From Lachnospiraceae bacterium (lineage in GTDB: Bacteria; Bacillota; Clostridia; Lachnospirales; Lachnospiraceae), in assembly GCA_014239155.1 (NCBI GenBank), contig JAAZZQ010000078.1:51407-115406 (forward strand): a DNA stretch of 64,000 nt, given 5' to 3'. A program made the translations under genes and the position numbers. This document shows positions 1 through 64,000 of this stretch, piece by piece (the first letter of the stretch is position 1; each line of letters opens with the position of its first letter). The notes beneath the pieces were generated by a model that saw nothing but the letters and a program-made list of their open reading frames with translations, was not told where the DNA came from and ran no database searches.

Positions 1-749
1 CCGCCTATCACATCCACCATCAAAAGTCCTTCTGAAAGCACCATAACATTCTCAATAGAATCTGTCAATCTTCGCTCAATGCCTTCTTTTACCGCAATTC
101 TATCCACTATAATCTCAATATTGTGCTTGATATTTTTTTCAAGGTGAATCTCCTCTGACAAATCATATAAGTTTCCGTCAATGCGGACACGCACATAACC
201 GCTTTTTTTCGCGCGGTCAAGCACTTTTGCATGTTCTCCTTTTCTGCCGCGCACCACAGGCGCCAAAAGTTGAAGCTTTGTACCCTGTGGCAGCTCCATA
301 ATCTGGTCAACCATCTGGTCAACTGTCTGGCGCTTAATCTCACGGCCGCAGTTTGGGCAGTGTGGTATTCCAATACGTGCATACAAAAGTCTAAAATAGT
401 CATAAATTTCTGTCACAGTACCAACTGTCGAGCGTGGATTTCTGTTTGTAGATTTCTGATCAATTGAAATCGCAGGTGACAATCCATCAATGCGTTCCAC
501 ATTTGGTTTTTCCATCTGTCCTAGAAATTGTCTGGCATAGGAGGATAGAGATTCCATATACCGTCTCTGTCCCTCCGCATAGATAGTGTCAAATGCAAGG
601 GAAGACTTGCCAGAACCAGATAATCCTGTCAGCACAACAAATTTATTTCTGGGAATATCCAAATCAATATTTTTCAAATTGTGTTCATTTGCGCCGCGAA
701 TCTTGATAACTTCTCCTTTGGGCAACATCTTTAATTGTTCTCTGTCCAT
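1..749 (-). CDS. uvrA: Excinuclease ABC subunit A, N-terminal part (3' end outside window)
   Basis: Reverse-strand translation from ATG at 749: [82 protein letters not shown]...; typical UvrA Walker A. Adjacent to uvrB. Confidence 0.95.
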
Positions 750-827
750 TCTTATACCATACCTTTCTATTGTAAACGATTCCTTTATATTCATGCAGCG
801 CTCAAATATATTTAAAAATACAATTCC

Positions 828-2819
828 TTAAAGTCCGCTTGTCAAATCCAACAATTGTTTTTTCAGTTCCATCATCTTGTCACGCAACTCCATCGCCGCC
901 TCAAAATTAAGGTCTGCCGCTGCCTTGCGCATATTCTTCTCCACAGTGTCAATCAATTTTTTCAGTTCCTTCTCATTCATTGACTCCGGATCTTTTTCAA
1001 ACTGTTGTTCTTCTTTTGCCACTGCCTTTGAAATGCTGATTAAGTCCCGCACTGCCTTCTTGATTGTCTGTGGTGTAATACCATGCTCCTCATTATATTT
1101 TTGCTGAATCGCACGCCTTCTAGCAGTCTCATCAAGCGTCATTTGCATAGAATCTGTGATTGTATCTGCGTACATAACAACATGTCCCTCTGCATTCCTT
1201 GCAGCACGACCAACCGTCTGAATCAAAGATGTTGCAGAGCGCAAAAAGCCTTCCTTATCTGCGTCTAAAACTGCCACAAGCGAAATTTCAGGAATGTCAA
1301 GCCCCTCTCGCAAAAGATTAATGCCGACAAGCACATCAAACACATCAAGACGCATGTCACGAATAATCTGTGCGCGCTCAAGGGTATCAATATCAGAGTG
1401 CAAATATTTCACACGCACGCCAACATCAGACATATATTTGGTTAAATCCTCCGCCATACGCTTTGTCAGCGTTGTCACAAGCACTTTATTGTGCTTTTCA
1501 GTCTCCGCATGAATTCGGGCAATCAAATCATCAATCTGCCCTTCTACAGAGTGTATCTCAATTTCTGGGTCTAATAGCCCCGTCGGTCGAATAATCTGTT
1601 CCGCACGCAAAAGCTCATGCTGTCTTTCATATTCATTTGGTGTCGCCGACACAAAGAGCATTTGGTCTATTTTTTGCTCAAACTCCTCAAATTGAAGGGG
1701 TCTGTTGTCCAGTGCTGACGGAAGCCGAAACCCATATTCCACCAGTGTGTTTTTTCGCGAGCGATCACCCGCATACATTCCACGAATCTGAGGGATTGTC
1801 ATATGCGACTCATCTATAATAATCAGAAAATCTTCTGTAAAAAAGTCCATGAGACAATACGGCGGATCGCCTTCTTTTGATCCGTTTAAATGTCTTGAAT
1901 AATTCTCAATGCCAGAACAAAACCCCGTCTCACGAAGCATCTCAATATCAAAGTTTGTCCGTTCAGAGATGCGCTGTGCCTCCAAAAGTTTATCCTCACT
2001 TTTAAAATAACGCACGCGCTCTTTCATTTCCTCCTCAATATCCACACATGCCTTTGCAATCCGCTCTGGCGCCACAACATAATGCGATGCTGGAAAGATT
2101 GTGGTATGCTCTAAAGTGGCATGAACCTTGTTTGTCACAGGGTCTATCTCGGCAATACGGTCAATCTCATCTCCAAAAAACTCCACGCGGATAAGAAACT
2201 CACCGCCCTGTGCTGGGTGAATGTCCACCACATCACCATGCACGCGAAACCGCCCTCGGTCAAGTTCCAAATCATTTCGGTCGTACTGCATTTCAATTAA
2301 AGCGTGAATTACTTCATCTCTGTCTTTTGCCATGCCCGGGCGCAAAGAAAGCATCATTCCCTGATACTCGTCTGGGCTCCCCAGACCATAAATGCAGGAA
2401 ACACTGGCTACAACAATAACATCGCGGCGCTCTGTCAAAGAGGCTGTCGCCGATAATCTCAACTTATCAATCTCGTCATTTACAGCAGAGTCCTTTGCAA
2501 TATAGGTATCTGAAGAAGGAATATACGCCTCCGGCTGATAATAATCATAGTAGGACACAAAATATTCTACCGCATTTTCTGGGAAAAATTCTTTAAATTC
2601 ACCATACAATTGTCCGGCGAGCGTTTTATTGTGCGCTATCACCAAAGTAGGCTTTTGTAATGCCTGTATAATATTTGCCATTGTAAAAGTTTTTCCAGAA
2701 CCAGTAACACCTAGTAATGTCTGGAACTGATTGCCCTCTTTAAAGCCTTCCACAAGCTTTGCAATCGCCTCCGGCTGATCACCGGTGGGCTGGTATTCAC
2801 TGTGCAGTTTAAACAACAT
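828..2819 (-). CDS. uvrB: Excinuclease ABC subunit B
   Basis: 663 aa; [54 protein letters not shown]-terminal UVR motif; SD GGAGGTGAG upstream. Confidence 0.98.
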
Positions 2820-2969
2820 AAAATTAACTCACCTCCAATAATTTAAATGGGTTGTAAGCAATCCATAGAAATCGCTCAAAAAGTACTTTTGATTATAGCA
2901 CACGGCTTTTCATTTGTACAGACAAAAGAAGATATTTTCGGAACTTCTGTTTGCTATAAAACAAAAAAT

Positions 2970-3012
2970 AAAGCGCTGGCAACAGAATCTTTACTTGTTC
3001 CCAGCGTTCTTT
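2970..3012 (-). terminator. Putative intrinsic terminator of the 11.7-3.1 kb minus-strand operon
   Basis: Minus strand: AACGCTGGgAACAagtaaagattcTGTTgCCAGCGC followed by TTTATTTTTTGTTTT. Confidence 0.65.
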
Positions 3013-3148
3013 CCTACCTATAAATTTTTAGTCTATTATCCCCTTTTTCACAGATTCCTTTTTTACAATTGTTCTTCTCTTTTCCTTAACCATGAGAATT
3101 AAATAATTGTTACAGCTTTAAAACCCAAAAATGCTTTTGTAATCACTT

Positions 3149-3523
3149 TTATAAATAATCATCTTGAGACACAATTTTTTCTTCTGGATCAAGACATACT
3201 GCAATTCCTTCATCTTCATTATCTCTATCATCAAATAGCAAAGCATAAGATCCGTCTCTATTCATCAACAATGTTCTAGGAATAAACTGTTCTTGTGCAA
3301 AATCTGAATACTCTTTTAACATTTTTTCAACACAATTCATTTTTGTTTCCTCTGAACTTATAAAATCAATGTAGGCATTTTCCTGTTCTTCTGTAATACC
3401 ATCCTCTTCAAAGTATGCATGTATTTTTACTGTAACTACATAAGATTGCCCAAATAATACAATACTCTTAGTAGTCTTCCATCCTACATTAAAGTCAATA
3501 TCTCCAAATACATTATGTATCAT
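3149..3523 (-). CDS. Putative immunity protein of the upstream nuclease toxin (DUF6985/DUF2004-like)
   Basis: 124 aa acidic protein, MIHNVFGDIDFNVGWKTTKSIVLFGQSYVVTVKIHAYFEEDGITEEQENAYIDFISS...; pattern recalls polymorphic-toxin immunity families; immediately downstream of the toxin ORF. Confidence 0.55.
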   Translation of the reverse strand: MIHNVFGDIDFNVGWKTTKSIVLFGQSYVVTVKIHAYFEEDGITEEQENAYIDFISSEETKMNCVEKMLKEYSDFAQEQFIPRTLLMNRDGSYALLFDDRDNEDEGIAVCLDPEEKIVSQDDYL

Positions 3524-3613
3524 ATTTTTTCATCATTCCTTTCGCTTTATTCAGAACATAAACAAACTACAAAACATACTTTCGCACTTCACGATGCGAA
3601 TTTTCCTTCACAC

Positions 3614-4183
3614 TTATGCGCCTTTCTTTGCTTCTGATATTCCGCCGCTATGAGACATATTATTATGTATAACGCTAGGCACTAGTTGCATTGTTTTCAT
3701 GTCTTTGCACTCATGCCAAGTATACGCATTCTCTTTTCTCCACTTTTTAACTGTGTCCGGTGAACAGTGCTGTTGTTTTGCCAACGCAATATCTGCCTTA
3801 TCAAAATTGTCTGCTCTATTTTCACAAAAATCTTTTATTTTAACTGTTTCCTTACTAATACGGCTAAAATCAGGTTCCCCATTTCTATATTCAATACCAT
3901 CTATGCCAAACTTCTTTAAAATTTCACCCCAATTTTTTCCATCGGGATTCGCTTTCCCGGGTATATAGTCTTTGTCTGGGCACCATTTAGAATCGCCTCG
4001 TTCACCGGTCCATTTTCCATTTTCAACAGGACAGCACTTGAACTTATCATATATAAACGCTAATGATTTATCTGCCAAAACTATATATTTATCAGCAACA
4101 GATGATTCAGCTTTTTTGCCCAATGGTGATTCGACAAATCTATTCATTTGCGATTCCTTAACATCATTAAAATTTCCTATCAT
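3614..4183 (-). CDS. HNH/Endonuclease VII superfamily (WHH-like) nuclease toxin domain protein
   Basis: 189 aa; C-terminal YTWHECKDMKTMQLVPSVIHNNMSHSGGISEAKKG matches the WHH/LHH toxin-nuclease signature as I know it; preceded by GKWTGERGDSKWCP...WGEILKKFGIDGIEYRNGEPDFS typical of polymorphic toxin C-termini; SD GGAG; overlaps the upstream ORF by 17 nt. Confidence 0.75.
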   Translation of the reverse strand: MIGNFNDVKESQMNRFVESPLGKKAESSVADKYIVLADKSLAFIYDKFKCCPVENGKWTGERGDSKWCPDKDYIPGKANPDGKNWGEILKKFGIDGIEYRNGEPDFSRISKETVKIKDFCENRADNFDKADIALAKQQHCSPDTVKKWRKENAYTWHECKDMKTMQLVPSVIHNNMSHSGGISEAKKGA

Positions 4184-7100
4184 ACTTTTCTCTCCTCTCT
4201 ACAACAGATTGAATCCAATTGAGGTATATTTTTTCTCTTGTTTCATTTTCATCTTGTTGTATACTCATATCCTTCATAAAGCATTGGCTTAAGGCAATTG
4301 TTAACTGTTTGGTAGGAACCTTAATAATCTGCGCAATAATTCTGTTTAACATATCTGTAAGTTCATCATTATCCATCGCTGTCAAAGCACTATTCTCAAC
4401 ACGCGCCCGAACGCCTAATATATCCGTTATACGTCTTGAAAGTTTTCGGAAATTTTCATCTTTCCAAATAACAAGAGAGTTCATTTCTTTATATTCCGCT
4501 ATTTGTTCTTCCACAAATTCATAGTTTGATGATGATAGTCCCAACACGTCAAGTCCATTTTCAATACATTCAATAGAAAACGCTAAATGTTCGTTCACTC
4601 TCCCTTGAATCAAAAAATTAATTAGCTGTTCTTGTATATCTATATAATTTTCCCTAGCGCCATCGCCTGTAAAATCATATGCTTTTTCCATAATATTACA
4701 TTTGCTTACCTGAACAAGCACTGGCTCAACCCAGTCATTTTGATATACAGCCGCTACACCTCTTTTCAGCTTTGATAATTCTTCTATCTGTTCTTCATCC
4801 AGACCAGCCGCATATCCAACTAATTCCCGATCACTCCTATCTGGCAATCTTAAAATAATCTTTGTATTTGTATTCCTGATAACAGATATATCCAGCAAAC
4901 CTGGTGACTGATCAGCTATAATGAAACCCTCTCCATAAGTTCTCATTTCAGCAATTGAGTTTGCAAGTAACTCCACCGATTTCCCCAACAAATTGGCGTT
5001 TTCTGTAGATTGCTCCATAGAAGTTCTTTTTAAGAGATTATGTGCCTCCTCTAACACAGTAAGGTGTGATAAAGGACTGTTAATTTTGCCAGATGACATG
5101 CGATATTCATTTAATTTTAATACCAATAATCCCATTATCAGTGATTTCGTTTCCGTCGAACCAACACGACTTAAATCAACAATAACATTCTTATCAAATA
5201 AATCTCGCTCACTTAAATCATCCTTGCAAAAAATTAATCCATTTAATCCATTCGTCAACGATCTTACACGTGTTAACAGAGCTCCAGAGTAATCACCTTT
5301 ACTGTCGGAAGAATACTTTGACTCATTTATTACAACTTCTATCTGTTCGAGTAAATCGGCAAAATTCGGATATTTATTACCTTTTGCATTTTCGGAAGTT
5401 CCTAAATTCCATCCTGCAGCAACATACGCTTTCTCCATTGACTCTTTTAATATTGCAGGCATCGCTGCATACATCGGCCAGCAGACATTGAAAATTTCCA
5501 CCAATCTATCTAAATGCTCTAGCACATGAATATCTTCAGAAAACTTAAAAGGATTAATCCTTAATAAATTCATTTTCTTTGGGTTTGTGCCATACACACT
5601 AACATCAGCAAACTGTCCGAAAATATTTTTATATTCACCTTTGGCTGGCTCAACAACAAGAAATGGAATGTTATATACACTTCTTAGTTGATTTAATATT
5701 TGATAAACAGTGTTGCTTTTGCCAGAACCTGTAGAACCTGTCACAAATGTATGCATTGTTAAGGAATTACAGTCCAGATGGACTTCTGTTTCCGTTTCTT
5801 TTCCCATGCTAAACACTTTTCCAAGACAAAAATCTTTGCTGTGCAGTTTCTGATTGTACCTGACAACTTCCTTGCCAAAATCTGCATGTTCTATAACAGG
5901 AAAACCACATACTGATTTCCTAGGCAGCCCCATATGAATTGCCAATTCATTGCTGCTAACCAAAGAAGCCGCTGTTATGGGAACTGATATTGTGTCAGAT
6001 GCATATTTAAAAACTGGATGAATAAAATTAGTAATATACTCACGTAAAACAGGCAATTGGTTCTGATTATTTCTTCCCCAAAAGTTTATTGCCGAAGTTT
6101 CGACTCCTGATTTTTCCCCTTTCATAAGCGCTTTATACGTTCCTGCTGCCATTTCCGCTGTTTCCTGACTATCCGAAAGAAAGTATGCTGCACATTCCCA
6201 CATTCCTATACTTTCACATTCCTCCATACGTTTCAATTGAAGATCAATTCTTTCTAAAACATTCACTAACGACTTATTCTGCAAAGTCAATTGCAGATTA
6301 TCCGAAGAACCAGTTGTGATACCTTTTGTTCGAGTTTCGTTTTCTGTTGTACTTTCATTTTCTGTATGCGTTTCACCATATGATGTGGAATTATTCTCTG
6401 AATATTCTTCCGTTGTTGAAGTTCCTTTTGTTATACTTTTGGGATTAAATGCATTAAGCCCTATATGCCCGACAGTTATTGCCCCAGCAACAGCAATACT
6501 AGCTCCCCCTGTTAACGGAGCTGTCACAAGACTTGCAACCCCCAACGCAGCCGTTCCAAGGCTTTTGGCCAAAGCTCCTAAAGAATCTGTCTTTGTCATT
6601 CCATGATTTTCACTTGTACTCTTTGAATAATTCTTTCCAGTCTGTGTTGATGTATTTGTTGCGTGCGAAGATCCTATTGTCTTTCCATGTGAAAAAGCAT
6701 CTGACACACTTAATGCTGTGCTTGTCCCATAAGATATCTGCATATTTGCAAAAGGAGACAATTGTGTGTAAATGGTTTCATAAGCCTGCCGGGTTTGCTC
6801 CAATTGCTCCATTGGTGTACTCTTAGCCAAAACAACTGCCGTATATTTTTGCCCCTGCATTGCAAGTGCCAATTTTTCAAGACCTTGAATAAATGTTTCA
6901 TTATCCTTAAAATCTTTATCTTTGTTTTTTGCAACACAAGACACACTTGCAATATTTTTTGTAGCTATATTGTTTAAAAAATCCTCAGCTTTTGGGTCAA
7001 GCAAATCTTCGGTTTTTACACCCGGAAATTGCCCTGTCAATGCATTTTTCAAAGTATCTTTCAAAGATTTTGTTGTCCGCTTGTCATCCAAAGAACGTAC

Positions 7101-7487
7101 ACCCATATAAAAATCAGTTTTTTGCCCATCACTGTCTACAATAATAAATACACTGCAATTTAGGTTTTGAACCGCATTAAAAACAGAAGCAAACTTATAG
7201 GTTGAATACTCATTCTTTTGATATACCATTTCTGTAATTTTAAATAAACGGATATCTCCGATATTCTTCAAATTTTTATCTAATGGAACAATCTCTAAAT
7301 CCGTTAGTTTTTGCAAATAATTTTTAAGTACAATGTCATCGACAAGTTTACTTGCTTCCTCTAAACCATTTTGAAACGTATAATAATTTGGTACTTTGCT
7401 TTTGAACTGATTTGCAGAAATAACTTCCTGATTGCTTTTTATAGCAGGCATATTATTCTCTCTACCTAGAATAACTGTTTCACTCAT
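4167..7487 (-). CDS. HerA/DUF87-type P-loop ATPase with internal Ser/Thr-rich and hydrophobic insertion
   Basis: 1106 aa; Walker A VTGSTGSGKSNTVYQIL, Walker B LTVLEEAHNLL, IIADQSPGLLDISVIRNTNTKIILRLPDRSDRELVG motor signature; N-terminal hydrophobic segment between two Ser/Thr/Asn-rich stretches. Confidence 0.8.
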   Translation of the reverse strand: MSETVILGRENNMPAIKSNQEVISANQFKSKVPNYYTFQNGLEEASKLVDDIVLKNYLQKLTDLEIVPLDKNLKNIGDIRLFKITEMVYQKNEYSTYKFASVFNAVQNLNCSVFIIVDSDGQKTDFYMGVRSLDDKRTTKSLKDTLKNALTGQFPGVKTEDLLDPKAEDFLNNIATKNIASVSCVAKNKDKDFKDNETFIQGLEKLALAMQGQKYTAVVLAKSTPMEQLEQTRQAYETIYTQLSPFANMQISYGTSTALSVSDAFSHGKTIGSSHATNTSTQTGKNYSKSTSENHGMTKTDSLGALAKSLGTAALGVASLVTAPLTGGASIAVAGAITVGHIGLNAFNPKSITKGTSTTEEYSENNSTSYGETHTENESTTENETRTKGITTGSSDNLQLTLQNKSLVNVLERIDLQLKRMEECESIGMWECAAYFLSDSQETAEMAAGTYKALMKGEKSGVETSAINFWGRNNQNQLPVLREYITNFIHPVFKYASDTISVPITAASLVSSNELAIHMGLPRKSVCGFPVIEHADFGKEVVRYNQKLHSKDFCLGKVFSMGKETETEVHLDCNSLTMHTFVTGSTGSGKSNTVYQILNQLRSVYNIPFLVVEPAKGEYKNIFGQFADVSVYGTNPKKMNLLRINPFKFSEDIHVLEHLDRLVEIFNVCWPMYAAMPAILKESMEKAYVAAGWNLGTSENAKGNKYPNFADLLEQIEVVINESKYSSDSKGDYSGALLTRVRSLTNGLNGLIFCKDDLSERDLFDKNVIVDLSRVGSTETKSLIMGLLVLKLNEYRMSSGKINSPLSHLTVLEEAHNLLKRTSMEQSTENANLLGKSVELLANSIAEMRTYGEGFIIADQSPGLLDISVIRNTNTKIILRLPDRSDRELVGYAAGLDEEQIEELSKLKRGVAAVYQNDWVEPVLVQVSKCNIMEKAYDFTGDGARENYIDIQEQLINFLIQGRVNEHLAFSIECIENGLDVLGLSSSNYEFVEEQIAEYKEMNSLVIWKDENFRKLSRRITDILGVRARVENSALTAMDNDELTDMLNRIIAQIIKVPTKQLTIALSQCFMKDMSIQQDENETREKIYLNWIQSVVERREKYDRKF

Positions 7488-8047
7488 TTATTGCCTCCAT
7501 TCAATGCAGCAACTGTTCCTCCTCCGACTACTGCTCCAACAATTACACCACCGACAATTGTAACTCCTGCTATTGATGCAGCAACACCTCCAAATACCCC
7601 ACCTGCTATGGCACCAGTAGCGACTTTTGGTCCTAAATAGCTGCCGTCTAATTGATCCTGCTGTTTTTTCTCTTGATAACTCATATGCTCGCGCTCTTTC
7701 GGTGTATATTTTGTTCCTTCATTACCAGCATTGCTATAAGAGGCTTTTGTTACAGGATACAAATAACGTACAATTTCTTTGACATGCGCAATTCGTTGTT
7801 TTGAAAAATTTCTAATTAATTGAACCATTTGTTTGTCCATATAATTACTATCCCAATAATTCTTATTTTCTTCAAATGCCCTGCCATCATGAACATCATA
7901 TAAACCATGCAATGCTGCCGCCGCCTTTTCCATCTCATAAAACTCCCTAAAAGACGGATCCACAAGAAGGCTGTCTTTCATCATAATACGGACTCGTCGT
8001 GTATTTCCGGCAGTTACTGCTTCGTAGAATGCATTTGTTAACGCCAT
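7484..8047 (-). CDS. Small protein with C-terminal glycine-zipper hydrophobic segment
   Basis: 187 aa; C-terminus ATGAIAGGVFGGVAASIAGVTIVGGVIVGAVVGGGTVAALNGGNK; 4-nt overlap (ATGA) with the downstream ATPase. Confidence 0.75.
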   Translation of the reverse strand: MALTNAFYEAVTAGNTRRVRIMMKDSLLVDPSFREFYEMEKAAAALHGLYDVHDGRAFEENKNYWDSNYMDKQMVQLIRNFSKQRIAHVKEIVRYLYPVTKASYSNAGNEGTKYTPKEREHMSYQEKKQQDQLDGSYLGPKVATGAIAGGVFGGVAASIAGVTIVGGVIVGAVVGGGTVAALNGGNK

Positions 8048-8059
8048 TTTATTCTCCTC

Positions 8060-10354
8060 CTATATCTCAAGTATTGATTCAACCTCAGCTTTAATGGTTT
8101 CTAACCATACCAATTTGCGTTCTGACTCTCTAATACGTTCTTCTGCCTTATCCTTGTCTTTTGCATAACTTTCTAATTCGGACAGTTTTTCTTTTAAAAT
8201 ACCATCTAGTCGTTTAAACTCCTTTTCAAAACGCTTTGCAATACGATTTGACTGCTTTAAGGCATAAGCACAAGCATTGTCTCCATTGTCATATACGGAC
8301 TCTTGTATAGGCGCCAAAAATTCCTGTGCTAATTCCGAAGCATCTACATACTTAACAGTTTTATACTTTGTACGATAATGCCCTTTTTCCTGAAACCACG
8401 TCCAAGGTTTATACCACTTCTTGTCTGTATTCTCAACCCACTCTTTGCCATCTTCAACCTGCTTTGACTGAATAAGATTTTTAATTGAAAAATCATCTGC
8501 CATCACTACACTGCTGCCCATAAGTTTTAATGGCTCAATACTGATTCCCGACAAACCTTTTAGATCAATCTCCTCCGTTAACGAAGCCAACTTGTTTCTA
8601 TATTCGTTTAAAAGATCATTTCCAGTCTTCTCAAGGCTATTTTTAATAAGCTCATCCATATCTGCCTGAAAATCAGGCTCAAGTTTTTTGGCAAATTTCT
8701 CTAATCTGGCAACTTCGTCCTCTGCATCATCCACATCTAATTCTTCCCCACGCAGTTTATCAATACGTTTTCCGATTTTTTTCTGATACTTTTGAACAAT
8801 TTTATCTATCACATCTTTTGCCTCGTCATTTACCTTGACCACTGCATCTTCAATAGCACCTTTAAATTTTTTGGCAGCGCTGACATCATCTACTTTTTTT
8901 CTAATATTCGCAATTTGCGCTGCTATCTTCTCACTCTCATCTCTGTTTTGAGCAAGTTCACGTTTAGTCTCTTCAAAGCATCCGACTTCATCCAACTTGT
9001 GCATAAAAGTATCAACAATATTCTTAATTTTTGCAGTCTTCGCATATTTCTGTACATATTGGCGAATCGCTGCTTCTATTGATATAATACCTGTATGTAT
9101 TAAAGCCTCCGCATTTGCATCCTGCTTTTCTTTGGCTTCTGAAAGCTGGTTATTAATTTCCCCGCGGATACTAGAAGGAAGCGGCGCATAATTTTCAAAG
9201 TGCAATGTCTCATTTCTATTTAGTTTTCGTACTTTCATTTCTGTTTCATCTATGGTATCCTCATCAATTTCTGCACCACCAGAAATCAAACGAACATTAA
9301 GTGCCGGAAGTGCCGCCGCCGGAAATAAGTTTGGATTATAAATCTTATGACTTTCCAAATATGTACGAACACGTTCTAGGGTCTGTCCAACATCACCATC
9401 TTCTTTTTTTCTGTCATCCATTTTATTTACAACGAAGATAAACCTGTCCTTAGACTGTTTTCCACCAACTTTCATACTCTCTGCAACACGCTCCAATAAC
9501 CGATTATCATCATCGGAGCCAAAAGTGCCTTCCATAATATATAAAACCAACGATTTTGAAGATTTACTTAAAAATTCTGTCTGCACTTTTTTATGATCTG
9601 TATTTCTAGCGTTATTCGGTCCCGGCGTATCAATTAATACCAAAGAAACATCTTCCGATGATACAAATGGAATATTTCCATTTACTTTTATAACGGATAC
9701 ATTCTCGTTGTCATTTAAACGCTCCATAATTGGGTAAGTTAATTCTTTATGAGATTCAATCATATGGTTCTCTTTATCATAAACTTCTGCCTGCCATGAT
9801 TTTGTTTCCTTTGTTGTATCCTTAATTCTTGTGATAATGGCAGTACATGCCTCTTGTTTTGACGGCATAAGCTTACAGCCAAGCATAGAATTAATCAGTG
9901 TTGATTTCCCTGCGCTCATGGTTGCTACAACACATACCTCAAAGTCACTGCTTTTTGCAAGCCGAAAAGCATTTAATATTTCCTCATCTCTCAGCTCATC
10001 AAATGGTCCCTGTTGAATTTTCTCAAATACCTGATCAATAAGCCCCTCTTTGTCAGATGTTTCTTTTGCAGCGATTCGTTCGAGCGCTGCTGTTAATTTT
10101 CCTTTTTCATAAGCAATAGTAAATACTTCTGTTAAATCCTCATAATCTAAAAGAGTGCCATGAAATGTAATCTCAAACTCTCTGTCATTATACTCGTCAA
10201 TAAGAAGATCCGGCAACTCTTCGACCCATTCCTGAAATCTTGAGCCAGGAGTGATTTTTTCTCCAAGTTTACTATTCTGTGCTAATTTTTTGCCCTCAAC
10301 AGTCACCTCTGTCTGCAAATTATAAGGGTTGTATTTGATAAATACCTTTTTCAT
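8060..10354 (-). CDS. Dynamin-family GTPase (large)
   Basis: 764 aa; G1 VVATMSAGKSTLINSMLG, G3 LVLIDTPGPNNARN, G4 FVVNKMDD; long predicted coiled-coil C-terminus; aromatic KKWYKPWTWFQEKGHY segment. Confidence 0.85.
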   Translation of the reverse strand: MKKVFIKYNPYNLQTEVTVEGKKLAQNSKLGEKITPGSRFQEWVEELPDLLIDEYNDREFEITFHGTLLDYEDLTEVFTIAYEKGKLTAALERIAAKETSDKEGLIDQVFEKIQQGPFDELRDEEILNAFRLAKSSDFEVCVVATMSAGKSTLINSMLGCKLMPSKQEACTAIITRIKDTTKETKSWQAEVYDKENHMIESHKELTYPIMERLNDNENVSVIKVNGNIPFVSSEDVSLVLIDTPGPNNARNTDHKKVQTEFLSKSSKSLVLYIMEGTFGSDDDNRLLERVAESMKVGGKQSKDRFIFVVNKMDDRKKEDGDVGQTLERVRTYLESHKIYNPNLFPAAALPALNVRLISGGAEIDEDTIDETEMKVRKLNRNETLHFENYAPLPSSIRGEINNQLSEAKEKQDANAEALIHTGIISIEAAIRQYVQKYAKTAKIKNIVDTFMHKLDEVGCFEETKRELAQNRDESEKIAAQIANIRKKVDDVSAAKKFKGAIEDAVVKVNDEAKDVIDKIVQKYQKKIGKRIDKLRGEELDVDDAEDEVARLEKFAKKLEPDFQADMDELIKNSLEKTGNDLLNEYRNKLASLTEEIDLKGLSGISIEPLKLMGSSVVMADDFSIKNLIQSKQVEDGKEWVENTDKKWYKPWTWFQEKGHYRTKYKTVKYVDASELAQEFLAPIQESVYDNGDNACAYALKQSNRIAKRFEKEFKRLDGILKEKLSELESYAKDKDKAEERIRESERKLVWLETIKAEVESILEI

Positions 10355-11655
10355 ATTGTTCCTCCAAATAATATTTTTTCAAGACCGTACAGCCCACATC
10401 TTTTACTCATCTCTGTTGCTTCGCCATCACCAGACTCTATCTGTATTCCATTGTAGTATTTTGAAAGATCATACACAGGTTTCCTAAACTTTTTCATATA
10501 TAAAGAATACGCGTCCAATTCATCATCCGTTAATTTATCACCATAAGATTTTCTTTTTATTAACAGTGCAAAATATGCTGATATCGGGCAAATAATTGGA
10601 TTTTGAAATCCAAGCATGGCTAAATCATTTTTTACTTTGTTCAAACTTATTGATATATTATCATCTGCTATATGAAAATCATCCAATTTGTTCAATATAA
10701 AAATAATCTTATCTTTCTGGACATTTTCAGAAATCCATTTTAAATGTGCAATTTCTTCCTCTGTCCCAAGTTTATTTGCATTTAAAATGTACAACACTTT
10801 TTCATATTGTTCCTTCTTAAGTGCCTTTCGGGAAATTCTTCCATGATTTCGATTGATTGCCGAGTTTACCCCCGGCGTATCAATGATGCATAAGCGATAC
10901 TTTATTTCATCCATCCCTCTAAAAAACGAAGCGATATTTGTTTCATATTCCCATGAAATGTCTTCCAAATCATCAGAGGATGCATTCATTGTATAAGTAT
11001 CGTTTTTCAAGTGAATACAACCATCTTCAAATGGCTTGTTGTACAAGTAACATTTATTGCCAGTGCAAACCTCTTGTGATGTCCTAGTCAACGGCTTCCC
11101 TATCAGCGCATTTATAAGTGTTGATTTTCCTGCACTCATATTTGCCGTCACAATATACCTTTGCATCGGCTTTTTTAAAAAACTATAATTTTTTCTAAAT
11201 TGCAAAATCAGTTCTTTCGCAAAAGCTATAGATATACAGTCCACTTCATCACCACCCTTTAAGGCTTGAAGCAGGATACCAAACTTTTTCCTTTGAGGCT
11301 TTGTCATAAACTTTTGCATTTCCTCTGACACTTGTTCTATCAAAGAATCATCCATAAGAATTAGCGCGATATCACACATAAGCCAGTATCTGTATCTTCT
11401 TTGTGACCGATTATTTTTAATTATACTATGTACTATATCTTCTATTATTGAATCCTTTTCTCCAATCACCTTATTCTTTAGAAACTTTTTCCTGTATTGT
11501 TCCAAACGGGAAATAGCATACTCATCTGCAACTTTATCTTTCACGAAGTATTCTAAAGCCAAATAGTATTGCTTTTTTGATTTCGTTCTAGCATTACTCA
11601 TTGGGTGTTGCGCAAGAGCAACTGATGTTGTAAATCTTACTGTTTTGTCTATCAT
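10351..11655 (-). CDS. Dynamin-family GTPase (small)
   Basis: 434 aa; G1 VTANMSAGKSTLINALIG, G3 LCIIDTPGVNSAINRNHG, G4 IFILNKLDDF; 4-nt overlap with the next ORF. Start uncertain: no clear SD before 11655; alternative ATG at 11601 (MSNARTK...) overlaps the stop of a small upstream ORF. Confidence 0.8.
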   Translation of the reverse strand: MIDKTVRFTTSVALAQHPMSNARTKSKKQYYLALEYFVKDKVADEYAISRLEQYRKKFLKNKVIGEKDSIIEDIVHSIIKNNRSQRRYRYWLMCDIALILMDDSLIEQVSEEMQKFMTKPQRKKFGILLQALKGGDEVDCISIAFAKELILQFRKNYSFLKKPMQRYIVTANMSAGKSTLINALIGKPLTRTSQEVCTGNKCYLYNKPFEDGCIHLKNDTYTMNASSDDLEDISWEYETNIASFFRGMDEIKYRLCIIDTPGVNSAINRNHGRISRKALKKEQYEKVLYILNANKLGTEEEIAHLKWISENVQKDKIIFILNKLDDFHIADDNISISLNKVKNDLAMLGFQNPIICPISAYFALLIKRKSYGDKLTDDELDAYSLYMKKFRKPVYDLSKYYNGIQIESGDGEATEMSKRCGLYGLEKILFGGTI

Positions 11656-11713
11656 TAATTTTTACATTTGCCACTTTTGCTTTCTTTTTCAGTACCAATA
11701 TATTGTTTGACAA
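11594..11713 (-). CDS. Candidate 39-aa leader/small ORF overlapping the start of the small dynamin gene
   Basis: Minus strand AGGAGGG-attacat-TTG, near-perfect SD with 7-nt spacing; reads (M)SNNILVLKKKAKVANVKINDRQNSKIYNISCSCATPNE*; stop in ATGAGTAA configuration with an internal ATG of the GTPase frame. Confidence 0.4.
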   Translation of the reverse strand: MSNNILVLKKKAKVANVKINDRQNSKIYNISCSCATPNE

Positions 11714-11770
11714 ATGTAATCCCTCCTATCTATTTATTTTGTCATATCTTATTCATATTACGCGATACTT

Positions 11771-11960
11771 CTAAACCGTCTTGTTCAACGATGTCAGCTT
11801 ACTCAGAAATGCCTTATACTGATGCAACTCTACATAATGCAACCAATAGACTTTCTCATCATAATTATAAACCAACTGGTGGTTATTCACGGCTTCTGTT
11901 TTGGTATTTTCCAGATATATATCTGGCACAACTTGTCTTGTTTAAATGCACTTCTTTCAT
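11771..11960 (-). pseudogene. Probable frameshifted small gene of unknown function
   Basis: SD GAGGAGG before ATG at 11960: MKEVHLNKT.. then a +1 frame change gives RQVVPDIYLENTKTEAVNNHQLVYNYDEKVYWLHYVELHQYKAFLSKLTSLNKTV* ending at 11771; 190 nt = 63 codons + 1 nt. Confidence 0.4.
11911..11926. promoter_or_regulatory. Perfect 16-bp palindrome CCAGATATATATCTGG in divergent intergenic region
   Basis: Directly read; lies between the XRE regulator and the dynamin/HerA operon, but also inside the frameshifted remnant. Confidence 0.3.
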
Positions 11961-12048
11961 ATATTATTTCTTCCTCCTCTAATTCTCACCCCCCTTCCAT
12001 AAGTACATCCTATTCCCATCAAAAAACTTCTCAAATTTTGTCTGATTT

Positions 12049-12057
12049 TGATATAAT
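12049..12057 (+). promoter_or_regulatory. Candidate extended -10 promoter for the XRE regulator
   Basis: TGaTATAAT (TGnTATAAT) upstream of the + strand XRE gene; -35 weak. Confidence 0.35.
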
Positions 12058-12096
12058 AGGCATTTTATCACTTTTTAATAAAAAAATCAAACCTTT

Positions 12097-12108
12097 TAAG
12101 TATACTTA
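12097..12108. promoter_or_regulatory. Perfect 12-bp palindrome TAAGTATACTTA, candidate XRE operator
   Basis: Read directly; downstream of the candidate -10 and upstream of the XRE start. Confidence 0.35.
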
Positions 12109-12186
12109 TATTAAAAAATATTACCTTTAACGGCATTATGAGATACTGTTTTTCATCATAAACTATATGTTGGAGGTTGAAAATAT

Positions 12187-12531
12187 ATGGATGATAACAC
12201 TTTAACAGTTATTGGGTCGCGGATAGCAGAAATACGCCGCCACCATAAAATCACACAAGAATCTTTAGCGGATTCGCTGGGGGTCAGCCCCAAACATATC
12301 AGTCATGTTGAAAACGCCACTTCCAGTTTTTCCCTAAAGAATCTGATTCAGTTTTGTATGCTCTTTCATTGTAGTCTGGATTACATTATCTTTGGGGAAC
12401 AGGATAATGAAGCACTCTCAAAACTGCCTACTGAAATCATAAAGTTACTAAATACCGGAACCATTGAAGAAATCGAACGCCTGAATCGCTATCTGCAAAT
12501 CTATATTGAACTCCAAAACAGGCAGGACTGA
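12187..12531 (+). CDS. XRE-family (HTH_3) transcriptional regulator
   Basis: 114 aa; IGSRIAEIRRHHKITQESLADSLGVSPKHISHVENATSSFSLKNLIQFCMLF; SD TTGGAGG. Confidence 0.9.
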   Translation: MDDNTLTVIGSRIAEIRRHHKITQESLADSLGVSPKHISHVENATSSFSLKNLIQFCMLFHCSLDYIIFGEQDNEALSKLPTEIIKLLNTGTIEEIERLNRYLQIYIELQNRQD

Positions 12532-12844
12532 CCTCTTTCTTTGAGTGCGATTCTGTCTGTTTTTGTTCTTTTGTCAACTATATACGGTTCTCCTTTCTTT
12601 TATCTTTTATTATAATCCTTGGGGATAGACATATACTGTCCATGTTAAAAACTTTTTCTATTTTTTGTAAATTTTTATTACTTTTTATTTCCAATTTGTG
12701 TTAAGAAATTATGGCATCTATTTCAACTCTTATTACACACAAAAAATTTTTACATATTCTCTTTTCATTTCCATAAAATAGTATTAAAATAGAACTATCT
12801 TTAAATACTATATAAATACAACTGCAACAGGAAAGGAGAACCAA

Positions 12845-13378
12845 ATGGCTAAAAAATTTAGCAAACTTGTTTTATTCAGTGCCCTCGCCGGTGCTGCAGC
12901 TGCGGGAACTTATTATTATCTTCACAAGAAGACAAACGCTTCCGAAGATGAACTTGAAGACGTTGATTATTTTGACGATTTTGACGAGGATCTTGACGAC
13001 GAAGATTTCTCCTCTGACTCCGCAAACTCCACAGGTAGCAAAAACCGTCCATATGTATCAATTGATATAGACAATGCGAAAGAAATTATCGGTGAGAAAG
13101 TAATTGAGACACTTGATAAGACAAAAGAAAAACTCGAACATTTTAATGTGTCCGAGAAAATTGACAAAGCAAAAGAAATCATCGGTGAGATGACTTCCCC
13201 CTCTGTTGAACCTGTCTATACACAGGTAAATATGTCTGCTGCGCCAATTTCTGACACAACAGCTTCCGAGGATATCCAATCTGGCTCTGTCTCTGTAACG
13301 TATGCGGAGTCTTCTGACCCAGAGAATACTTCCGAAGAATTTTTTGACGATTCAAACACAGAATCCACAGAATCATAA
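12845..13378 (+). CDS. Acidic membrane-anchored protein of unknown function
   Basis: 177 aa; N-terminal hydrophobic segment LVLFSALAGAAAAGTYYYLHKK followed by Asp/Glu-rich region; SD GGAAAGGAG. Confidence 0.75.
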   Translation: MAKKFSKLVLFSALAGAAAAGTYYYLHKKTNASEDELEDVDYFDDFDEDLDDEDFSSDSANSTGSKNRPYVSIDIDNAKEIIGEKVIETLDKTKEKLEHFNVSEKIDKAKEIIGEMTSPSVEPVYTQVNMSAAPISDTTASEDIQSGSVSVTYAESSDPENTSEEFFDDSNTESTES

Positions 13379-13387
13379 AAAAATTAT

Positions 13388-13438
13388 CGCGCAGCCCGTG
13401 CTCACTTTTATGGTATATTTCTTTTGCACGGGTGCGCG
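13388..13438. terminator. Bidirectional terminator-like hairpin between convergent genes
   Basis: CGCGCAGCCCGTGC ... GCACGGGTGCGCG, about 13-bp stem with one bulge. Confidence 0.55.
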
Positions 13439-13450
13439 TATAAAATTGTT

Positions 13451-14122
13451 CTAATCAAATAAAAATGTTTCTAACTCTTTTACACTTGTAAAATAAATAT
13501 CACTATTTTTTCTCATAAATTCTCGAATCTCTGGAATATCATTTGCCCAGCCAGCACCGACAAACGGCACACCATAAGCCTTCGCCATATCATATCCAGG
13601 TTTTAAGTCATCTACCATAACCATCTCTTCCGGTTTCAAGTGATATTTCTGAGCAATCCTTTCCAGCGCATATGTACTTGGTTTTCTCTGTTCTGGCAAA
13701 CATTCCCAACCAAAAACCATATCCGGCAGGGGAAGATGATTTTTTTCATAATCTCGTCTAATATTAAAATCATAGGAGTGCGATATTACACACACAATTC
13801 CTCCTTCTTTTTTCTGGCGCTCAATAATCTCCTTTATTCCAGTATATGCCTGCGGCGTATGCCCCGATACATAACTTCGCCAGCATTCAACTTCCACTTC
13901 AAGCTCCTGATCCGTCATGCCAAGCTTATCCACACAGTATGGAATAAACCCCGGATCAAAGTTCTCTCGAAAATAATCATCAAGAGAGATTGTCACTTCT
14001 GGTCTTAGTATTTTTAGTGCCTCCAAAAATGCAGGATAATGAATTGTTGCAGTACTGTTCACCACGGTATCATCATGGTCTAATATAAGACATTTATATC
14101 TCATTTTATTTTTTCCTTTCAA
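13451..14122 (-). CDS. HAD-family hydrolase
   Basis: 223 aa; CLILDHDDTVVNSTATIHYPAFLEAL, MVMVDDLKPGYDMAKAYGVPFVGAGWA. Confidence 0.88.
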   Translation of the reverse strand: MKGKNKMRYKCLILDHDDTVVNSTATIHYPAFLEALKILRPEVTISLDDYFRENFDPGFIPYCVDKLGMTDQELEVEVECWRSYVSGHTPQAYTGIKEIIERQKKEGGIVCVISHSYDFNIRRDYEKNHLPLPDMVFGWECLPEQRKPSTYALERIAQKYHLKPEEMVMVDDLKPGYDMAKAYGVPFVGAGWANDIPEIREFMRKNSDIYFTSVKELETFLFD

Positions 14123-14175
14123 AAACTGTGCAAAAATATCTGGTACAGCAATCTGTGTTATTTTTGCACAGTTTT
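14122..14175. repeat. 17-bp-stem inverted repeat between glnS and the HAD gene
   Basis: AAAACTGTGCAAAAATA ... TATTTTTGCACAGTTTT, separated by about 20 nt. Confidence 0.75.
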
Positions 14176-14185
14176 AATCATATCC

Positions 14186-15889
14186 TTATTTGGGTAATAC
14201 AAAGGAACTCTTTAACGACACAATTCTATTAAATACCAAAGCATCTGGTTTGGAATCTCTGGCGTCTACATTAAAGAACCCTTGTCTTACAAACTGAAAA
14301 CTCTCATACAGTTTTGCCTCTTTTAGCGCTGGTTCCACATAACATTCCTTTAACACGGTTAGAGAATTGGGATTAAGATTGAGTGAACCGTCTTCATTGT
14401 ATACTCCTTTTTCCTCGTCAATTAGGTTTTCATACAATCTAACTTCTGCCTTCACTGCATAAGGCGCTGGAACCCAATGGATTGTTCCTTTTACCTTTCT
14501 GCCTGTAAATCCGCTGCCCTGTTTTGTCTCAGGGTCATATGTGCAGTGCACAACGGTCACTTTGCCATTCTCATCTTTTTCATAACTGACACACTTAACA
14601 AAATATGCGCTCATCAAACGCACTTCATTCCCTGGAAACAGCCGAAAATACTTCCTTGGTGGCTCCTCCATAAAATCATCTCTATCAATGTACAGTTCTC
14701 TGCAAAACGGAACCTGTCTGCTTCCTAGAGATTCATTTTCAAGGTTGTTGGGCACTTCAAGGTATTCCACTTCCCCCTCAGGATAATTGTCAATCACAAG
14801 CTTTACAGGGTCAAGTGCCGCCATCATTCTTGGTTTTTTCAGTTTTAAATCCTCGCGGATACAATACTCAAGCATCGCATAATCCGTCGAAGAATTTGCC
14901 TTGCTCACACCGCAGAGCTCCACAAACTTCTGGATAGACTCCGGCGTAAAACCACGCCTTTTTAATGCCGCAATAGAAACCAGCCGCGGGTCGTCCCAGC
15001 CGTCAACAATCCCCTCCTGCACAAGCTTTTTAATATAACGTTTTCCAGTCACAACATTGGTTAAATATAACTTTGCCTGCTCTATCTGTCTTGGCGGGTT
15101 CGGATATTCCAATTCCCTCACCACCCAGTCATAAAGTGGCCTGTGATCCTCAAACTCCAATGTACAAATAGAATGCGTAATGCCTTCAATAGCATCCTCA
15201 ATAGGGTGTGCAAAATCATACATTGGATAGATGCACCATTTATCTCCTGTGTTGTGATGTGTCATATGCGCCACACGATACAAAACAGGATCTCTCATAT
15301 TTAAATTAGGAGAGGTAATATCAATGCGCGCGCGAAGCACCTTCTCGCCATCTGCATACTTCCCATTCTTCATCTCCTCAAAAAGCTGCAAATTCTCCTC
15401 AACAGAACGACTGCTTGAAGGGTCTTCTTTTCCTGGCTCTGTAAAACTTCCCCTGTACTCCTTAATCTGCTCCGCGGTCAAATCAGATACATATGCTTTC
15501 CCTTTCCGAATTAATTTTACTGCACACTCGTACATTTGTTCAAAATAATCCGATGCAAAGAAAAGTCTATCTTCCCAATCGGCACCAAGCCACGCGACAT
15601 CCGCTTTAATAGATTCCACAAACTCAATATCCTCCTTTGTCGGATTGGTATCATCAAAGCGCATATTGAATTTACCGCCGTACTCCTTTGCAAGCCCATA
15701 ATTGACAAGAATTGCCTTTGCATGTCCAATGTGCAAGTATCCATTCGGCTCTGGTGGAAAACGCGTGTGCACAGTATGATACACGCCCTCGGCCAAATCC
15801 TTGTCAATTAACTGCTCAATAAAATTTCTTGATACAACTTCCTTTTCCTCCACAGAAGTCTCTGGTACATTCCTTTCTGTGTCACTCAT
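14186..15889 (-). CDS. glnS: Glutaminyl-tRNA synthetase
   Basis: 567 aa; [68 protein letters not shown]. Confidence 0.95.
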
Positions 15890-16037
15890 AATTTTTCCTC
15901 CATTCTGTCATTTCCTGCAAATACATCTATCACCAACATTTTGCAATCAATGTAATATCTTTGTATGGCTTCCTCACTGCTTACTCAAATATCTATTATT
16001 GTAATAAATTGTTGAAAATTTGTAAAGTTTTAGCTCC

Positions 16038-16646
16038 CTATTGCTCCGCGTCTGGTTTCTGTCCATCATGCGCCTGCCATTGGCATTCGCCCGTTGACAT
16101 CTCAGAAAAAACTGCACGAAAAGAAGAATCCTCCGGCGAACAGGCATAGATTCCAAATTGAATCGTGCCACTACCCTTTTCCATATGACAAATACGCATC
16201 TGTTTAAAACGCACACCATCCTCCGAACACTCTATACAATAATCACTTGCACGCCTGCTCAAACGATACCACATAGATTTTATATCTACACAAATCTCCG
16301 TTGTTGCCCAATCTGAATAACCATTGTTTGTCACAACACTGCCAAGATGTTGAAATTTGTCATTCTCATATTCAACAGAAGCTTTCAGCCAGTTTTCAGA
16401 ATCCAAATACATAACAATTCCACACTGGTCAAAACGGTGATGACTTTCTGCAAAATCCGTCTTTACAACAAAACTAAAATATTGTTTATCTGTCTCCATC
16501 TGAAATACCGGAGCGTTATCATTGCGAAAATGATAGTATGTGCGCTGCCATAAATCAGTATTTGGCTGTGTAGTCACAACAATCTGATTGTGTTCTATAC
16601 AATATTCTTTCGGTTCTCTTAACCATTTAAAATATTTAAAATCCAT
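16038..16646 (-). CDS. DUF1349 domain-containing protein
   Basis: 202 aa; TDLWQRTYYHFRNDNAPVFQMETDKQYFSFVVKTDF...QFGIYACSPEDSSFRAVFSEM. Confidence 0.75.
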   Translation of the reverse strand: MDFKYFKWLREPKEYCIEHNQIVVTTQPNTDLWQRTYYHFRNDNAPVFQMETDKQYFSFVVKTDFAESHHRFDQCGIVMYLDSENWLKASVEYENDKFQHLGSVVTNNGYSDWATTEICVDIKSMWYRLSRRASDYCIECSEDGVRFKQMRICHMEKGSGTIQFGIYACSPEDSSFRAVFSEMSTGECQWQAHDGQKPDAEQ

Positions 16647-16710
16647 ACGTTTCCTCCGTCACTTATCTACCCTTTACTTTCTTATAAAATACCATTTCGT
16701 GATCTCCAAA

Positions 16711-16770
16711 GCAAGAATGCCACCGGCATTCTTGCTGCGGCATGCGAGTCTTCTCCGACTGAGATCAATA
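16711..16770 (+). repeat. Intergenic structured repeat, copy D (truncated), at the truA 3' end
   Basis: GCAAGAATGCCACCGGCATTCTTGC-TGCGGCATGCGAGTC...; matches copy E (53088-53181, minus) over hairpin and following core. Confidence 0.65.
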
Positions 16771-17508
16771 TCGTACTTCCACTAAGCACAGCCCCTTCGC
16801 TGGAACAAGTGCACCTGCCATATCTCTAGTTGCATCTTTTTCCAGAAGCACTTGCATAGACATAGGGCTTCTCTGCCCTAATCCGACCTCAATTAAAGTC
16901 CCTGTGAGTATGCGTACCATATGATACAGAAAGCCGTCACCACTGTAAGTAATGACGACCTCATTGTCATTCCTATCAATTTCCACGGAATCAATTGTGC
17001 GCACAGTAGACTTTTTACTCTTTTTGGTGGAAGTGAACGCCTTAAAATCATGTTTTCCTACTAGGCAGGCAGCAGCAAGACGCATTGCCTCCAAATCAAG
17101 CTCCTCTGGCATTTCATACACATATCTGTGTGAAAAAATACAAGGAATGTCCGTGTTCCAGATGCGATAACAGTATGTTTTTCTCTTTGCGTTCAGCCTG
17201 CTATGAAATCGCTCTGGCATCTCCTGTATTGCAATCACGCCAATATCCTCCGGCAAATATTGGTTGATATAAGCCATCACCTCTTTTGCAGTCATATCTG
17301 TGTCAATCTTAAAATTCGCCACTTGACCAAGCGCATGTACACCCGCATCCGTTCGACCAGAACCATCTATCTGTACAAACTTAAGCCCTGTCATCTTTGC
17401 AAGGATTGCTTCAAATTTTCCTTGTATTGTATTGTTTGTGGAATCCTGCCGCTGCCACCCCTGATAACGGGTGCCATCATATTGTATTGTTATTTTAAAG
17501 TTTCTCAT
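16765..17508 (-). CDS. truA: tRNA pseudouridine(38-40) synthase
   Basis: MRNFKITIQYDGTRYQGWQRQ, DGSGRTDAGVHALGQVANF; start chosen at MRNF (17508) rather than the 17574 ORF start. Confidence 0.95.
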   Translation of the reverse strand: MRNFKITIQYDGTRYQGWQRQDSTNNTIQGKFEAILAKMTGLKFVQIDGSGRTDAGVHALGQVANFKIDTDMTAKEVMAYINQYLPEDIGVIAIQEMPERFHSRLNAKRKTYCYRIWNTDIPCIFSHRYVYEMPEELDLEAMRLAAACLVGKHDFKAFTSTKKSKKSTVRTIDSVEIDRNDNEVVITYSGDGFLYHMVRILTGTLIEVGLGQRSPMSMQVLLEKDATRDMAGALVPAKGLCLVEVRY

Positions 17509-17533
17509 TGCCTTTATTTTCAGGATAGCTTCC

Positions 17534-18703
17534 CTATCTGTTTCCTTCACCCAATTTCTCGATTTCTTCCTCATTTAACTGCCGAAACTGATTGATATTT
17601 CGAACTAACAATCGTATACTGTACTTTGGCGTGTCAAAAAAACCAGCCTCATTCATATTGACTACAATAATGCCAATTGGCACAGACACCAACATCCCGC
17701 CAACTCCCGCTAGGCGATAGCCAATAAAAAGCAAAAACAATGTAGGAATTGGCTCCATGCCAATGGAATCTCCCATAATTTTGGGCTGAATTAGTTGACG
17801 GAACAATTGTCCAGAACCCCAAATAATTAAAAATCCAAGTGCTCTCAGATAATTGCCGCCAATCACATTGACAAGTGCCCACGGAATCAGCACAATCCCC
17901 GTTCCAAAAAAGGGTAAAAAATCCAGAAACGCCATTAATAGCGCAATTAACAATCCATACCGAACCTTTAGCACAGTCAACCCAATTAACAGCAACACAT
18001 ACATCCAAATTTCAATGCGAAATTGTGCCTTAAAATAGCCTCCAACTGCCTGTTTCAAGCTTGAAGCAAACACATCATACTTGTGCATAATACTTTCAGG
18101 AAGTATCTTGTCCAGAAAACTCCCTAGCCAATCGCGATCCGCAATGAAAAAATACGCAGACAACATACACATAATAATCGAGATAATAACACTGGCAATA
18201 TTGCCAACCATGCTGCCCATTCCCTCAAAGGTACGAAAATCAAAGCTTTTTGGTAAGTCAGCAATCATCTGACCAATAATATTTCCCAAATCATTTAAGG
18301 TATCTGCAAGTTTTGGCGACCGACTGCCAATATATTGGTCTATCCACGCCCCAAACGCATCAAAATCGTGCTTTACAGCCTCCCACATTGTGGGAATCTC
18401 CTGTATAAAACCTGAAATCTGTCTCCAGAGAATAATGCCAAGTCCATAGCCGATTCCAATCACCACTGCAATCACACACACAATGACAACAACTGTTCCG
18501 GCTTTTCTCTTAATCTTTAATTTTCGCTCAAGAAACACAACGAGCGGGTTTGCAATGCAAGAGATTATCCAGCCAATTACAAAAGGCATAAAAAACAAAA
18601 TCAACCGCGGCACCAAAAAAATGCAGAGCAGCAAAATCACCAGTGAAATCAATATATTTACAATTAATTTCAAGTTCTCTGTCCCTGTTGTCTTTCTTTC
18701 CAT
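17534..18703 (-). CDS. AI-2E family transporter (membrane permease)
   Basis: 389 aa multi-pass protein; PIMGDSIGMEPIPTLFLLFIGYRLAGVGGMLVSVPIGII-type motif. Confidence 0.85.
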   Translation of the reverse strand: MERKTTGTENLKLIVNILISLVILLLCIFLVPRLILFFMPFVIGWIISCIANPLVVFLERKLKIKRKAGTVVVIVCVIAVVIGIGYGLGIILWRQISGFIQEIPTMWEAVKHDFDAFGAWIDQYIGSRSPKLADTLNDLGNIIGQMIADLPKSFDFRTFEGMGSMVGNIASVIISIIMCMLSAYFFIADRDWLGSFLDKILPESIMHKYDVFASSLKQAVGGYFKAQFRIEIWMYVLLLIGLTVLKVRYGLLIALLMAFLDFLPFFGTGIVLIPWALVNVIGGNYLRALGFLIIWGSGQLFRQLIQPKIMGDSIGMEPIPTLFLLFIGYRLAGVGGMLVSVPIGIIVVNMNEAGFFDTPKYSIRLLVRNINQFRQLNEEEIEKLGEGNR

Positions 18704-18705
18704 GT

Positions 18706-19308
18706 TCAGACTCCTTCTTCTGGCTGTTCTATTATATGGTCAATCAGTTCATAAATCTCATCACGCCCTTGTTTTGTCTGTGCCGAAAACGGTATTATAA
18801 TTGTGTCTTTCTCTAAGCCAAGCCCTTGTCGTACTGCCTTAACCTGCTTTTGTAGTTGGCTACGATTTATCTTGTCTGCCTTGGTCGCAATAATGATTGG
18901 GCGAAATCCATTGGAGAGAATCCACTCATACATAAGCTTATCATTTGCTGATGGGTCATGCCGAATATCGACAAGCAAAAAAATTGCCTTCAGTACCTTG
19001 GACTGCCGCAAATAGTTCTCTATCATTTTACCCCATTTTTCTTTTTCGTGCTGACTTACCTTTGCATAGCCATATCCCGGGAGATCCACAAAATACAATA
19101 CATCATTAATATTATAAAAATTAATTGTCTGTGTTTTTCCTGGCTGTGCGCTGGTGCGCGCCAATGATTTGCGATTCATAAGCGTATTGATCAGCGAGGA
19201 TTTCCCCACATTACTTTTTCCGGCAAAGGCAATTTCTGGCATTGTGTTTTGGGGTATTTTGCTTGTCACGCCAATCACAGTTTCCAAACTAACATTTTTA
19301 ATTACCAT
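18706..19308 (-). CDS. ysxC: Ribosome biogenesis GTP-binding protein YsxC/EngB
   Basis: MPEIAFAGKSNVGKSSLINTLMNRKSLARTSAQPGKTQTINFY, FVDLPGYGYAKVS. Confidence 0.95.
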   Translation of the reverse strand: MVIKNVSLETVIGVTSKIPQNTMPEIAFAGKSNVGKSSLINTLMNRKSLARTSAQPGKTQTINFYNINDVLYFVDLPGYGYAKVSQHEKEKWGKMIENYLRQSKVLKAIFLLVDIRHDPSANDKLMYEWILSNGFRPIIIATKADKINRSQLQKQVKAVRQGLGLEKDTIIIPFSAQTKQGRDEIYELIDHIIEQPEEGV

Positions 19309-19311
19309 TCA

Positions 19312-21717
19312 TTACTTCTCCTGCTTGTTGTTTCCAGTCTTTGTCTTGGATCTTGTGCTCTTAACTTTAATTTCCCGCGAAAAAGCAAGCGGTATCACAT
19401 CATCCATAGACTCTACTAGACAGATTTCCATACCTGACTTAATTTCATTTGAAATCTCCGCCACATCTTTCTCATTTTTTTCTGGCACAAGCACTGTTGT
19501 AATACCTGCTGTCTTTGCTGCCAACAGCTTTTCTTTCAGTCCGCCAATCGGAAGCACTCTTCCACGCAGCGTTATCTCCCCTGTCATAGCGACTTTTGCC
19601 TTGACAGGCGTATCAGTGATGGCAGACAATACCGCTGTCGCCATTGTAATCCCCGCAGATGGTCCATCTTTTGGCACTGCCCCTTCTGGAATGTGTATAT
19701 GAAAATCATTTTCCTTAAAAAATTCTGGCGCAATTTTATACTTTGGTGCAATTGACCGAATAAAGCTAATTCCAGTCATTGCTGACTCCTTCATCACATC
19801 ACCAAGTTTTCCGGTGAGCTCAATCTCACCCTTGCCTGGCATAATGTTTACCTCAATCTGAAGGGTATCACCGCCGACACTTGTCCATGCAAGCCCTCTG
19901 ACAATCCCGACATCATCCTTCTCATTCGCCATATCCACACTGTATTTGGGCTTTCCAAGATATTTTTCAAGCTTTTGACTATTGACACGAATACTCTTAT
20001 CTTGTACCTGCTTTTGTTTTTTGCCAGTTCTATTTTTCAAAATTTCCAGCGCGGCCTTCCTGCAAACTGTACCAAGCTTTCGCTCCAAATTTCGCACGCC
20101 TGCCTCTTTTGTATACTGGTCAATTACCGCCTTAATTGCATTGTCACTGATTGTCAACTGGGAATCCTTCAACCCGTTTTTCTTTAGTTGTTTTTCCCAT
20201 AGATGCTCTTTTGCAATATGAAATTTTTCATTCGCAGTGTAGCTTGTAACTTCAATAATGTCCATGCGGTCTAATAGTGGTCTAGGAATATTGCCTGCGT
20301 CATTTGCTGTTGCAATAAACAAAACTTTAGACAGATCAAGCGGCAATTCCACATAATGATCTCTAAAATGACAGTTTTGCTCTGGATCTAACACTTCTAA
20401 GAGCGCAGAGGATGTATCTCCTTTGTAATCACTGCTAACCTTATCAATTTCATCAAGCAGCATAAGTGGATTGCATACTCCCGCCTGTTTCAAACCATTT
20501 GCAATACGCCCCGGCATCGCCCCGACATAAGTCTTTCTGTGTCCTCTAATTTCCGCTTCGTCACGCACGCCGCCTAGACAAATTCGAATATACTTCTTGT
20601 TGAGTGCCTCAGCAATCGATTTTGCAATGGAAGTTTTTCCTGTTCCGGGAGGACCCACCAGACACAAAATTGGCGCTTCGCCTTTACTGGTCAAACACCG
20701 CACTGCCAGATATTCAACAATGCGTTCCTTGACTTTCTCCAATCCATAATGGTCCCTCTCTAAGATTTCCTCTGCTCTGTTGATATCATTGTTGTCTTTT
20801 GACGCCTTATTCCACGGAAGTTCTAACAATGTTTCAATATATCCCCGCTCCACTGCACTCTCAGAACTTGAACCCATAATTGTCTTAAATCTGGCAATCT
20901 CTTTTTTAATCTTTTCCTTAACTTCCGCATCTGCCTTCAATTTGGCAAGCGCTTCTTCATAATGTTTCACATCAGAATACTGATTTTTATCCCCCAACTC
21001 TTCCTGAATATATTCCATCTGCTCCCGCAGAACATAATCTCTCTGATTTTTGTCTATTTTCTCCCGAATTTTTACTGCCAGCTGTGTGCGTATTGCTGCA
21101 ATCTGTGCCTCATTCATAATCAATAACACCAATTCACCACACTGTTGTGCAATATCTTCTATTTCCAACACCTGTTGCTTCTGTTCATACGTAAATGGAG
21201 TGTTAATCAAAATCTGATTTATTAAAACGACCAGACTACAATCATCCTTAAAATATTTTCCAAGACTCTTTCCTATCTTGGGATAAAATCTGACATAGGT
21301 GTCAAATACTTCTTTCAAAGTACGTGCCAATGCCTCTTTCTCAGATTGTGAAATCTCTTCTTCTTTATCGATAATCTCTTCATAGAAGGCACTAAAATAC
21401 TTTCCCTCATTGTCACTCAGCTCTAAAATGCGTGCCCTTGTCACAGCCTCCACCATCACCCTATCAATGTCATTCGGAAGTTTTGTGACCTGCCTGATAT
21501 TGGCCACTGTACACACTTTATATAAACCATCTTCCTCCGGATTCTCTTCCTCTGGATCCACCTGTGGCACAAGCAACACTTTCTGCAAATGATTTAGTGC
21601 CTGCTCAATCGCATTTTTGGACATATCTCTGTTCAAATCGAAATGCATAATCATACCCGGCACTACTGTTAACCCGCGCAGTGCCACCAAAGGTAATGCT
21701 GTCGTTATCTGCTCCAT
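19312..21717 (-). CDS. lon: ATP-dependent Lon protease
   Basis: 801 aa; CLVGPPGTGKTSIAKSIAEAL, PEGAVPKDGPSAGITMATA. Confidence 0.97.
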   Translation of the reverse strand: MEQITTALPLVALRGLTVVPGMIMHFDLNRDMSKNAIEQALNHLQKVLLVPQVDPEEENPEEDGLYKVCTVANIRQVTKLPNDIDRVMVEAVTRARILELSDNEGKYFSAFYEEIIDKEEEISQSEKEALARTLKEVFDTYVRFYPKIGKSLGKYFKDDCSLVVLINQILINTPFTYEQKQQVLEIEDIAQQCGELVLLIMNEAQIAAIRTQLAVKIREKIDKNQRDYVLREQMEYIQEELGDKNQYSDVKHYEEALAKLKADAEVKEKIKKEIARFKTIMGSSSESAVERGYIETLLELPWNKASKDNNDINRAEEILERDHYGLEKVKERIVEYLAVRCLTSKGEAPILCLVGPPGTGKTSIAKSIAEALNKKYIRICLGGVRDEAEIRGHRKTYVGAMPGRIANGLKQAGVCNPLMLLDEIDKVSSDYKGDTSSALLEVLDPEQNCHFRDHYVELPLDLSKVLFIATANDAGNIPRPLLDRMDIIEVTSYTANEKFHIAKEHLWEKQLKKNGLKDSQLTISDNAIKAVIDQYTKEAGVRNLERKLGTVCRKAALEILKNRTGKKQKQVQDKSIRVNSQKLEKYLGKPKYSVDMANEKDDVGIVRGLAWTSVGGDTLQIEVNIMPGKGEIELTGKLGDVMKESAMTGISFIRSIAPKYKIAPEFFKENDFHIHIPEGAVPKDGPSAGITMATAVLSAITDTPVKAKVAMTGEITLRGRVLPIGGLKEKLLAAKTAGITTVLVPEKNEKDVAEISNEIKSGMEICLVESMDDVIPLAFSREIKVKSTRSKTKTGNNKQEK

Positions 21718-21740
21718 CTATAATATCCTCTCCTAATCAG

Positions 21741-21858
21741 AATCGAGTAGAGAAGGCTACTTCCCCTACTCGTGTGACGGACACATCAGCTTTACTGATA
21801 TACTTCCCTTGGGTGCCCGTGTACATATAAGACGCCGCCTTTATATAAGGCGGCGTCT
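21741..21858 (+). repeat. Intergenic structured repeat, copy A (between clpX and lon)
   Basis: GAGTAGAGAAGGCTACTTCCCCTACTC hairpin + core CGTGTGACGGACACATCAGC...TTGGGTGCCCGTGTACATA + 3' hairpin GACGCCGCCTTTATATAAGGCGGCGTC. Confidence 0.7.
21831..21857 (-). terminator. Terminator-like hairpin downstream of clpX
   Basis: GACGCCGCCTTATATAAAGGCGGCGTC followed by TTATAT on the minus strand. Confidence 0.55.
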
Positions 21859-21875
21859 ATAATCCATCCACTTAT

Positions 21876-23144
21876 TTATCTCGCCTTTTTCTCTCGCTCT
21901 GTACGCATTGATTCACGGTGTACTACAAAAGGCTGACTTGTTCCTTCCACAGACTCCTTGGTAATAACACAACTTTCAATTGTGTCGTCTGAAGGAATCT
22001 CATACATCACATCCATCATAATGCTCTCCATGATGGAACGCAGACCTCTGGCTCCTGTCTTTCTCTCCAGCGCTTTCTCCGCAATCGCTTCTATCGCATC
22101 TGGCTCGAAGGAAAGCTTCACATTATCAAACTCAAACAACTTCTGATATTGCTTAATCAGAGCGCTCTTAGGTTCTCTTAAAATCCTCACGAGAGCCTTC
22201 TTATCCAGCCCTTCCAACGATACATTAATTGGAACCCTGCCGACAAACTCTGGTATAAGACCATATTTTGTTAAATCTTGAGGTGTCACTTCCTTAAACA
22301 CTGCCCCAAGATCCCGCGTTGTCTTCTCCGCAATATCTTTGTTAAATCCTATTGATTTGCGGTCAAGTCTGTTCTCCACAATCTTGTCAAGTCCATCAAA
22401 AGCACCACCACAGATAAACAAAATATTGGTTGTATCAATCTGTATTAGCTCCTGATGTGGATGTTTTCTTCCTCCCTGCGGCGGAACACTTGCCACCGTT
22501 CCCTCGACAATCTTTAAAAGTGCCTGCTGTACACCTTCTCCCGACACATCCCTGGTAATCGAGACATTTTCGGTTTTTTTCGTAATCTTATCAATCTCAT
22601 CAATATAGATAATGCCATACTGAGCACGCTCAATATCATAGTCAGCTGCCTGGATAAGCTTCAAAAGAATATTCTCAACATCCTCGCCCACATAGCCTGC
22701 CTCTGTAAGTGTTGTTGCATCCGCTATTGCAAATGGAACATTGATAATTTTAGCAAGTGTCTGTGCCAGATATGTTTTTCCTGAGCCAGTCGGTCCAATC
22801 ATAATAATATTGCTCTTTTGTAATTCAACGTCCAAATCCTTCTCCGCCATAACACGCTTATAATGATTGTAGACAGCTACGGACAATACTTTTTTAGCCT
22901 CTTCCTGACCGATTACATACTCGTCAAGAAATTCTTTAATCTCGGCAGGTTTTAGGAGGTTGATGTCAATACCGCCATCAATTTGCTCCTCCTCATACTC
23001 TTCCTCTATAATGTCTGCACAGATATCTACACACTCATCACAGATATAAACACCGGATGGACCTGCTATCAGCTTCCGAACCTGATCCTGTGTTTTATTG
23101 CAGAAAGAACATCTTACCCTTCCTTCAGTGCTTTTTCCAGCCAT
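21876..23144 (-). CDS. clpX: ATP-dependent Clp protease ATP-binding subunit ClpX
   Basis: [32 protein letters not shown] zinc finger; [16 protein letters not shown]. Start at [10 protein letters not shown] with SD GGGAG. Confidence 0.97.
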
Positions 23145-23192
23145 CCTTTTTCTCCCTTTACTCATAATTATATCTATCTACTCAAATTCAAA

Positions 23193-23795
23193 CTATAAAT
23201 CTTCCGTTGCTTCAGCCCTGTCCGTGATTACTTTGTCAATCAATCCGTATTGCATGGCTTCCTCAGCCGACTTCCAATTATCACGTTCTGTATCCGCTGC
23301 AATCACATCATATGGCTGACCACAATTTTCTGCAAGGATACTGTTTAATTTCTGCTTTGTGCGCAGAATATGTTTTGCAGCGATTTCTATCTCTGTCGCT
23401 TGTCCTTGTGCTCCGCCAAGCGGCTGATGAATCATAATCTCTGCATTGGGAAGTGCAAGACGCTTCCCTTTGGTGCCGCCCGCTAACAGAAATGCCCCCA
23501 TACTGGCAGCCATTCCAATACAGATAGTAGACACATCACACTTAATATAGCGCATGGTATCATAGATTGCCATACCAGCAGTAACAGACCCTCCCGGACT
23601 GTTTATATATAATTGGATATCTTTCTCTGGGTCCTCGGCTTCCAAAAATAACAACTGCGCCACGGTTAGGCTCGCTGTCACTTCATTTACCTCTTCTCCC
23701 AAGAAAATAATCCGCTCCTTTAAGAGTCTTGAATAAATATCATAAGAACGTTCCCCGCGGCTTGTCTGTTCAATGACATATGGTACTAAACTCAT
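23193..23795 (-). CDS. clpP: ATP-dependent Clp protease proteolytic subunit ClpP
   Basis: 200 aa; [51 protein letters not shown]. Confidence 0.97.
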
Positions 23796-23852
23796 GGGAT
23801 TTACCTCCGATTTTCATAATGATACTGAACACTTTAACCTCAGTATAATACA

Positions 23853-23893
23853 AATATAATAATTGTGCAAATCATCTGCACAATTATTATATT
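23853..23893. terminator. Strong hairpin with T-tract between tig and clpP
   Basis: AATATAATAATTGTGCA-aatcatc-TGCACAATTATTATATT followed by T-run on + strand. Confidence 0.5.
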
Positions 23894-23910
23894 TTTTTTA
23901 GAATTTTTCA

Positions 23911-24097
23911 GTAACAGTTCAGCCATCCAGAATTGATTGCACAAATTGTATGTAGGAGCTTACTCGCTAAGGACAATTTGTATTATTAATTCTATAGAGC
24001 AGACACCCGACATGAAATAAGTCGCCAGCAAAGACCGAATATCATTGGTGAAAATGTACATTCTGGCAACTTATGAATGACATGGCTGAACTGTTAC
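23911..24097. mobile_element. MITE-like element, family 2 (TIR GTAACAGTTCAGCCAT)
   Basis: Terminal inverted repeats GTAACAGTTCAGCCATC... / ...GACATGGCTGAACTGTTAC, about 185 bp, no ORF. Confidence 0.6.
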
Positions 24098-24144
24098 ATT
24101 TTTCAAGCATACTCTGAAATATAAAATGATTGATATGGTCTTGA

Positions 24145-25431
24145 TTACTTCTCGACTGCGTTTTCAACCACAAAATCTAAAGCTTTCTTTGCACGGAGGT
24201 CTTCTTTAATTGCTTTCTCCTCAAATGCACCAATCATCTCTGTCATCTTCTCCTCTGTCATACGATAAGCTTCCGCCATTTTTTTGATTTCGTTTGTGTA
24301 ATCTTCCTCGCTCGCTTCTAGATTTTCAGCTTTAGCCACTGCCTCCAGAACAAGTCTGGACTTAATTCGCTGTTCTGCCTGCGGCTTCATTTGCTCTAGC
24401 AATGCATCCATTGTAAGACCTGTAAACTGGAAATACTGTTCAATTGTAATTCCCTGCATCCGAATTCTCTGTGAAAAATCATCCGCCATCTGGCGCTGTT
24501 GAGTTGTGAGCATAGCCTCGGGAATATCCATCTGTGCATCCGCAATAATCGCGTCAACCACTGCTTCTTCCCTCTCGTTTTTCGCTTCCTCTTCCTTCTT
24601 TAGAGTGAGATTCTTCTTGACATCTTCCCTATACTCAGCCAGTGTATCAAACTCTGACACCTCACTTGCAAACTCATCATCCAGTTCCGGCAGTTCTTTC
24701 TTCTTGATTTCTCGAACAATACATTTAAACAGAGCCGGCTTTCCAGCAAGTTCCGCCGCATGATAATCTTCTGGGAAGGTCACATTCACCTCTACTTCCT
24801 TGCCAATCTCAGCGCCAATCAGCTGTTCCTCAAAGCCGGGAATAAATGTGTTTGATCCAATCGTCAGCGGATAGTTTTCATCTTTGCCGCCCTCAAACGT
24901 TTTTCCATCCACAAATCCCTCATAATCCAGCACAGTCATGTCTCCATCTTGAACTGCTCTGTCCTCCACAAAAGTTGTTCTAGCATTTCTCTCCCGCTCC
25001 TTGTCAATTGCGGCATCAATTTCTTCCTCTGTGACAGTGACGTCAATCTTATCAATCTCAATCCCTTTATATTTTCCAAGCGTAACATCCGGTTTCAGCG
25101 CAACCTCCGCCGTAAAGATAAAAGGTTTCCCTACCTCGAGCTGCACAACCTCAATTGTTGGCTGTGACACAATCTCCTCTGTACATTCATCTACGGCAGC
25201 CGCATATGCTGTAGGAATAGCAATATTTGCTGCATCTTCATAAAAAACTTCTTTTCCGTACATTTGTTCTATTATTTTGCGTGGCACTTTGCCCTTGCGA
25301 AATCCCGGAATGCTAACCTTGCTTTTACTCTTCTGATAAGCCTTCTCCACCGCTTTCTCAAAATCCTCTGCTGACGCTTCTATTGTAAGCTTAGCCATAT
25401 TTCCTTCCAACTTTTCTACCTGTAAACTCAT
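24145..25431 (-). CDS. tig: Trigger factor
   Basis: MSLQVEKLEGNMAKLTIEASAEDFEKAVEKAYQKSKSKVSIPGFRKGKVPRKIIEQMYG. Confidence 0.96.
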   Translation of the reverse strand: MSLQVEKLEGNMAKLTIEASAEDFEKAVEKAYQKSKSKVSIPGFRKGKVPRKIIEQMYGKEVFYEDAANIAIPTAYAAAVDECTEEIVSQPTIEVVQLEVGKPFIFTAEVALKPDVTLGKYKGIEIDKIDVTVTEEEIDAAIDKERERNARTTFVEDRAVQDGDMTVLDYEGFVDGKTFEGGKDENYPLTIGSNTFIPGFEEQLIGAEIGKEVEVNVTFPEDYHAAELAGKPALFKCIVREIKKKELPELDDEFASEVSEFDTLAEYREDVKKNLTLKKEEEAKNEREEAVVDAIIADAQMDIPEAMLTTQQRQMADDFSQRIRMQGITIEQYFQFTGLTMDALLEQMKPQAEQRIKSRLVLEAVAKAENLEASEEDYTNEIKKMAEAYRMTEEKMTEMIGAFEEKAIKEDLRAKKALDFVVENAVEK

Positions 25432-25594
25432 TTGTCCTATTTCCTCCTCAAACATCACACGCTAATATCTGCCATGAATATATTTTCACGTACAATCCGT
25501 ATCCTGTCATTTGTAACAGTTACAGTCATTTTACAATTATAGCATAGGCTTTGAAAAAATAAAAGAACAATTTTCAAATTCCGTAAAAAACCGC

Positions 25595-25632
25595 AAAAAA
25601 GAGATGTAGTATTGAAACTACATCTCTTTTTT
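25595..25632. terminator. Intrinsic terminator
   Basis: aaaaaaGAGATGTAGTattgaaACTACATCTCtttttt; downstream of the SASP gene on the minus strand. Confidence 0.85.
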
Positions 25633-25647
25633 GGCTCTGTATTTGTC

Positions 25648-25854
25648 CTATTTGTTTAAAGACTCCTCATAGCTCTTTACCATTCTTCTGACCATCTCGC
25701 CACCGATGCTTCCTGCTTCGCGTGATGTGAGGTCCCCGTTGTAACCTTCCTTTAAGTTTACACCAAGCTCTGATGCAACCTCAGTCTTAAAGCGATCCAT
25801 TGCTGCCTTTGCCTCTGGAACTTCTACTCTGTTTGATCTGTTTTGTGATGACAT
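25648..25854 (-). CDS. Small acid-soluble spore protein, alpha/beta type
   Basis: VPEAKAAMDRFKTEVASELGVNLKEGYNGDLTSREAGSIGGEMVRRMV. Confidence 0.92.
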   Translation of the reverse strand: MSSQNRSNRVEVPEAKAAMDRFKTEVASELGVNLKEGYNGDLTSREAGSIGGEMVRRMVKSYEESLNK

Positions 25855-26042
25855 AATTTTTACCTCCGTCAATTCATTTTTGCTCTCTATTTCAATCTAT
25901 CTTCAAAGACAAGCGATTGTCATATGGCTCTTTGAAAAGAATCCTTGACTGTCTCTACGTTTTTTCCGCTTGTCTTAATCCTAGTATTAACGGAGTAAAA
26001 AGTTTTATGAGTGGTATATTTTTACTAAACTGTCATATTCTA

Positions 26043-27137
26043 TCATTCGAGATGAATCCCTTTAAAATTGCGATAAATGCGCATAAATACACGAATAATA
26101 TCTGGATCAAATATTGTTCCTGCGTTCTCTTGCATATAAGCAAGTGTCTGTTCGAGTGGGATTGGCTTTTTATAACGCCGTTCTCCAATCATCGCATCAA
26201 ACACATCCACAATCTTTACGATACGTGCAGACAATGGAATTTCATTTCCTTTTAAACCTTTGGGATAACCGGATCCATCCCAGCACTCATGATGATACCA
26301 TGCAATGTCAATCGCCATCTCAATAAAATCATTTTTTTCAACGCCTTCATAAATATCATTGAGTGTTCTAGCGCCAAGTTCTGCATGAGAACACATAATT
26401 TTGCGCTCCTCATCATTAAGCGGGGCATTTTTAAGAAGAATGTGGTCCGGTATCATTAGTTTCCCAATATCATGCAACCCTGCACTAGACTCAATTGTAT
26501 CAATAAAATCATCTGTCACTTCGTCTTCAAATTTTGGCGAAAGCTGCATACCTTCTGCGAGAATGCGGCTGTTGTACAAGATGTTCTTATAGTGTGTGCC
26601 AGACACATTTTCCCTGCTCTCCACAAGTCTTGCCAGCGCTGTCATAATATTTTTCTGCTCTATCCGCAATTTTTCCATCTGGCGCGCCACCACAAGATTG
26701 AGTCGCCTGTTGTTTTCTTCAAGTTCCCGCTGCATTGTGTAAATCTTAAGGTGCGTTGAGATGCGCATCTCAACCTCGGTCTTCTCAAATGGCTTTGGGA
26801 TATAGTCCACGGCACCTAATTCAAATCCTTTGCTGAGATCGGAAGCGGTGTCCATCGCCGATATAAAAATTACTGGAATCTCTTTGGTGTATGGATCATT
26901 TTTTAACATAGAGCAAAATGTAAATCCATCGATTTCTGGCATAGAAATATCTGACAAAATGACTTTTGGCAGCGTGTCACTGTCCTCAATAACTTGCAAT
27001 GCCTCCTTTACACTCTGGGCAAGCAATGCCTGATATCCCATATTTTTAATAATCTCCTCTAGAATAATCAGGTTTACCTCGACATCATCCACAACAAGAA
27101 TACTAATCTCACTATTATTTTGTGATGTTTCATTCAT
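26043..27137 (-). CDS. Response regulator with HD-GYP phosphodiesterase domain
   Basis: 364 aa; receiver ILVVDDVEVNLIILEEII; HD-GYP SAGLHDIGKLMIPDHILLKNAPLNDEERKIMCSHAELGAR. Confidence 0.9.
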   Translation of the reverse strand: MNETSQNNSEISILVVDDVEVNLIILEEIIKNMGYQALLAQSVKEALQVIEDSDTLPKVILSDISMPEIDGFTFCSMLKNDPYTKEIPVIFISAMDTASDLSKGFELGAVDYIPKPFEKTEVEMRISTHLKIYTMQRELEENNRRLNLVVARQMEKLRIEQKNIMTALARLVESRENVSGTHYKNILYNSRILAEGMQLSPKFEDEVTDDFIDTIESSAGLHDIGKLMIPDHILLKNAPLNDEERKIMCSHAELGARTLNDIYEGVEKNDFIEMAIDIAWYHHECWDGSGYPKGLKGNEIPLSARIVKIVDVFDAMIGERRYKKPIPLEQTLAYMQENAGTIFDPDIIRVFMRIYRNFKGIHLE

Positions 27138-27141
27138 ATTA

Positions 27142-28602
27142 TTATATCTCCAGCCCTTCTACCTCAAGCAATAGTTGTTCTTTTACCTTCTGCGCATAAT
27201 CGCGCGCTTTGTCACAGTCAGCCTTTCTGATGGACATTTCCATTCGGAATGTCAAACGCTGCAAATCCTTAGATCCTCCACTGAGCAGTTGCTTGAGCAT
27301 TGTGGCAAAACTCTCTGCCTTCTGCCAATTTTCCATATCCATACTAATATTGAGCTTTTCAAAATATTTTCTTAGCTCCCTGGCATTAATCTCACTGCCA
27401 AGCTCATACATCAAATCCTGTTCTCCGGCAATTGTATTTAAATTATGAGAATATTTCCATTTTCTAATAGAAGGTTCCTGCTCAGCTGTATCTTGCGCCT
27501 GTTCTTGCCTTAAACGCACTGTAAAGGAAAAAGTTGAGCCTTTTCCCTTCTCGCCCTCCGCCCAAACTTTGCCATGCATCATCGTTACAAGTTCTTTTGT
27601 GATAGAAAGCCCAAGCCCTGTGCCGCCAAATTTCCTAGTGATAGAGGCATCCACCTGAGAAAAGCTCTTAAACAGCTTATCCTTGTCTTCTGGAGAAAGC
27701 CCAATTCCAGTATCCACTACCAGAAAAAACAACTCTATTTCATCATTTATTCTTGTGTTTAGAGATACCTCAATTCCAACATACCCCTGTTCTGTAAACT
27801 TCACTGCGTTGGACACAAGATTGTTCAAAATCTGTGTTAACCGCAATTCATCACCAATCACTTTATCTGGAATCTCCTGCGCTACATTCAGCGTGAACCG
27901 AAGCCCTTTTCTCATTGTGAGCATATTAAACATCTTCTCTATCTTTGCCATAAATTCATAGAAAGAAAACGGTTTTTCATCTAGCTGGAATTTTCCTGCT
28001 TCAAGCTTTGAAAAATCCAAAATGTTATTGATAATTCCCTCCATAGTTGCACAGCAGTCAAGAATCATCTTCATATAATTAATTTTCTGAAAATCCTGCT
28101 CCTGTTCCATCAAAATCTCCGCATGTCCTTTGATTCCATTGACTGGTGTGCGTAGCTCATGCGTAACATTCGCCACAAAAGCGTCTCTTGCCTTCATGGA
28201 CTCTTGCATCTGTATTGTAGTCTCCTCTACCCTTTGGATGCTCTCCTTATATCGTGTCATATCGACAGCAGTACAGATAATAACCTCGACTCCATCAAAA
28301 GTTTTTGACACTACTTTGATTTCCACTGGAAAACAGGTCTTATTCTTGCGGTACAAAGCAGTCTCTATCACTTCTTTATCCTTGTATTCCTCTGTCAGTT
28401 CAATATGATCCTTTATATTGACAAACACATTGAGAAATAACTCTCCAACATAAGTTCCAATCAACTCTCCTGCGCTGTATCCAGTAAGTTCCAAAAGTCT
28501 GTCATTACAATAATTGATGCATCCATGCGAATCATACTTGACAATGCACTCTTGACTATTGTTCAAAACAAAGTAAAAAAATTCTTCACGACTTTTTGGC
28601 AT
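27142..28602 (-). CDS. PAS-domain sensor histidine kinase
   Basis: 486 aa; H-box FVANVTHELRTPVNGIKGH; ATPase DTGIGLSPEDKDKLF...RKFGGTGLGLSITKELV; PAS N-terminus. Confidence 0.92.
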   Translation of the reverse strand: MPKSREEFFYFVLNNSQECIVKYDSHGCINYCNDRLLELTGYSAGELIGTYVGELFLNVFVNIKDHIELTEEYKDKEVIETALYRKNKTCFPVEIKVVSKTFDGVEVIICTAVDMTRYKESIQRVEETTIQMQESMKARDAFVANVTHELRTPVNGIKGHAEILMEQEQDFQKINYMKMILDCCATMEGIINNILDFSKLEAGKFQLDEKPFSFYEFMAKIEKMFNMLTMRKGLRFTLNVAQEIPDKVIGDELRLTQILNNLVSNAVKFTEQGYVGIEVSLNTRINDEIELFFLVVDTGIGLSPEDKDKLFKSFSQVDASITRKFGGTGLGLSITKELVTMMHGKVWAEGEKGKGSTFSFTVRLRQEQAQDTAEQEPSIRKWKYSHNLNTIAGEQDLMYELGSEINARELRKYFEKLNISMDMENWQKAESFATMLKQLLSGGSKDLQRLTFRMEMSIRKADCDKARDYAQKVKEQLLLEVEGLEI

Positions 28603-29115
28603 TTATTCTTCCTCTTCTTCTTCCTGCTTATCCACAAAATCAAGGGAATTGTCGCTCAAAAGCTTTACTGGATCAAGCAGCAGTTTAATACTGTCACCAA
28701 TCTTTCCAATACCACGGATAAATTTTGCCTGTGCGTTTGCTTTTGAGACATTTGGAGGCGGCAAAATATCTTCCTCCTCAATGGATACCACCTCTAAAAT
28801 TGTCTCGACAATCAGCCCCACAACAACATTCTGAACATCCACAACAATAATACAAGTGCGGTCATTATACTCAAAAAGTTCTTTTCCAAATCGGATCGCC
28901 ACATCAATCACTGGTATAATCTTGCCTCGCAGATTAATCAGCCCCTTAATATAACACTCTGCCTCCGGAATCGGTGCTATAGATTGCATTGGTATAATCT
29001 CATTTACATACTTGAGCTCTATTCCAAACACATCACTCCCAATACAGAAAGTCATATATTTTCCCTGTCGAATATCCTCCTGTTCCACAAGCTCAACTTC
29101 TTTATTTTCTTCCAT
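28603..29115 (-). CDS. cheW: Chemotaxis coupling protein CheW
   Basis: YMTFCIGSDVFGIELKYVNEIIPMQSIAPIPEAECYIKGLINLRGKIIPVIDVAIRFG. Confidence 0.92.
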   Translation of the reverse strand: MEENKEVELVEQEDIRQGKYMTFCIGSDVFGIELKYVNEIIPMQSIAPIPEAECYIKGLINLRGKIIPVIDVAIRFGKELFEYNDRTCIIVVDVQNVVVGLIVETILEVVSIEEEDILPPPNVSKANAQAKFIRGIGKIGDSIKLLLDPVKLLSDNSLDFVDKQEEEEEE

Positions 29116-29150
29116 GCAGCATTGTCCCCTTTCTCTTTCTCAGAAACCTA

Positions 29151-29546
29151 TTATTCTGTCAATCCAAGTTTATTTAGAATATCCCTCAGCTTTTCCACAT
29201 CAATCGGCTTTGCACAGTAGACAGTACAACCAAGATCAAATGCCATTTTAACATTTTTCTCCTCGTTCAACGCCGTTGTCATAATTACCTTTGCCTGTTC
29301 ACTCTGTGACACATTATGTTCCCGTTCAATATCACGTATATTTTTGAGCGCTTGATAACCGTCCATCACTGGCATCATTACATCCAGACAGACAAGATCA
29401 TAAGGATCATCCTCCTCAATCGCCATCATAAAGGCATCAATTGCCTCCATACCATCCACTGTCACATCACATTCTCCATACGCTGACAAAAATTTTAAAA
29501 TTGCCTTTCTGCTGGCAAAATCATCCTCTGCTATCAATATCCTCAT
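29151..29546 (-). CDS. CheY-like response regulator
   Basis: 131 aa receiver; ILIAEDDFASRKAILKFLS, LVCLDVMMPVMDGYQALKNIR. Confidence 0.9.
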   Translation of the reverse strand: MRILIAEDDFASRKAILKFLSAYGECDVTVDGMEAIDAFMMAIEEDDPYDLVCLDVMMPVMDGYQALKNIRDIEREHNVSQSEQAKVIMTTALNEEKNVKMAFDLGCTVYCAKPIDVEKLRDILNKLGLTE

Positions 29547-29572
29547 AGCTTTGCCTCCTATTTTCTTATTTT

Positions 29573-30613
29573 CTATTGTCGTTTGTCCAACAAATAATAT
29601 ATTTTCTGTGCAATTTGTTCCAACGGCACCTGCCAGTTTACCGCACCAATTTCATATGCCACCTTGGGCATACCATAGACGATACACGTCTTTTCATCCT
29701 GTCCTATCGTGCGCGCACCTGCATTTTTCATTGCCAAAAGCCCCTTGGCACCATCACTTCCCATACCAGTCATAAGCACGCCAATCGCTTCTTTTCCCGC
29801 TGCGCGGGCCACCGACTCAAACAGCGCATCCACTGACGGACAATGCCCTGTCACACGCGGACCATATCTGCATTCCACCTGATATCTTCCACTAATTTTC
29901 ACAACTCGCATCTGCTTATCCCCGGGTGCTAGAAGGATCTGACCAGGCTTTACCACATCTCCAGATACCGCTTCTTTCACCGAAACCTCACCTTCATTGT
30001 CCAAACGGTGAGCATACATCTGTGTATAGCCTTCTGGCATATGCTGCACCATTACAATTCCTGGAATATCCTTTTTTAAGCCGCGCACCACAGTAGCAAT
30101 CGCTTCCGTGCCCCCCGTTGATGCCCCAATTGCTATAATTGATGTTGTTGTAGAGTGCGTTTCAAATATTCTATTGCTGCTATTGTTTAGCACCTGTGTC
30201 AGCACTGGCACAGACAGCTTTTTTGCCGCTTTTAACCATTCTCCGCCCGCAAGCTTTTTTAGTCGATTGCAAATATTTTCCTGTTCAAGCAATCCAAAAT
30301 TTTTCCCACAAGCAATGAAATCCCTCGCCCCTGCACGAAATGCTGCATCCTCATACTGGGATTCTGCGATGACAAGTGTTGCAGTGCTTCGCTGTGGCAT
30401 AAGCTTTTCCAAAAATGTAATTCCTGGCATTCGAGGCAAATCATGACATAAAACCATCACATCGGGCTCGCATTCAATAATTTTGTCGCGCGCAGCATAG
30501 GCGTTATTTGCCTCCGCAACAATATCTAGATCTTTGTCTGCGCCAAGAATTGCACCAAGCCGCCTTCTCATCTCCAAATCTCCCACAACCAATAAAACCT
30601 TTAATTTTCCCAT
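29573..30613 (-). CDS. cheB: Protein-glutamate methylesterase CheB
   Basis: 346 aa; receiver + IAIGASTGGTEAIATVVRGL, MVQHMPEGYTQMYAHRL, GVLMTGMGSDGAKGLLAMKNAGARTIGQDE. Confidence 0.95.
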   Translation of the reverse strand: MGKLKVLLVVGDLEMRRRLGAILGADKDLDIVAEANNAYAARDKIIECEPDVMVLCHDLPRMPGITFLEKLMPQRSTATLVIAESQYEDAAFRAGARDFIACGKNFGLLEQENICNRLKKLAGGEWLKAAKKLSVPVLTQVLNNSSNRIFETHSTTTSIIAIGASTGGTEAIATVVRGLKKDIPGIVMVQHMPEGYTQMYAHRLDNEGEVSVKEAVSGDVVKPGQILLAPGDKQMRVVKISGRYQVECRYGPRVTGHCPSVDALFESVARAAGKEAIGVLMTGMGSDGAKGLLAMKNAGARTIGQDEKTCIVYGMPKVAYEIGAVNWQVPLEQIAQKIYYLLDKRQ

Positions 30614-30628
30614 ATTCTTTCTCCTAAA

Positions 30629-31432
30629 TCACTTTTTATATATGGATGGTCTTATATACTGGAACCGGGAATGGTTCTGGCTCATAGATTCCGTGGAACC
30701 AATAAAGAGGTACCCGCCGGGTGCCATTTTCTCATAAATATTGTTTAATAATCGCTCCTTGGTCGGCTCATCAAAATAAATCATAACATTCCTGATAAAC
30801 ACAACGTGAAGCGGTTTTCTAAAGGGCAGCGGATTCATTAGATTAAGCTGCCGGAACAACACTTCCTTTCTGAGTTCGTCTTTTACACGATATTCATCAG
30901 GATTAATCTGTTTAAAAAAACGGCGCACATACTGATTGGGTAGCTGCTCTACAGAATTTTTGGCATATATACCCTTCACTGCTTTCTCGAGCACTTTTGT
31001 GTCAATATCCGTAGCAAGTACTTTCGTGTCCCACTCTGCCTGCTCTAATCCTAAAAAATCTTTGCAGAGCATTGCAAGCGTGTACGGCTCCTCCCCTGTC
31101 GAGGAGGCAGCGCACCAGATATGCCAATCCCTTGTGTTTTCTGTACGCATTTTCAACTCTGGAAAAACGGTCTGTTTTAAATACAAAAACTGTTCATACT
31201 CCCTCCAAAAATATGTATGGTTTGTTGTGAGGGCGTTCATCAGATCTTCTGCCTCCGGTCCTGATGGAAACCGCTCCACACGGTCCATAAACGCATCGTA
31301 GGAGCTGTAACCCTTTCGTTGCATATAACTATCAAGTCTTCCCTGAACCAAAACCTTCTTTTCGTTTAAGTTGATACCAGCTTTATTTTTTACATAAGCC
31401 GCCACTCTCTGAAACTCTTGTTCTGTTATCAT
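30629..31432 (-). CDS. cheR: Protein-glutamate methyltransferase CheR
   Basis: 267 aa; WCAASSTGEEPYTLAMLC, LATDIDTKVLEKAVKGIY, FIRNVMIYFDEPTKERLL. Confidence 0.95.
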   Translation of the reverse strand: MITEQEFQRVAAYVKNKAGINLNEKKVLVQGRLDSYMQRKGYSSYDAFMDRVERFPSGPEAEDLMNALTTNHTYFWREYEQFLYLKQTVFPELKMRTENTRDWHIWCAASSTGEEPYTLAMLCKDFLGLEQAEWDTKVLATDIDTKVLEKAVKGIYAKNSVEQLPNQYVRRFFKQINPDEYRVKDELRKEVLFRQLNLMNPLPFRKPLHVVFIRNVMIYFDEPTKERLLNNIYEKMAPGGYLFIGSTESMSQNHSRFQYIRPSIYKK

Positions 31433-31566
31433 TTGAGAAACCTTCTATCCACCTAATTTATATCTAATTATTACTTTATTTCAACAATTAGACACACCGT
31501 ATAGATGATTATACCATTGAGTGCCTAAATTGTCAAAATATTTGCTACCGCTTCTTAAACTTAGGT

Positions 31567-32118
31567 TTACCCTATATATACAATTTTTTCGCTTAATTCA
31601 TCCGCTGTTTCTTGGTCTAAAAGCGAAGCAATAATTTCAAGCGAGAACGCAATCGCCGTTCCCATACCGCGACTTGTAATAATATTTCCTGATTTTACCA
31701 CTTTGTCAAAGCAAACCTCTGCTCCAGACAGTTCCGCCTCCATACCAGGATAAATACAAGCCCTCTTTCCTTCTAGCAGACCCATATGTCCAAATATACT
31801 AGGCGCTGCACAAATTGCCGCAATCAATTTACCACGCTCATAAAACTTCCGAAGCTGTTCTGTCAACTTTGTACATGCTTCAAGGTTCTTGGTTCCTGGC
31901 ATACCACCCGGACAGACCAGAATATCAAAACAGTCAAAGTCAAGTGCATCAACCTTTGCATCCATCGCCACAGAAATATTGTGACTTCCTGTAACATATG
32001 TTTCGTTGTCGACTGCGACACAGACTGTCTCAATCCCTGCGCGCCGCAGCAAATCCACCACTGTGAGCGCTTCAATTTCCTCATAACCTGTTCCAAAAAA
32101 TACTGCTGCTTTATTCAT
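31567..32118 (-). CDS. DJ-1/PfpI family protein
   Basis: MNKAAVFFGTGYEEIEALTVVDLLRRAGIETVCVAV...LIAAICAAPSIFGHMGLLEGKRACIYPGME. Confidence 0.9.
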   Translation of the reverse strand: MNKAAVFFGTGYEEIEALTVVDLLRRAGIETVCVAVDNETYVTGSHNISVAMDAKVDALDFDCFDILVCPGGMPGTKNLEACTKLTEQLRKFYERGKLIAAICAAPSIFGHMGLLEGKRACIYPGMEAELSGAEVCFDKVVKSGNIITSRGMGTAIAFSLEIIASLLDQETADELSEKIVYIG

Positions 32119-32283
32119 ATTTGTTACCTCTCTTTCTAAAAACATACACAAAAAATCTTTCAGCAAACTTATTTTACCACATTTTGTACAAATTTGTGAA
32201 AGAATTTGCATCTTTTGTTTCCGATTTTGCAAATTTTCATATAAAATGTTATGCTATAATATTATCCATAAAGAACCCACAAA

Positions 32284-32396
32284 TCGAGTAAGGAAGTCTT
32301 TCCCTACTTGCGTGCCGGATGTCTGCCAGCTTGCTGACATATTTCATTTGGACACCCGTGTGCATAACTGGCAGCCATTCTTGACAGAATCGCTGC
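32284..32396 (+). repeat. Intergenic structured repeat, copy B (5' of GH53 gene)
   Basis: GAGTAAGGAAGTCTTTCCCTACTTG hairpin + CGTGCCGGATGTCTGCCAGCTTGCTGACATATTTCATTTGGACACCCGTGTGCATA core + hairpin GCAGCCATTCTTGACAGAATCGCTGC. Confidence 0.75.
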
Positions 32397-32411
32397 AAAA
32401 AGGAGGAACAC

Positions 32412-34508
32412 ATGAAAAAGAAAACAATGATCACAGTCCTTTTGGCAGCTGCCCTGTCCTTCACTGGATGCGGCGCTGGTGCAGACCAAACTTCTGTGGA
32501 CACACCCCCTACTAAAACTGAAGAATCAACTGTAGTAAGTCCCGAATCATCCGTTTCCGAGACTGTTGCCGCGGAACCCCCAATCCAAACACCACTGCAG
32601 ACAACAAACGCCTTTCCACTGCCTACTGCCGCAGAAGACGCTGGCATTTATGTGGAGCCAATTCCAAATCTTTCGGATAATTTCATTCGTGGAATGGATG
32701 TGTCCTCTATCCTTGCAGAAGAAAAAAGCGGTGTAAAATATTACAGTGCAGATGGCAAAGAACAAGACGTGTTTACTACAATGGCAGAAGCCGGCGTCAA
32801 CTATGCGCGCATTCGCATCTGGAATGACCCCTTTGATGAGAATGGCAATGGATATGGGGGTGGAAATAACGATCTGGCAACCGCTATTGCACTTGGAAAA
32901 CGCGCCACAGAAAACGGTATGAAAGTCTGTATTGATTTTCATTATTCAGATTTTTGGGCAGATCCTTCCAAACAAATGTGCCCGAAAGCATGGGTTGATT
33001 TCTCGCTTGAAGAAAAGTCAAACGCCCTGTATGAATTTACAAAGGACAGCCTGACACAACTTTTGGAAAATGGCGTTGATGTCTGTATGGTTCAAGTTGG
33101 AAATGAAACCAACAATGGCATGGCAGGCGAAACACAAATTCCCAATATTGCAAAGCTTATGAGTTCTGGCAGCAAGGCAATCCGTGAAGTCGCAGAAAGT
33201 TATAACAAAGACATTCAAGTAGCATTACATTATACAAATGCAAACGACTATGATGGTCTTGATTCTATTTTGTATAAACTCTCCTCTTTTCAGGTAGACT
33301 ATGATATTTTTGCGCTGTCCTACTATCCATACTGGCATGGCACTTTTGAAAATCTTCAGAAGGTTATGGCGAATATCCAAGACAAATATGGTAAAAAAAC
33401 GCTGATTGCTGAGACTGCTTACTGTTATACTACAGAAGACACTGACGGTTCAGGAAACAGTGTTAGCGAAGCAGACTTGATTGACGCCTATGGCGCCACT
33501 GTTCAAAGTCAATCCACCGCTCTGCGTGATGTCTGCGCCACCGCCAATGATGCGGGCGCGCTAGGTGTTTTTTACTGGGAAGGCGCTTGGATTACAGTCG
33601 GTGATGTAAACGCTGACAATAGCCCTATCTGGGAAGAATTTGGATCTGGCTGGGCAAGCAGTTATGCGGCAGCATATGATCCCAATGATGCTGGAAAATA
33701 CTATGGTGGCTGTTCTTGGGATAATCAGGCTTTATTTGACGCAACTGGAAAGCCGTTAGAATCCTTAAATACTTTTAAGTGGTTAAAGTATGGCACCAAC
33801 GCTGAACCTGCAATTGATATGATTAACGTTCCAACAGTCACATGTAATATTGGTTCTGACGTGGAGATGCCTGAAACTGTAGATGTTGTCTACAACAACC
33901 GTGCCCTAAATGCATCTATGCCTGTCGAATGGTATGAGGAGATGGTACTCAATATCGATACTTCCAAGGTTGGCACTTATGAGATTACAGGTAGAGTCCT
34001 TGACGAAAAGTCTGGTTCAGATAATCAAACTGAGACCTTTTGTGTTGTCAATGTGGAGAGACTTAACTATGTGTCCAATCCAAGCTTTGAAGATTCTGAT
34101 ACCTCCATGTGGAAAGTCTCTTATGAAGGAGACAAAAATCCTACTGATTTTCAGAAAAAAGAGACAGACGCACACTCTGGGGAATATTCCTTCCATTTCT
34201 GGTCAGAATCTGATATGTCATTTAACATTGAACAAGAATTTAAAGATTTAGAATCCGGAACCTATGAGCTAAAAGCCTGTTTCCAAGGCGGTGATATTGA
34301 CGAGAGTGCCCAAATGGAACTCTACGCCAATATTAACGAAACAACTGTTTCCGATCCATTTACTGCACAGGGATATGCAAACTGGCAAGAACCTACAATA
34401 TCTTCTATAAAAGTTACAGATGGTACACTAAAAATTGGAATCCACATTCAATGTGGCGCAAAGGGCTGGGGAACAATTGACGATTTTACATTACACAAAA
34501 TTGACTGA
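32412..34508 (+). CDS. GH53 arabinogalactan endo-beta-1,4-galactanase, secreted lipoprotein
   Basis: 698 aa; lipobox LSFTGCGAG; FIRGMDVSSILAEEKSGVKYY, GVNYARIRIWNDPFDENGNGYGGGNND, CIDFHYSDFWADPSKQ, MVQVGNETNNGMAGE. Confidence 0.93.
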   Translation: MKKKTMITVLLAAALSFTGCGAGADQTSVDTPPTKTEESTVVSPESSVSETVAAEPPIQTPLQTTNAFPLPTAAEDAGIYVEPIPNLSDNFIRGMDVSSILAEEKSGVKYYSADGKEQDVFTTMAEAGVNYARIRIWNDPFDENGNGYGGGNNDLATAIALGKRATENGMKVCIDFHYSDFWADPSKQMCPKAWVDFSLEEKSNALYEFTKDSLTQLLENGVDVCMVQVGNETNNGMAGETQIPNIAKLMSSGSKAIREVAESYNKDIQVALHYTNANDYDGLDSILYKLSSFQVDYDIFALSYYPYWHGTFENLQKVMANIQDKYGKKTLIAETAYCYTTEDTDGSGNSVSEADLIDAYGATVQSQSTALRDVCATANDAGALGVFYWEGAWITVGDVNADNSPIWEEFGSGWASSYAAAYDPNDAGKYYGGCSWDNQALFDATGKPLESLNTFKWLKYGTNAEPAIDMINVPTVTCNIGSDVEMPETVDVVYNNRALNASMPVEWYEEMVLNIDTSKVGTYEITGRVLDEKSGSDNQTETFCVVNVERLNYVSNPSFEDSDTSMWKVSYEGDKNPTDFQKKETDAHSGEYSFHFWSESDMSFNIEQEFKDLESGTYELKACFQGGDIDESAQMELYANINETTVSDPFTAQGYANWQEPTISSIKVTDGTLKIGIHIQCGAKGWGTIDDFTLHKID

Positions 34509-34527
34509 TTTTTTATCAATATTATAC

Positions 34528-34556
34528 TCACGGTAAATAAAATTTGCCGTGAGTAC
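34528..34556. terminator. Hairpin downstream of the GH53 gene
   Basis: ACTCACGGtaaataaaatttgCCGTGAGT. Confidence 0.45.
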
Positions 34557-34581
34557 TACGCCAACCGCAAAGCGATACAAT

Positions 34582-35073
34582 TCAAAAGTATCGCTCCATC
34601 AGCGGTTTCAGTTTATATGCCAACATTCCTATCAGGCAGCCAGTCACAAGTCCTGCGGTCAACAAAACTGGAATATACAATGTTATCCTTAAATTCTGTA
34701 CCACCAGGACTGCAACTGCCAATTGTCCCAGATTATGACTCACTCCGCCAGCAATGCTAACTCCTGTAACAGAAAACCAGTTTGTTTTTTTTAAAAGAAG
34801 CATTGTCCCTAAGCTTAGCATTCCTCCTACAAGACTGTAAATCATCATAGACATACTACCGAACAAAAAAGAAACAAGTACAATGCGCATCACCTGTATC
34901 GCAAACACTTGACCTGCGGGAAACTGATACAGCGCTAGAACAATAACAATATTTGCAATGCCAAGCTTTACCCCCGGCAATCCAAAATGAAATGGAATTA
35001 ATGCCTCCACATATCCAAATATCATTGCCAGCGTAGTCAATATGGCGCAGTACGCTACGCTTTTTGTCTTCAT
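34582..35073 (-). CDS. Gx transporter / heptaprenyl diphosphate synthase component I family membrane protein
   Basis: MKTKSVAYCAILTTLAMIFGYVEALIPFHFGLPGVKLGIANIVIVLALYQF; start at MKTKS with SD GAGGTGG. Confidence 0.85.
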   Translation of the reverse strand: MKTKSVAYCAILTTLAMIFGYVEALIPFHFGLPGVKLGIANIVIVLALYQFPAGQVFAIQVMRIVLVSFLFGSMSMMIYSLVGGMLSLGTMLLLKKTNWFSVTGVSIAGGVSHNLGQLAVAVLVVQNLRITLYIPVLLTAGLVTGCLIGMLAYKLKPLMERYF

Positions 35074-35119
35074 ATCCACCTCTATCCTAAAACACTCTAA
35101 CAAAACCAAAAAATACTTT

Positions 35120-35491
35120 TTATGGGACAATTACATCTACTTGCCCCGAATGCTGCTCTCCTATTACTTCAATCACCAACTTGTGCGGCAGACAAATAAT
35201 TGTTTGACCATTATTTTGAATTGGTTTATACGCTATACAATATTTGTCCGGGCAATCTGCTTCATCCATATATGCAGATCCACTTTGTATGATAACTCTA
35301 TTGTATCCTAATGTATCATTGATTGTAATGGTTTGATTTTGAGATAGATTATACTCCCCATATAATTTGCCATCTATTGTAATGTGAATAACTTCTCCTG
35401 CGTGTCTCCAAACTGGCAAAATCATCTGCGCAGATATCACTATAATCAAAATGATTGTAGCAATTAATAGAAAATCTCTTTTTTGAAACAT
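35120..35491 (-). CDS. NusG domain II-containing protein
   Basis: N-terminal TM; EYNLSQNQTITINDTLGYNRVIIQSGSAYMDEADCPDKYCIAYKPIQNNGQTIICLPHKLVIEV. Confidence 0.85.
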   Translation of the reverse strand: MFQKRDFLLIATIILIIVISAQMILPVWRHAGEVIHITIDGKLYGEYNLSQNQTITINDTLGYNRVIIQSGSAYMDEADCPDKYCIAYKPIQNNGQTIICLPHKLVIEVIGEQHSGQVDVIVP

Positions 35492-35640
35492 ATTACCTTT
35501 TCCCTGCTTGCCGCGTTCCATGCCCCTATCTTATCTATATAAGTTGTACATCAAAAAATGACATGTTTCCTTTTCATGCCATTTCTAAAGAAATCACATT
35601 ATGCGACATTGAATGTACTGGCGGATTTTTCAAACATATC

Positions 35641-36588
35641 CTAGTACGAAATAATCTCATATCCGTCCTCTGTGACTAAAATCTGTATCTCCCATTGCGC
35701 TGAAGGCAAGCCGTCCTCAGTATAGACCGTCCATCCATCATCATCCGAAATATATATATCTTCTTTTCCCATATTAATCATAGGCTCAATTGTAAAAACC
35801 ATTCCCGGCACCATCAACATTCCAGTATCCTTTTGACAGACATAACTAACCCACGGGTCCTCATGAAATTCAAGACCGACACCATGTCCGCCAATCTCCC
35901 GCACCACAGAATAACCATTCTGCACTGCAAACTCGTGAATCGCAGCACCCATATCCCCGATTTTTCTCCACGGCTGAATATATTGCAGACCAATTTCCAG
36001 ACTTTGTTTGGTAATCTCCACCAGACGCCTCTTCTCCGCAGAGACATTTCCTATACAATACATTCTTGAGGAATCCGAAAAATAGCCTTTGTATTTTGTA
36101 GACACATCTACATTCACAATATCCCCATCCTTTAAAATTTCGTTTTTGGACGGAATCCCATGACATACAACATTATTAATAGAAGTACAAACACTCTTTG
36201 GATACCCCTCATAATTCAAGGTTGCTGCAATTGCATTGTACTTTTTAGTAATAGTACACACCCAATTATCAATTTCCTGCGTTGATATTCCTGCCTGAAT
36301 ATGCTCGTCAATATAATTCAAAATTTCTATGTTAATCTTCGCACTTTCACGAATCCCTTGTACTTGCACAGGGTTTTTAATAATACGCCTCGGTGGTACT
36401 AAAATACATTTATGCCTGTATTCATCAAGTTTTTCATCAAAAGAACAATGACACTTTTTATACTTTTTGCCACTTCCACACCAACAATCGTCATTTCGTC
36501 CCAGCTTTTCTTCCGCTTCTATCTCAAAAGAGTTTTTATTGGATACCTTCTTGCGCATTAAATTATATTCCAAAATACTTTTTTGCAT
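35641..36588 (-). CDS. map: Methionine aminopeptidase with N-terminal SEC-C zinc-binding motif
   Basis: LGRNDDCWCGSGKKYKKCH (SEC-C) followed by type I MetAP: SVCTSINNVVCHGIPS, GHGVGLEFHEDPWVSY, FTIEPMINMG. Confidence 0.9.
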   Translation of the reverse strand: MQKSILEYNLMRKKVSNKNSFEIEAEEKLGRNDDCWCGSGKKYKKCHCSFDEKLDEYRHKCILVPPRRIIKNPVQVQGIRESAKINIEILNYIDEHIQAGISTQEIDNWVCTITKKYNAIAATLNYEGYPKSVCTSINNVVCHGIPSKNEILKDGDIVNVDVSTKYKGYFSDSSRMYCIGNVSAEKRRLVEITKQSLEIGLQYIQPWRKIGDMGAAIHEFAVQNGYSVVREIGGHGVGLEFHEDPWVSYVCQKDTGMLMVPGMVFTIEPMINMGKEDIYISDDDGWTVYTEDGLPSAQWEIQILVTEDGYEIISY

Positions 36589-36775
36589 CGCTTTGTCTCC
36601 CGTTTTCACCATATCTTTTTAAGGTCGTTGGCCCCCTATTGCAAGCACCAAGTTATACAAAACCAACTGTAATTTCTATCTTACACTTAGTTTCGTGATA
36701 TGGCAAGAAAAAATTACGATTCACGGGGAATGCACATAAACTGCACGTTTTGTAAAAACATAATTAAAAAAACTA

Positions 36776-37978
36776 TCATTTGAGCATTTCCGAATGATTG
36801 ACAATCGACGTATTATACAAAAACAAGATATCTGCTTCTGCAAAATCTACATATGTTCCAATTCGTGTGGAATCAATATAGCGCAAATCAATTAGAACAA
36901 TCTCCCTATACGCCTCCAGTAAAAGAGGCGCAAGACTGCTTGTATAAGAATCACGAAACAAAATCAGCCGTTTTTGTGAAGACGCTTTTGGACTTCTAAT
37001 AACTTGCAAGGAAGACGCACCGCCCACAAAGATATCATACTTGTCAAGGCTCTTTCCATCCTCAAGTTTTTCTGTCTGATAAACCATCTTCCAAACTGCT
37101 CCTTGCTCATCTGGCAGCATCACTGTTGTGGTCTTTTTCCCGCTTTGCATATTTTCCTCTAGGCTCCACACCCGCGCGGCATCCGTCACTTCACTTGTGA
37201 GATACACCATCGTATCTGGTTCCATAGGAAGTGCTGCCTGACCATAGTAAACACCATAAAAATTTTTGATTTTATTTTCTGTAAATGTTTCTTGACTATC
37301 CGTAGAAAAAGATAAAAGTCCTACCACACCGAGCGCGTCTGCAACATGGCATGCGACACCGAGAATCCGCTCTTGACGCCAGTGTGTATCTGTGTAATAA
37401 TAGTCGTCGATTGACAATTCTGACATAATATCCATATATTGAAACGCTGCATCCGGAACGTCATCTGCACTGAGCGCTTGCGATAGAAGGTCGATTATAC
37501 GCTTATAATCCATTGATGGAAAACCATTTTGTTGTGCCAAAAAATAGTTTTTATCCGGCACAATGGCATACCAAACTGTCTGTTCTGGAAAATATTGCTG
37601 TCGAAGTCCTTTCATCTTGTCCGAAAGCCTCTTAACTGATGCCTCATTTAGCGGATATTCCAATTTTGACGCATGACCATCCACAACATAAATATCATTA
37701 TTTTCTTTCTGTTGCAATATATCATAGGCAAAAGACGCTTTAATGCGTCGAAGTCCATCTCGAAATGGGAAGTGGTCGAGCAGATATTTTTCTGTATCGT
37801 CCATAAAAGACTTATCCATCAAATTTTTTACCGTCAGTTTAGGTTTCTCCGCCAAACGACGGCGCTCAGCGCTAGAAATAGCCTTCTTGGGAGAAATTAT
37901 CATAATCACCATCACACTTACCAGACAGAAAACAAAACCATAGATTGTGATATATTGTTTCCACTTACTTTCTTTCAC
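36776..37978 (-). CDS. DHHW-family / AlgX-like protein (module 1)
   Basis: 400 aa; N-terminal TM; DHFPFRDGLRRIKA, TDTHWRQERILGVA, LFRDSYTSSLAPLL. Confidence 0.75.
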   Translation of the reverse strand: MKESKWKQYITIYGFVFCLVSVMVIMIISPKKAISSAERRRLAEKPKLTVKNLMDKSFMDDTEKYLLDHFPFRDGLRRIKASFAYDILQQKENNDIYVVDGHASKLEYPLNEASVKRLSDKMKGLRQQYFPEQTVWYAIVPDKNYFLAQQNGFPSMDYKRIIDLLSQALSADDVPDAAFQYMDIMSELSIDDYYYTDTHWRQERILGVACHVADALGVVGLLSFSTDSQETFTENKIKNFYGVYYGQAALPMEPDTMVYLTSEVTDAARVWSLEENMQSGKKTTTVMLPDEQGAVWKMVYQTEKLEDGKSLDKYDIFVGGASSLQVIRSPKASSQKRLILFRDSYTSSLAPLLLEAYREIVLIDLRYIDSTRIGTYVDFAEADILFLYNTSIVNHSEMLK

Positions 37979-38032
37979 AAAGCTACCTCCCGAAAATCAA
38001 AAATGCATTCTAAACGATACTTCAAACACGCT

Positions 38033-39520
38033 CTAAAATCGGAAATACAAAAACGGATTAAAAGAACCATCAATTAAATAGGCCGTGCAGAGCACCATCA
38101 CACAGAGCACCATTGCACTTGTCAATACATATATTATTTTGTTTCCAATCCTAACTGTTTGCAACCTTTCTTGCAGCTTTGTCCAAATCCACAATGGCAG
38201 CGGCGTTGAACCAAGTAGACCAACACACAATATTATCATCCGATTGCGCATCACATATGCATACACTGCATGCTCCACGCTCCCCAAATTGTGAGCAATA
38301 TGGCTTCCCTGCGCAAACAATGCTTGTATATCTGCCACGGCATTGGATAAGCTATCATTATGAAATATCAAAAAACTTATCAGTATTATAAAAATTACAT
38401 ATCCATGTTTTACAATACCTATCAATGCCTTTGCCAAATCTTTTTTTAAAACACTTTTACTGTCCATTGCACTGCCAGAATTTTTCCTATTGCCAAACAG
38501 CCTCCCCACTCCTTTTTCCATAACAAGCAGCACCGCAAACAAAAGTCCCCACACTATAAAGTTCCATCCAGCTCCATGCCACAACCCAGTAAAAAGCCAA
38601 ACTACAAAAATATTCAGTATCCATCTTGGCATACAAACTCGGTTTCCTCCCATTGGAATATAAACATAGTCCCGAAACCATGCGCCAAGTGTGATGTGCC
38701 ACCGTCGCCAGAACTCAGTAACGCTTTGAGAAATAAACGGATATCTAAAATTTTCTGGGAACGAAAAACCAAAAATGCCGCCTAACCCAATCGCCATGTC
38801 TGAATACCCTGAAAAATCAAAATATATCTGCAACGACACTGCGATTGCATATGCCCATGACAGTGTTAGATTGCGCTGACTAAGCGCCGCAACCTCCGCC
38901 ACAAACTCACCAATAACATTGGCAATCAATACTTTTTTGCCCAACCCAACCACAAAGCGCACTAGGCCCTGCCCAAAGCTTTTATGAAATTTAGAAAAAT
39001 CAATGCCTTTTGTAAGTGTTTGTTCAATCTCGCTGTAACGGACAATGGGTCCTGCAACCAACTGCGGAAAAAGCGTCACATATGCCGCATAAGTAACAAG
39101 GTTTTTTTGTCGCTTTACCCTGCCACAGTACACATCCACACAGTAACTTACAATCTGAAACGTATAGAACGAAATACCAATTGGAAGCGCAATGGTCTTT
39201 GTCCGAATACCAAATATTGTGTCCATAAAAAAATGAAAATATTTAAAATAAAATAACGCTGCAAATGGCAAAAGAACAGACAGAATATAGAATATTCCGG
39301 CTGCCCTTCTTTCCCGAAATCTGTCCACAAACCACAAAAGCACATAGGAAATCACAATCTGCGCAAGCATGAGAAGAACGTACACTGGTTCTCCCCATGC
39401 ATAGAACAGAAGCGACATTACAAGCAATACTAAATTCTTCCCTTTCTGCGGCACAAAAAAATAAAATATTATGGTCAATGGCAGAAACAAATATAAAAAT
39501 GTAATACTGGAAAAAAGCAT
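38033..39520 (-). CDS. MBOAT-family O-acyltransferase (module 1)
   Basis: 495 aa; LPIGISFYTFQIVSYCVDVYCGR, FPQLVAGPIVRY, QIYFDFSGYSDMAIGLGGIFGF, FWRRWHITLGAWFRDYVYIPMGG, GLWHGAGWNFIVWG. Confidence 0.93.
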   Translation of the reverse strand: MLFSSITFLYLFLPLTIIFYFFVPQKGKNLVLLVMSLLFYAWGEPVYVLLMLAQIVISYVLLWFVDRFRERRAAGIFYILSVLLPFAALFYFKYFHFFMDTIFGIRTKTIALPIGISFYTFQIVSYCVDVYCGRVKRQKNLVTYAAYVTLFPQLVAGPIVRYSEIEQTLTKGIDFSKFHKSFGQGLVRFVVGLGKKVLIANVIGEFVAEVAALSQRNLTLSWAYAIAVSLQIYFDFSGYSDMAIGLGGIFGFSFPENFRYPFISQSVTEFWRRWHITLGAWFRDYVYIPMGGNRVCMPRWILNIFVVWLFTGLWHGAGWNFIVWGLLFAVLLVMEKGVGRLFGNRKNSGSAMDSKSVLKKDLAKALIGIVKHGYVIFIILISFLIFHNDSLSNAVADIQALFAQGSHIAHNLGSVEHAVYAYVMRNRMIILCVGLLGSTPLPLWIWTKLQERLQTVRIGNKIIYVLTSAMVLCVMVLCTAYLIDGSFNPFLYFRF

Positions 39521-39535
39521 CGGTGCCTCTCCTAT

Positions 39536-40144
39536 TTATATTGGATTCGCCTTTTCAAGCTTATCTGAAACTTTCATATTTCGCGCCTCAGCCGCCGCAA
39601 TCGCTTTCTCAAGCACTGTGGAGGCTGTATCCTGATATCCCATCACAAAAAAAATATCATTGCCGACCAACACTGCGTACTGTTGTTCTGCTGTCACACA
39701 AACCCACTTTGACGGATTGATATTGTCCATAAGCTGCTGACGGATCGCTTCCGCATCCGCGTCATCTGTAGTTCTGATGTACACAGCACTATAAGCTGTC
39801 GAAGTCATCATAGACTCAGACAGATAAATTCCTGCAATGCCGTCCAAGTCCGTCAGACCCGTATGATATGAAATCATATCGGTATCCCCTAAGTCAAGCT
39901 CTGTTGTCATCACTTCCATTGGGAGCAGGTCTTCTGCCACGCCCCCATATACTTCATCCATAAATGCAGAAACTTCATCTACGCTGTTTAAATGCACCAT
40001 TCCTGCTGTGTCTACATTCTCCTGCGTCGGCACCTCATCTGAAGTTCTGTCACTCCTATTACCGCAACCTGTCAGCATTGACAGAGAAAGTGTCATTAAA
40101 ATTGCAGCTAATCCTATCTTATTCATTATTTTCCTTTTCTTCAT
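39536..40144 (-). CDS. DUF4358-type lipoprotein
   Basis: 202 aa; lipobox LSMLTGCGN; LDGIAGIYLSESMMTSTAYSAVYIRTTDDADAEAIRQQLMD. Confidence 0.75.
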   Translation of the reverse strand: MKKRKIMNKIGLAAILMTLSLSMLTGCGNRSDRTSDEVPTQENVDTAGMVHLNSVDEVSAFMDEVYGGVAEDLLPMEVMTTELDLGDTDMISYHTGLTDLDGIAGIYLSESMMTSTAYSAVYIRTTDDADAEAIRQQLMDNINPSKWVCVTAEQQYAVLVGNDIFFVMGYQDTASTVLEKAIAAAEARNMKVSDKLEKANPI

Positions 40145-40270
40145 ACAAATTTACTCCTCCTTTTAAAATTGCCTCTCGAAATCTCCCCTCCAAAAACTCT
40201 GGGAGTGCATCTGACATTCCTATTGTTACCGTGATTTTTCATAAGTATTCATTAAAATATATTGTTAAAA

Positions 40271-41017
40271 TTACTGCTTCTCAACTGTCTGTAAAATATA
40301 GATAATCTCTTCTTCCTCACTGTATGATGTATTATTAGTAATCGTGAGTTTATAGGGTTGGGACTCTATGAGTGTTATCATATTCTCTTCGGGCAACGCA
40401 GCACTAAAAATTTTGATTTCACTACCCACCTGCACAGCTGCACTTTGTGATTCAATCACCCTAACTGTATACAGAATACCATTATCTCTGCCAATATCAC
40501 TTCCAAGAATTTCTGCTGTGACAGTAAAGCTGCCTCTTTCTTGTTCTACTGTTGCCTCCGGAATATCCATGTTAGAACTTTTGCCTGCTTTTTCTGACAC
40601 AACTGCACTTGAACGATCACCTACACTATCTGTTGTAACTGTATTCAAGCGATTGCCTGCACCATCAAATTCTTCATTCATAGCAGCTGGGCTAATGCCT
40701 TCCTCCAACACTGTCTCATCCTCAACCCCAGCTGCTGCTTCTGGTGCACCCCCCGCAGATGCTGCATTGTCAAACACAATATCAAGCTTGTTGCCACTAA
40801 CAGGAAAATATTTCATAATGACAGGAATACTTAATGCCACACACGCAGCCGCAAACCCTACCCATATCTTACTGCCGCGCTTTATTTTGACAAAAATCTC
40901 TTGGTGCGAACACACTGTTTTTTCCTCTATCCCTGCTTCAATGCGTGCCCACAAATCTGGCGCTTCACTGTTCATGAGTGCCTTATATTCTTTTTCCAAA
41001 TCCTTACTCATAACCAT
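40271..41017 (-). CDS. Putative anti-sigma factor-like membrane protein
   Basis: 248 aa; MSKDLEKEYKALMNSEAPDLWARIEAGIEEK, one TM; overlaps the ECF sigma gene by 14 nt. Confidence 0.6.
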   Translation of the reverse strand: MVMSKDLEKEYKALMNSEAPDLWARIEAGIEEKTVCSHQEIFVKIKRGSKIWVGFAAACVALSIPVIMKYFPVSGNKLDIVFDNAASAGGAPEAAAGVEDETVLEEGISPAAMNEEFDGAGNRLNTVTTDSVGDRSSAVVSEKAGKSSNMDIPEATVEQERGSFTVTAEILGSDIGRDNGILYTVRVIESQSAAVQVGSEIKIFSAALPEENMITLIESQPYKLTITNNTSYSEEEEIIYILQTVEKQ

Positions 41018-41537
41018 ATCTCCTTAACTTTTTGATTGCATTTTGATATCGCCAAGTTACTGTTCCAAGTGGAATTTTAAGAATATCTGCTATCTCCTGA
41101 AAAGTTAACTCTCCCATAATTTTTAAATTCACAACTTCCCGCTCATTAGGCTTTAACGCGTCAAGCGCCTGCCGCAACCCCATATCTGAGAGAACCTCCA
41201 TCTCAACACACGTATCTGATGCTGTTTCTGTCATCGTATCTGCAAAATCTTCTGTTAAAATCTCCCGCTTCGTCTTTCTCATAAGGTCAATCCCCATATT
41301 GCGGGCAATTGCCGCCATCCATGCTCGATGCCCATTCCCACCACGGTATGTATCTGCAAGTCGCCATAATTTCATAAAAAACTCACTGGTGACATCCTCT
41401 GCATCCTCACGGTTTGATACAGTCTGAAGTACAATGGAATAAATATATCCCAGATACGCCTCATAAATTTCATGCAATGCACCCTTATCGCCGGATTTCA
41501 TGCGCTCCATGCACGCATCGAACTGTTTCTCCTCCAC
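41004..41537 (-). CDS. ECF-type RNA polymerase sigma factor
   Basis: 177 aa; GDKGALHEIYEAYLGYIYSIVLQTVSNREDAEDVTSEFFMKLW; LKPNEREVVNLKIMGELTFQEIADILKIPLGTVTWRYQNAIKKLRR. Confidence 0.92.
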   Translation of the reverse strand: MEEKQFDACMERMKSGDKGALHEIYEAYLGYIYSIVLQTVSNREDAEDVTSEFFMKLWRLADTYRGGNGHRAWMAAIARNMGIDLMRKTKREILTEDFADTMTETASDTCVEMEVLSDMGLRQALDALKPNEREVVNLKIMGELTFQEIADILKIPLGTVTWRYQNAIKKLRRYGYE

Positions 41538-41627
41538 ACAGACCCCCTCCCGGTACTCTATATACGTTTATTCTCGTGTATTTTTATGGTACTTTTTATC
41601 TATTTTAATTTATTTTTTATCGGATGA

Positions 41628-42743
41628 TTACTTGATGAAAATCGGATCTTGAAACACCTCGCAGTAACGCTCTGCGCGCTCCCAGATCACAACATCTGGC
41701 TGATATCGGTCCAGCATATTATATTGAAAATCCCGCGCATCCTCCCAGTAAACTTCCTTATAATATCCCTTACAAATCTGTGACAGAAATCCGCCGAAGG
41801 AATCTCCAACATACAATAATACTTGATCATGATATTGTGCTTTGTCAGCTGATTCTGGTTCGAACGCATATACGGTATCAATATTGTACTTGCCTGTCAA
41901 ACCTGCAAGCATAACCAAATCACCAGAATAGTCTGTCGCATCTGTCCGAAAACGAACGGAATCTATCTCTGCATGTGTGCCGTACACTGTTCTAAAAAAT
42001 TCCTGCATATTTACAAAAGCCCCGATTTGATTGCTATGAGAATCCGTACTGTAATAGAGTTGCACCTTGTCCTTGTTTGCCATCAGCGCATCCTTGGGAT
42101 ACACAAACACCAAATCTGTATTCTCATTTAGATAGTTTGCTAGTTGTTCTCCACGGGAAATTTTATTGACTCTTGCAATGGTATCTGGCATATTCTCTGC
42201 GTAAATAATCTCTTTATTGGGAATGCACATTGTATAAAACTCAATATTTCTCATTGCCAGATGTTCTCTTGTCGCCACGAGATTTGCAGCGATTGCCGCC
42301 ATCTCCTCCTCTGTAAAATGATTGATTCCCATATAGTCCCAGATAGGGTGCCCGTCAAGTTCTGTCTTATAGAAAAACATATTATTTTTTCCCATAAGCG
42401 TCTGTGTAGACTCAATATAGGTCCCTCCCGTGAGGAGTGAAGTCAACTCTGTATTAAAACCAATTAGCTTTGTCCGCCCAAACAAACTATCCGTAAACTG
42501 ATTAATACTTTTTTGCAGTTTGGCAAATCCTGTCTCTTTTGGCATGCTGTTTTCTGTATTATCTTTCGTGTCTGCCTGTGTTCCATTCGCCAGAGTTCCG
42601 TTCTGCTCCAAAATTGCTTGTTCTTCATCTGTCAGTTCATTTTCTTGCTGACTTGGCAGCAGATTGCGCACCACAGTCACAAGTGGTATCACCAATATAA
42701 AAATAAGAAAAGCAATTGTAATCCATTTGTCCCTGTTCTTCAT
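41628..42743 (-). CDS. DHHW-family / AlgX-like protein (module 2)
   Basis: MKNRDKWITIAFLIFILVIPLVTVVRNLLPS; YYSTDSHSNQIGAFVNMQEF; LLYVGDSFGGFLSQIC; start at MKNRD chosen over the TTG start at 42791. Confidence 0.75.
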   Translation of the reverse strand: MKNRDKWITIAFLIFILVIPLVTVVRNLLPSQQENELTDEEQAILEQNGTLANGTQADTKDNTENSMPKETGFAKLQKSINQFTDSLFGRTKLIGFNTELTSLLTGGTYIESTQTLMGKNNMFFYKTELDGHPIWDYMGINHFTEEEMAAIAANLVATREHLAMRNIEFYTMCIPNKEIIYAENMPDTIARVNKISRGEQLANYLNENTDLVFVYPKDALMANKDKVQLYYSTDSHSNQIGAFVNMQEFFRTVYGTHAEIDSVRFRTDATDYSGDLVMLAGLTGKYNIDTVYAFEPESADKAQYHDQVLLYVGDSFGGFLSQICKGYYKEVYWEDARDFQYNMLDRYQPDVVIWERAERYCEVFQDPIFIK

Positions 42744-42775
42744 TTCATTTTCTGTCCTTTCCAACGTCTCAAAAC

Positions 42776-42804
42776 GTAACAGTTCAGACAAGCTGACCTG
42801 TTAC
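42776..42804. repeat. 29-bp palindrome sharing the family-2 MITE terminus
   Basis: GTAACAGTTCAGacaaGCTGAcCTGTTAC; first 12 nt identical to the TIR at 23911. Confidence 0.5.
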
Positions 42805-42818
42805 CTCAAAACTATCCA

Positions 42819-44228
42819 TTAGAAATTAAAGTATATAAACGGGTTGTACGCATTGTTGCAGATAAACGATACACTGACTAACAGACACACCACAATGCCT
42901 ACAGCGTAAACAATTTGCCATATTTGACTATTTTTTAACTTCGCGTCAATCCACGGCATAATGGGCGCACAGCCAATAATTGCAAATACAAAGTATATCC
43001 AGTTCTGCGCGATATATGCCCAGACCGCCTTGTCAATAATTCCCTTTGCGCCTATGCCAAACATTGCCTTAATGTACAAAAAAGCATTTCCCATACCTGT
43101 TGAGCGAAAGATCACCCAGCCAATCATGACTAGTACCATTGTGTAGAGATGCCCCCACCAATAATTTTTCTTGCTGAGCCCTGTTAGCTTCTCAGCAGTC
43201 AAAATTACAAAATACATCAATCCCCACGCAATAAAAGTCCAGTTTGCACCGTGCCACATTCCTGTTAAAAGCCACACAACAAAGAGATTTAACACCAGCC
43301 TTGGCTTAGAAACCCTGCTGCCCCCCATTGGAAAATACACATAATCCCGAAACCATGTCTGCATAGAAATATGCCATCTGCGCCAGAACTCTGATACAGT
43401 TTTGGAAATATAAGGATAGTTAAAATTTTCCTCAAAATGAAAACCAAACATCTGCCCAAGACCAATTGCCATATCCGAATATCCTGAAAAATCAAAAAAG
43501 ATTTGCAGTGTATATGCGATTGCGCCGAGCCAAGCCATGCCCATAGAAGCCTGAAATTCATGATTGATAATCAGCCCAAACGCATTGTCCGCAATCACTG
43601 CCATATTGTTTGCAACAAGCACCTTCTTGCCAAGACCAATACAAAATCTAGTCACACCCGCTGAAAAGTCTGCAAACGTCTCAACCCGATGCCCAATCTG
43701 GTCCGCAATTGTCTCATAGCGCACAATTGGTCCCGCAATTAACTGCGGAAACAGTGCGATATATAATCCTACCTGCAAAGGATTTCTCTGCACTTTGCCG
43801 CGGCGCCGATACACATCAATCACATAGGACATTGCCTGAAATGTGTAAAACGAAATTCCAATTGGCAATGGCACAATTGGCACTGGAATATTTGTGCGCA
43901 GAAAGCGGTTAATCTGCAACACTGTAAATTCACTGTACTTAAACCACCCCAATGTTCCAATATTAACTGCCACTAACAGTATAAACAATATTGTAACCAC
44001 TACTTTTTTATCCCGAAACACATCCACATAAATGCCAAAAATCCAGTTTATTAAAATCGTTGCAATCATCAAAAAAACATATGTCGGCTCACCCCATGCA
44101 TAGAAAAAGAGACTTGCAACCAACAGAAATATATTTTTTAGCGTTTTTGTCTTTCTCAGCAGCGCGTAGTACACCACCAGCACAATCGGAAAAAATACAA
44201 ACAAAAAAACCTCACTTGGGAAAAGCAT
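42819..44228 (-). CDS. MBOAT-family O-acyltransferase (module 2)
   Basis: 469 aa; LPIGISFYTFQAMSYVIDVYRRRG, FPQLIAGPIVRYETIADQI, FWRRWHISMQTWFRDYVYFPMGG, GMWHGANWTFIAWG. Confidence 0.93.
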   Translation of the reverse strand: MLFPSEVFLFVFFPIVLVVYYALLRKTKTLKNIFLLVASLFFYAWGEPTYVFLMIATILINWIFGIYVDVFRDKKVVVTILFILLVAVNIGTLGWFKYSEFTVLQINRFLRTNIPVPIVPLPIGISFYTFQAMSYVIDVYRRRGKVQRNPLQVGLYIALFPQLIAGPIVRYETIADQIGHRVETFADFSAGVTRFCIGLGKKVLVANNMAVIADNAFGLIINHEFQASMGMAWLGAIAYTLQIFFDFSGYSDMAIGLGQMFGFHFEENFNYPYISKTVSEFWRRWHISMQTWFRDYVYFPMGGSRVSKPRLVLNLFVVWLLTGMWHGANWTFIAWGLMYFVILTAEKLTGLSKKNYWWGHLYTMVLVMIGWVIFRSTGMGNAFLYIKAMFGIGAKGIIDKAVWAYIAQNWIYFVFAIIGCAPIMPWIDAKLKNSQIWQIVYAVGIVVCLLVSVSFICNNAYNPFIYFNF

Positions 44229-44229
44229 T

Positions 44230-45102
44230 TCACATTTCCTCCTGCAACGCTATCTCACCGTCAAACACTGTCTCCGCAGGACCTGTCATATAGACAACAT
44301 TCTCCGTTCGATCCCACTCACACAGAATTTCGCCACCGAGAACCTTCACGGTAACTTTTGTCTCTGTCAAGCCATTTAACACACAGGCAACCACTGTTGC
44401 ACAGCACCCAGTCCCACAGGCAAGTGTCTCTCCTGTTCCCCGCTCCCACACGCGCATCTGTACATTTTTTCTGTCCATAACCCGCACAAATTCTGTATTG
44501 ATACGCTCTGGAAATCGCGGGTGGTTCTCAAAATGTGGTCCTTTTTTTTCTATTTCAAAATCCTTGATATCAAACTCATCTGGCACAGTATTTAGAAATA
44601 CGACTGCATGAGGATTGCCCATTGACACACAAGTCATCCTATATCGCTGTCCATCCACCGTAATTTCCTCATTAACCACTTGCTTATTTTCAGACACCAC
44701 TGGTATCTCACTTGCAGTTAAGATTGGTGCTCCCATATTAACTCTCACAGTAGAAACTTTTCCATCCTTGCCTAATGTAAGATCCAAGTATTTCACCTGT
44801 CCAAAGCTTTCTATTGTAATGCTTGTCTCATTTGTCAAACCGTAATCATACACATATTTTGCCACACAGCGGATACCATTGCCGCACATCTGTGCTCTCG
44901 TCCCATCTGCATTGTACATCTCCATCTCAAAACGGGCGCTCTTTCCCGGATTGATAAAAATTACGCCGTCCCCGCCTATGCCAAAATGCCTGTCACTAAG
45001 CCGCCGCACTAGCTCTGGCTTTCTATCTGTGGCAATCTGCTCCACAAATCCATTGACATAGATATAATCATTTCCGCACCCATGCATTTTTGTAAATTTC
45101 AT
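44230..45102 (-). CDS. dapF: Diaminopimelate epimerase
   Basis: MKFTKMHGCGNDYIYVNGF, NADGTRAQMCGNGIRCVAKYVYD, ERGTGETLACGTGCCATV. Confidence 0.96.
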   Translation of the reverse strand: MKFTKMHGCGNDYIYVNGFVEQIATDRKPELVRRLSDRHFGIGGDGVIFINPGKSARFEMEMYNADGTRAQMCGNGIRCVAKYVYDYGLTNETSITIESFGQVKYLDLTLGKDGKVSTVRVNMGAPILTASEIPVVSENKQVVNEEITVDGQRYRMTCVSMGNPHAVVFLNTVPDEFDIKDFEIEKKGPHFENHPRFPERINTEFVRVMDRKNVQMRVWERGTGETLACGTGCCATVVACVLNGLTETKVTVKVLGGEILCEWDRTENVVYMTGPAETVFDGEIALQEEM

Positions 45103-45113
45103 CGTTTTTCCTC

Positions 45114-46445
45114 TCATGTTTCTGACCAACTCCAGTTGAATACTTCTGTGTCCCCCTCTGTGTTATCCTCGCTAATTTGTACTGATATAAGCTGCAAATC
45201 CTGAAAAGCCCTAATTGCATGCTTCTGCCCCCTCCTAATAGAAATGGAATCGCCACGGGATAATTTTATTAAACATCCATCTACAACAAGCTCTCCTTCT
45301 CCATTTGCCACTGTAATCACTTCATCTTTATAACGGTGCACATGATAGTCCTGCGCACACCCTGAATTGATAGTAACATGTTTTGTGAGGGATTTTGTCC
45401 CGTCTGCATACTGACTATAATCATACACCTTATATTCCCCCCAACGCCGCTCCTCGTACATTGGTCGGTTGTCAATATTCTCCACATAAGGTTTAATATA
45501 AGAACTTTTGTGTTTATCTGATACTAAAATACCATCTTGCCCCGCCGCTATCACAAGATTTTGTGTGCCAAGCGCTACGACAGGAATCGACAACTCATTA
45601 ATTACATGGGTATTGATACACTCCTCCCCCATAATCACATCTCCAATACTTTCCTCCTGCATCTCCTCAGTAAGCGTATTCCATGTGCCGATATCCTTCC
45701 ACGCACCGCTGTATGGAATAACAGCAAGCGCCTTCGTTTTTTCAATCACCTCATAGTCAAAGCTGTCCTTTTTCAGATGGTCATAACATGCCACAACATC
45801 ATCGAACGCTCTGCTATCTAAATAATTATCTGCTATTTTCATTAAATATTTTAATTTGAAGGCAAACACCCCCGCATTCCAGAGCGCCCCCTGAGCAATT
45901 AATGCTTTTGCCATCGTCTCTTCTGGTTTTTCTTTAAAACCTGTCACGCTTCCTCCCTCTCCCTGTATGATATAACCGTATTTTTCAGAAGGATAAGACG
46001 GTGTAATGCCCATCAGAACAATATCCACACCGCCCTGCTGTACGCGTGCATCCATCTTTTTGAACGTCTCAAAATACTCCACATCGACATAAGGATCCAC
46101 TGGAAGCACAATCACCGTCTCCTCCGGATCCATCTGTTTTCTCGACTCCAGATATGATGCTGCGAGCACAATTGCAGGAAAGGTATTCCTGCGCTCCGGT
46201 TCCACAACAACATCCACATCATCTGGCAACTGCCCTCGAATAGATTCCACTTGTGTCGCTGATGTCGCCACAACAATATTCGCATGAATTCCCGCCTGCA
46301 TAATCTGCCGATACACACGCTGTACCATAGATTCATAATTGCCATTTGCATCACTGAGCAATTTTAAAAACTGCTTTGACCGGATTTCATTTGACAGAGG
46401 CCAGAGACGCTTTCCTGATCCTCCTGATAATAAAACGATATTCAT
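45114..46445 (-). CDS. manC: Mannose-1-phosphate guanylyltransferase with C-terminal cupin domain
   Basis: 443 aa; VLLSGGSGKRLWPLSNEIRSKQFLKLL, PRPMYEERRWGEYKVYDY-type junction, DYHVHRYKDEVITVANGEGELVVDG. Confidence 0.9.
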   Translation of the reverse strand: MNIVLLSGGSGKRLWPLSNEIRSKQFLKLLSDANGNYESMVQRVYRQIMQAGIHANIVVATSATQVESIRGQLPDDVDVVVEPERRNTFPAIVLAASYLESRKQMDPEETVIVLPVDPYVDVEYFETFKKMDARVQQGGVDIVLMGITPSYPSEKYGYIIQGEGGSVTGFKEKPEETMAKALIAQGALWNAGVFAFKLKYLMKIADNYLDSRAFDDVVACYDHLKKDSFDYEVIEKTKALAVIPYSGAWKDIGTWNTLTEEMQEESIGDVIMGEECINTHVINELSIPVVALGTQNLVIAAGQDGILVSDKHKSSYIKPYVENIDNRPMYEERRWGEYKVYDYSQYADGTKSLTKHVTINSGCAQDYHVHRYKDEVITVANGEGELVVDGCLIKLSRGDSISIRRGQKHAIRAFQDLQLISVQISEDNTEGDTEVFNWSWSET

Positions 46446-46529
46446 ACTTCTCTCCTTCCACTCTAACTCCTATTTGCGCGCTTCAGCGGACCTTCCAATC
46501 AGGATTGTGAAACTTTAATTTCACGTTAC

Positions 46530-47072
46530 TCACTTTAATGCCAAAAGCATCTGCGCTGTCTCAACAATGTTGGTGCCATTATCCATACTGCGTTTTTGCA
46601 GATAGCGGTGTGCCTCCTCCTCTGTCATATTATTTCTTGCCATTAATAACTGCTTTGCATTTGCTATAATGGCTACCTCTTTCTCGTCACGCACCTTTGG
46701 CTTTTCACGTTGCCTCTTTTTACGCCGGATAATTCCCTGTGACAACATATCGATAGTACTTACTAACTCGTGTACTTTAAGTGGCATAGCAAGTCCAATG
46801 ATCCCACCGCCCTGAACTTCTGCCAAAACTCGCTGTGGCGCCATCACCACCATCTCATAGCCCTCCGGTAAATTGTGTTTTAACTCCGCACAAATCATAT
46901 CTGCCAACCGATAACTCACAATGACAATTCCATCATGAAACTCATCAGCATAACTCAGCGCCTGCGCGCCGGAAGTACAGACTGCTGTCACACCAAATCC
47001 GTTTTTCACCAGAACATTTTTTATACTTTTCGCATCATCAATTTTGGCAAAAGCTACTATTATATTTGTCAA
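46530..47072 (-). CDS. ANTAR-domain response regulator
   Basis: C-terminal EVAIIANAKQLLMARNNMTEEEAHRYLQKRSMDNGTNIVETAQMLLAL; TTG start at 47072 preceded by GGAGGT chosen over the longer ORF. Confidence 0.88.
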   Translation of the reverse strand: MTNIIVAFAKIDDAKSIKNVLVKNGFGVTAVCTSGAQALSYADEFHDGIVIVSYRLADMICAELKHNLPEGYEMVVMAPQRVLAEVQGGGIIGLAMPLKVHELVSTIDMLSQGIIRRKKRQREKPKVRDEKEVAIIANAKQLLMARNNMTEEEAHRYLQKRSMDNGTNIVETAQMLLALK

Positions 47073-47115
47073 CTGTACACCTCCAAATCCTACAAAATTG
47101 TATATAATGGTGTAC

Positions 47116-48447
47116 CTATATCTTATATAAATAGGATTCAATCTCCCAGCTTGTCACCTGCGCGTCGTACTCCTTCCACGCTGCAATTTTGGAGGCATAA
47201 TATTGTTCAAACACACGTTCTCCAAGCAATTCCCTCAAAAGTGGATCCTTCTTCATCTCCTCACATGCTTCGAGCAAATCTGTAGGCAATTTCCTGATAC
47301 CACGCTGTAATGCCTCCTCCTCCGAAATCACATTAATATTATCCAACACTTTCTCTTCTGGCTCAATTTGATTTCTAATACCGTCAAGCCCTGCCATCAA
47401 GCACGCTGCAATTGCCAGATAAGGATTCGCCGAAGGGTCCGGGCTTCTCAACTCAATTCTTGTGTGTTCTCCACGTATATTTGGCACTCGTATCAAAGTG
47501 TTTGCGCCAAGTGTGCTCCACGCAATATACACGGGCGCCTCAAATCCCGGCCGCAACCGCTTGTATGAGTTAACCAAAGGATTTGTCACAGCGCAGATAC
47601 CCTTGACATGCTTCATCAATCCCCCCATAAAATAATAGGCTTCCCTGCTCAAGCCATTTTCATCAGAGGGATTATCAAAAATATTTTTCCCGTCTTTGTT
47701 CAGCGACATATTAATATGCATACCAGAACCACAAAACTCCATCCGTGGCTTTGGCATAAAAGTTCCGTGGAGACCATGATGTTTGGCAATGGTCTTGACA
47801 GCAAGTTTAAATGTCATAATATTGTCCGCTGTTGTAAGTGCCTCATCATACCGAAAATCTACTTCATGCTGAGATGGCGCTTTCTCATGATGTGATGCCT
47901 CCACCTCAAACCCCATATCCTCGAGAGTAAGTACAATATCACGTCGGGCATTTTCGCCATTGTCAAGTGGTCCCATATCAAAAAAACCCGCCTGTTCATT
48001 TGTGTTTGTGGTAGGTCTGCCATTTTCATCTGCATTAAACAAAAAGAACTCGCACTCTGGTCCCACCTCAAAGGTATATCCCATCTCTGCTGCTTCTCTC
48101 AATGCTTTTTTCAGAATATAGCGGCAATCGCTCTCAAAAGGCGTGCGGTCTGCGCGATATACATCGCAGATAAAACGCGCTACCTTTCCCTGCTGAGGAC
48201 GCCACGGAAAGATTGTGAACGTATCTAAATCTGGATACAGAAACATGTCCGCATTATCTGTGGGCAACATTCCCTTTACAAGCGAACAATCGAACATACA
48301 ATCATTGTTGAGCGCCTTCTCAAGCTGGCTTGACGTGATTGCTACATTTTTAAAGTTTCCCTCAATATCCGTAAACTGCATTCGGATAAACTCTACATCC
48401 TCTTCCTCTACCATTGCAATAATATCCTGTTTTGTATACTTTGCCAT
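47116..48447 (-). CDS. glnA: Glutamine synthetase, type I
   Basis: 443 aa; MFDCSLVKGMLPTDNADMFLYPDLDTF, EVGPECEFFLF, GSGMHINMSLNKDGKNIF, NSYKRLRPGFEAPVYIAWS. Confidence 0.96.
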   Translation of the reverse strand: MAKYTKQDIIAMVEEEDVEFIRMQFTDIEGNFKNVAITSSQLEKALNNDCMFDCSLVKGMLPTDNADMFLYPDLDTFTIFPWRPQQGKVARFICDVYRADRTPFESDCRYILKKALREAAEMGYTFEVGPECEFFLFNADENGRPTTNTNEQAGFFDMGPLDNGENARRDIVLTLEDMGFEVEASHHEKAPSQHEVDFRYDEALTTADNIMTFKLAVKTIAKHHGLHGTFMPKPRMEFCGSGMHINMSLNKDGKNIFDNPSDENGLSREAYYFMGGLMKHVKGICAVTNPLVNSYKRLRPGFEAPVYIAWSTLGANTLIRVPNIRGEHTRIELRSPDPSANPYLAIAACLMAGLDGIRNQIEPEEKVLDNINVISEEEALQRGIRKLPTDLLEACEEMKKDPLLRELLGERVFEQYYASKIAAWKEYDAQVTSWEIESYLYKI

Positions 48448-48546
48448 AATCCGTATCCTTTCCTTTCAAACTTTTTGTAAACCCCAAAGCATATTCCCGG
48501 CATGACCTTCATACCATTATAAAAAGAACAAAAATGGAGTCGTTAC

Positions 48547-49158
48547 ATGAGCTCAAACACTAAAATTGTTGTACTTCGCTCAAAGGAAATCGTCTATGCA
48601 CTTGTGCTTCTGATTGTGAGTGTACTTATTATAATGGTTGCAGTCTCTCTTTTTATGCCTTCTAAAAACACTGCATCCCCTGTTCCTACCCAGAATGCAG
48701 AGGAAACACCGGAACAGGCGCCACTGCAAAATCCTTCACAAACCATGCCAAACACTGCTCCTTCCACCACAACTCCAGCAGGAGCAAACCAAACTTCCAG
48801 CACTGTGATTGACACGAATACAACTGCCCAAAATACCTATGTTCCCGGCATTTATTCTAGCACATTGCTTCTTGGCACAGCCAATGTAGAGCTACAAGTT
48901 GCTGTAGATAAAAACCACATTAATTCCATCACTCTGACAAACCTTGACGAGTCCGTGACGACCTTATATCCGTTGATGAATCCGACACTCTCGGAACTAT
49001 CAGCCGTCATATTGTCCGAACAGAGTATCGAAAATGTCAGCTATGGCGAGGAGAACCGCTATACTTCCATGCTGCTAATGCAGGCAATCACTGCCGCGCT
49101 AGACAAAGCCGCTGTGTCAGAGAATGCGGATCGCCCCGAAACTGGAACACTTTATTAA
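48547..49158 (+). CDS. Membrane-anchored protein with FMN-binding-like C-terminal region
   Basis: 203 aa; N-terminal TM, Pro/Thr/Gln linker, YVPGIYSSTLLLGTANVELQVAVDKNHINSITLTNLDESVTTLYPLMNPTLSELSAVILSEQSIENVSYGEENRYTSMLLMQAITAAL. Confidence 0.6.
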   Translation: MSSNTKIVVLRSKEIVYALVLLIVSVLIIMVAVSLFMPSKNTASPVPTQNAEETPEQAPLQNPSQTMPNTAPSTTTPAGANQTSSTVIDTNTTAQNTYVPGIYSSTLLLGTANVELQVAVDKNHINSITLTNLDESVTTLYPLMNPTLSELSAVILSEQSIENVSYGEENRYTSMLLMQAITAALDKAAVSENADRPETGTLY

Positions 49159-49184
49159 AATATAACACTATACTTTTGTTTCCA

Positions 49185-49350
49185 CTAGAGTGTATCTGAA
49201 AAATGCTTTCTGCCAAATGTGCGTCACAATTTGTGGGAAATTCACGCTAAATAAAGGAGACGTAGTGGGCTACGATGCCTGAATTTAACGCAAATATCAT
49301 GCAAAGTGAAACGTACAGGAGGCAGGAATGATTTTTCAGACACGCTCTAG
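49185..49350. mobile_element. MITE-like element, family 1, copy 1
   Basis: TIRs CTAGAGTGTATCTGAAAAATGCTTTCTGCC / CTAGAGCGTGTCTGAAAAATCATTCCTGCC; 166 bp; second copy at 56996-57163. Confidence 0.8.
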
Positions 49351-50217
49351 CATTTTTTCAAGGTCCGCAATCTCAAAATTATAGATTTTATCACAGAACT
49401 GACATCGAACCTCAACAGACTTACCATCATCAACCATCTCCTGGATATCCTTTTTTCCAATGCTGATAATTGCCCGCTGCACACGCTCACGACTACAATC
49501 ACAATGATACTGTGCCGATATCGTATCGTTGATTTCCAGTCCCAAATCACCTAGTAGAAACTCAAGAAGCTGTTCGGGAGTATTACCGGCATTAAGAATA
49601 TTGGTGACACTATCCATTGTCTTGAGCTTTTCTTCCAAGGTATTAATTGTCTCATCCTCCGCAAAAGGCATCAATTGAATAATAAAACCCCCCGCCTGTT
49701 TTACTGTGTTATCCTTCTCCATTAGCACGCCAAGTCCAACTGCAGACGGAATCTGTTCGGAAGTCGCAAAATAATAGGTAAAATCTTCAGCAATCTCGCC
49801 AGTCTGCAACTGTGTCTGTCCAACATAAGGTTCCTTTAAACCCATATCCTTAATAACACTCAAAATGCCATTTCCCACAGCGCCGCCCACATCTAGCTTT
49901 CCAAGTGCATTTGGCGGAAGCATCACCTGCGGCTCTAAGGCAGTCCCCTTAACATTCGCCTTCGCATCCGCTGTGACCGCAAGACCACGCACAGGTCCAT
50001 CACAATGAATCTGCAATGTCAGCACATCTTTCTCTCCCTTAAGCATACTGCCCATCATAGCCCCCGCCGTGAGCAGCCGCCCTAGTGCAGCCGTAACTAC
50101 AGGACTTAAATTATGAATCCTCCGCGCCTCCTCCACAAGTGCACGCGAAGTCATTGCAAAAGCTCTAATCTGTGCATTCGCTGCCGTTGCCCGCACAATA
50201 TAGTCTTTCATATACAT
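49336..50217 (-). CDS. hslO: Hsp33 redox-regulated chaperone
   Basis: MKDYIVRATAANAQIRAFAMTSRALVEEARRIHNLSPVVTAALGRLLTAGAMMG; CDC...CQFC zinc ligands. Confidence 0.95.
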   Translation of the reverse strand: MYMKDYIVRATAANAQIRAFAMTSRALVEEARRIHNLSPVVTAALGRLLTAGAMMGSMLKGEKDVLTLQIHCDGPVRGLAVTADAKANVKGTALEPQVMLPPNALGKLDVGGAVGNGILSVIKDMGLKEPYVGQTQLQTGEIAEDFTYYFATSEQIPSAVGLGVLMEKDNTVKQAGGFIIQLMPFAEDETINTLEEKLKTMDSVTNILNAGNTPEQLLEFLLGDLGLEINDTISAQYHCDCSRERVQRAIISIGKKDIQEMVDDGKSVEVRCQFCDKIYNFEIADLEKMLERV

Positions 50218-50236
50218 TCTCCTTCTATTTCATTAA

Positions 50237-51007
50237 TCACTTCATTTTTTCCTGCGCTATACAATAAATGCGCTCGCTTTTATCTGTCACTTCCCCCAAT
50301 GTATCTGCATCATACGCCCTAATAAATGCCAACCCGGAATCTTCTATCAACGATTTGATTTTCTCCAGTGTATATCCCCGCTGAAAATGAACTTCCTGAA
50401 ACCGCAAAAAGCGTTCTTGTTCAGCCAACGATACTTCTTTTTCCTTTACAAATATAGTCAAATCATATTCATTAATACCAGCTTCTGAGTCAAAATAATT
50501 CTCCCAAATAAAGCTACAATTCTCTCGGTTCTCCGCAATCACACTGTCGCCAATCACTGTTTCATACTTGTATCTCGTATTGAAATCAAAGAAAAAAATC
50601 CCTTTGGGGTCAAGATAATTATTAACCAGCCGAAAACATGCCTTCAAATCTTCCTCTTCCAACAAATAGTTTAAACTATCACACACGCTCACGACCGCCC
50701 GCACTGTCCCATACAACTCAAAAGTTCGCATATCCTGATTGAGATAAAGAATATCCTGATGCGATTGTGCTCTCTTACTACAAGCAATATTAAGCATCTC
50801 TTCAGAACAGTCCACACCAATCATGTCAAAACCCTTTGTGGCGAGAAGCTCTGTCAACGTCCCAGTACCACAGCCAAGCTCAAGTAACAACCCATCTTGA
50901 ATACCAAATGATTCCAATGCCTGTATGGCATTCGCACACCATTGTACATAGGGTGTTTCATCCATCAACTCATCATACACCTCGGCAAATCCTGTATATG
51001 CTTCCAT
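50237..51007 (-). CDS. Class I SAM-dependent methyltransferase
   Basis: 256 aa; GLLLELGCGTGTLTELLATKGFDMIGVDCSEEMLNIA. Confidence 0.88.
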   Translation of the reverse strand: MEAYTGFAEVYDELMDETPYVQWCANAIQALESFGIQDGLLLELGCGTGTLTELLATKGFDMIGVDCSEEMLNIACSKRAQSHQDILYLNQDMRTFELYGTVRAVVSVCDSLNYLLEEEDLKACFRLVNNYLDPKGIFFFDFNTRYKYETVIGDSVIAENRENCSFIWENYFDSEAGINEYDLTIFVKEKEVSLAEQERFLRFQEVHFQRGYTLEKIKSLIEDSGLAFIRAYDADTLGEVTDKSERIYCIAQEKMK

Positions 51008-51048
51008 TCAAACCTCCCCTTATGTCCCAAAAGATAGCTTCATCAACG

Positions 51049-51906
51049 CTATGCTCCTAATTTTAAAGAGATAAAGAATCCAACCACAAGTAATACAATA
51101 CCTGTAAGAATCTGCACAATGCCAATAGCTCCCACTTCCATCATAATCAGAATCGCAAATGGTGACGCCACAATCAGACCAATAATCGCCCAGTAAGTAA
51201 TCAGTGGATATTTCTTTAACATAAACTCAATTAATTTTGCCACTGCGACAATACCAACAACCACGCCAATCCCAAACGGTACCAATACCACAAATGTATC
51301 CAACATTGCCGCAATATTAAATTCCTTCAATGCATTGATAAAGTTATTGATTGTGTCAATAATCGTATTGTAATAGCCAAGAATCATCATAATCATCGAA
51401 CCGCTCACGCCAGGAATAACCATTGTTGCCGCCGCAATAATGCCGACCCCAAAGAGCTTGAGCATATTAAAAACACTAAATGAAATATCCGCGCTGGCAT
51501 CACCGCCCTCACCGACAAGAGCAAATCCAACGACCATGACAAAAAACAACACAAACGCAATAATCTGCGGAATTTTAATACTGTTTCCTTTCACCTTGCC
51601 ATAGATAACAGGCAGCCCACCCAGAATTAAACCAATAAAAAATAAGTTTGTCTGCAATGGAAACCGCGGAAACAAAACCTCTGAAAATATCTTTGCAAAA
51701 ATTGCAATTGACAGCAACATACCAATTCCAATCGGAACGAGCAGCGCAATTGCCTCTTTCATACGTTTGATAAAATGCGTCAAAACTAAAATTAGTTTGT
51801 CGTAAATGCCCATTGACACCATCATGGTCCCGCCACTGACACCCGGAATCACATTCGCAATGCCAATGACCATGCCTCTTAAAATATTTACTATCATCTC
51901 TTTCAT
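51049..51906 (-). CDS. DUF368 domain-containing membrane protein
   Basis: MKEMIVNILRGMVIGIANVIPGVSGGTMMVSMGIYDKLI...VIPGVSGSMIMMILGYY; start trimmed from the 52029 ORF start that overlaps hisC. Confidence 0.9.
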   Translation of the reverse strand: MKEMIVNILRGMVIGIANVIPGVSGGTMMVSMGIYDKLILVLTHFIKRMKEAIALLVPIGIGMLLSIAIFAKIFSEVLFPRFPLQTNLFFIGLILGGLPVIYGKVKGNSIKIPQIIAFVLFFVMVVGFALVGEGGDASADISFSVFNMLKLFGVGIIAAATMVIPGVSGSMIMMILGYYNTIIDTINNFINALKEFNIAAMLDTFVVLVPFGIGVVVGIVAVAKLIEFMLKKYPLITYWAIIGLIVASPFAILIMMEVGAIGIVQILTGIVLLVVGFFISLKLGA

Positions 51907-51917
51907 GTTTTCCTCTA

Positions 51918-52985
51918 TCATCCTCTCTTTATTTTTAAAAGCGTTGCAAGAAACGCAAGCATCTTGTCCATCTCTTCCTCTGTTCCTATAGAAATGCGCA
52001 GGTAGTTGACAATGCGCGGTTTGTTCCAATGTCGAACATATATTTCATTCTCCCGAAGTGCTTCAAAAATTTCCTGCGCTGGAACAGTTTTGTGTGCAGC
52101 AAAAATAAAATTCGTTTTTGAATCACCAAATATAAAACCAAGTTTTGCAAGTTCCAATTTTGTGCGTTCTCTTGTCATAATTACCTTTGCAATGTTCTCC
52201 CTAAAATATCCCTCATCTGCCACTGATGCCACTCCTGCTGCGATTGTCAATGTATTCATTGTATAAGAATTGAAGGAAAATTTTACATCATTTAGATATT
52301 GAATCAATTTTGGATTGCCCATTGCATATCCAATGCGCATGCCTGCTAGAGAACGCGACTTTGAAAAAGTCTGCACTACAAGCAAGTTGTTATATTTCTC
52401 AATGAGCGGCACACAACTATCACCTCCAAAATCGACATATGCCTCATCAATAATGACAACCGAATCTGGATTCGCCGCAATAATCTCCTCTAGGATTGAC
52501 ATCTCTGCCATCACACCTGTCGGCGCATTGGGATTTGCAAGAACAATACCACCATTTTGCTTCTTGTAATCTTCTTTTTTAATACAGAAATTCTCATCCA
52601 ATGCTTGACATTCATAAGGTATCCGATACAAGTCTGCCCATACATCATAAAAAGAATAAGTGATATCCGGAAACAAAATCGGTTTTCCAGAGTTAAAAAA
52701 GGTCAAAAAAGACATTGCTAACACATCGTCAGAACCGACGCCGACAAATACTTGACTGCTGTCAAGTCCATGATATTGCGCAAGGATGTCGGCAAGCGCA
52801 GACACGTTTGGGTCCGGATACTTACGCAGTATCTCACAGTCAAAGTTTCGTATTACTTCCACGACACTTGGCGCAGGAGGATATGGATTTTCATTAGTAT
52901 TTAGCTTAATCACATTTTGATTTTTTGGCTGTTCGCCCGCCACATAAGGTACTACTTTCCGCACATAATTTTCCCAGCTCATCAC
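51918..52985 (-). CDS. hisC: Histidinol-phosphate aminotransferase
   Basis: 355 aa; VIKLNTNENPYPPAPSVVEVI, VGSDDVLAMSFLTFF, IDEAYVDFGGDS, QTFSKSRSLAGMRIGYAMG. Confidence 0.92.
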   Translation of the reverse strand: MMSWENYVRKVVPYVAGEQPKNQNVIKLNTNENPYPPAPSVVEVIRNFDCEILRKYPDPNVSALADILAQYHGLDSSQVFVGVGSDDVLAMSFLTFFNSGKPILFPDITYSFYDVWADLYRIPYECQALDENFCIKKEDYKKQNGGIVLANPNAPTGVMAEMSILEEIIAANPDSVVIIDEAYVDFGGDSCVPLIEKYNNLLVVQTFSKSRSLAGMRIGYAMGNPKLIQYLNDVKFSFNSYTMNTLTIAAGVASVADEGYFRENIAKVIMTRERTKLELAKLGFIFGDSKTNFIFAAHKTVPAQEIFEALRENEIYVRHWNKPRIVNYLRISIGTEEEMDKMLAFLATLLKIKRG

Positions 52986-53087
52986 AGTCTGCCACTCCTT
53001 TTTGTTCGTTTTATCTCAACCGAAGAAAACTCCCACTTCTATAAATAACAAGTAAAATACAATTTTATCTCAGTGTGGGTACAATCT

Positions 53088-53181
53088 CCGGCCAAGATAA
53101 GCCTCCGGCATGATTCATGCGAATTCATAATCTGTCAGCAGAGCTGACCCGCACGCCGCAGCAAGAATGCCGGCATTCTTG
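53088..53181 (-). repeat. Intergenic structured repeat, copy E
   Basis: Minus strand: CAAGAATGCCGGCATTCTTG-CTGCGGCGTGCGGGTCAGCTCTGCTGACAGATTATGAATTCGCATGAATC...; matches copy D over hairpin and core. Confidence 0.65.
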
Positions 53182-53487
53182 AAAATTGCTTGTCAGAACA
53201 ACGTTACTATTTGCTTTGTTCTAGTACAACAAATAATAATTAACTGATACCTTGACTCGTCTGCTTGCCCATCTGCTGCATTGTGGTCAATCGCCGCAGA
53301 CACAAGTAACAATAAAAATCCATGTAAGATTTGTAAAACAAACAAATAGCAAAACAATAATTTCATCATAACAAATTTTGGAAGTTTATGCAATGTCTGT
53401 TGACTCCAAAAGAATTTCATTCTAGTATTAAAATATAGTATATTTTTCCATAAATATGAAATCCTTATACTAAAGCGGAGGTTCAAT

Positions 53488-55254
53488 ATGTATTATCTCA
53501 AGATTTTTGTCAAAACTTTTTTGTCGCTTTTTGCCATAATGCGTATCACGGGAATGTCAACAAAAAATCCGTGGTCACTCATTCTATTTTTAATTCTGTT
53601 GTATGTATTTACAAAACTTCACAGTGACCAAGTTGAAAGTCACATTATTTCTGGGGATATGACCCTTTCTGTTCTCACCAGTGTACTTTTTAGTATTTTT
53701 ACAATTTCAGCAACCTACCAGATTATATTAGGGGATATGACAAGTGTACTGTTTTGCACCAGTATTCTGCTACTAACGGGGATTGGACTTTTTATAGTTT
53801 ATTATTATTTAACCATCTGGTTTTTACAGGCGGCATCTAGCATAACGCTTATAGGTTCTGGTTACTCCTATGCATGGATTCCTTATCTGGCTGCTTTTAT
53901 CTGCATTTTGTGCTGGCTGCCCTATTTTCTATATGAATATCCCGGTGTGATGACACCGGACAGCATCAATCAATATGCACAGATTATTGGCGCCTATCAA
54001 CTGAACAATCATCACTCTATTGTGCACACAGCACTTATTGGCATGTTTTACAATATTGGCGTTTCTGTTACAGGAAACGCGCATACCGGACTTGCATTGT
54101 ACACAATTGCACAGATGATTTTTATGGCACTTGCCGCTGGATATGTCATTCGGACGCTGCAAAAAGCAGATATTATTATGCCTGTTGTGCTTCTCACGAT
54201 AGGCTTTTATGCATTGATGCCCTACAATGGCGCATATGCTGTCACAATCTGGAAGGATATCCCTTTTGCTGGCTGCATGACAATTTTTGCCGCAGCTTTA
54301 ATGCGATTTCTGGTGCGAGGCAGCTTTGCCACCTCCTCTGACACTGTTCCAAAACTACAAATAAGTGAATATTTTACTCTGTTAATTCCCTATGTTCTGT
54401 CGGGTACTTTGCTCTGCCTACTACGAACTAATGGATGGTATGTCTTTGTGATATCTATTCCATTTATTTTAATTGCATATCGCAAGTGGCTTAAAGTGAT
54501 ACTTCCAGTTCATCTAACGATACTGGCGCTTGTTTTGTTTGTCAAGTACCCTGTTATGCATGTTTATGAGATTCCGCAGACAGACTTTGTTGAATCACTG
54601 TCCATTCCTGTGCAACAGATTGCTCGTGTCATTGCAGAAGGAAAATCTATCACAGAGAGCGAGGCTGTCTATATTCAACAATTAATGGATTTAGACCAAA
54701 TCCCCACTGCCTATCAGCCTGCTTGTTCAGACAACATTAAAAATCTGATTCGTCAGAAAGGAAACGCTTCCCTCGAGTCAGACAAAGCAACATTTTTTAA
54801 AATGTGGTTTTCTATTGGCATTGAACACCCAAAGACATACTTTGATGCATATGTGGCACAGACAAATGGATATTGGTATCCTGATGTAGACTATGAGGTT
54901 GGTTTGGCAGATGGCATCTATGCAAATGAGTTCGGTCTTAGTTGGCAGCCTATTATCCGCGGAAATATCATTATAAAAATAAAAGAACTCTTATTCAAAC
55001 TCCCTAAAATAATACCTTTGTACGGATTATTGTGGAGTATGGGATTCCTATTATGGTTGATACTGCTGCTCACTGCACTCAGCCTGCGTATGGGTAAACC
55101 TGCGAGTGCGCTGGTCTGCCTGCCCTTTCTCCTGCTTATAATTACACTGTGCATCGCAGCCCCAGTTGCAACAGAGTTTCGGTATATATATGCTGCCTTC
55201 TATGCACTCCCATTGCTTATTGTATCACCTTTTGTCTATGAATCAAATCGATAA
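53488..55254 (+). CDS. DUF6020-like polytopic membrane protein (glycosyltransferase-like)
   Basis: 588 aa; many TM segments; WLPYFLYEYPGVMTPDSINQYAQIIGAYQLNNHHSIVHTALIGMFYN; SD GCGGAGG. Confidence 0.7.
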   Translation: MYYLKIFVKTFLSLFAIMRITGMSTKNPWSLILFLILLYVFTKLHSDQVESHIISGDMTLSVLTSVLFSIFTISATYQIILGDMTSVLFCTSILLLTGIGLFIVYYYLTIWFLQAASSITLIGSGYSYAWIPYLAAFICILCWLPYFLYEYPGVMTPDSINQYAQIIGAYQLNNHHSIVHTALIGMFYNIGVSVTGNAHTGLALYTIAQMIFMALAAGYVIRTLQKADIIMPVVLLTIGFYALMPYNGAYAVTIWKDIPFAGCMTIFAAALMRFLVRGSFATSSDTVPKLQISEYFTLLIPYVLSGTLLCLLRTNGWYVFVISIPFILIAYRKWLKVILPVHLTILALVLFVKYPVMHVYEIPQTDFVESLSIPVQQIARVIAEGKSITESEAVYIQQLMDLDQIPTAYQPACSDNIKNLIRQKGNASLESDKATFFKMWFSIGIEHPKTYFDAYVAQTNGYWYPDVDYEVGLADGIYANEFGLSWQPIIRGNIIIKIKELLFKLPKIIPLYGLLWSMGFLLWLILLLTALSLRMGKPASALVCLPFLLLIITLCIAAPVATEFRYIYAAFYALPLLIVSPFVYESNR

Positions 55255-55263
55255 AGAATTGGG

Positions 55264-55431
55264 GAAAATAACTGATACAGATTACGCAATTAGAGGGAGA
55301 GTCCGTACTCTGTACTGAAAGTTTCTGTGCAGATTCTTAAGGATATTTTACATCTGCGCTATCGAAAAAATACACCAAAATATTTGTATAAGTTTTTTCA
55401 GTATAGAGTACTCTATGTATCAGTTATTTTC
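55264..55431. mobile_element. MITE-like element, family 3
   Basis: TIRs GAAAATAACTGATACA ... TGTATCAGTTATTTTC with nested TACTCTGTACTGAAA / TTTCAGTATAGAGTA; 168 bp, non-coding. Confidence 0.6.
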
Positions 55432-55595
55432 TTACAGTTATTTAAGAACCGTAAATAAATAACATTATAAGATTATGCTGGATAGGTCTTCAAGTGTACA
55501 GGTCAAAAACGTAGATATAGCGGACTATATTGAGGGTTTTTGTCAATTGGAGATATAGACAAGCAAGATGGCAAAGTTATTTGTTTATGGTTCTA

Positions 55596-56651
55596 TTAAT
55601 AGAGCACCGCAACATGTTCAATTCGATCCTCATTCATATCAAAAACGATAATATTCTCATTTGTCCTATGGTGTGCCATATAATACCTTCCATCAATTTC
55701 TGTGATATAATAAGGTGTTCCCCCAGATATACCAAATTGATTATAAAGTTCCTCATAATTCTCGTCTGCAAGCTTCTCAAGGTTGTCCGTCCTAAGAATA
55801 GTCGCGTAATCCTGATTTTCCTGATTATCTGTTGAAACCGTAATATAATAATAATTCCCAATCTTTGTTAACTGCACCATTCCTGCAATCTGGTCTGCTA
55901 CTGGATATTCAGCAAGTATTTCAAAGTCATCACCACTGGCATTGATTACCGCTTTGAGAATCTTTTGATTATTATGCCCTGACACAAAATAAAATGCATC
56001 CTCTATAATAGTAAACGACCGCACATAAACGCCATACAACACATCAATTTTCAAGATTTTTTCTACATATAATGGATAATATCCTCCTTGGTTGGGTGCA
56101 TTTGCTCTCTTTATAAAATACATTTCCCCTGTGATAGAACTCCACGCCAAAAATACTTCATTTTTTGCATCATATTGTATAAAGTGCGGGCGCATTCCAA
56201 TATTTTCAAGCGTTTGCGTATGCACATAATCATCCTGTATTTTCTGAAATGCCAGCAGACGATTATTTTCTGTATCGTCAACAAGAAGCATCTCTCCATC
56301 GGAAGCAATTGTGTGCGCATAATGAACCTCGTTTGTCAACACATTCCACTGATTTAACGAATCCGTAAGATTCTTATTGTAGATTATCTGATTGTGATAA
56401 CAGTCTACTATAAAATAGTTCTCATCAACTTTTGTAATATATGTCGCCACATTTAATGTGTCATATATATTTTTCTGACCATTGATTACAGGTTCAGAAA
56501 GCATTCCCTCATAAACACTATCTGGCAAATCATTATTATTCTGATTCTGCTCCCAGATAATTGTCTTTCCTTCCTTTTTCTCTGCACAAGCCGAAAAAAG
56601 TAACATTATCATAATAGGAAATATGTTTATTATATATCTCTTTCTATTCAT
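55596..56651 (-). CDS. Putative lipoprotein, possibly beta-propeller
   Basis: 351 aa; lipobox MLLFSACAEK; repeated motifs such as IASDGEMLLVDDTENNRLLAFQ. Confidence 0.6.
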   Translation of the reverse strand: MNRKRYIINIFPIMIMLLFSACAEKKEGKTIIWEQNQNNNDLPDSVYEGMLSEPVINGQKNIYDTLNVATYITKVDENYFIVDCYHNQIIYNKNLTDSLNQWNVLTNEVHYAHTIASDGEMLLVDDTENNRLLAFQKIQDDYVHTQTLENIGMRPHFIQYDAKNEVFLAWSSITGEMYFIKRANAPNQGGYYPLYVEKILKIDVLYGVYVRSFTIIEDAFYFVSGHNNQKILKAVINASGDDFEILAEYPVADQIAGMVQLTKIGNYYYITVSTDNQENQDYATILRTDNLEKLADENYEELYNQFGISGGTPYYITEIDGRYYMAHHRTNENIIVFDMNEDRIEHVAVLY

Positions 56652-56995
56652 AAAAAACCTCTGTTTTCTTGCAACAATTCAGACATAAGTTATTATAACA
56701 AAAATCCATTTCGCAATTGGATTTGATAACGGGATTTTATAAATTTAAAAACTACTTCTTAATCAATTTGCTTCTATCTCAATCTTTTCTCTCAATTAAT
56801 TAAAATCTATTTTACAATCACCTGTAAAACTTCCACCATGAGAATATAGCTGTTCTTTCTATTATAGACTATAAGTATCAAATGATGCAGAACCACTTCA
56901 TAGCGTCAAATCCACATTTTGTTGGTTAATGTATCTGTATCACTACACAACTCCATGTGACTTGTAATGTCATAATTTGCAATAAATGCAAAATC

Positions 56996-57163
56996 CTAGA
57001 ACGTGTGTGAAAAATACTTTTTACCAGATGTGCGTTACAATTTGTGAGAAATTTGTGCCAAATGAAAAGTGCATAGCAGACTATGTAACCTGAATTCTGC
57101 ACAAATATCACGCAAAGCGGGATGTATAGATGTCATGCCATAACATATTTAGACACGCCCTAG
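56996..57163. mobile_element. MITE-like element, family 1, copy 2
   Basis: CTAGAACGTGTGTGAAAAATAC ... TATTTAGACACGCCCTAG; internal similarity (TGTGCGTTACAATTTGTGAGAAATT) to 49185-49350. Confidence 0.75.
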
Positions 57164-57501
57164 TACATCATTTCGGCTATCATTGCTGTCCAATAGACAT
57201 TTACTATTATAGCACTCTTCTTCTATTGGTTACAAGTGCCCAGTTTTATTACATTTTGCTATATTTCAACAAAATTTATTGTAACTTTTAACGTTGTTTG
57301 TGAATGTTTTATGAACATATCGTAAATGTAAAGTAAATATAAAATGAATAAACTTTTTATTTTTCTATTGACCTTTGCAAAAATTTATGTATAATAATCA
57401 CTTGTAAGGCACAACAGGAATAAAAACAAAAATTTATTTCTGAAAATTATTTTAGCACTACATAGTGCATGCGCAATTGCGCGATATGGAGGAGAATCAT
57501 T

Positions 57502-57879
57502 ATGAAGAAAAGAATTTTAGCTACAATTATGACACTTACATTAGGCGCAGCAATGCTTACAGCATGCGGTTCATCAGCAGATGATGTGACTGCTCCTATT
57601 GAGACAAATGTAGTTGACACAACTTCTGCTCCTGTAGAGGAATCTACAGTACCTGCTACTGAGAATGTCGCTCCTGAGACTACTACTGAAGCAAATGATG
57701 CTGAACCTGCTACTACAGAAGAAGCTGCTACTGATGCAACTGCTACAGAAGAAGCTAATACTGAGACAAATACTACAGAAGAAGCTAATACTGATGCAAC
57801 TGCTACAGAAGAAGCTAATCTTGAGGTTTCTACAACTGAGGAAGCTGCTACAGATACAACAACCGAGGCTGCAAACTAA
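57502..57879 (+). CDS. Small low-complexity lipoprotein with Thr/Glu/Ala repeats
   Basis: MKKRILATIMTLTLGAAMLTACGSS lipobox; repeats ATTEEAATDATATEEANTETNTTEEANTDATATEEAN; SD GGAGGAG. Confidence 0.8.
   Translation: MKKRILATIMTLTLGAAMLTACGSSADDVTAPIETNVVDTTSAPVEESTVPATENVAPETTTEANDAEPATTEEAATDATATEEANTETNTTEEANTDATATEEANLEVSTTEEAATDTTTEAAN
57711..57860 (+). repeat. Imperfect tandem repeat (about 30-nt units) inside the lipoprotein gene
   Basis: Recurrent ACAGAAGAAGCTAATACTGATGCAACTGCT-type units. Confidence 0.75.
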
Positions 57880-57888
57880 TATTATATT

Positions 57889-58007
57889 GAGTAGGGGAAA
57901 AAACTTTTCCCCTACTTGTGTGCTGGGAGTCTGTCTGCCTTGCTGACAGACTCCATTTGGACGCCCATGTGCATAAAAATCGAGCAGGCAATCCTGCTTG
58001 ATTTTTA
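57889..58007 (+). repeat. Intergenic structured repeat, copy C
   Basis: GAGTAGGGGAAAAAACTTTTCCCCTACTTG hairpin + GTGTGCTGGGAGTCTGTCTGCCTTGCTGACAGACTCCATTTGGACGCCCATGTGCATA + hairpin AAAAATCGAGCAGGCAATCCTGCTTGATTTTT. Confidence 0.75.
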
Positions 58008-58040
58008 TATATTTAGAATTCTCTTTTGAGAAAAGTGTTC

Positions 58041-58235
58041 CTAAATGGTATTTTTATATTTTGAATATGCAACCAATATACTATCACCTGTTCCAATCAT
58101 CATTTCCAATATCTTAGCCAATTTTTCCTGGGTCATTGCTTTTGGTATTACAATATGATTAACTTTTTTATCCCATATTTTTTCATACTCTTTTTCAAGT
58201 ATTTCAATTTACTCTAACGCACTATCATTTATCAT
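58041..58235 (-). pseudogene. Short gene with in-frame TAA at codon 9
   Basis: SD AGGAG then MINDSALE*IEILEKEYEKIWDKKVNHIVIPKAMTQEKLAKILEMMIGTGDSILVAYSKYKNTI*. Confidence 0.4.
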
Positions 58236-58349
58236 TTTTTCTCCTAACAACATAATTCCGAAAAGAGACATTTAAAATTGTAGCAAAATATTTTATTGAA
58301 TTTATAAAAATTCTTTTCTACAATTTCTTCTTTCAATTTTGATATGAAA

Positions 58350-59216
58350 TTAACTCTTATTATTTTCTGGAATCTGTCTTCCCTCATGGTCCATATAATA
58401 TTGGTCTCTATAAATCAGTTCAGAAACTGGCACAAGCTGATAACCAGCCTCCTTTAAAGTAGTAATGAGTGTATCTAGGGCTTCAGCAGTATATTTCGCT
58501 CCATTATGGCACAGAATAATTGACCCATTTCCAAGGTGGTTATTTTGTGTGACAGTTTTTATTATAGAATCCACACCATAATCCTTCCAGTCAAGACTGT
58601 CCACGTCCCATTGAATAGCATAATAATTACACTTCCTTGCGACTTTAATTAGTTTAGAGTCATAATCACCATATGGCGGTCGAAACAGAAACATGTCATA
58701 TCCTGTAAGTTCTTTCACCTTGTCATGTACAGACATGAGCTCTTTTTCCTTTTCAGAATCAGATATCTGACTCATATTTTTATGGTTTTGGCTATGATTC
58801 CCAAGATCATGACCTTCCGCAAGAATCATCTTAACATCATCTGGATAGGATTCTACCCATCCCCCTGTCATAAAAAATGTCACTTTGACATTATGCTTTT
58901 TTAGTATCTCCATAATTTTCCTTGTGTCATCGTTCCCCCATGCTGCGTCAAATGTCAACGCAATTTTTGGTTCCTCTGTCTGCACACAGTAAATCGGCAA
59001 CTCTCTGCCCCCTATGCTGGAACTAGTGGGCAGAATCGTGCCTTCTTCCCTATATCGCACTCCTAAAAGCCCTGCAAGCACTAAAATCGCCACTGCCATT
59101 GTTGTAACTTTTTTTGAAATATGGATTTCCTGTAAATATGCACTGATTTCCCGCAGATATTGAATTAGTACGCCGCTTGTCTGTGAATCATGAACGTCGT
59201 TACTTCTGCCAAGCAT
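58350..59216 (-). CDS. Polysaccharide deacetylase (PdaB-like)
   Basis: KIALTFDAAWGNDDTRKIMEILKKHNVKVTFFMTGGWVESYPDDVKMILAEGHDLGNHSQNHKNM, FRPPYGDY. Confidence 0.9.
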   Translation of the reverse strand: MLGRSNDVHDSQTSGVLIQYLREISAYLQEIHISKKVTTMAVAILVLAGLLGVRYREEGTILPTSSSIGGRELPIYCVQTEEPKIALTFDAAWGNDDTRKIMEILKKHNVKVTFFMTGGWVESYPDDVKMILAEGHDLGNHSQNHKNMSQISDSEKEKELMSVHDKVKELTGYDMFLFRPPYGDYDSKLIKVARKCNYYAIQWDVDSLDWKDYGVDSIIKTVTQNNHLGNGSIILCHNGAKYTAEALDTLITTLKEAGYQLVPVSELIYRDQYYMDHEGRQIPENNKS

Positions 59217-59301
59217 AAACTACCCTCATTATTTTTTATAAAATATATTAAGATAAAATAAATTGTATGACAATGTAGGAGTGTGTTTCATTTATATATT
59301 A

Positions 59302-60618
59302 TTATAAGTTGTTAGTTTGATTACACAATCTGTCAAGCATGTCAAAATATGTCTCAAATGTTTTTCTACAACACATGGGGTTAGAAATTTCTATTCCTTC
59401 TATGCATAACCCAATCAGCGCAAACGCCATTGCCATACGGTGATCTTCATATGTGTGAATTACTGCTGGTTGTGGCGTACCGGGATATATTGTAATAGCA
59501 TCTTGTTCCTCCTCACAGAAAATGCCAAGACGTGTAAGCTCTGTCACAATGGCATGAATACGGTCTGACTCCTGCAATCGAATATGCCCTATATTTTGAA
59601 TACGAACAGCACTGTCCGCAAAGGGAGCAAGCGCTGCAAGCGTCATCGTCTGATCGGAAAAATCCTTCATATCTACAGTGATACCTTTTAGTTTGTCCTT
59701 CGCGATTCTTTTTACTTCAATCCCATCTGACGTATCATTGACAACGCATCCCATCTGAAATAATAACTCTAAAAATTTTAAATCGCCCTGCATACATTTC
59801 CACGTAACATTTTTAACGATAGCTCTGCCGCCTGTAAGCGCTGCCGCTGCATAGAAATAGCAGGCTGCTGATACATCTGGCTCAATCTGATAACATCTGG
59901 CTGTGTAGGAAATGCCACTCTTCATGTAGTATTTTTTGCCGTCAAAATTTGCTATTGCACCAAATTGCTCCATCATTTTACGCGTAATTCGTATATAAGC
60001 ACCATCTTTGCGCGCACTTGTAACCTCAATGCAAAGTCCCGATTTTATCATAGGTGAAATTAGCATCAATGCACTTAAAAACTGCGTGCTCTCGCTAATA
60101 TCAAGCTTTACACTACACATTTTATTTACAGAAAATCTTCCACCAATTCCTCTAATACGAACGGGCAGAAATCCTTCTCTTTCCATGTAGACAATCTCTG
60201 CTCCTAGTTCTGTCAACACTTCAAAAAGCGGCTTCATCGGGCGTTTTTTCATCTGTTCTGAAGCATTTACTACAAAAGTCCCCTCTGCCATCGCAAGCAT
60301 TGCTGTTAAAAACCTCGCCGCTGTTCCAGCGCTACCGACATTGATTTCTCCTGTTGTGACAGGAATCCCTCCATTTAACCCTTTTATTGTAACTATTTTT
60401 GCCTCTTCATCAATCTCCACTTGAAAACCAAGCGTTTTTAATGAATCAAGAAAATTTCTTGAATCCTCGCTGAACAGTACTCCTCTTAGTGTTGTTGTTC
60501 CATCAGCAAGCGCTGCCATCAGCAGCGCTCTGTTTGTCATACTTTTTGATCCTGGCACTTCCACAACCCAATCAACCGGAGCATCCAATTTTTGTACTTT
60601 ATATATTTCATTTGTCAT
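59302..60618 (-). CDS. aroA: 3-phosphoshikimate 1-carboxyvinyltransferase
   Basis: 438 aa; VPGSKSMTNRALLMAALADGTTTL, VGSAGTAARFLTAMLA, HIRLQESDRIHAIVTEL, YEDHRMAMAFALIGL. Confidence 0.95.
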   Translation of the reverse strand: MTNEIYKVQKLDAPVDWVVEVPGSKSMTNRALLMAALADGTTTLRGVLFSEDSRNFLDSLKTLGFQVEIDEEAKIVTIKGLNGGIPVTTGEINVGSAGTAARFLTAMLAMAEGTFVVNASEQMKKRPMKPLFEVLTELGAEIVYMEREGFLPVRIRGIGGRFSVNKMCSVKLDISESTQFLSALMLISPMIKSGLCIEVTSARKDGAYIRITRKMMEQFGAIANFDGKKYYMKSGISYTARCYQIEPDVSAACYFYAAAALTGGRAIVKNVTWKCMQGDLKFLELLFQMGCVVNDTSDGIEVKRIAKDKLKGITVDMKDFSDQTMTLAALAPFADSAVRIQNIGHIRLQESDRIHAIVTELTRLGIFCEEEQDAITIYPGTPQPAVIHTYEDHRMAMAFALIGLCIEGIEISNPMCCRKTFETYFDMLDRLCNQTNNL

Positions 60619-60705
60619 GATATCATTCCTTCCTTATTTTGCATTGTTGTAATATCAAATTGTTTCGTATAAAGTCTATCATACTACCTTGCTTTTCACA
60701 AGAAA

Positions 60706-62841
60706 CTATTTCACCACAAACAACTCATGCAACGCCCGCGTAGCAGCTACATACAAGAGCTTTGCCAGCTTAGGATTCTCCTTGTAGCCTTTCAAATCTG
60801 GCTTCCACAGAAGCACACAATCAAATTCAAGTCCCTTGGTTTCTGGCACTGTAAGTACCATCACACCCTTACTAAAACCGCTCTTATCCGAATCTATCAA
60901 CAGTATTTGATTTCTAAGATGCCTGACAACATTTTCTTTCTCCTCATCAGAAAAACAAATAACTGCCATTGTCTCATATCCTTTCTGTTGCATTTTAGTT
61001 AGAATTTCGACCGAAATGCCTGCTGCCTCCTCCCTAGAAATGCTTTCTATAAAGTGAACAGGTTCGCCATGCCTGATAACAGGTTCAATTTTGTAAGCCC
61101 CTCTTGATGCGCTAGTAAGAATCTTGCCGGCAAATTCCGAAATTTCAATCGTATTTCGGTAACTCTTTGCAAGTACTCGGAACTGATCTGTGCTGCTATC
61201 AAAGATTTTCTGGCACATATCATTCCACTCATTCATACCACACTCATAATTGACATTTTGCGACACATCCCCCATAATGGTAAAATAGCATTCTGGCAAC
61301 ACTGTATGCAAAGCATAGTAAACAATCGGTCCAAAGTCCTGTGCCTCATCAATAAAAACCTGTCCAAATTCTTCATCTGGCTTTCTTTGTAGTGCTCTAT
61401 AATAAATGAGAAGCATCGCGGCAACATCATACACATCAAAAATACCGCGTGAAATCTGTTCTATGACGGAATCCATATTAATATAGTATGCCTTTCCATA
61501 GATTTCGAGAAATTGCAAATACAAGTTGACTACAGTTCCTTTATAACAATAATTTGAAAAATAATTTTTGTATTGGACAAGTTTTTTCTTGTATATTCCA
61601 ATCTCCTCACGCCCTTGACACTGTAACTTAATACGGGTGCGTAGACGCTCATCTAAGGTCACCAAAAGTCGATTGATGGAATAGCTCGGATTTCCATTAA
61701 TAAAATCATCATTATTTTTCTGTGACAACAGCATACCAAGTTCCTCATCATACACCACACAATTGCCAAGAATATGCTCCCGCAATCTCTGCATATGTTG
61801 TTCTAACTCTGACGCAAACAACATCTTGCTCTTCCATGCAAGTTTTGGCGACGGCGATACTACTTGATACTTTTTCTTCCATTCTTTTTTTAATAAATGA
61901 ATTAACAGCTCATCCATGCGCATGTGCTTCACATCATATACATCTAATTCCGGAAGCCCGCCTGTGATGTAGTCAATCAGAATATCACTCCCTCCTACGA
62001 TACAAAATTCATTGGAGGTAAAACGCTCTTTGTAATTGTACATAATATAGGAAATTCGATGCATTGCCACTGTCGTTTTGCCGCTCCCCGCAACTCCCTG
62101 TACAATGACATTATGAAATGGACTCTCTCGTATAATCTCGTTTTGTTCCTTTTGAATCGTGGCAATAATATCTCCTAGTACGGCATCTCGGTTTTTGCTT
62201 AGATACTTTACAAGCAGCTCATCATTTGCCGCCACATCACTGTCATAAAATCCCTGTATACGTCCTTCTTCAATATCATATGTGCGTTTTAGATTTAGGT
62301 CTATATGATACTCACGACCCTTGCCGTCACTATGACTGTCGGGGATGTTGTAGGTCCCCTTTCCTAATTCATTCTCGTAATACACTGTAGAAATCGGTGC
62401 CCGCCAATCCACAATCTCTACATCAATCTTATTGCGCAGGACACCATGCTTTCCAATATAGATTGATTCAAATAACCGCTCGTCTAAATTGCGATAATCA
62501 ATCCTTCCAAAAAATGGTTTGTCATACGCTGCCTGATTTTTATTTAACTGGTTCAAACTGTGCTCCTCAAGGCTTCGGGAGGTCATCATTTGACCGTAAA
62601 GCTCCACATTACCACTCTGTACCTCGTCAAACAGCGCCTCTGTCTCCTTGTGGCGCTTCTCGTATTGCTGCTCATACTCTGCTATATTTGAGGCAATCAG
62701 TTCTCTACATTCCTTTAAGTGTACCATTTCTTGCTGCCACTCTTTACTCTTTGTCATTTTGTAATCCGACATATCATACCCATACCTTTCTAAGAACTTT
62801 TGTCCTTTCCCATTTACAGGGTTTGTATACGTACTTCCCAT
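60706..62841 (-). CDS. UvrD/REP-family DNA helicase, HelD-like
   Basis: 711 aa; FHNVIVQGVAGSGKTTVAMHRISYIMYN, EFGQVFIDEAQDF, LTVPETKGLEFDCVLLW, LLYVAATRALHELFV. Exact start uncertain. Confidence 0.88.
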   Translation of the reverse strand: MGSTYTNPVNGKGQKFLERYGYDMSDYKMTKSKEWQQEMVHLKECRELIASNIAEYEQQYEKRHKETEALFDEVQSGNVELYGQMMTSRSLEEHSLNQLNKNQAAYDKPFFGRIDYRNLDERLFESIYIGKHGVLRNKIDVEIVDWRAPISTVYYENELGKGTYNIPDSHSDGKGREYHIDLNLKRTYDIEEGRIQGFYDSDVAANDELLVKYLSKNRDAVLGDIIATIQKEQNEIIRESPFHNVIVQGVAGSGKTTVAMHRISYIMYNYKERFTSNEFCIVGGSDILIDYITGGLPELDVYDVKHMRMDELLIHLLKKEWKKKYQVVSPSPKLAWKSKMLFASELEQHMQRLREHILGNCVVYDEELGMLLSQKNNDDFINGNPSYSINRLLVTLDERLRTRIKLQCQGREEIGIYKKKLVQYKNYFSNYCYKGTVVNLYLQFLEIYGKAYYINMDSVIEQISRGIFDVYDVAAMLLIYYRALQRKPDEEFGQVFIDEAQDFGPIVYYALHTVLPECYFTIMGDVSQNVNYECGMNEWNDMCQKIFDSSTDQFRVLAKSYRNTIEISEFAGKILTSASRGAYKIEPVIRHGEPVHFIESISREEAAGISVEILTKMQQKGYETMAVICFSDEEKENVVRHLRNQILLIDSDKSGFSKGVMVLTVPETKGLEFDCVLLWKPDLKGYKENPKLAKLLYVAATRALHELFVVK

Positions 62842-62913
62842 TGTGGGGTTGCGTATTGTGATTGTTCTGTTATAATTCTGTCATGTTTGCATACATAACA
62901 GAATTGAAGGTTC

Positions 62914-63068
62914 CTTTTCACAGGCAATATCAGTTAATTAAGAAGATTTTCCAGACTATGGCACCATAAAAAATTTAAGAACAAAAGCAAAACACAGAAA
63001 AACTCAAACTTATTTTCAGCCTGTTTTTTGGAATTTGGTCTTAACTAACTGACATTACCTGTGAAAAG
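62914..63068. mobile_element. MITE-like element, family 4
   Basis: 30-bp TIRs CTTTTCACAGGCAATATCAGTTAATTAAGA / CTTTTCACAGGTAATGTCAGTTAGTTAAGA (27/30 identical), 155 bp, non-coding. Confidence 0.65.
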
Positions 63069-63160
63069 TAACGAACCGTTACCTCTATTATATAATTTTA
63101 TTAAAAAACTACTAGACTTATATTTTTAGTTATGTTATAGTGTTATATAGAGTTGTAATA

Positions 63161-63192
63161 AAAAAACACTTTAGGCGCCTAAAGTGTTTTTT
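63161..63192. terminator. Palindromic intrinsic terminator
   Basis: AAAAAACACTTTAGGCGCCTAAAGTGTTTTTT. Confidence 0.85.
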
Positions 63193-63200
63193 ATTCTGTG

Positions 63201-63620
63201 TTATGTAAAACCTAAACGACAGTAAAATTTATTGCTGTCTAACTCACAATGAAAGTACGCTGCTAATACCTCTTTGGTATTTGGGAATAAATTTCTTTTT
63301 CTTAACTCTATCACATAAAGTCGCTTTCCTAATCTTTCATCAGTATTTTCTCCCTTGACTTCTCTCTCATACCCTTAATCGTTGGCAATCCATACTTCTT
63401 ATCAAATTTACACAAACCACATTCACAATAAATTTTCCTTTTTGCGTGCTGTCTGAGGACACCAATCAAGCCCATACGCTGCATTGTTAATACGCTTCTT
63501 CCTTTGTATTGTCTTATTTCTCACATACCTCCGATATCCTATTCCTCTCCAATTTATTGTCATAATAGAGTCGCCCTTGATATTATTTTCACCCTGTAGG
63601 CACCTATCAAAGAAAAACAC
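63201..63620 (-). pseudogene. Degraded gene(s), including a possible GNAT-like C-terminal remnant
   Basis: Adjacent out-of-phase segments: MTINWRGIGYRRYVRNKTIQRKKRINNAAYG..., MQRMGLIGVLRQHAKRKIYCECGLCKFDKKYGLPTIKG..., and GYEREVKGENTDERLGKRLYVIELRKRNLFPNTKEVLAAYFHCELDSNKFYCRLGFT*. Confidence 0.35.
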
Positions 63621-63862
63621 CTATAGGATACATATACGGACTCTTATATTTATATATCTTATCATTCATTGTCTCCAATCAAACTTATTTAACTTATCTA
63701 CAATTTCACAGGATTTACCTGCTCTATATCAAAGTTTTTAAAAGTCTATTTAGCTATATAATTAGCAAAATACAATTCATTCTCTGCAAAATAAAAACAC
63801 CACAACACCATACATCTGGTATTTGTAGCGTTCTTAATGGGTTGGCTGTCTAAAACAGTCAA

Positions 63863-63934
63863 CAGCTCGTAGGGGAATCGAACCCCTGTTTTCGCCGTGA
63901 GAGGGCGACGTCTTAACCGCTTGACCAACGAGCC
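63863..63934 (-). tRNA. tRNA-Glu (anticodon CTC)
   Basis: Minus: GGCTCGTTGGTCAAGCGGTTAAGACGTCGCCCTCTCACGGCGAAAACAGGGGTTCGATTCCCCTACGAGCTG; cloverleaf, loop CTCTCAC. Confidence 0.93.
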
Positions 63935-63960
63935 ATAATAATATCAAATATAAATAAAAA

Positions 63961-64000
63961 CAGCTCGTAGGGGAATCGAACCCCTGTTTTCGCCGTGAGA
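63961..64000 (-). tRNA. tRNA-Glu (partial, second tandem copy, truncated by window end)
   Basis: 40 nt identical to the 3' part of the preceding tRNA-Glu. Confidence 0.88.

What the first reader, a model, noticed from the sequence alone, without database searches (positions are those of the whole stretch)
2970..12531. Candidate undescribed system: dual dynamin GTPases + glycine-zipper protein + HerA-like ATPase + orphan HNH toxin + immunity protein
Seen in sequence: six minus-strand ORFs in order (GTPase 434 aa, GTPase 764 aa, 187 aa, ATPase 1106 aa, HNH/WHH nuclease 189 aa, acidic 124 aa). Junctions are 4-nt overlap, 12 nt, 4-nt overlap, 17-nt overlap, then 90 nt, ending in a terminator-like hairpin, with a divergent XRE regulator. 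Established knowledge: HerA-type ATPases pair with nucleases in anti-phage systems, dynamin-like proteins (for example LeoA/LeoBC, Eleos) are linked to toxin export or phage defence, and WHH nucleases are usually C-terminal domains of large polymorphic toxins. Inference: membrane-remodelling GTPases, a membrane-inserting zipper protein and a DNA/protein-pumping ATPase on one coupled transcript with a toxin lacking its own delivery domain suggest either a new toxin-deployment machine or an abortive-infection system with a restrained nuclease. I do not know this exact six-gene combination as a named system.
Basis: partly seen in the sequence, partly recalled or inferred. Interest (0 to 1): 0.9.

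Follow-up and report, generated by a model that had tools for sequence, protein, structure and literature searches.

The report
Swappable-toxin system with dynamin–HerA machine
This gut-bacterium gene island pairs a conserved membrane-and-motor machine (two dynamin-like GTPases, a membrane protein and a HerA-type ATPase) with exchangeable toxins that carry a machine-specific N-terminal tag and sit beside matching antidotes, so it is probably a new way for bacteria to deploy toxins against competitors.

Summary
The six genes are real and exactly placed, and the neighbourhood is far from chance. In 27 relatives whose contigs reach that far, the GTPase pair is followed by the same HerA-like ATPase. 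The toxin is not an orphan. Its first ~46 residues are a tag also found on cargo with unrelated toxin domains (other nucleases, a metallopeptidase). In related machine clades, tandem cargo under one tag includes a glutamine deamidase. Tag similarity follows the ATPase and not the toxin class (97% of near-machine, different-toxin pairs are significant). Each toxin class has its own immunity family, and toxin-immunity pairs changed at least 26 times on the ATPase tree. The island (about 2846-12741) is absent from a congener; complete copies sit on Lactococcus, E. coli and Treponema plasmids. A WYL regulator usually lies upstream; the window has an XRE gene instead. I conclude it is a polymorphic toxin system with a deployment machine that I found described nowhere in the searched papers. 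Export to other cells is inferred; an intracellular anti-phage role is the main rival. "Orphan toxin" and a fixed "six-gene combination" do not: cargo is variable and the GTPases are sometimes replaced.

The parts
2846..12741 (.). whole island, absent from the closest congener (205 bp there instead), between uvrB and a 177-aa gene
   Evidence: L103: homology to window 2548-2845 and 12742-13353 only
12187..12531 (+). XRE-family regulator (114 aa), inside the island, divergent; sits where most relatives have a WYL regulator
10351..11655 (-). GTP1: dynamin-family GTPase, 434 aa; P-loop ANMSAGKST, DTPG and NKLD present
8060..10354 (-). GTP2: dynamin-like GTPase, 764 aa; N-terminal alpha/beta domain (1-100) shared with GTPase-less partners, GTPase, helical stalk, low-confidence paddle-like region with near-invariant WYKPWTW; nearest folds SynDLP, IniA, BDLP, Cj-DLP pair
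7484..8047 (-). GLYZ: 187 aa, conserved N-terminal domain plus C-terminal hydrophobic Gly-rich membrane segment (KD19 = 2.25); duplicated in some relatives
4167..7487 (-). HERA: HerA/FtsK-superfamily ATPase, 1106 aa, intact Walker A (TGSTGSGKS) and EEAH
6288..6743 (-). HERA residues 249-400: Ser/Thr-rich, low-confidence beta strands flanking a Gly/Ala-rich hydrophobic stretch (about 300-345); present in all aligned relatives; possible membrane-inserting element (inference)
4698..5825 (-). HERA ATPase domain (residues about 555-930)
3614..4183 (-). toxin, 189 aa, WHH/Colicin-DNase
4046..4183 (-). toxin N-terminal tag (about 46 aa, F-x-[ED]-S-P-L-G-K ... [YA]-D-K-[PSA]-[LI]), shared with cargo of other toxin classes
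3620..3895 (-). WHH/Colicin-DNase toxin domain; the same domain type is the C-terminus of an RHS toxin in this genome (L141)
3149..3523 (-). cognate immunity protein, DUF6985-type, 124 aa
3581..3600 (-). small hairpin in the 90-nt toxin-immunity gap, possible attenuator or processing site (weak)
2962..3006 (-). terminator-like hairpin and T run closing the operon
   Evidence: sequence

Best explanation
A polymorphic toxin-immunity system with its own deployment machine. Shown here: a constant machine (GTP1-GTP2-GLYZ-HERA in the window's type) is followed by an exchangeable cargo gene with a machine-specific N-terminal tag and a swappable toxin domain, then the matching immunity gene. Inferred: the HerA-type hexamer, held at the membrane by GLYZ and perhaps by its own Ser/Thr-rich hydrophobic insert, recognises the tag and threads the toxin. 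The dynamin pair remodels or fuses membrane so that the toxin leaves the cell and enters a neighbour, where the WHH nuclease cuts nucleic acid. The 124-aa protein protects producer and kin. Confidence that it is a tag-plus-swappable-toxin polymorphic system: about 0.93. That the machine exports toxin to other cells: about 0.6. That the GTPases act by membrane fusion or vesiculation: about 0.4.
For: Synteny. Different toxin domains behind the same tag, p <= 0.0003 (the test's floor, 3,100 shuffles) for NucA-, REase-, LHH- and metallopeptidase-type cargo. Tandem cargo in one locus under a shared tag, each with its own immunity: deamidase+WHH (L065), deamidase+NucA (L066), WHH+metallopeptidase (L076, L082, L054), NucA+metallopeptidase (L081). 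Tag similarity tracks HERA distance among pairs with different toxins (97% significant at distance under 0.5, 0-1% beyond 2.5; permutation p = 0.003). Toxin class maps to its own immunity family in at least eight pairs, with known immunity folds: 17 SUKH, 19 DUF6985, 1 YezG-like. At least 26 toxin-pair changes on the HERA tree. The same WHH toxin domain ends an RHS toxin in the host genome. One orphan immunity gene (L018). Membrane segment in GLYZ; dynamin fold. No strongly hydrophobic (Sec-type) segment in the toxin (KD19 max 0.7). Conjugative plasmids carry it.
Against: No direct evidence of export or of a target cell. WYL regulators, common in defence loci (PMC4012209), were found in 32 of 38 upstream genes scanned. 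GTPase-less relatives show that the dynamins are not needed by every member. HERA's N-terminal model is low-confidence, so the membrane-insertion idea rests on sequence pattern. Only one orphan immunity gene was seen, whereas competition systems often have arrays.
Confidence: 0.62

Rival explanations
1. Intracellular anti-phage or anti-plasmid system: the HerA ATPase holds the tagged toxin, the GTPases sense membrane or replication stress, and infection releases the toxin (abortive infection); the immunity protein acts as an antitoxin.
For: WYL regulators in 32/38 (WYL in defence, PMC4012209); HerA pairs with nucleases or NADases in defence complexes (PDB matches); DynA gives phage resistance (PMC8844932); some flanks hold defence genes (DndB, AbiLi, PDC families; against control); distant HERA relatives sit beside GAP1-N2/M proteins of proposed conflict systems (PMC7159879).
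Against: Toxin-specific immunity families with SUKH/DUF6985 folds, frequent toxin swapping, deamidase and metallopeptidase cargo, tandem cargo and an orphan immunity gene fit competition better; the flank enrichment is modest and the control uneven; HerA defence models fail their cut-offs (54.9 bits against 800).
Confidence: 0.27
2. Addiction or stabilisation module of mobile elements: toxin and immunity keep the plasmid or island, and the machine only controls toxin activity or moves DNA.
For: Found on conjugative plasmids and as an island.
Against: A 9-kb machine with a toxin tag is more than addiction needs; the cargo is swapped while the machine stays; most loci found by the genome scan are not on records titled as plasmids.
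Confidence: 0.06
3. Unrelated neighbours that happen to be adjacent.
For: None beyond the generic family annotations.
Against: Order and overlaps conserved across several phyla.
Confidence: 0.01

Closest known systems
Polymorphic toxin systems, above all T7SS (LXG/WXG) with the EssC/YueA FtsK/HerA-type ATPase
   Same: Constant N-terminal trafficking part, swappable C-terminal toxins (WHH, LHH, NucA, REase-type, deamidase), adjacent immunity, FtsK/HerA-superfamily motor (PMC3482391, PMC9436818).
   Different: No WXG/LXG/LDXD domain in the cargo by Pfam scan and no Ess-type partners in the conserved module; here a single HerA module with an N-terminal Ser/Thr-rich region, a dynamin pair and a GLYZ membrane protein; the tag is short and unlike known ones.
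LeoA/LeoBC (ETEC dynamins) and Eleos
   Same: Two bacterial dynamins encoded together; LeoA is linked to toxin release (PMC4159319).
   Different: Only superfamily-level match (LeoBC 1e-6, LeoA 1.8e-6); LeoABC has no HerA ATPase, tagged toxin or immunity gene (own knowledge).
HerA-based defence (SIR2-HerA, DUF4297-HerA, mads)
   Same: HerA-fold hexameric ATPase next to an effector enzyme.
   Different: Scores far below the defence HerA cut-offs; effector is exchangeable, tagged and paired with immunity; extra GTPases.
GTPase-centric (DO-GTPase/GAP1) conflict systems of Kaur et al. 2020 (PMC7159879)
   Same: Constant GTPase core with variable effectors; GAP1-N2/M proteins sit next to distant HERA relatives.
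   Different: That paper has no mention of dynamin and one of HerA, and it reports no features of effector export for most of its systems.
Campylobacter Cj-DLP1/2 dynamin pair
   Same: Heterotypic bacterial dynamin pair (5oxf among the best folds).
   Different: No toxin cargo or HerA partner (own knowledge).

Membership tests
Polymorphic toxin system | Same N-terminal part joined to unrelated C-terminal toxin domains | tested here: met
Polymorphic toxin system | Toxin-specific immunity gene directly downstream | tested here: met
   at least 8 toxin-immunity pair types
Polymorphic toxin system | Frequent toxin replacement between related loci | tested here: met
   at least 26 changes on the HERA tree
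Polymorphic toxin system | Orphan immunity or toxin cassettes | tested here: inconclusive
   one orphan immunity gene (L018) and several tandem pairs
Polymorphic toxin system | Toxin exported and active in another cell | not testable with these tools
   needs a competition or secretion assay
T7SS (LXG/WXG) | WXG/LXG/LDXD domain in the cargo and an EssC-type ATPase | tested here: not met
   no such family in the cargo or HERA scans
Eleos (LeoA+LeoBC) | LeoA and LeoBC family proteins | tested here: not met
   only weak GTPase-region matches
HerA anti-phage systems | HerA of the defence families with its known nuclease or SIR2 partner | tested here: not met
   54.9 and 35.8 bits against cut-offs of 800 and 850; partners absent from the operon
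Dynamin superfamily | Dynamin_N GTPase with intact motifs and long helical stalk | tested here: met
   for GTP2; GTP1 by Pfam and motifs only
DO-GTPase/GAP1 systems | DO-GTPase plus GAP1 proteins | tested here: not met
   absent from the window's set; GAP1 only beside distant HERA relatives

The most novel reading that the evidence does not exclude
A new protein-secretion or cell-to-cell delivery system: a HerA-type hexamer acts as receptor and motor for a short N-terminal tag, works with a dynamin pair and a membrane anchor to carry toxins across one or two membranes, and has spread by plasmids across Bacillota, Spirochaetota, Pseudomonadota and Planctomycetota.
Probability: 0.5. Interest if true: 0.95.

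Novelty: new variant of a known kind. Interest (0 to 1): 0.86.

Why it matters
Polymorphic toxins are sorted by how they travel. This set appears to add a route in which a HerA-type motor and membrane-remodelling dynamins handle toxins with a short machine-specific tag. It would give bacterial dynamin pairs, whose roles are mostly unclear, a defined partner and cargo. It also makes prediction easy: a protein with the tag after this ATPase should be a toxin and the next gene its antidote. A dairy Lactococcus plasmid carries a complete copy, so it can be tested directly.

Tried and rejected
Filing under Eleos, HerA defence, T7SS or GAP1 systems: defining features not met. Viral contigs: no GTP2 relative and eight loci from the HERA query, some weak, so not mainly a phage system. 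HERA structure: mean pLDDT 55, N-terminal half unusable, so only the ATPase part was interpreted. GLYZ N-terminal domain: no solved relative. Repeats or a tRNA at the island ends: none convincing. Defence-island enrichment of flanks: more PADLOC families than in the control (60 against 13), but several per protein and mostly single members, and the control holds housekeeping matches; judged inconclusive. Obligate association of GTPases with the ATPase: rejected, at least eight changes of GTPase presence on the tree, some of which may reflect cut contigs. Second copy of the immunity gene in the genome: none.
Full report
What is there. Pfam finds two Dynamin_N GTPases, a DUF87/HerA ATPase, a WHH/Colicin-DNase toxin and a weak DUF6985 protein; the 187-aa protein has no family. 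It has a strongly hydrophobic C-terminal segment. Catalytic motifs of both GTPases and of the ATPase are intact in the translations, and those of GTP2 and HERA are invariant in the alignments made.

The operon is an island. A congener (L103, G994) has uvrB (97.8% protein identity over its first 90 residues) and the 177-aa flanking gene (86%) only 336 bp apart; homology to the window stops at 2845 and resumes at 12742. The XRE regulator lies inside the island.

Relatives. A genome-wide scan with the 764-aa GTPase gave 29 loci. In the 27 whose contigs run on, the same HerA-like ATPase follows, with a recognisable GLYZ-like gene between in 25. Complete relatives sit on plasmids of Lactococcus cremoris (typed conjugative), E. 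coli TW10590 (IncI, conjugative) and Treponema saccharophilum; the E. coli form is in 1 of 5,426 E. coli genomes. Hits are also in Paenibacillus, Veillonella, a Planctomycetota MAG and a betaproteobacterial record. HERA-family ATPases were found in 44 of 392 genomes of the order but 6 of 398 drawn across the phylum; GTP2 in 5 of 250 of the family.

The toxin slot is variable. The gene after HERA usually starts within a few bases of its stop codon. Among 74 such genes Pfam finds Colicin-DNase/WHH in 27, Endonuclea_NS_2 in 9, LHH in 8, Gln_amidase in 2 and a putative metallopeptidase in 1. The next gene is SUKH in 17 of 63, DUF6985 in 19, YezG-like in 1. Clustering gives a near one-to-one toxin-immunity match: WHH-A with I1, WHH-B with I2, a third WHH group with I5, NucA with I3, LHH with I4, REase-like with I6, Gln_amidase with I7, C8 with I8. 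On a HERA tree the pair changes at least 26 times. That tree is a quick one with long branches, so the number is approximate.

The tag. A profile from the first ~46 residues of WHH-A cargo (F.[DE]SPLGK ... DK[PSA][LI]) matches cargo of NucA, REase, LHH and metallopeptidase type better than all 3,100 shuffles. Two loci (L065, L066) have a Gln_amidase toxin followed by a WHH or NucA toxin, all with the tag of their own clade. Four loci (L054, L076, L081, L082) have a WHH or NucA toxin followed by an HExxH metallopeptidase with a different shared tag (T..E...FW...F, least clear in L054). Over 75 cargos, tag similarity falls with HERA distance whatever the toxin: with different toxins, 97% of pairs are significant at distance under 0.5 and 0-1% beyond 2.5; with the same toxin class but HERA distance over 1.5, 0-7%. 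So the tag belongs to the machine and the toxin to the immunity gene. This pattern defines polymorphic toxin systems, here with a trafficking part that I did not find described. Physical contact between tag and HERA is inferred, and GTP2 or GLYZ could equally be the receptor because they are inherited together with HERA.

The machine. GTP2 models as a dynamin (mean pLDDT 78) nearest SynDLP, IniA, BDLP and the Cj-DLP pair. Its first 100 residues recur on partners without a recognisable P-loop (L042, L044, L048, L057, L058, L085-L087, L090; p about 0.0005, the floor), so the GTPase is one version of a wider partner. HERA's ATPase half matches HerA and VirB4 structures. Its middle has Ser/Thr-rich stretches around a Gly/Ala-rich hydrophobic stretch in all 24 aligned relatives, but the model there is poor. 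GLYZ has the layout of a tail-anchored membrane protein. WYL domains were found in 32 of 38 upstream genes scanned.

Function. The cargo classes, the immunity folds, tandem cargo, one orphan immunity gene (L018) and an RHS toxin with the same WHH domain in the host genome (L141) fit interbacterial competition. WYL control, defence neighbours and DynA's phage effect (PMC8844932) keep an intracellular defence role open. No tool here can show export.

Literature. The papers searched (open-licence PMC only) give no joint description of bacterial dynamins with polymorphic toxins. The 2012 survey of trafficking modes (PMC3482391) has no occurrence of dynamin. Subscription papers and bioRxiv could not be checked, so novelty is provisional. 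I rate it a new variant of a known kind because the effector side meets the tests for polymorphic toxin systems; if export is shown, the machine would count as a new kind of secretion system.

Noticed in passing
L141 (G000:C2:847-945 and around): The window's genome also carries an RHS-repeat polymorphic toxin ending in the same WHH toxin type, with a downstream candidate immunity gene; a natural comparison of two delivery routes for one toxin domain.
   Followed up: partly
L054, L065, L066, L076, L081, L082 downstream of HERA: Second toxin-immunity pairs in tandem under a shared tag, including glutamine deamidase and HExxH metallopeptidase toxins.
   Followed up: yes
L042, L044, L048, L057, L085-L087, L090: GTPase-less proteins that keep GTP2's N-terminal domain sit beside HERA in a second machine type.
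   Followed up: partly
L091, L094, L046, L100, L079: Distant HERA relatives beside other partners: GAP1-N2/M proteins, a DUF2357 protein, an Hsp70-like gene, or (L079) small GTPases; the ATPase may serve several conflict systems.
   Followed up: no
L041 (E. coli pTW10590_133): Complete form on an IncI plasmid, next to an etpB-annotated gene and an IS66 transposase; found in one of 5,426 E. coli genomes.
   Followed up: partly
L051 (G196, same genus) and L016: A congener's relative has an in-frame stop in GTP2, and L016 has GTP1 split: signs of decay in some copies.
   Followed up: no
window 11656-12186: A 500-bp leader between XRE and GTP1 holds short ORFs, one from a TTG overlapping the GTP1 start in another frame; function unknown.
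   Followed up: no
L018:9446-9907: Orphan immunity gene of the I8 type without its C8 toxin.
   Followed up: partly
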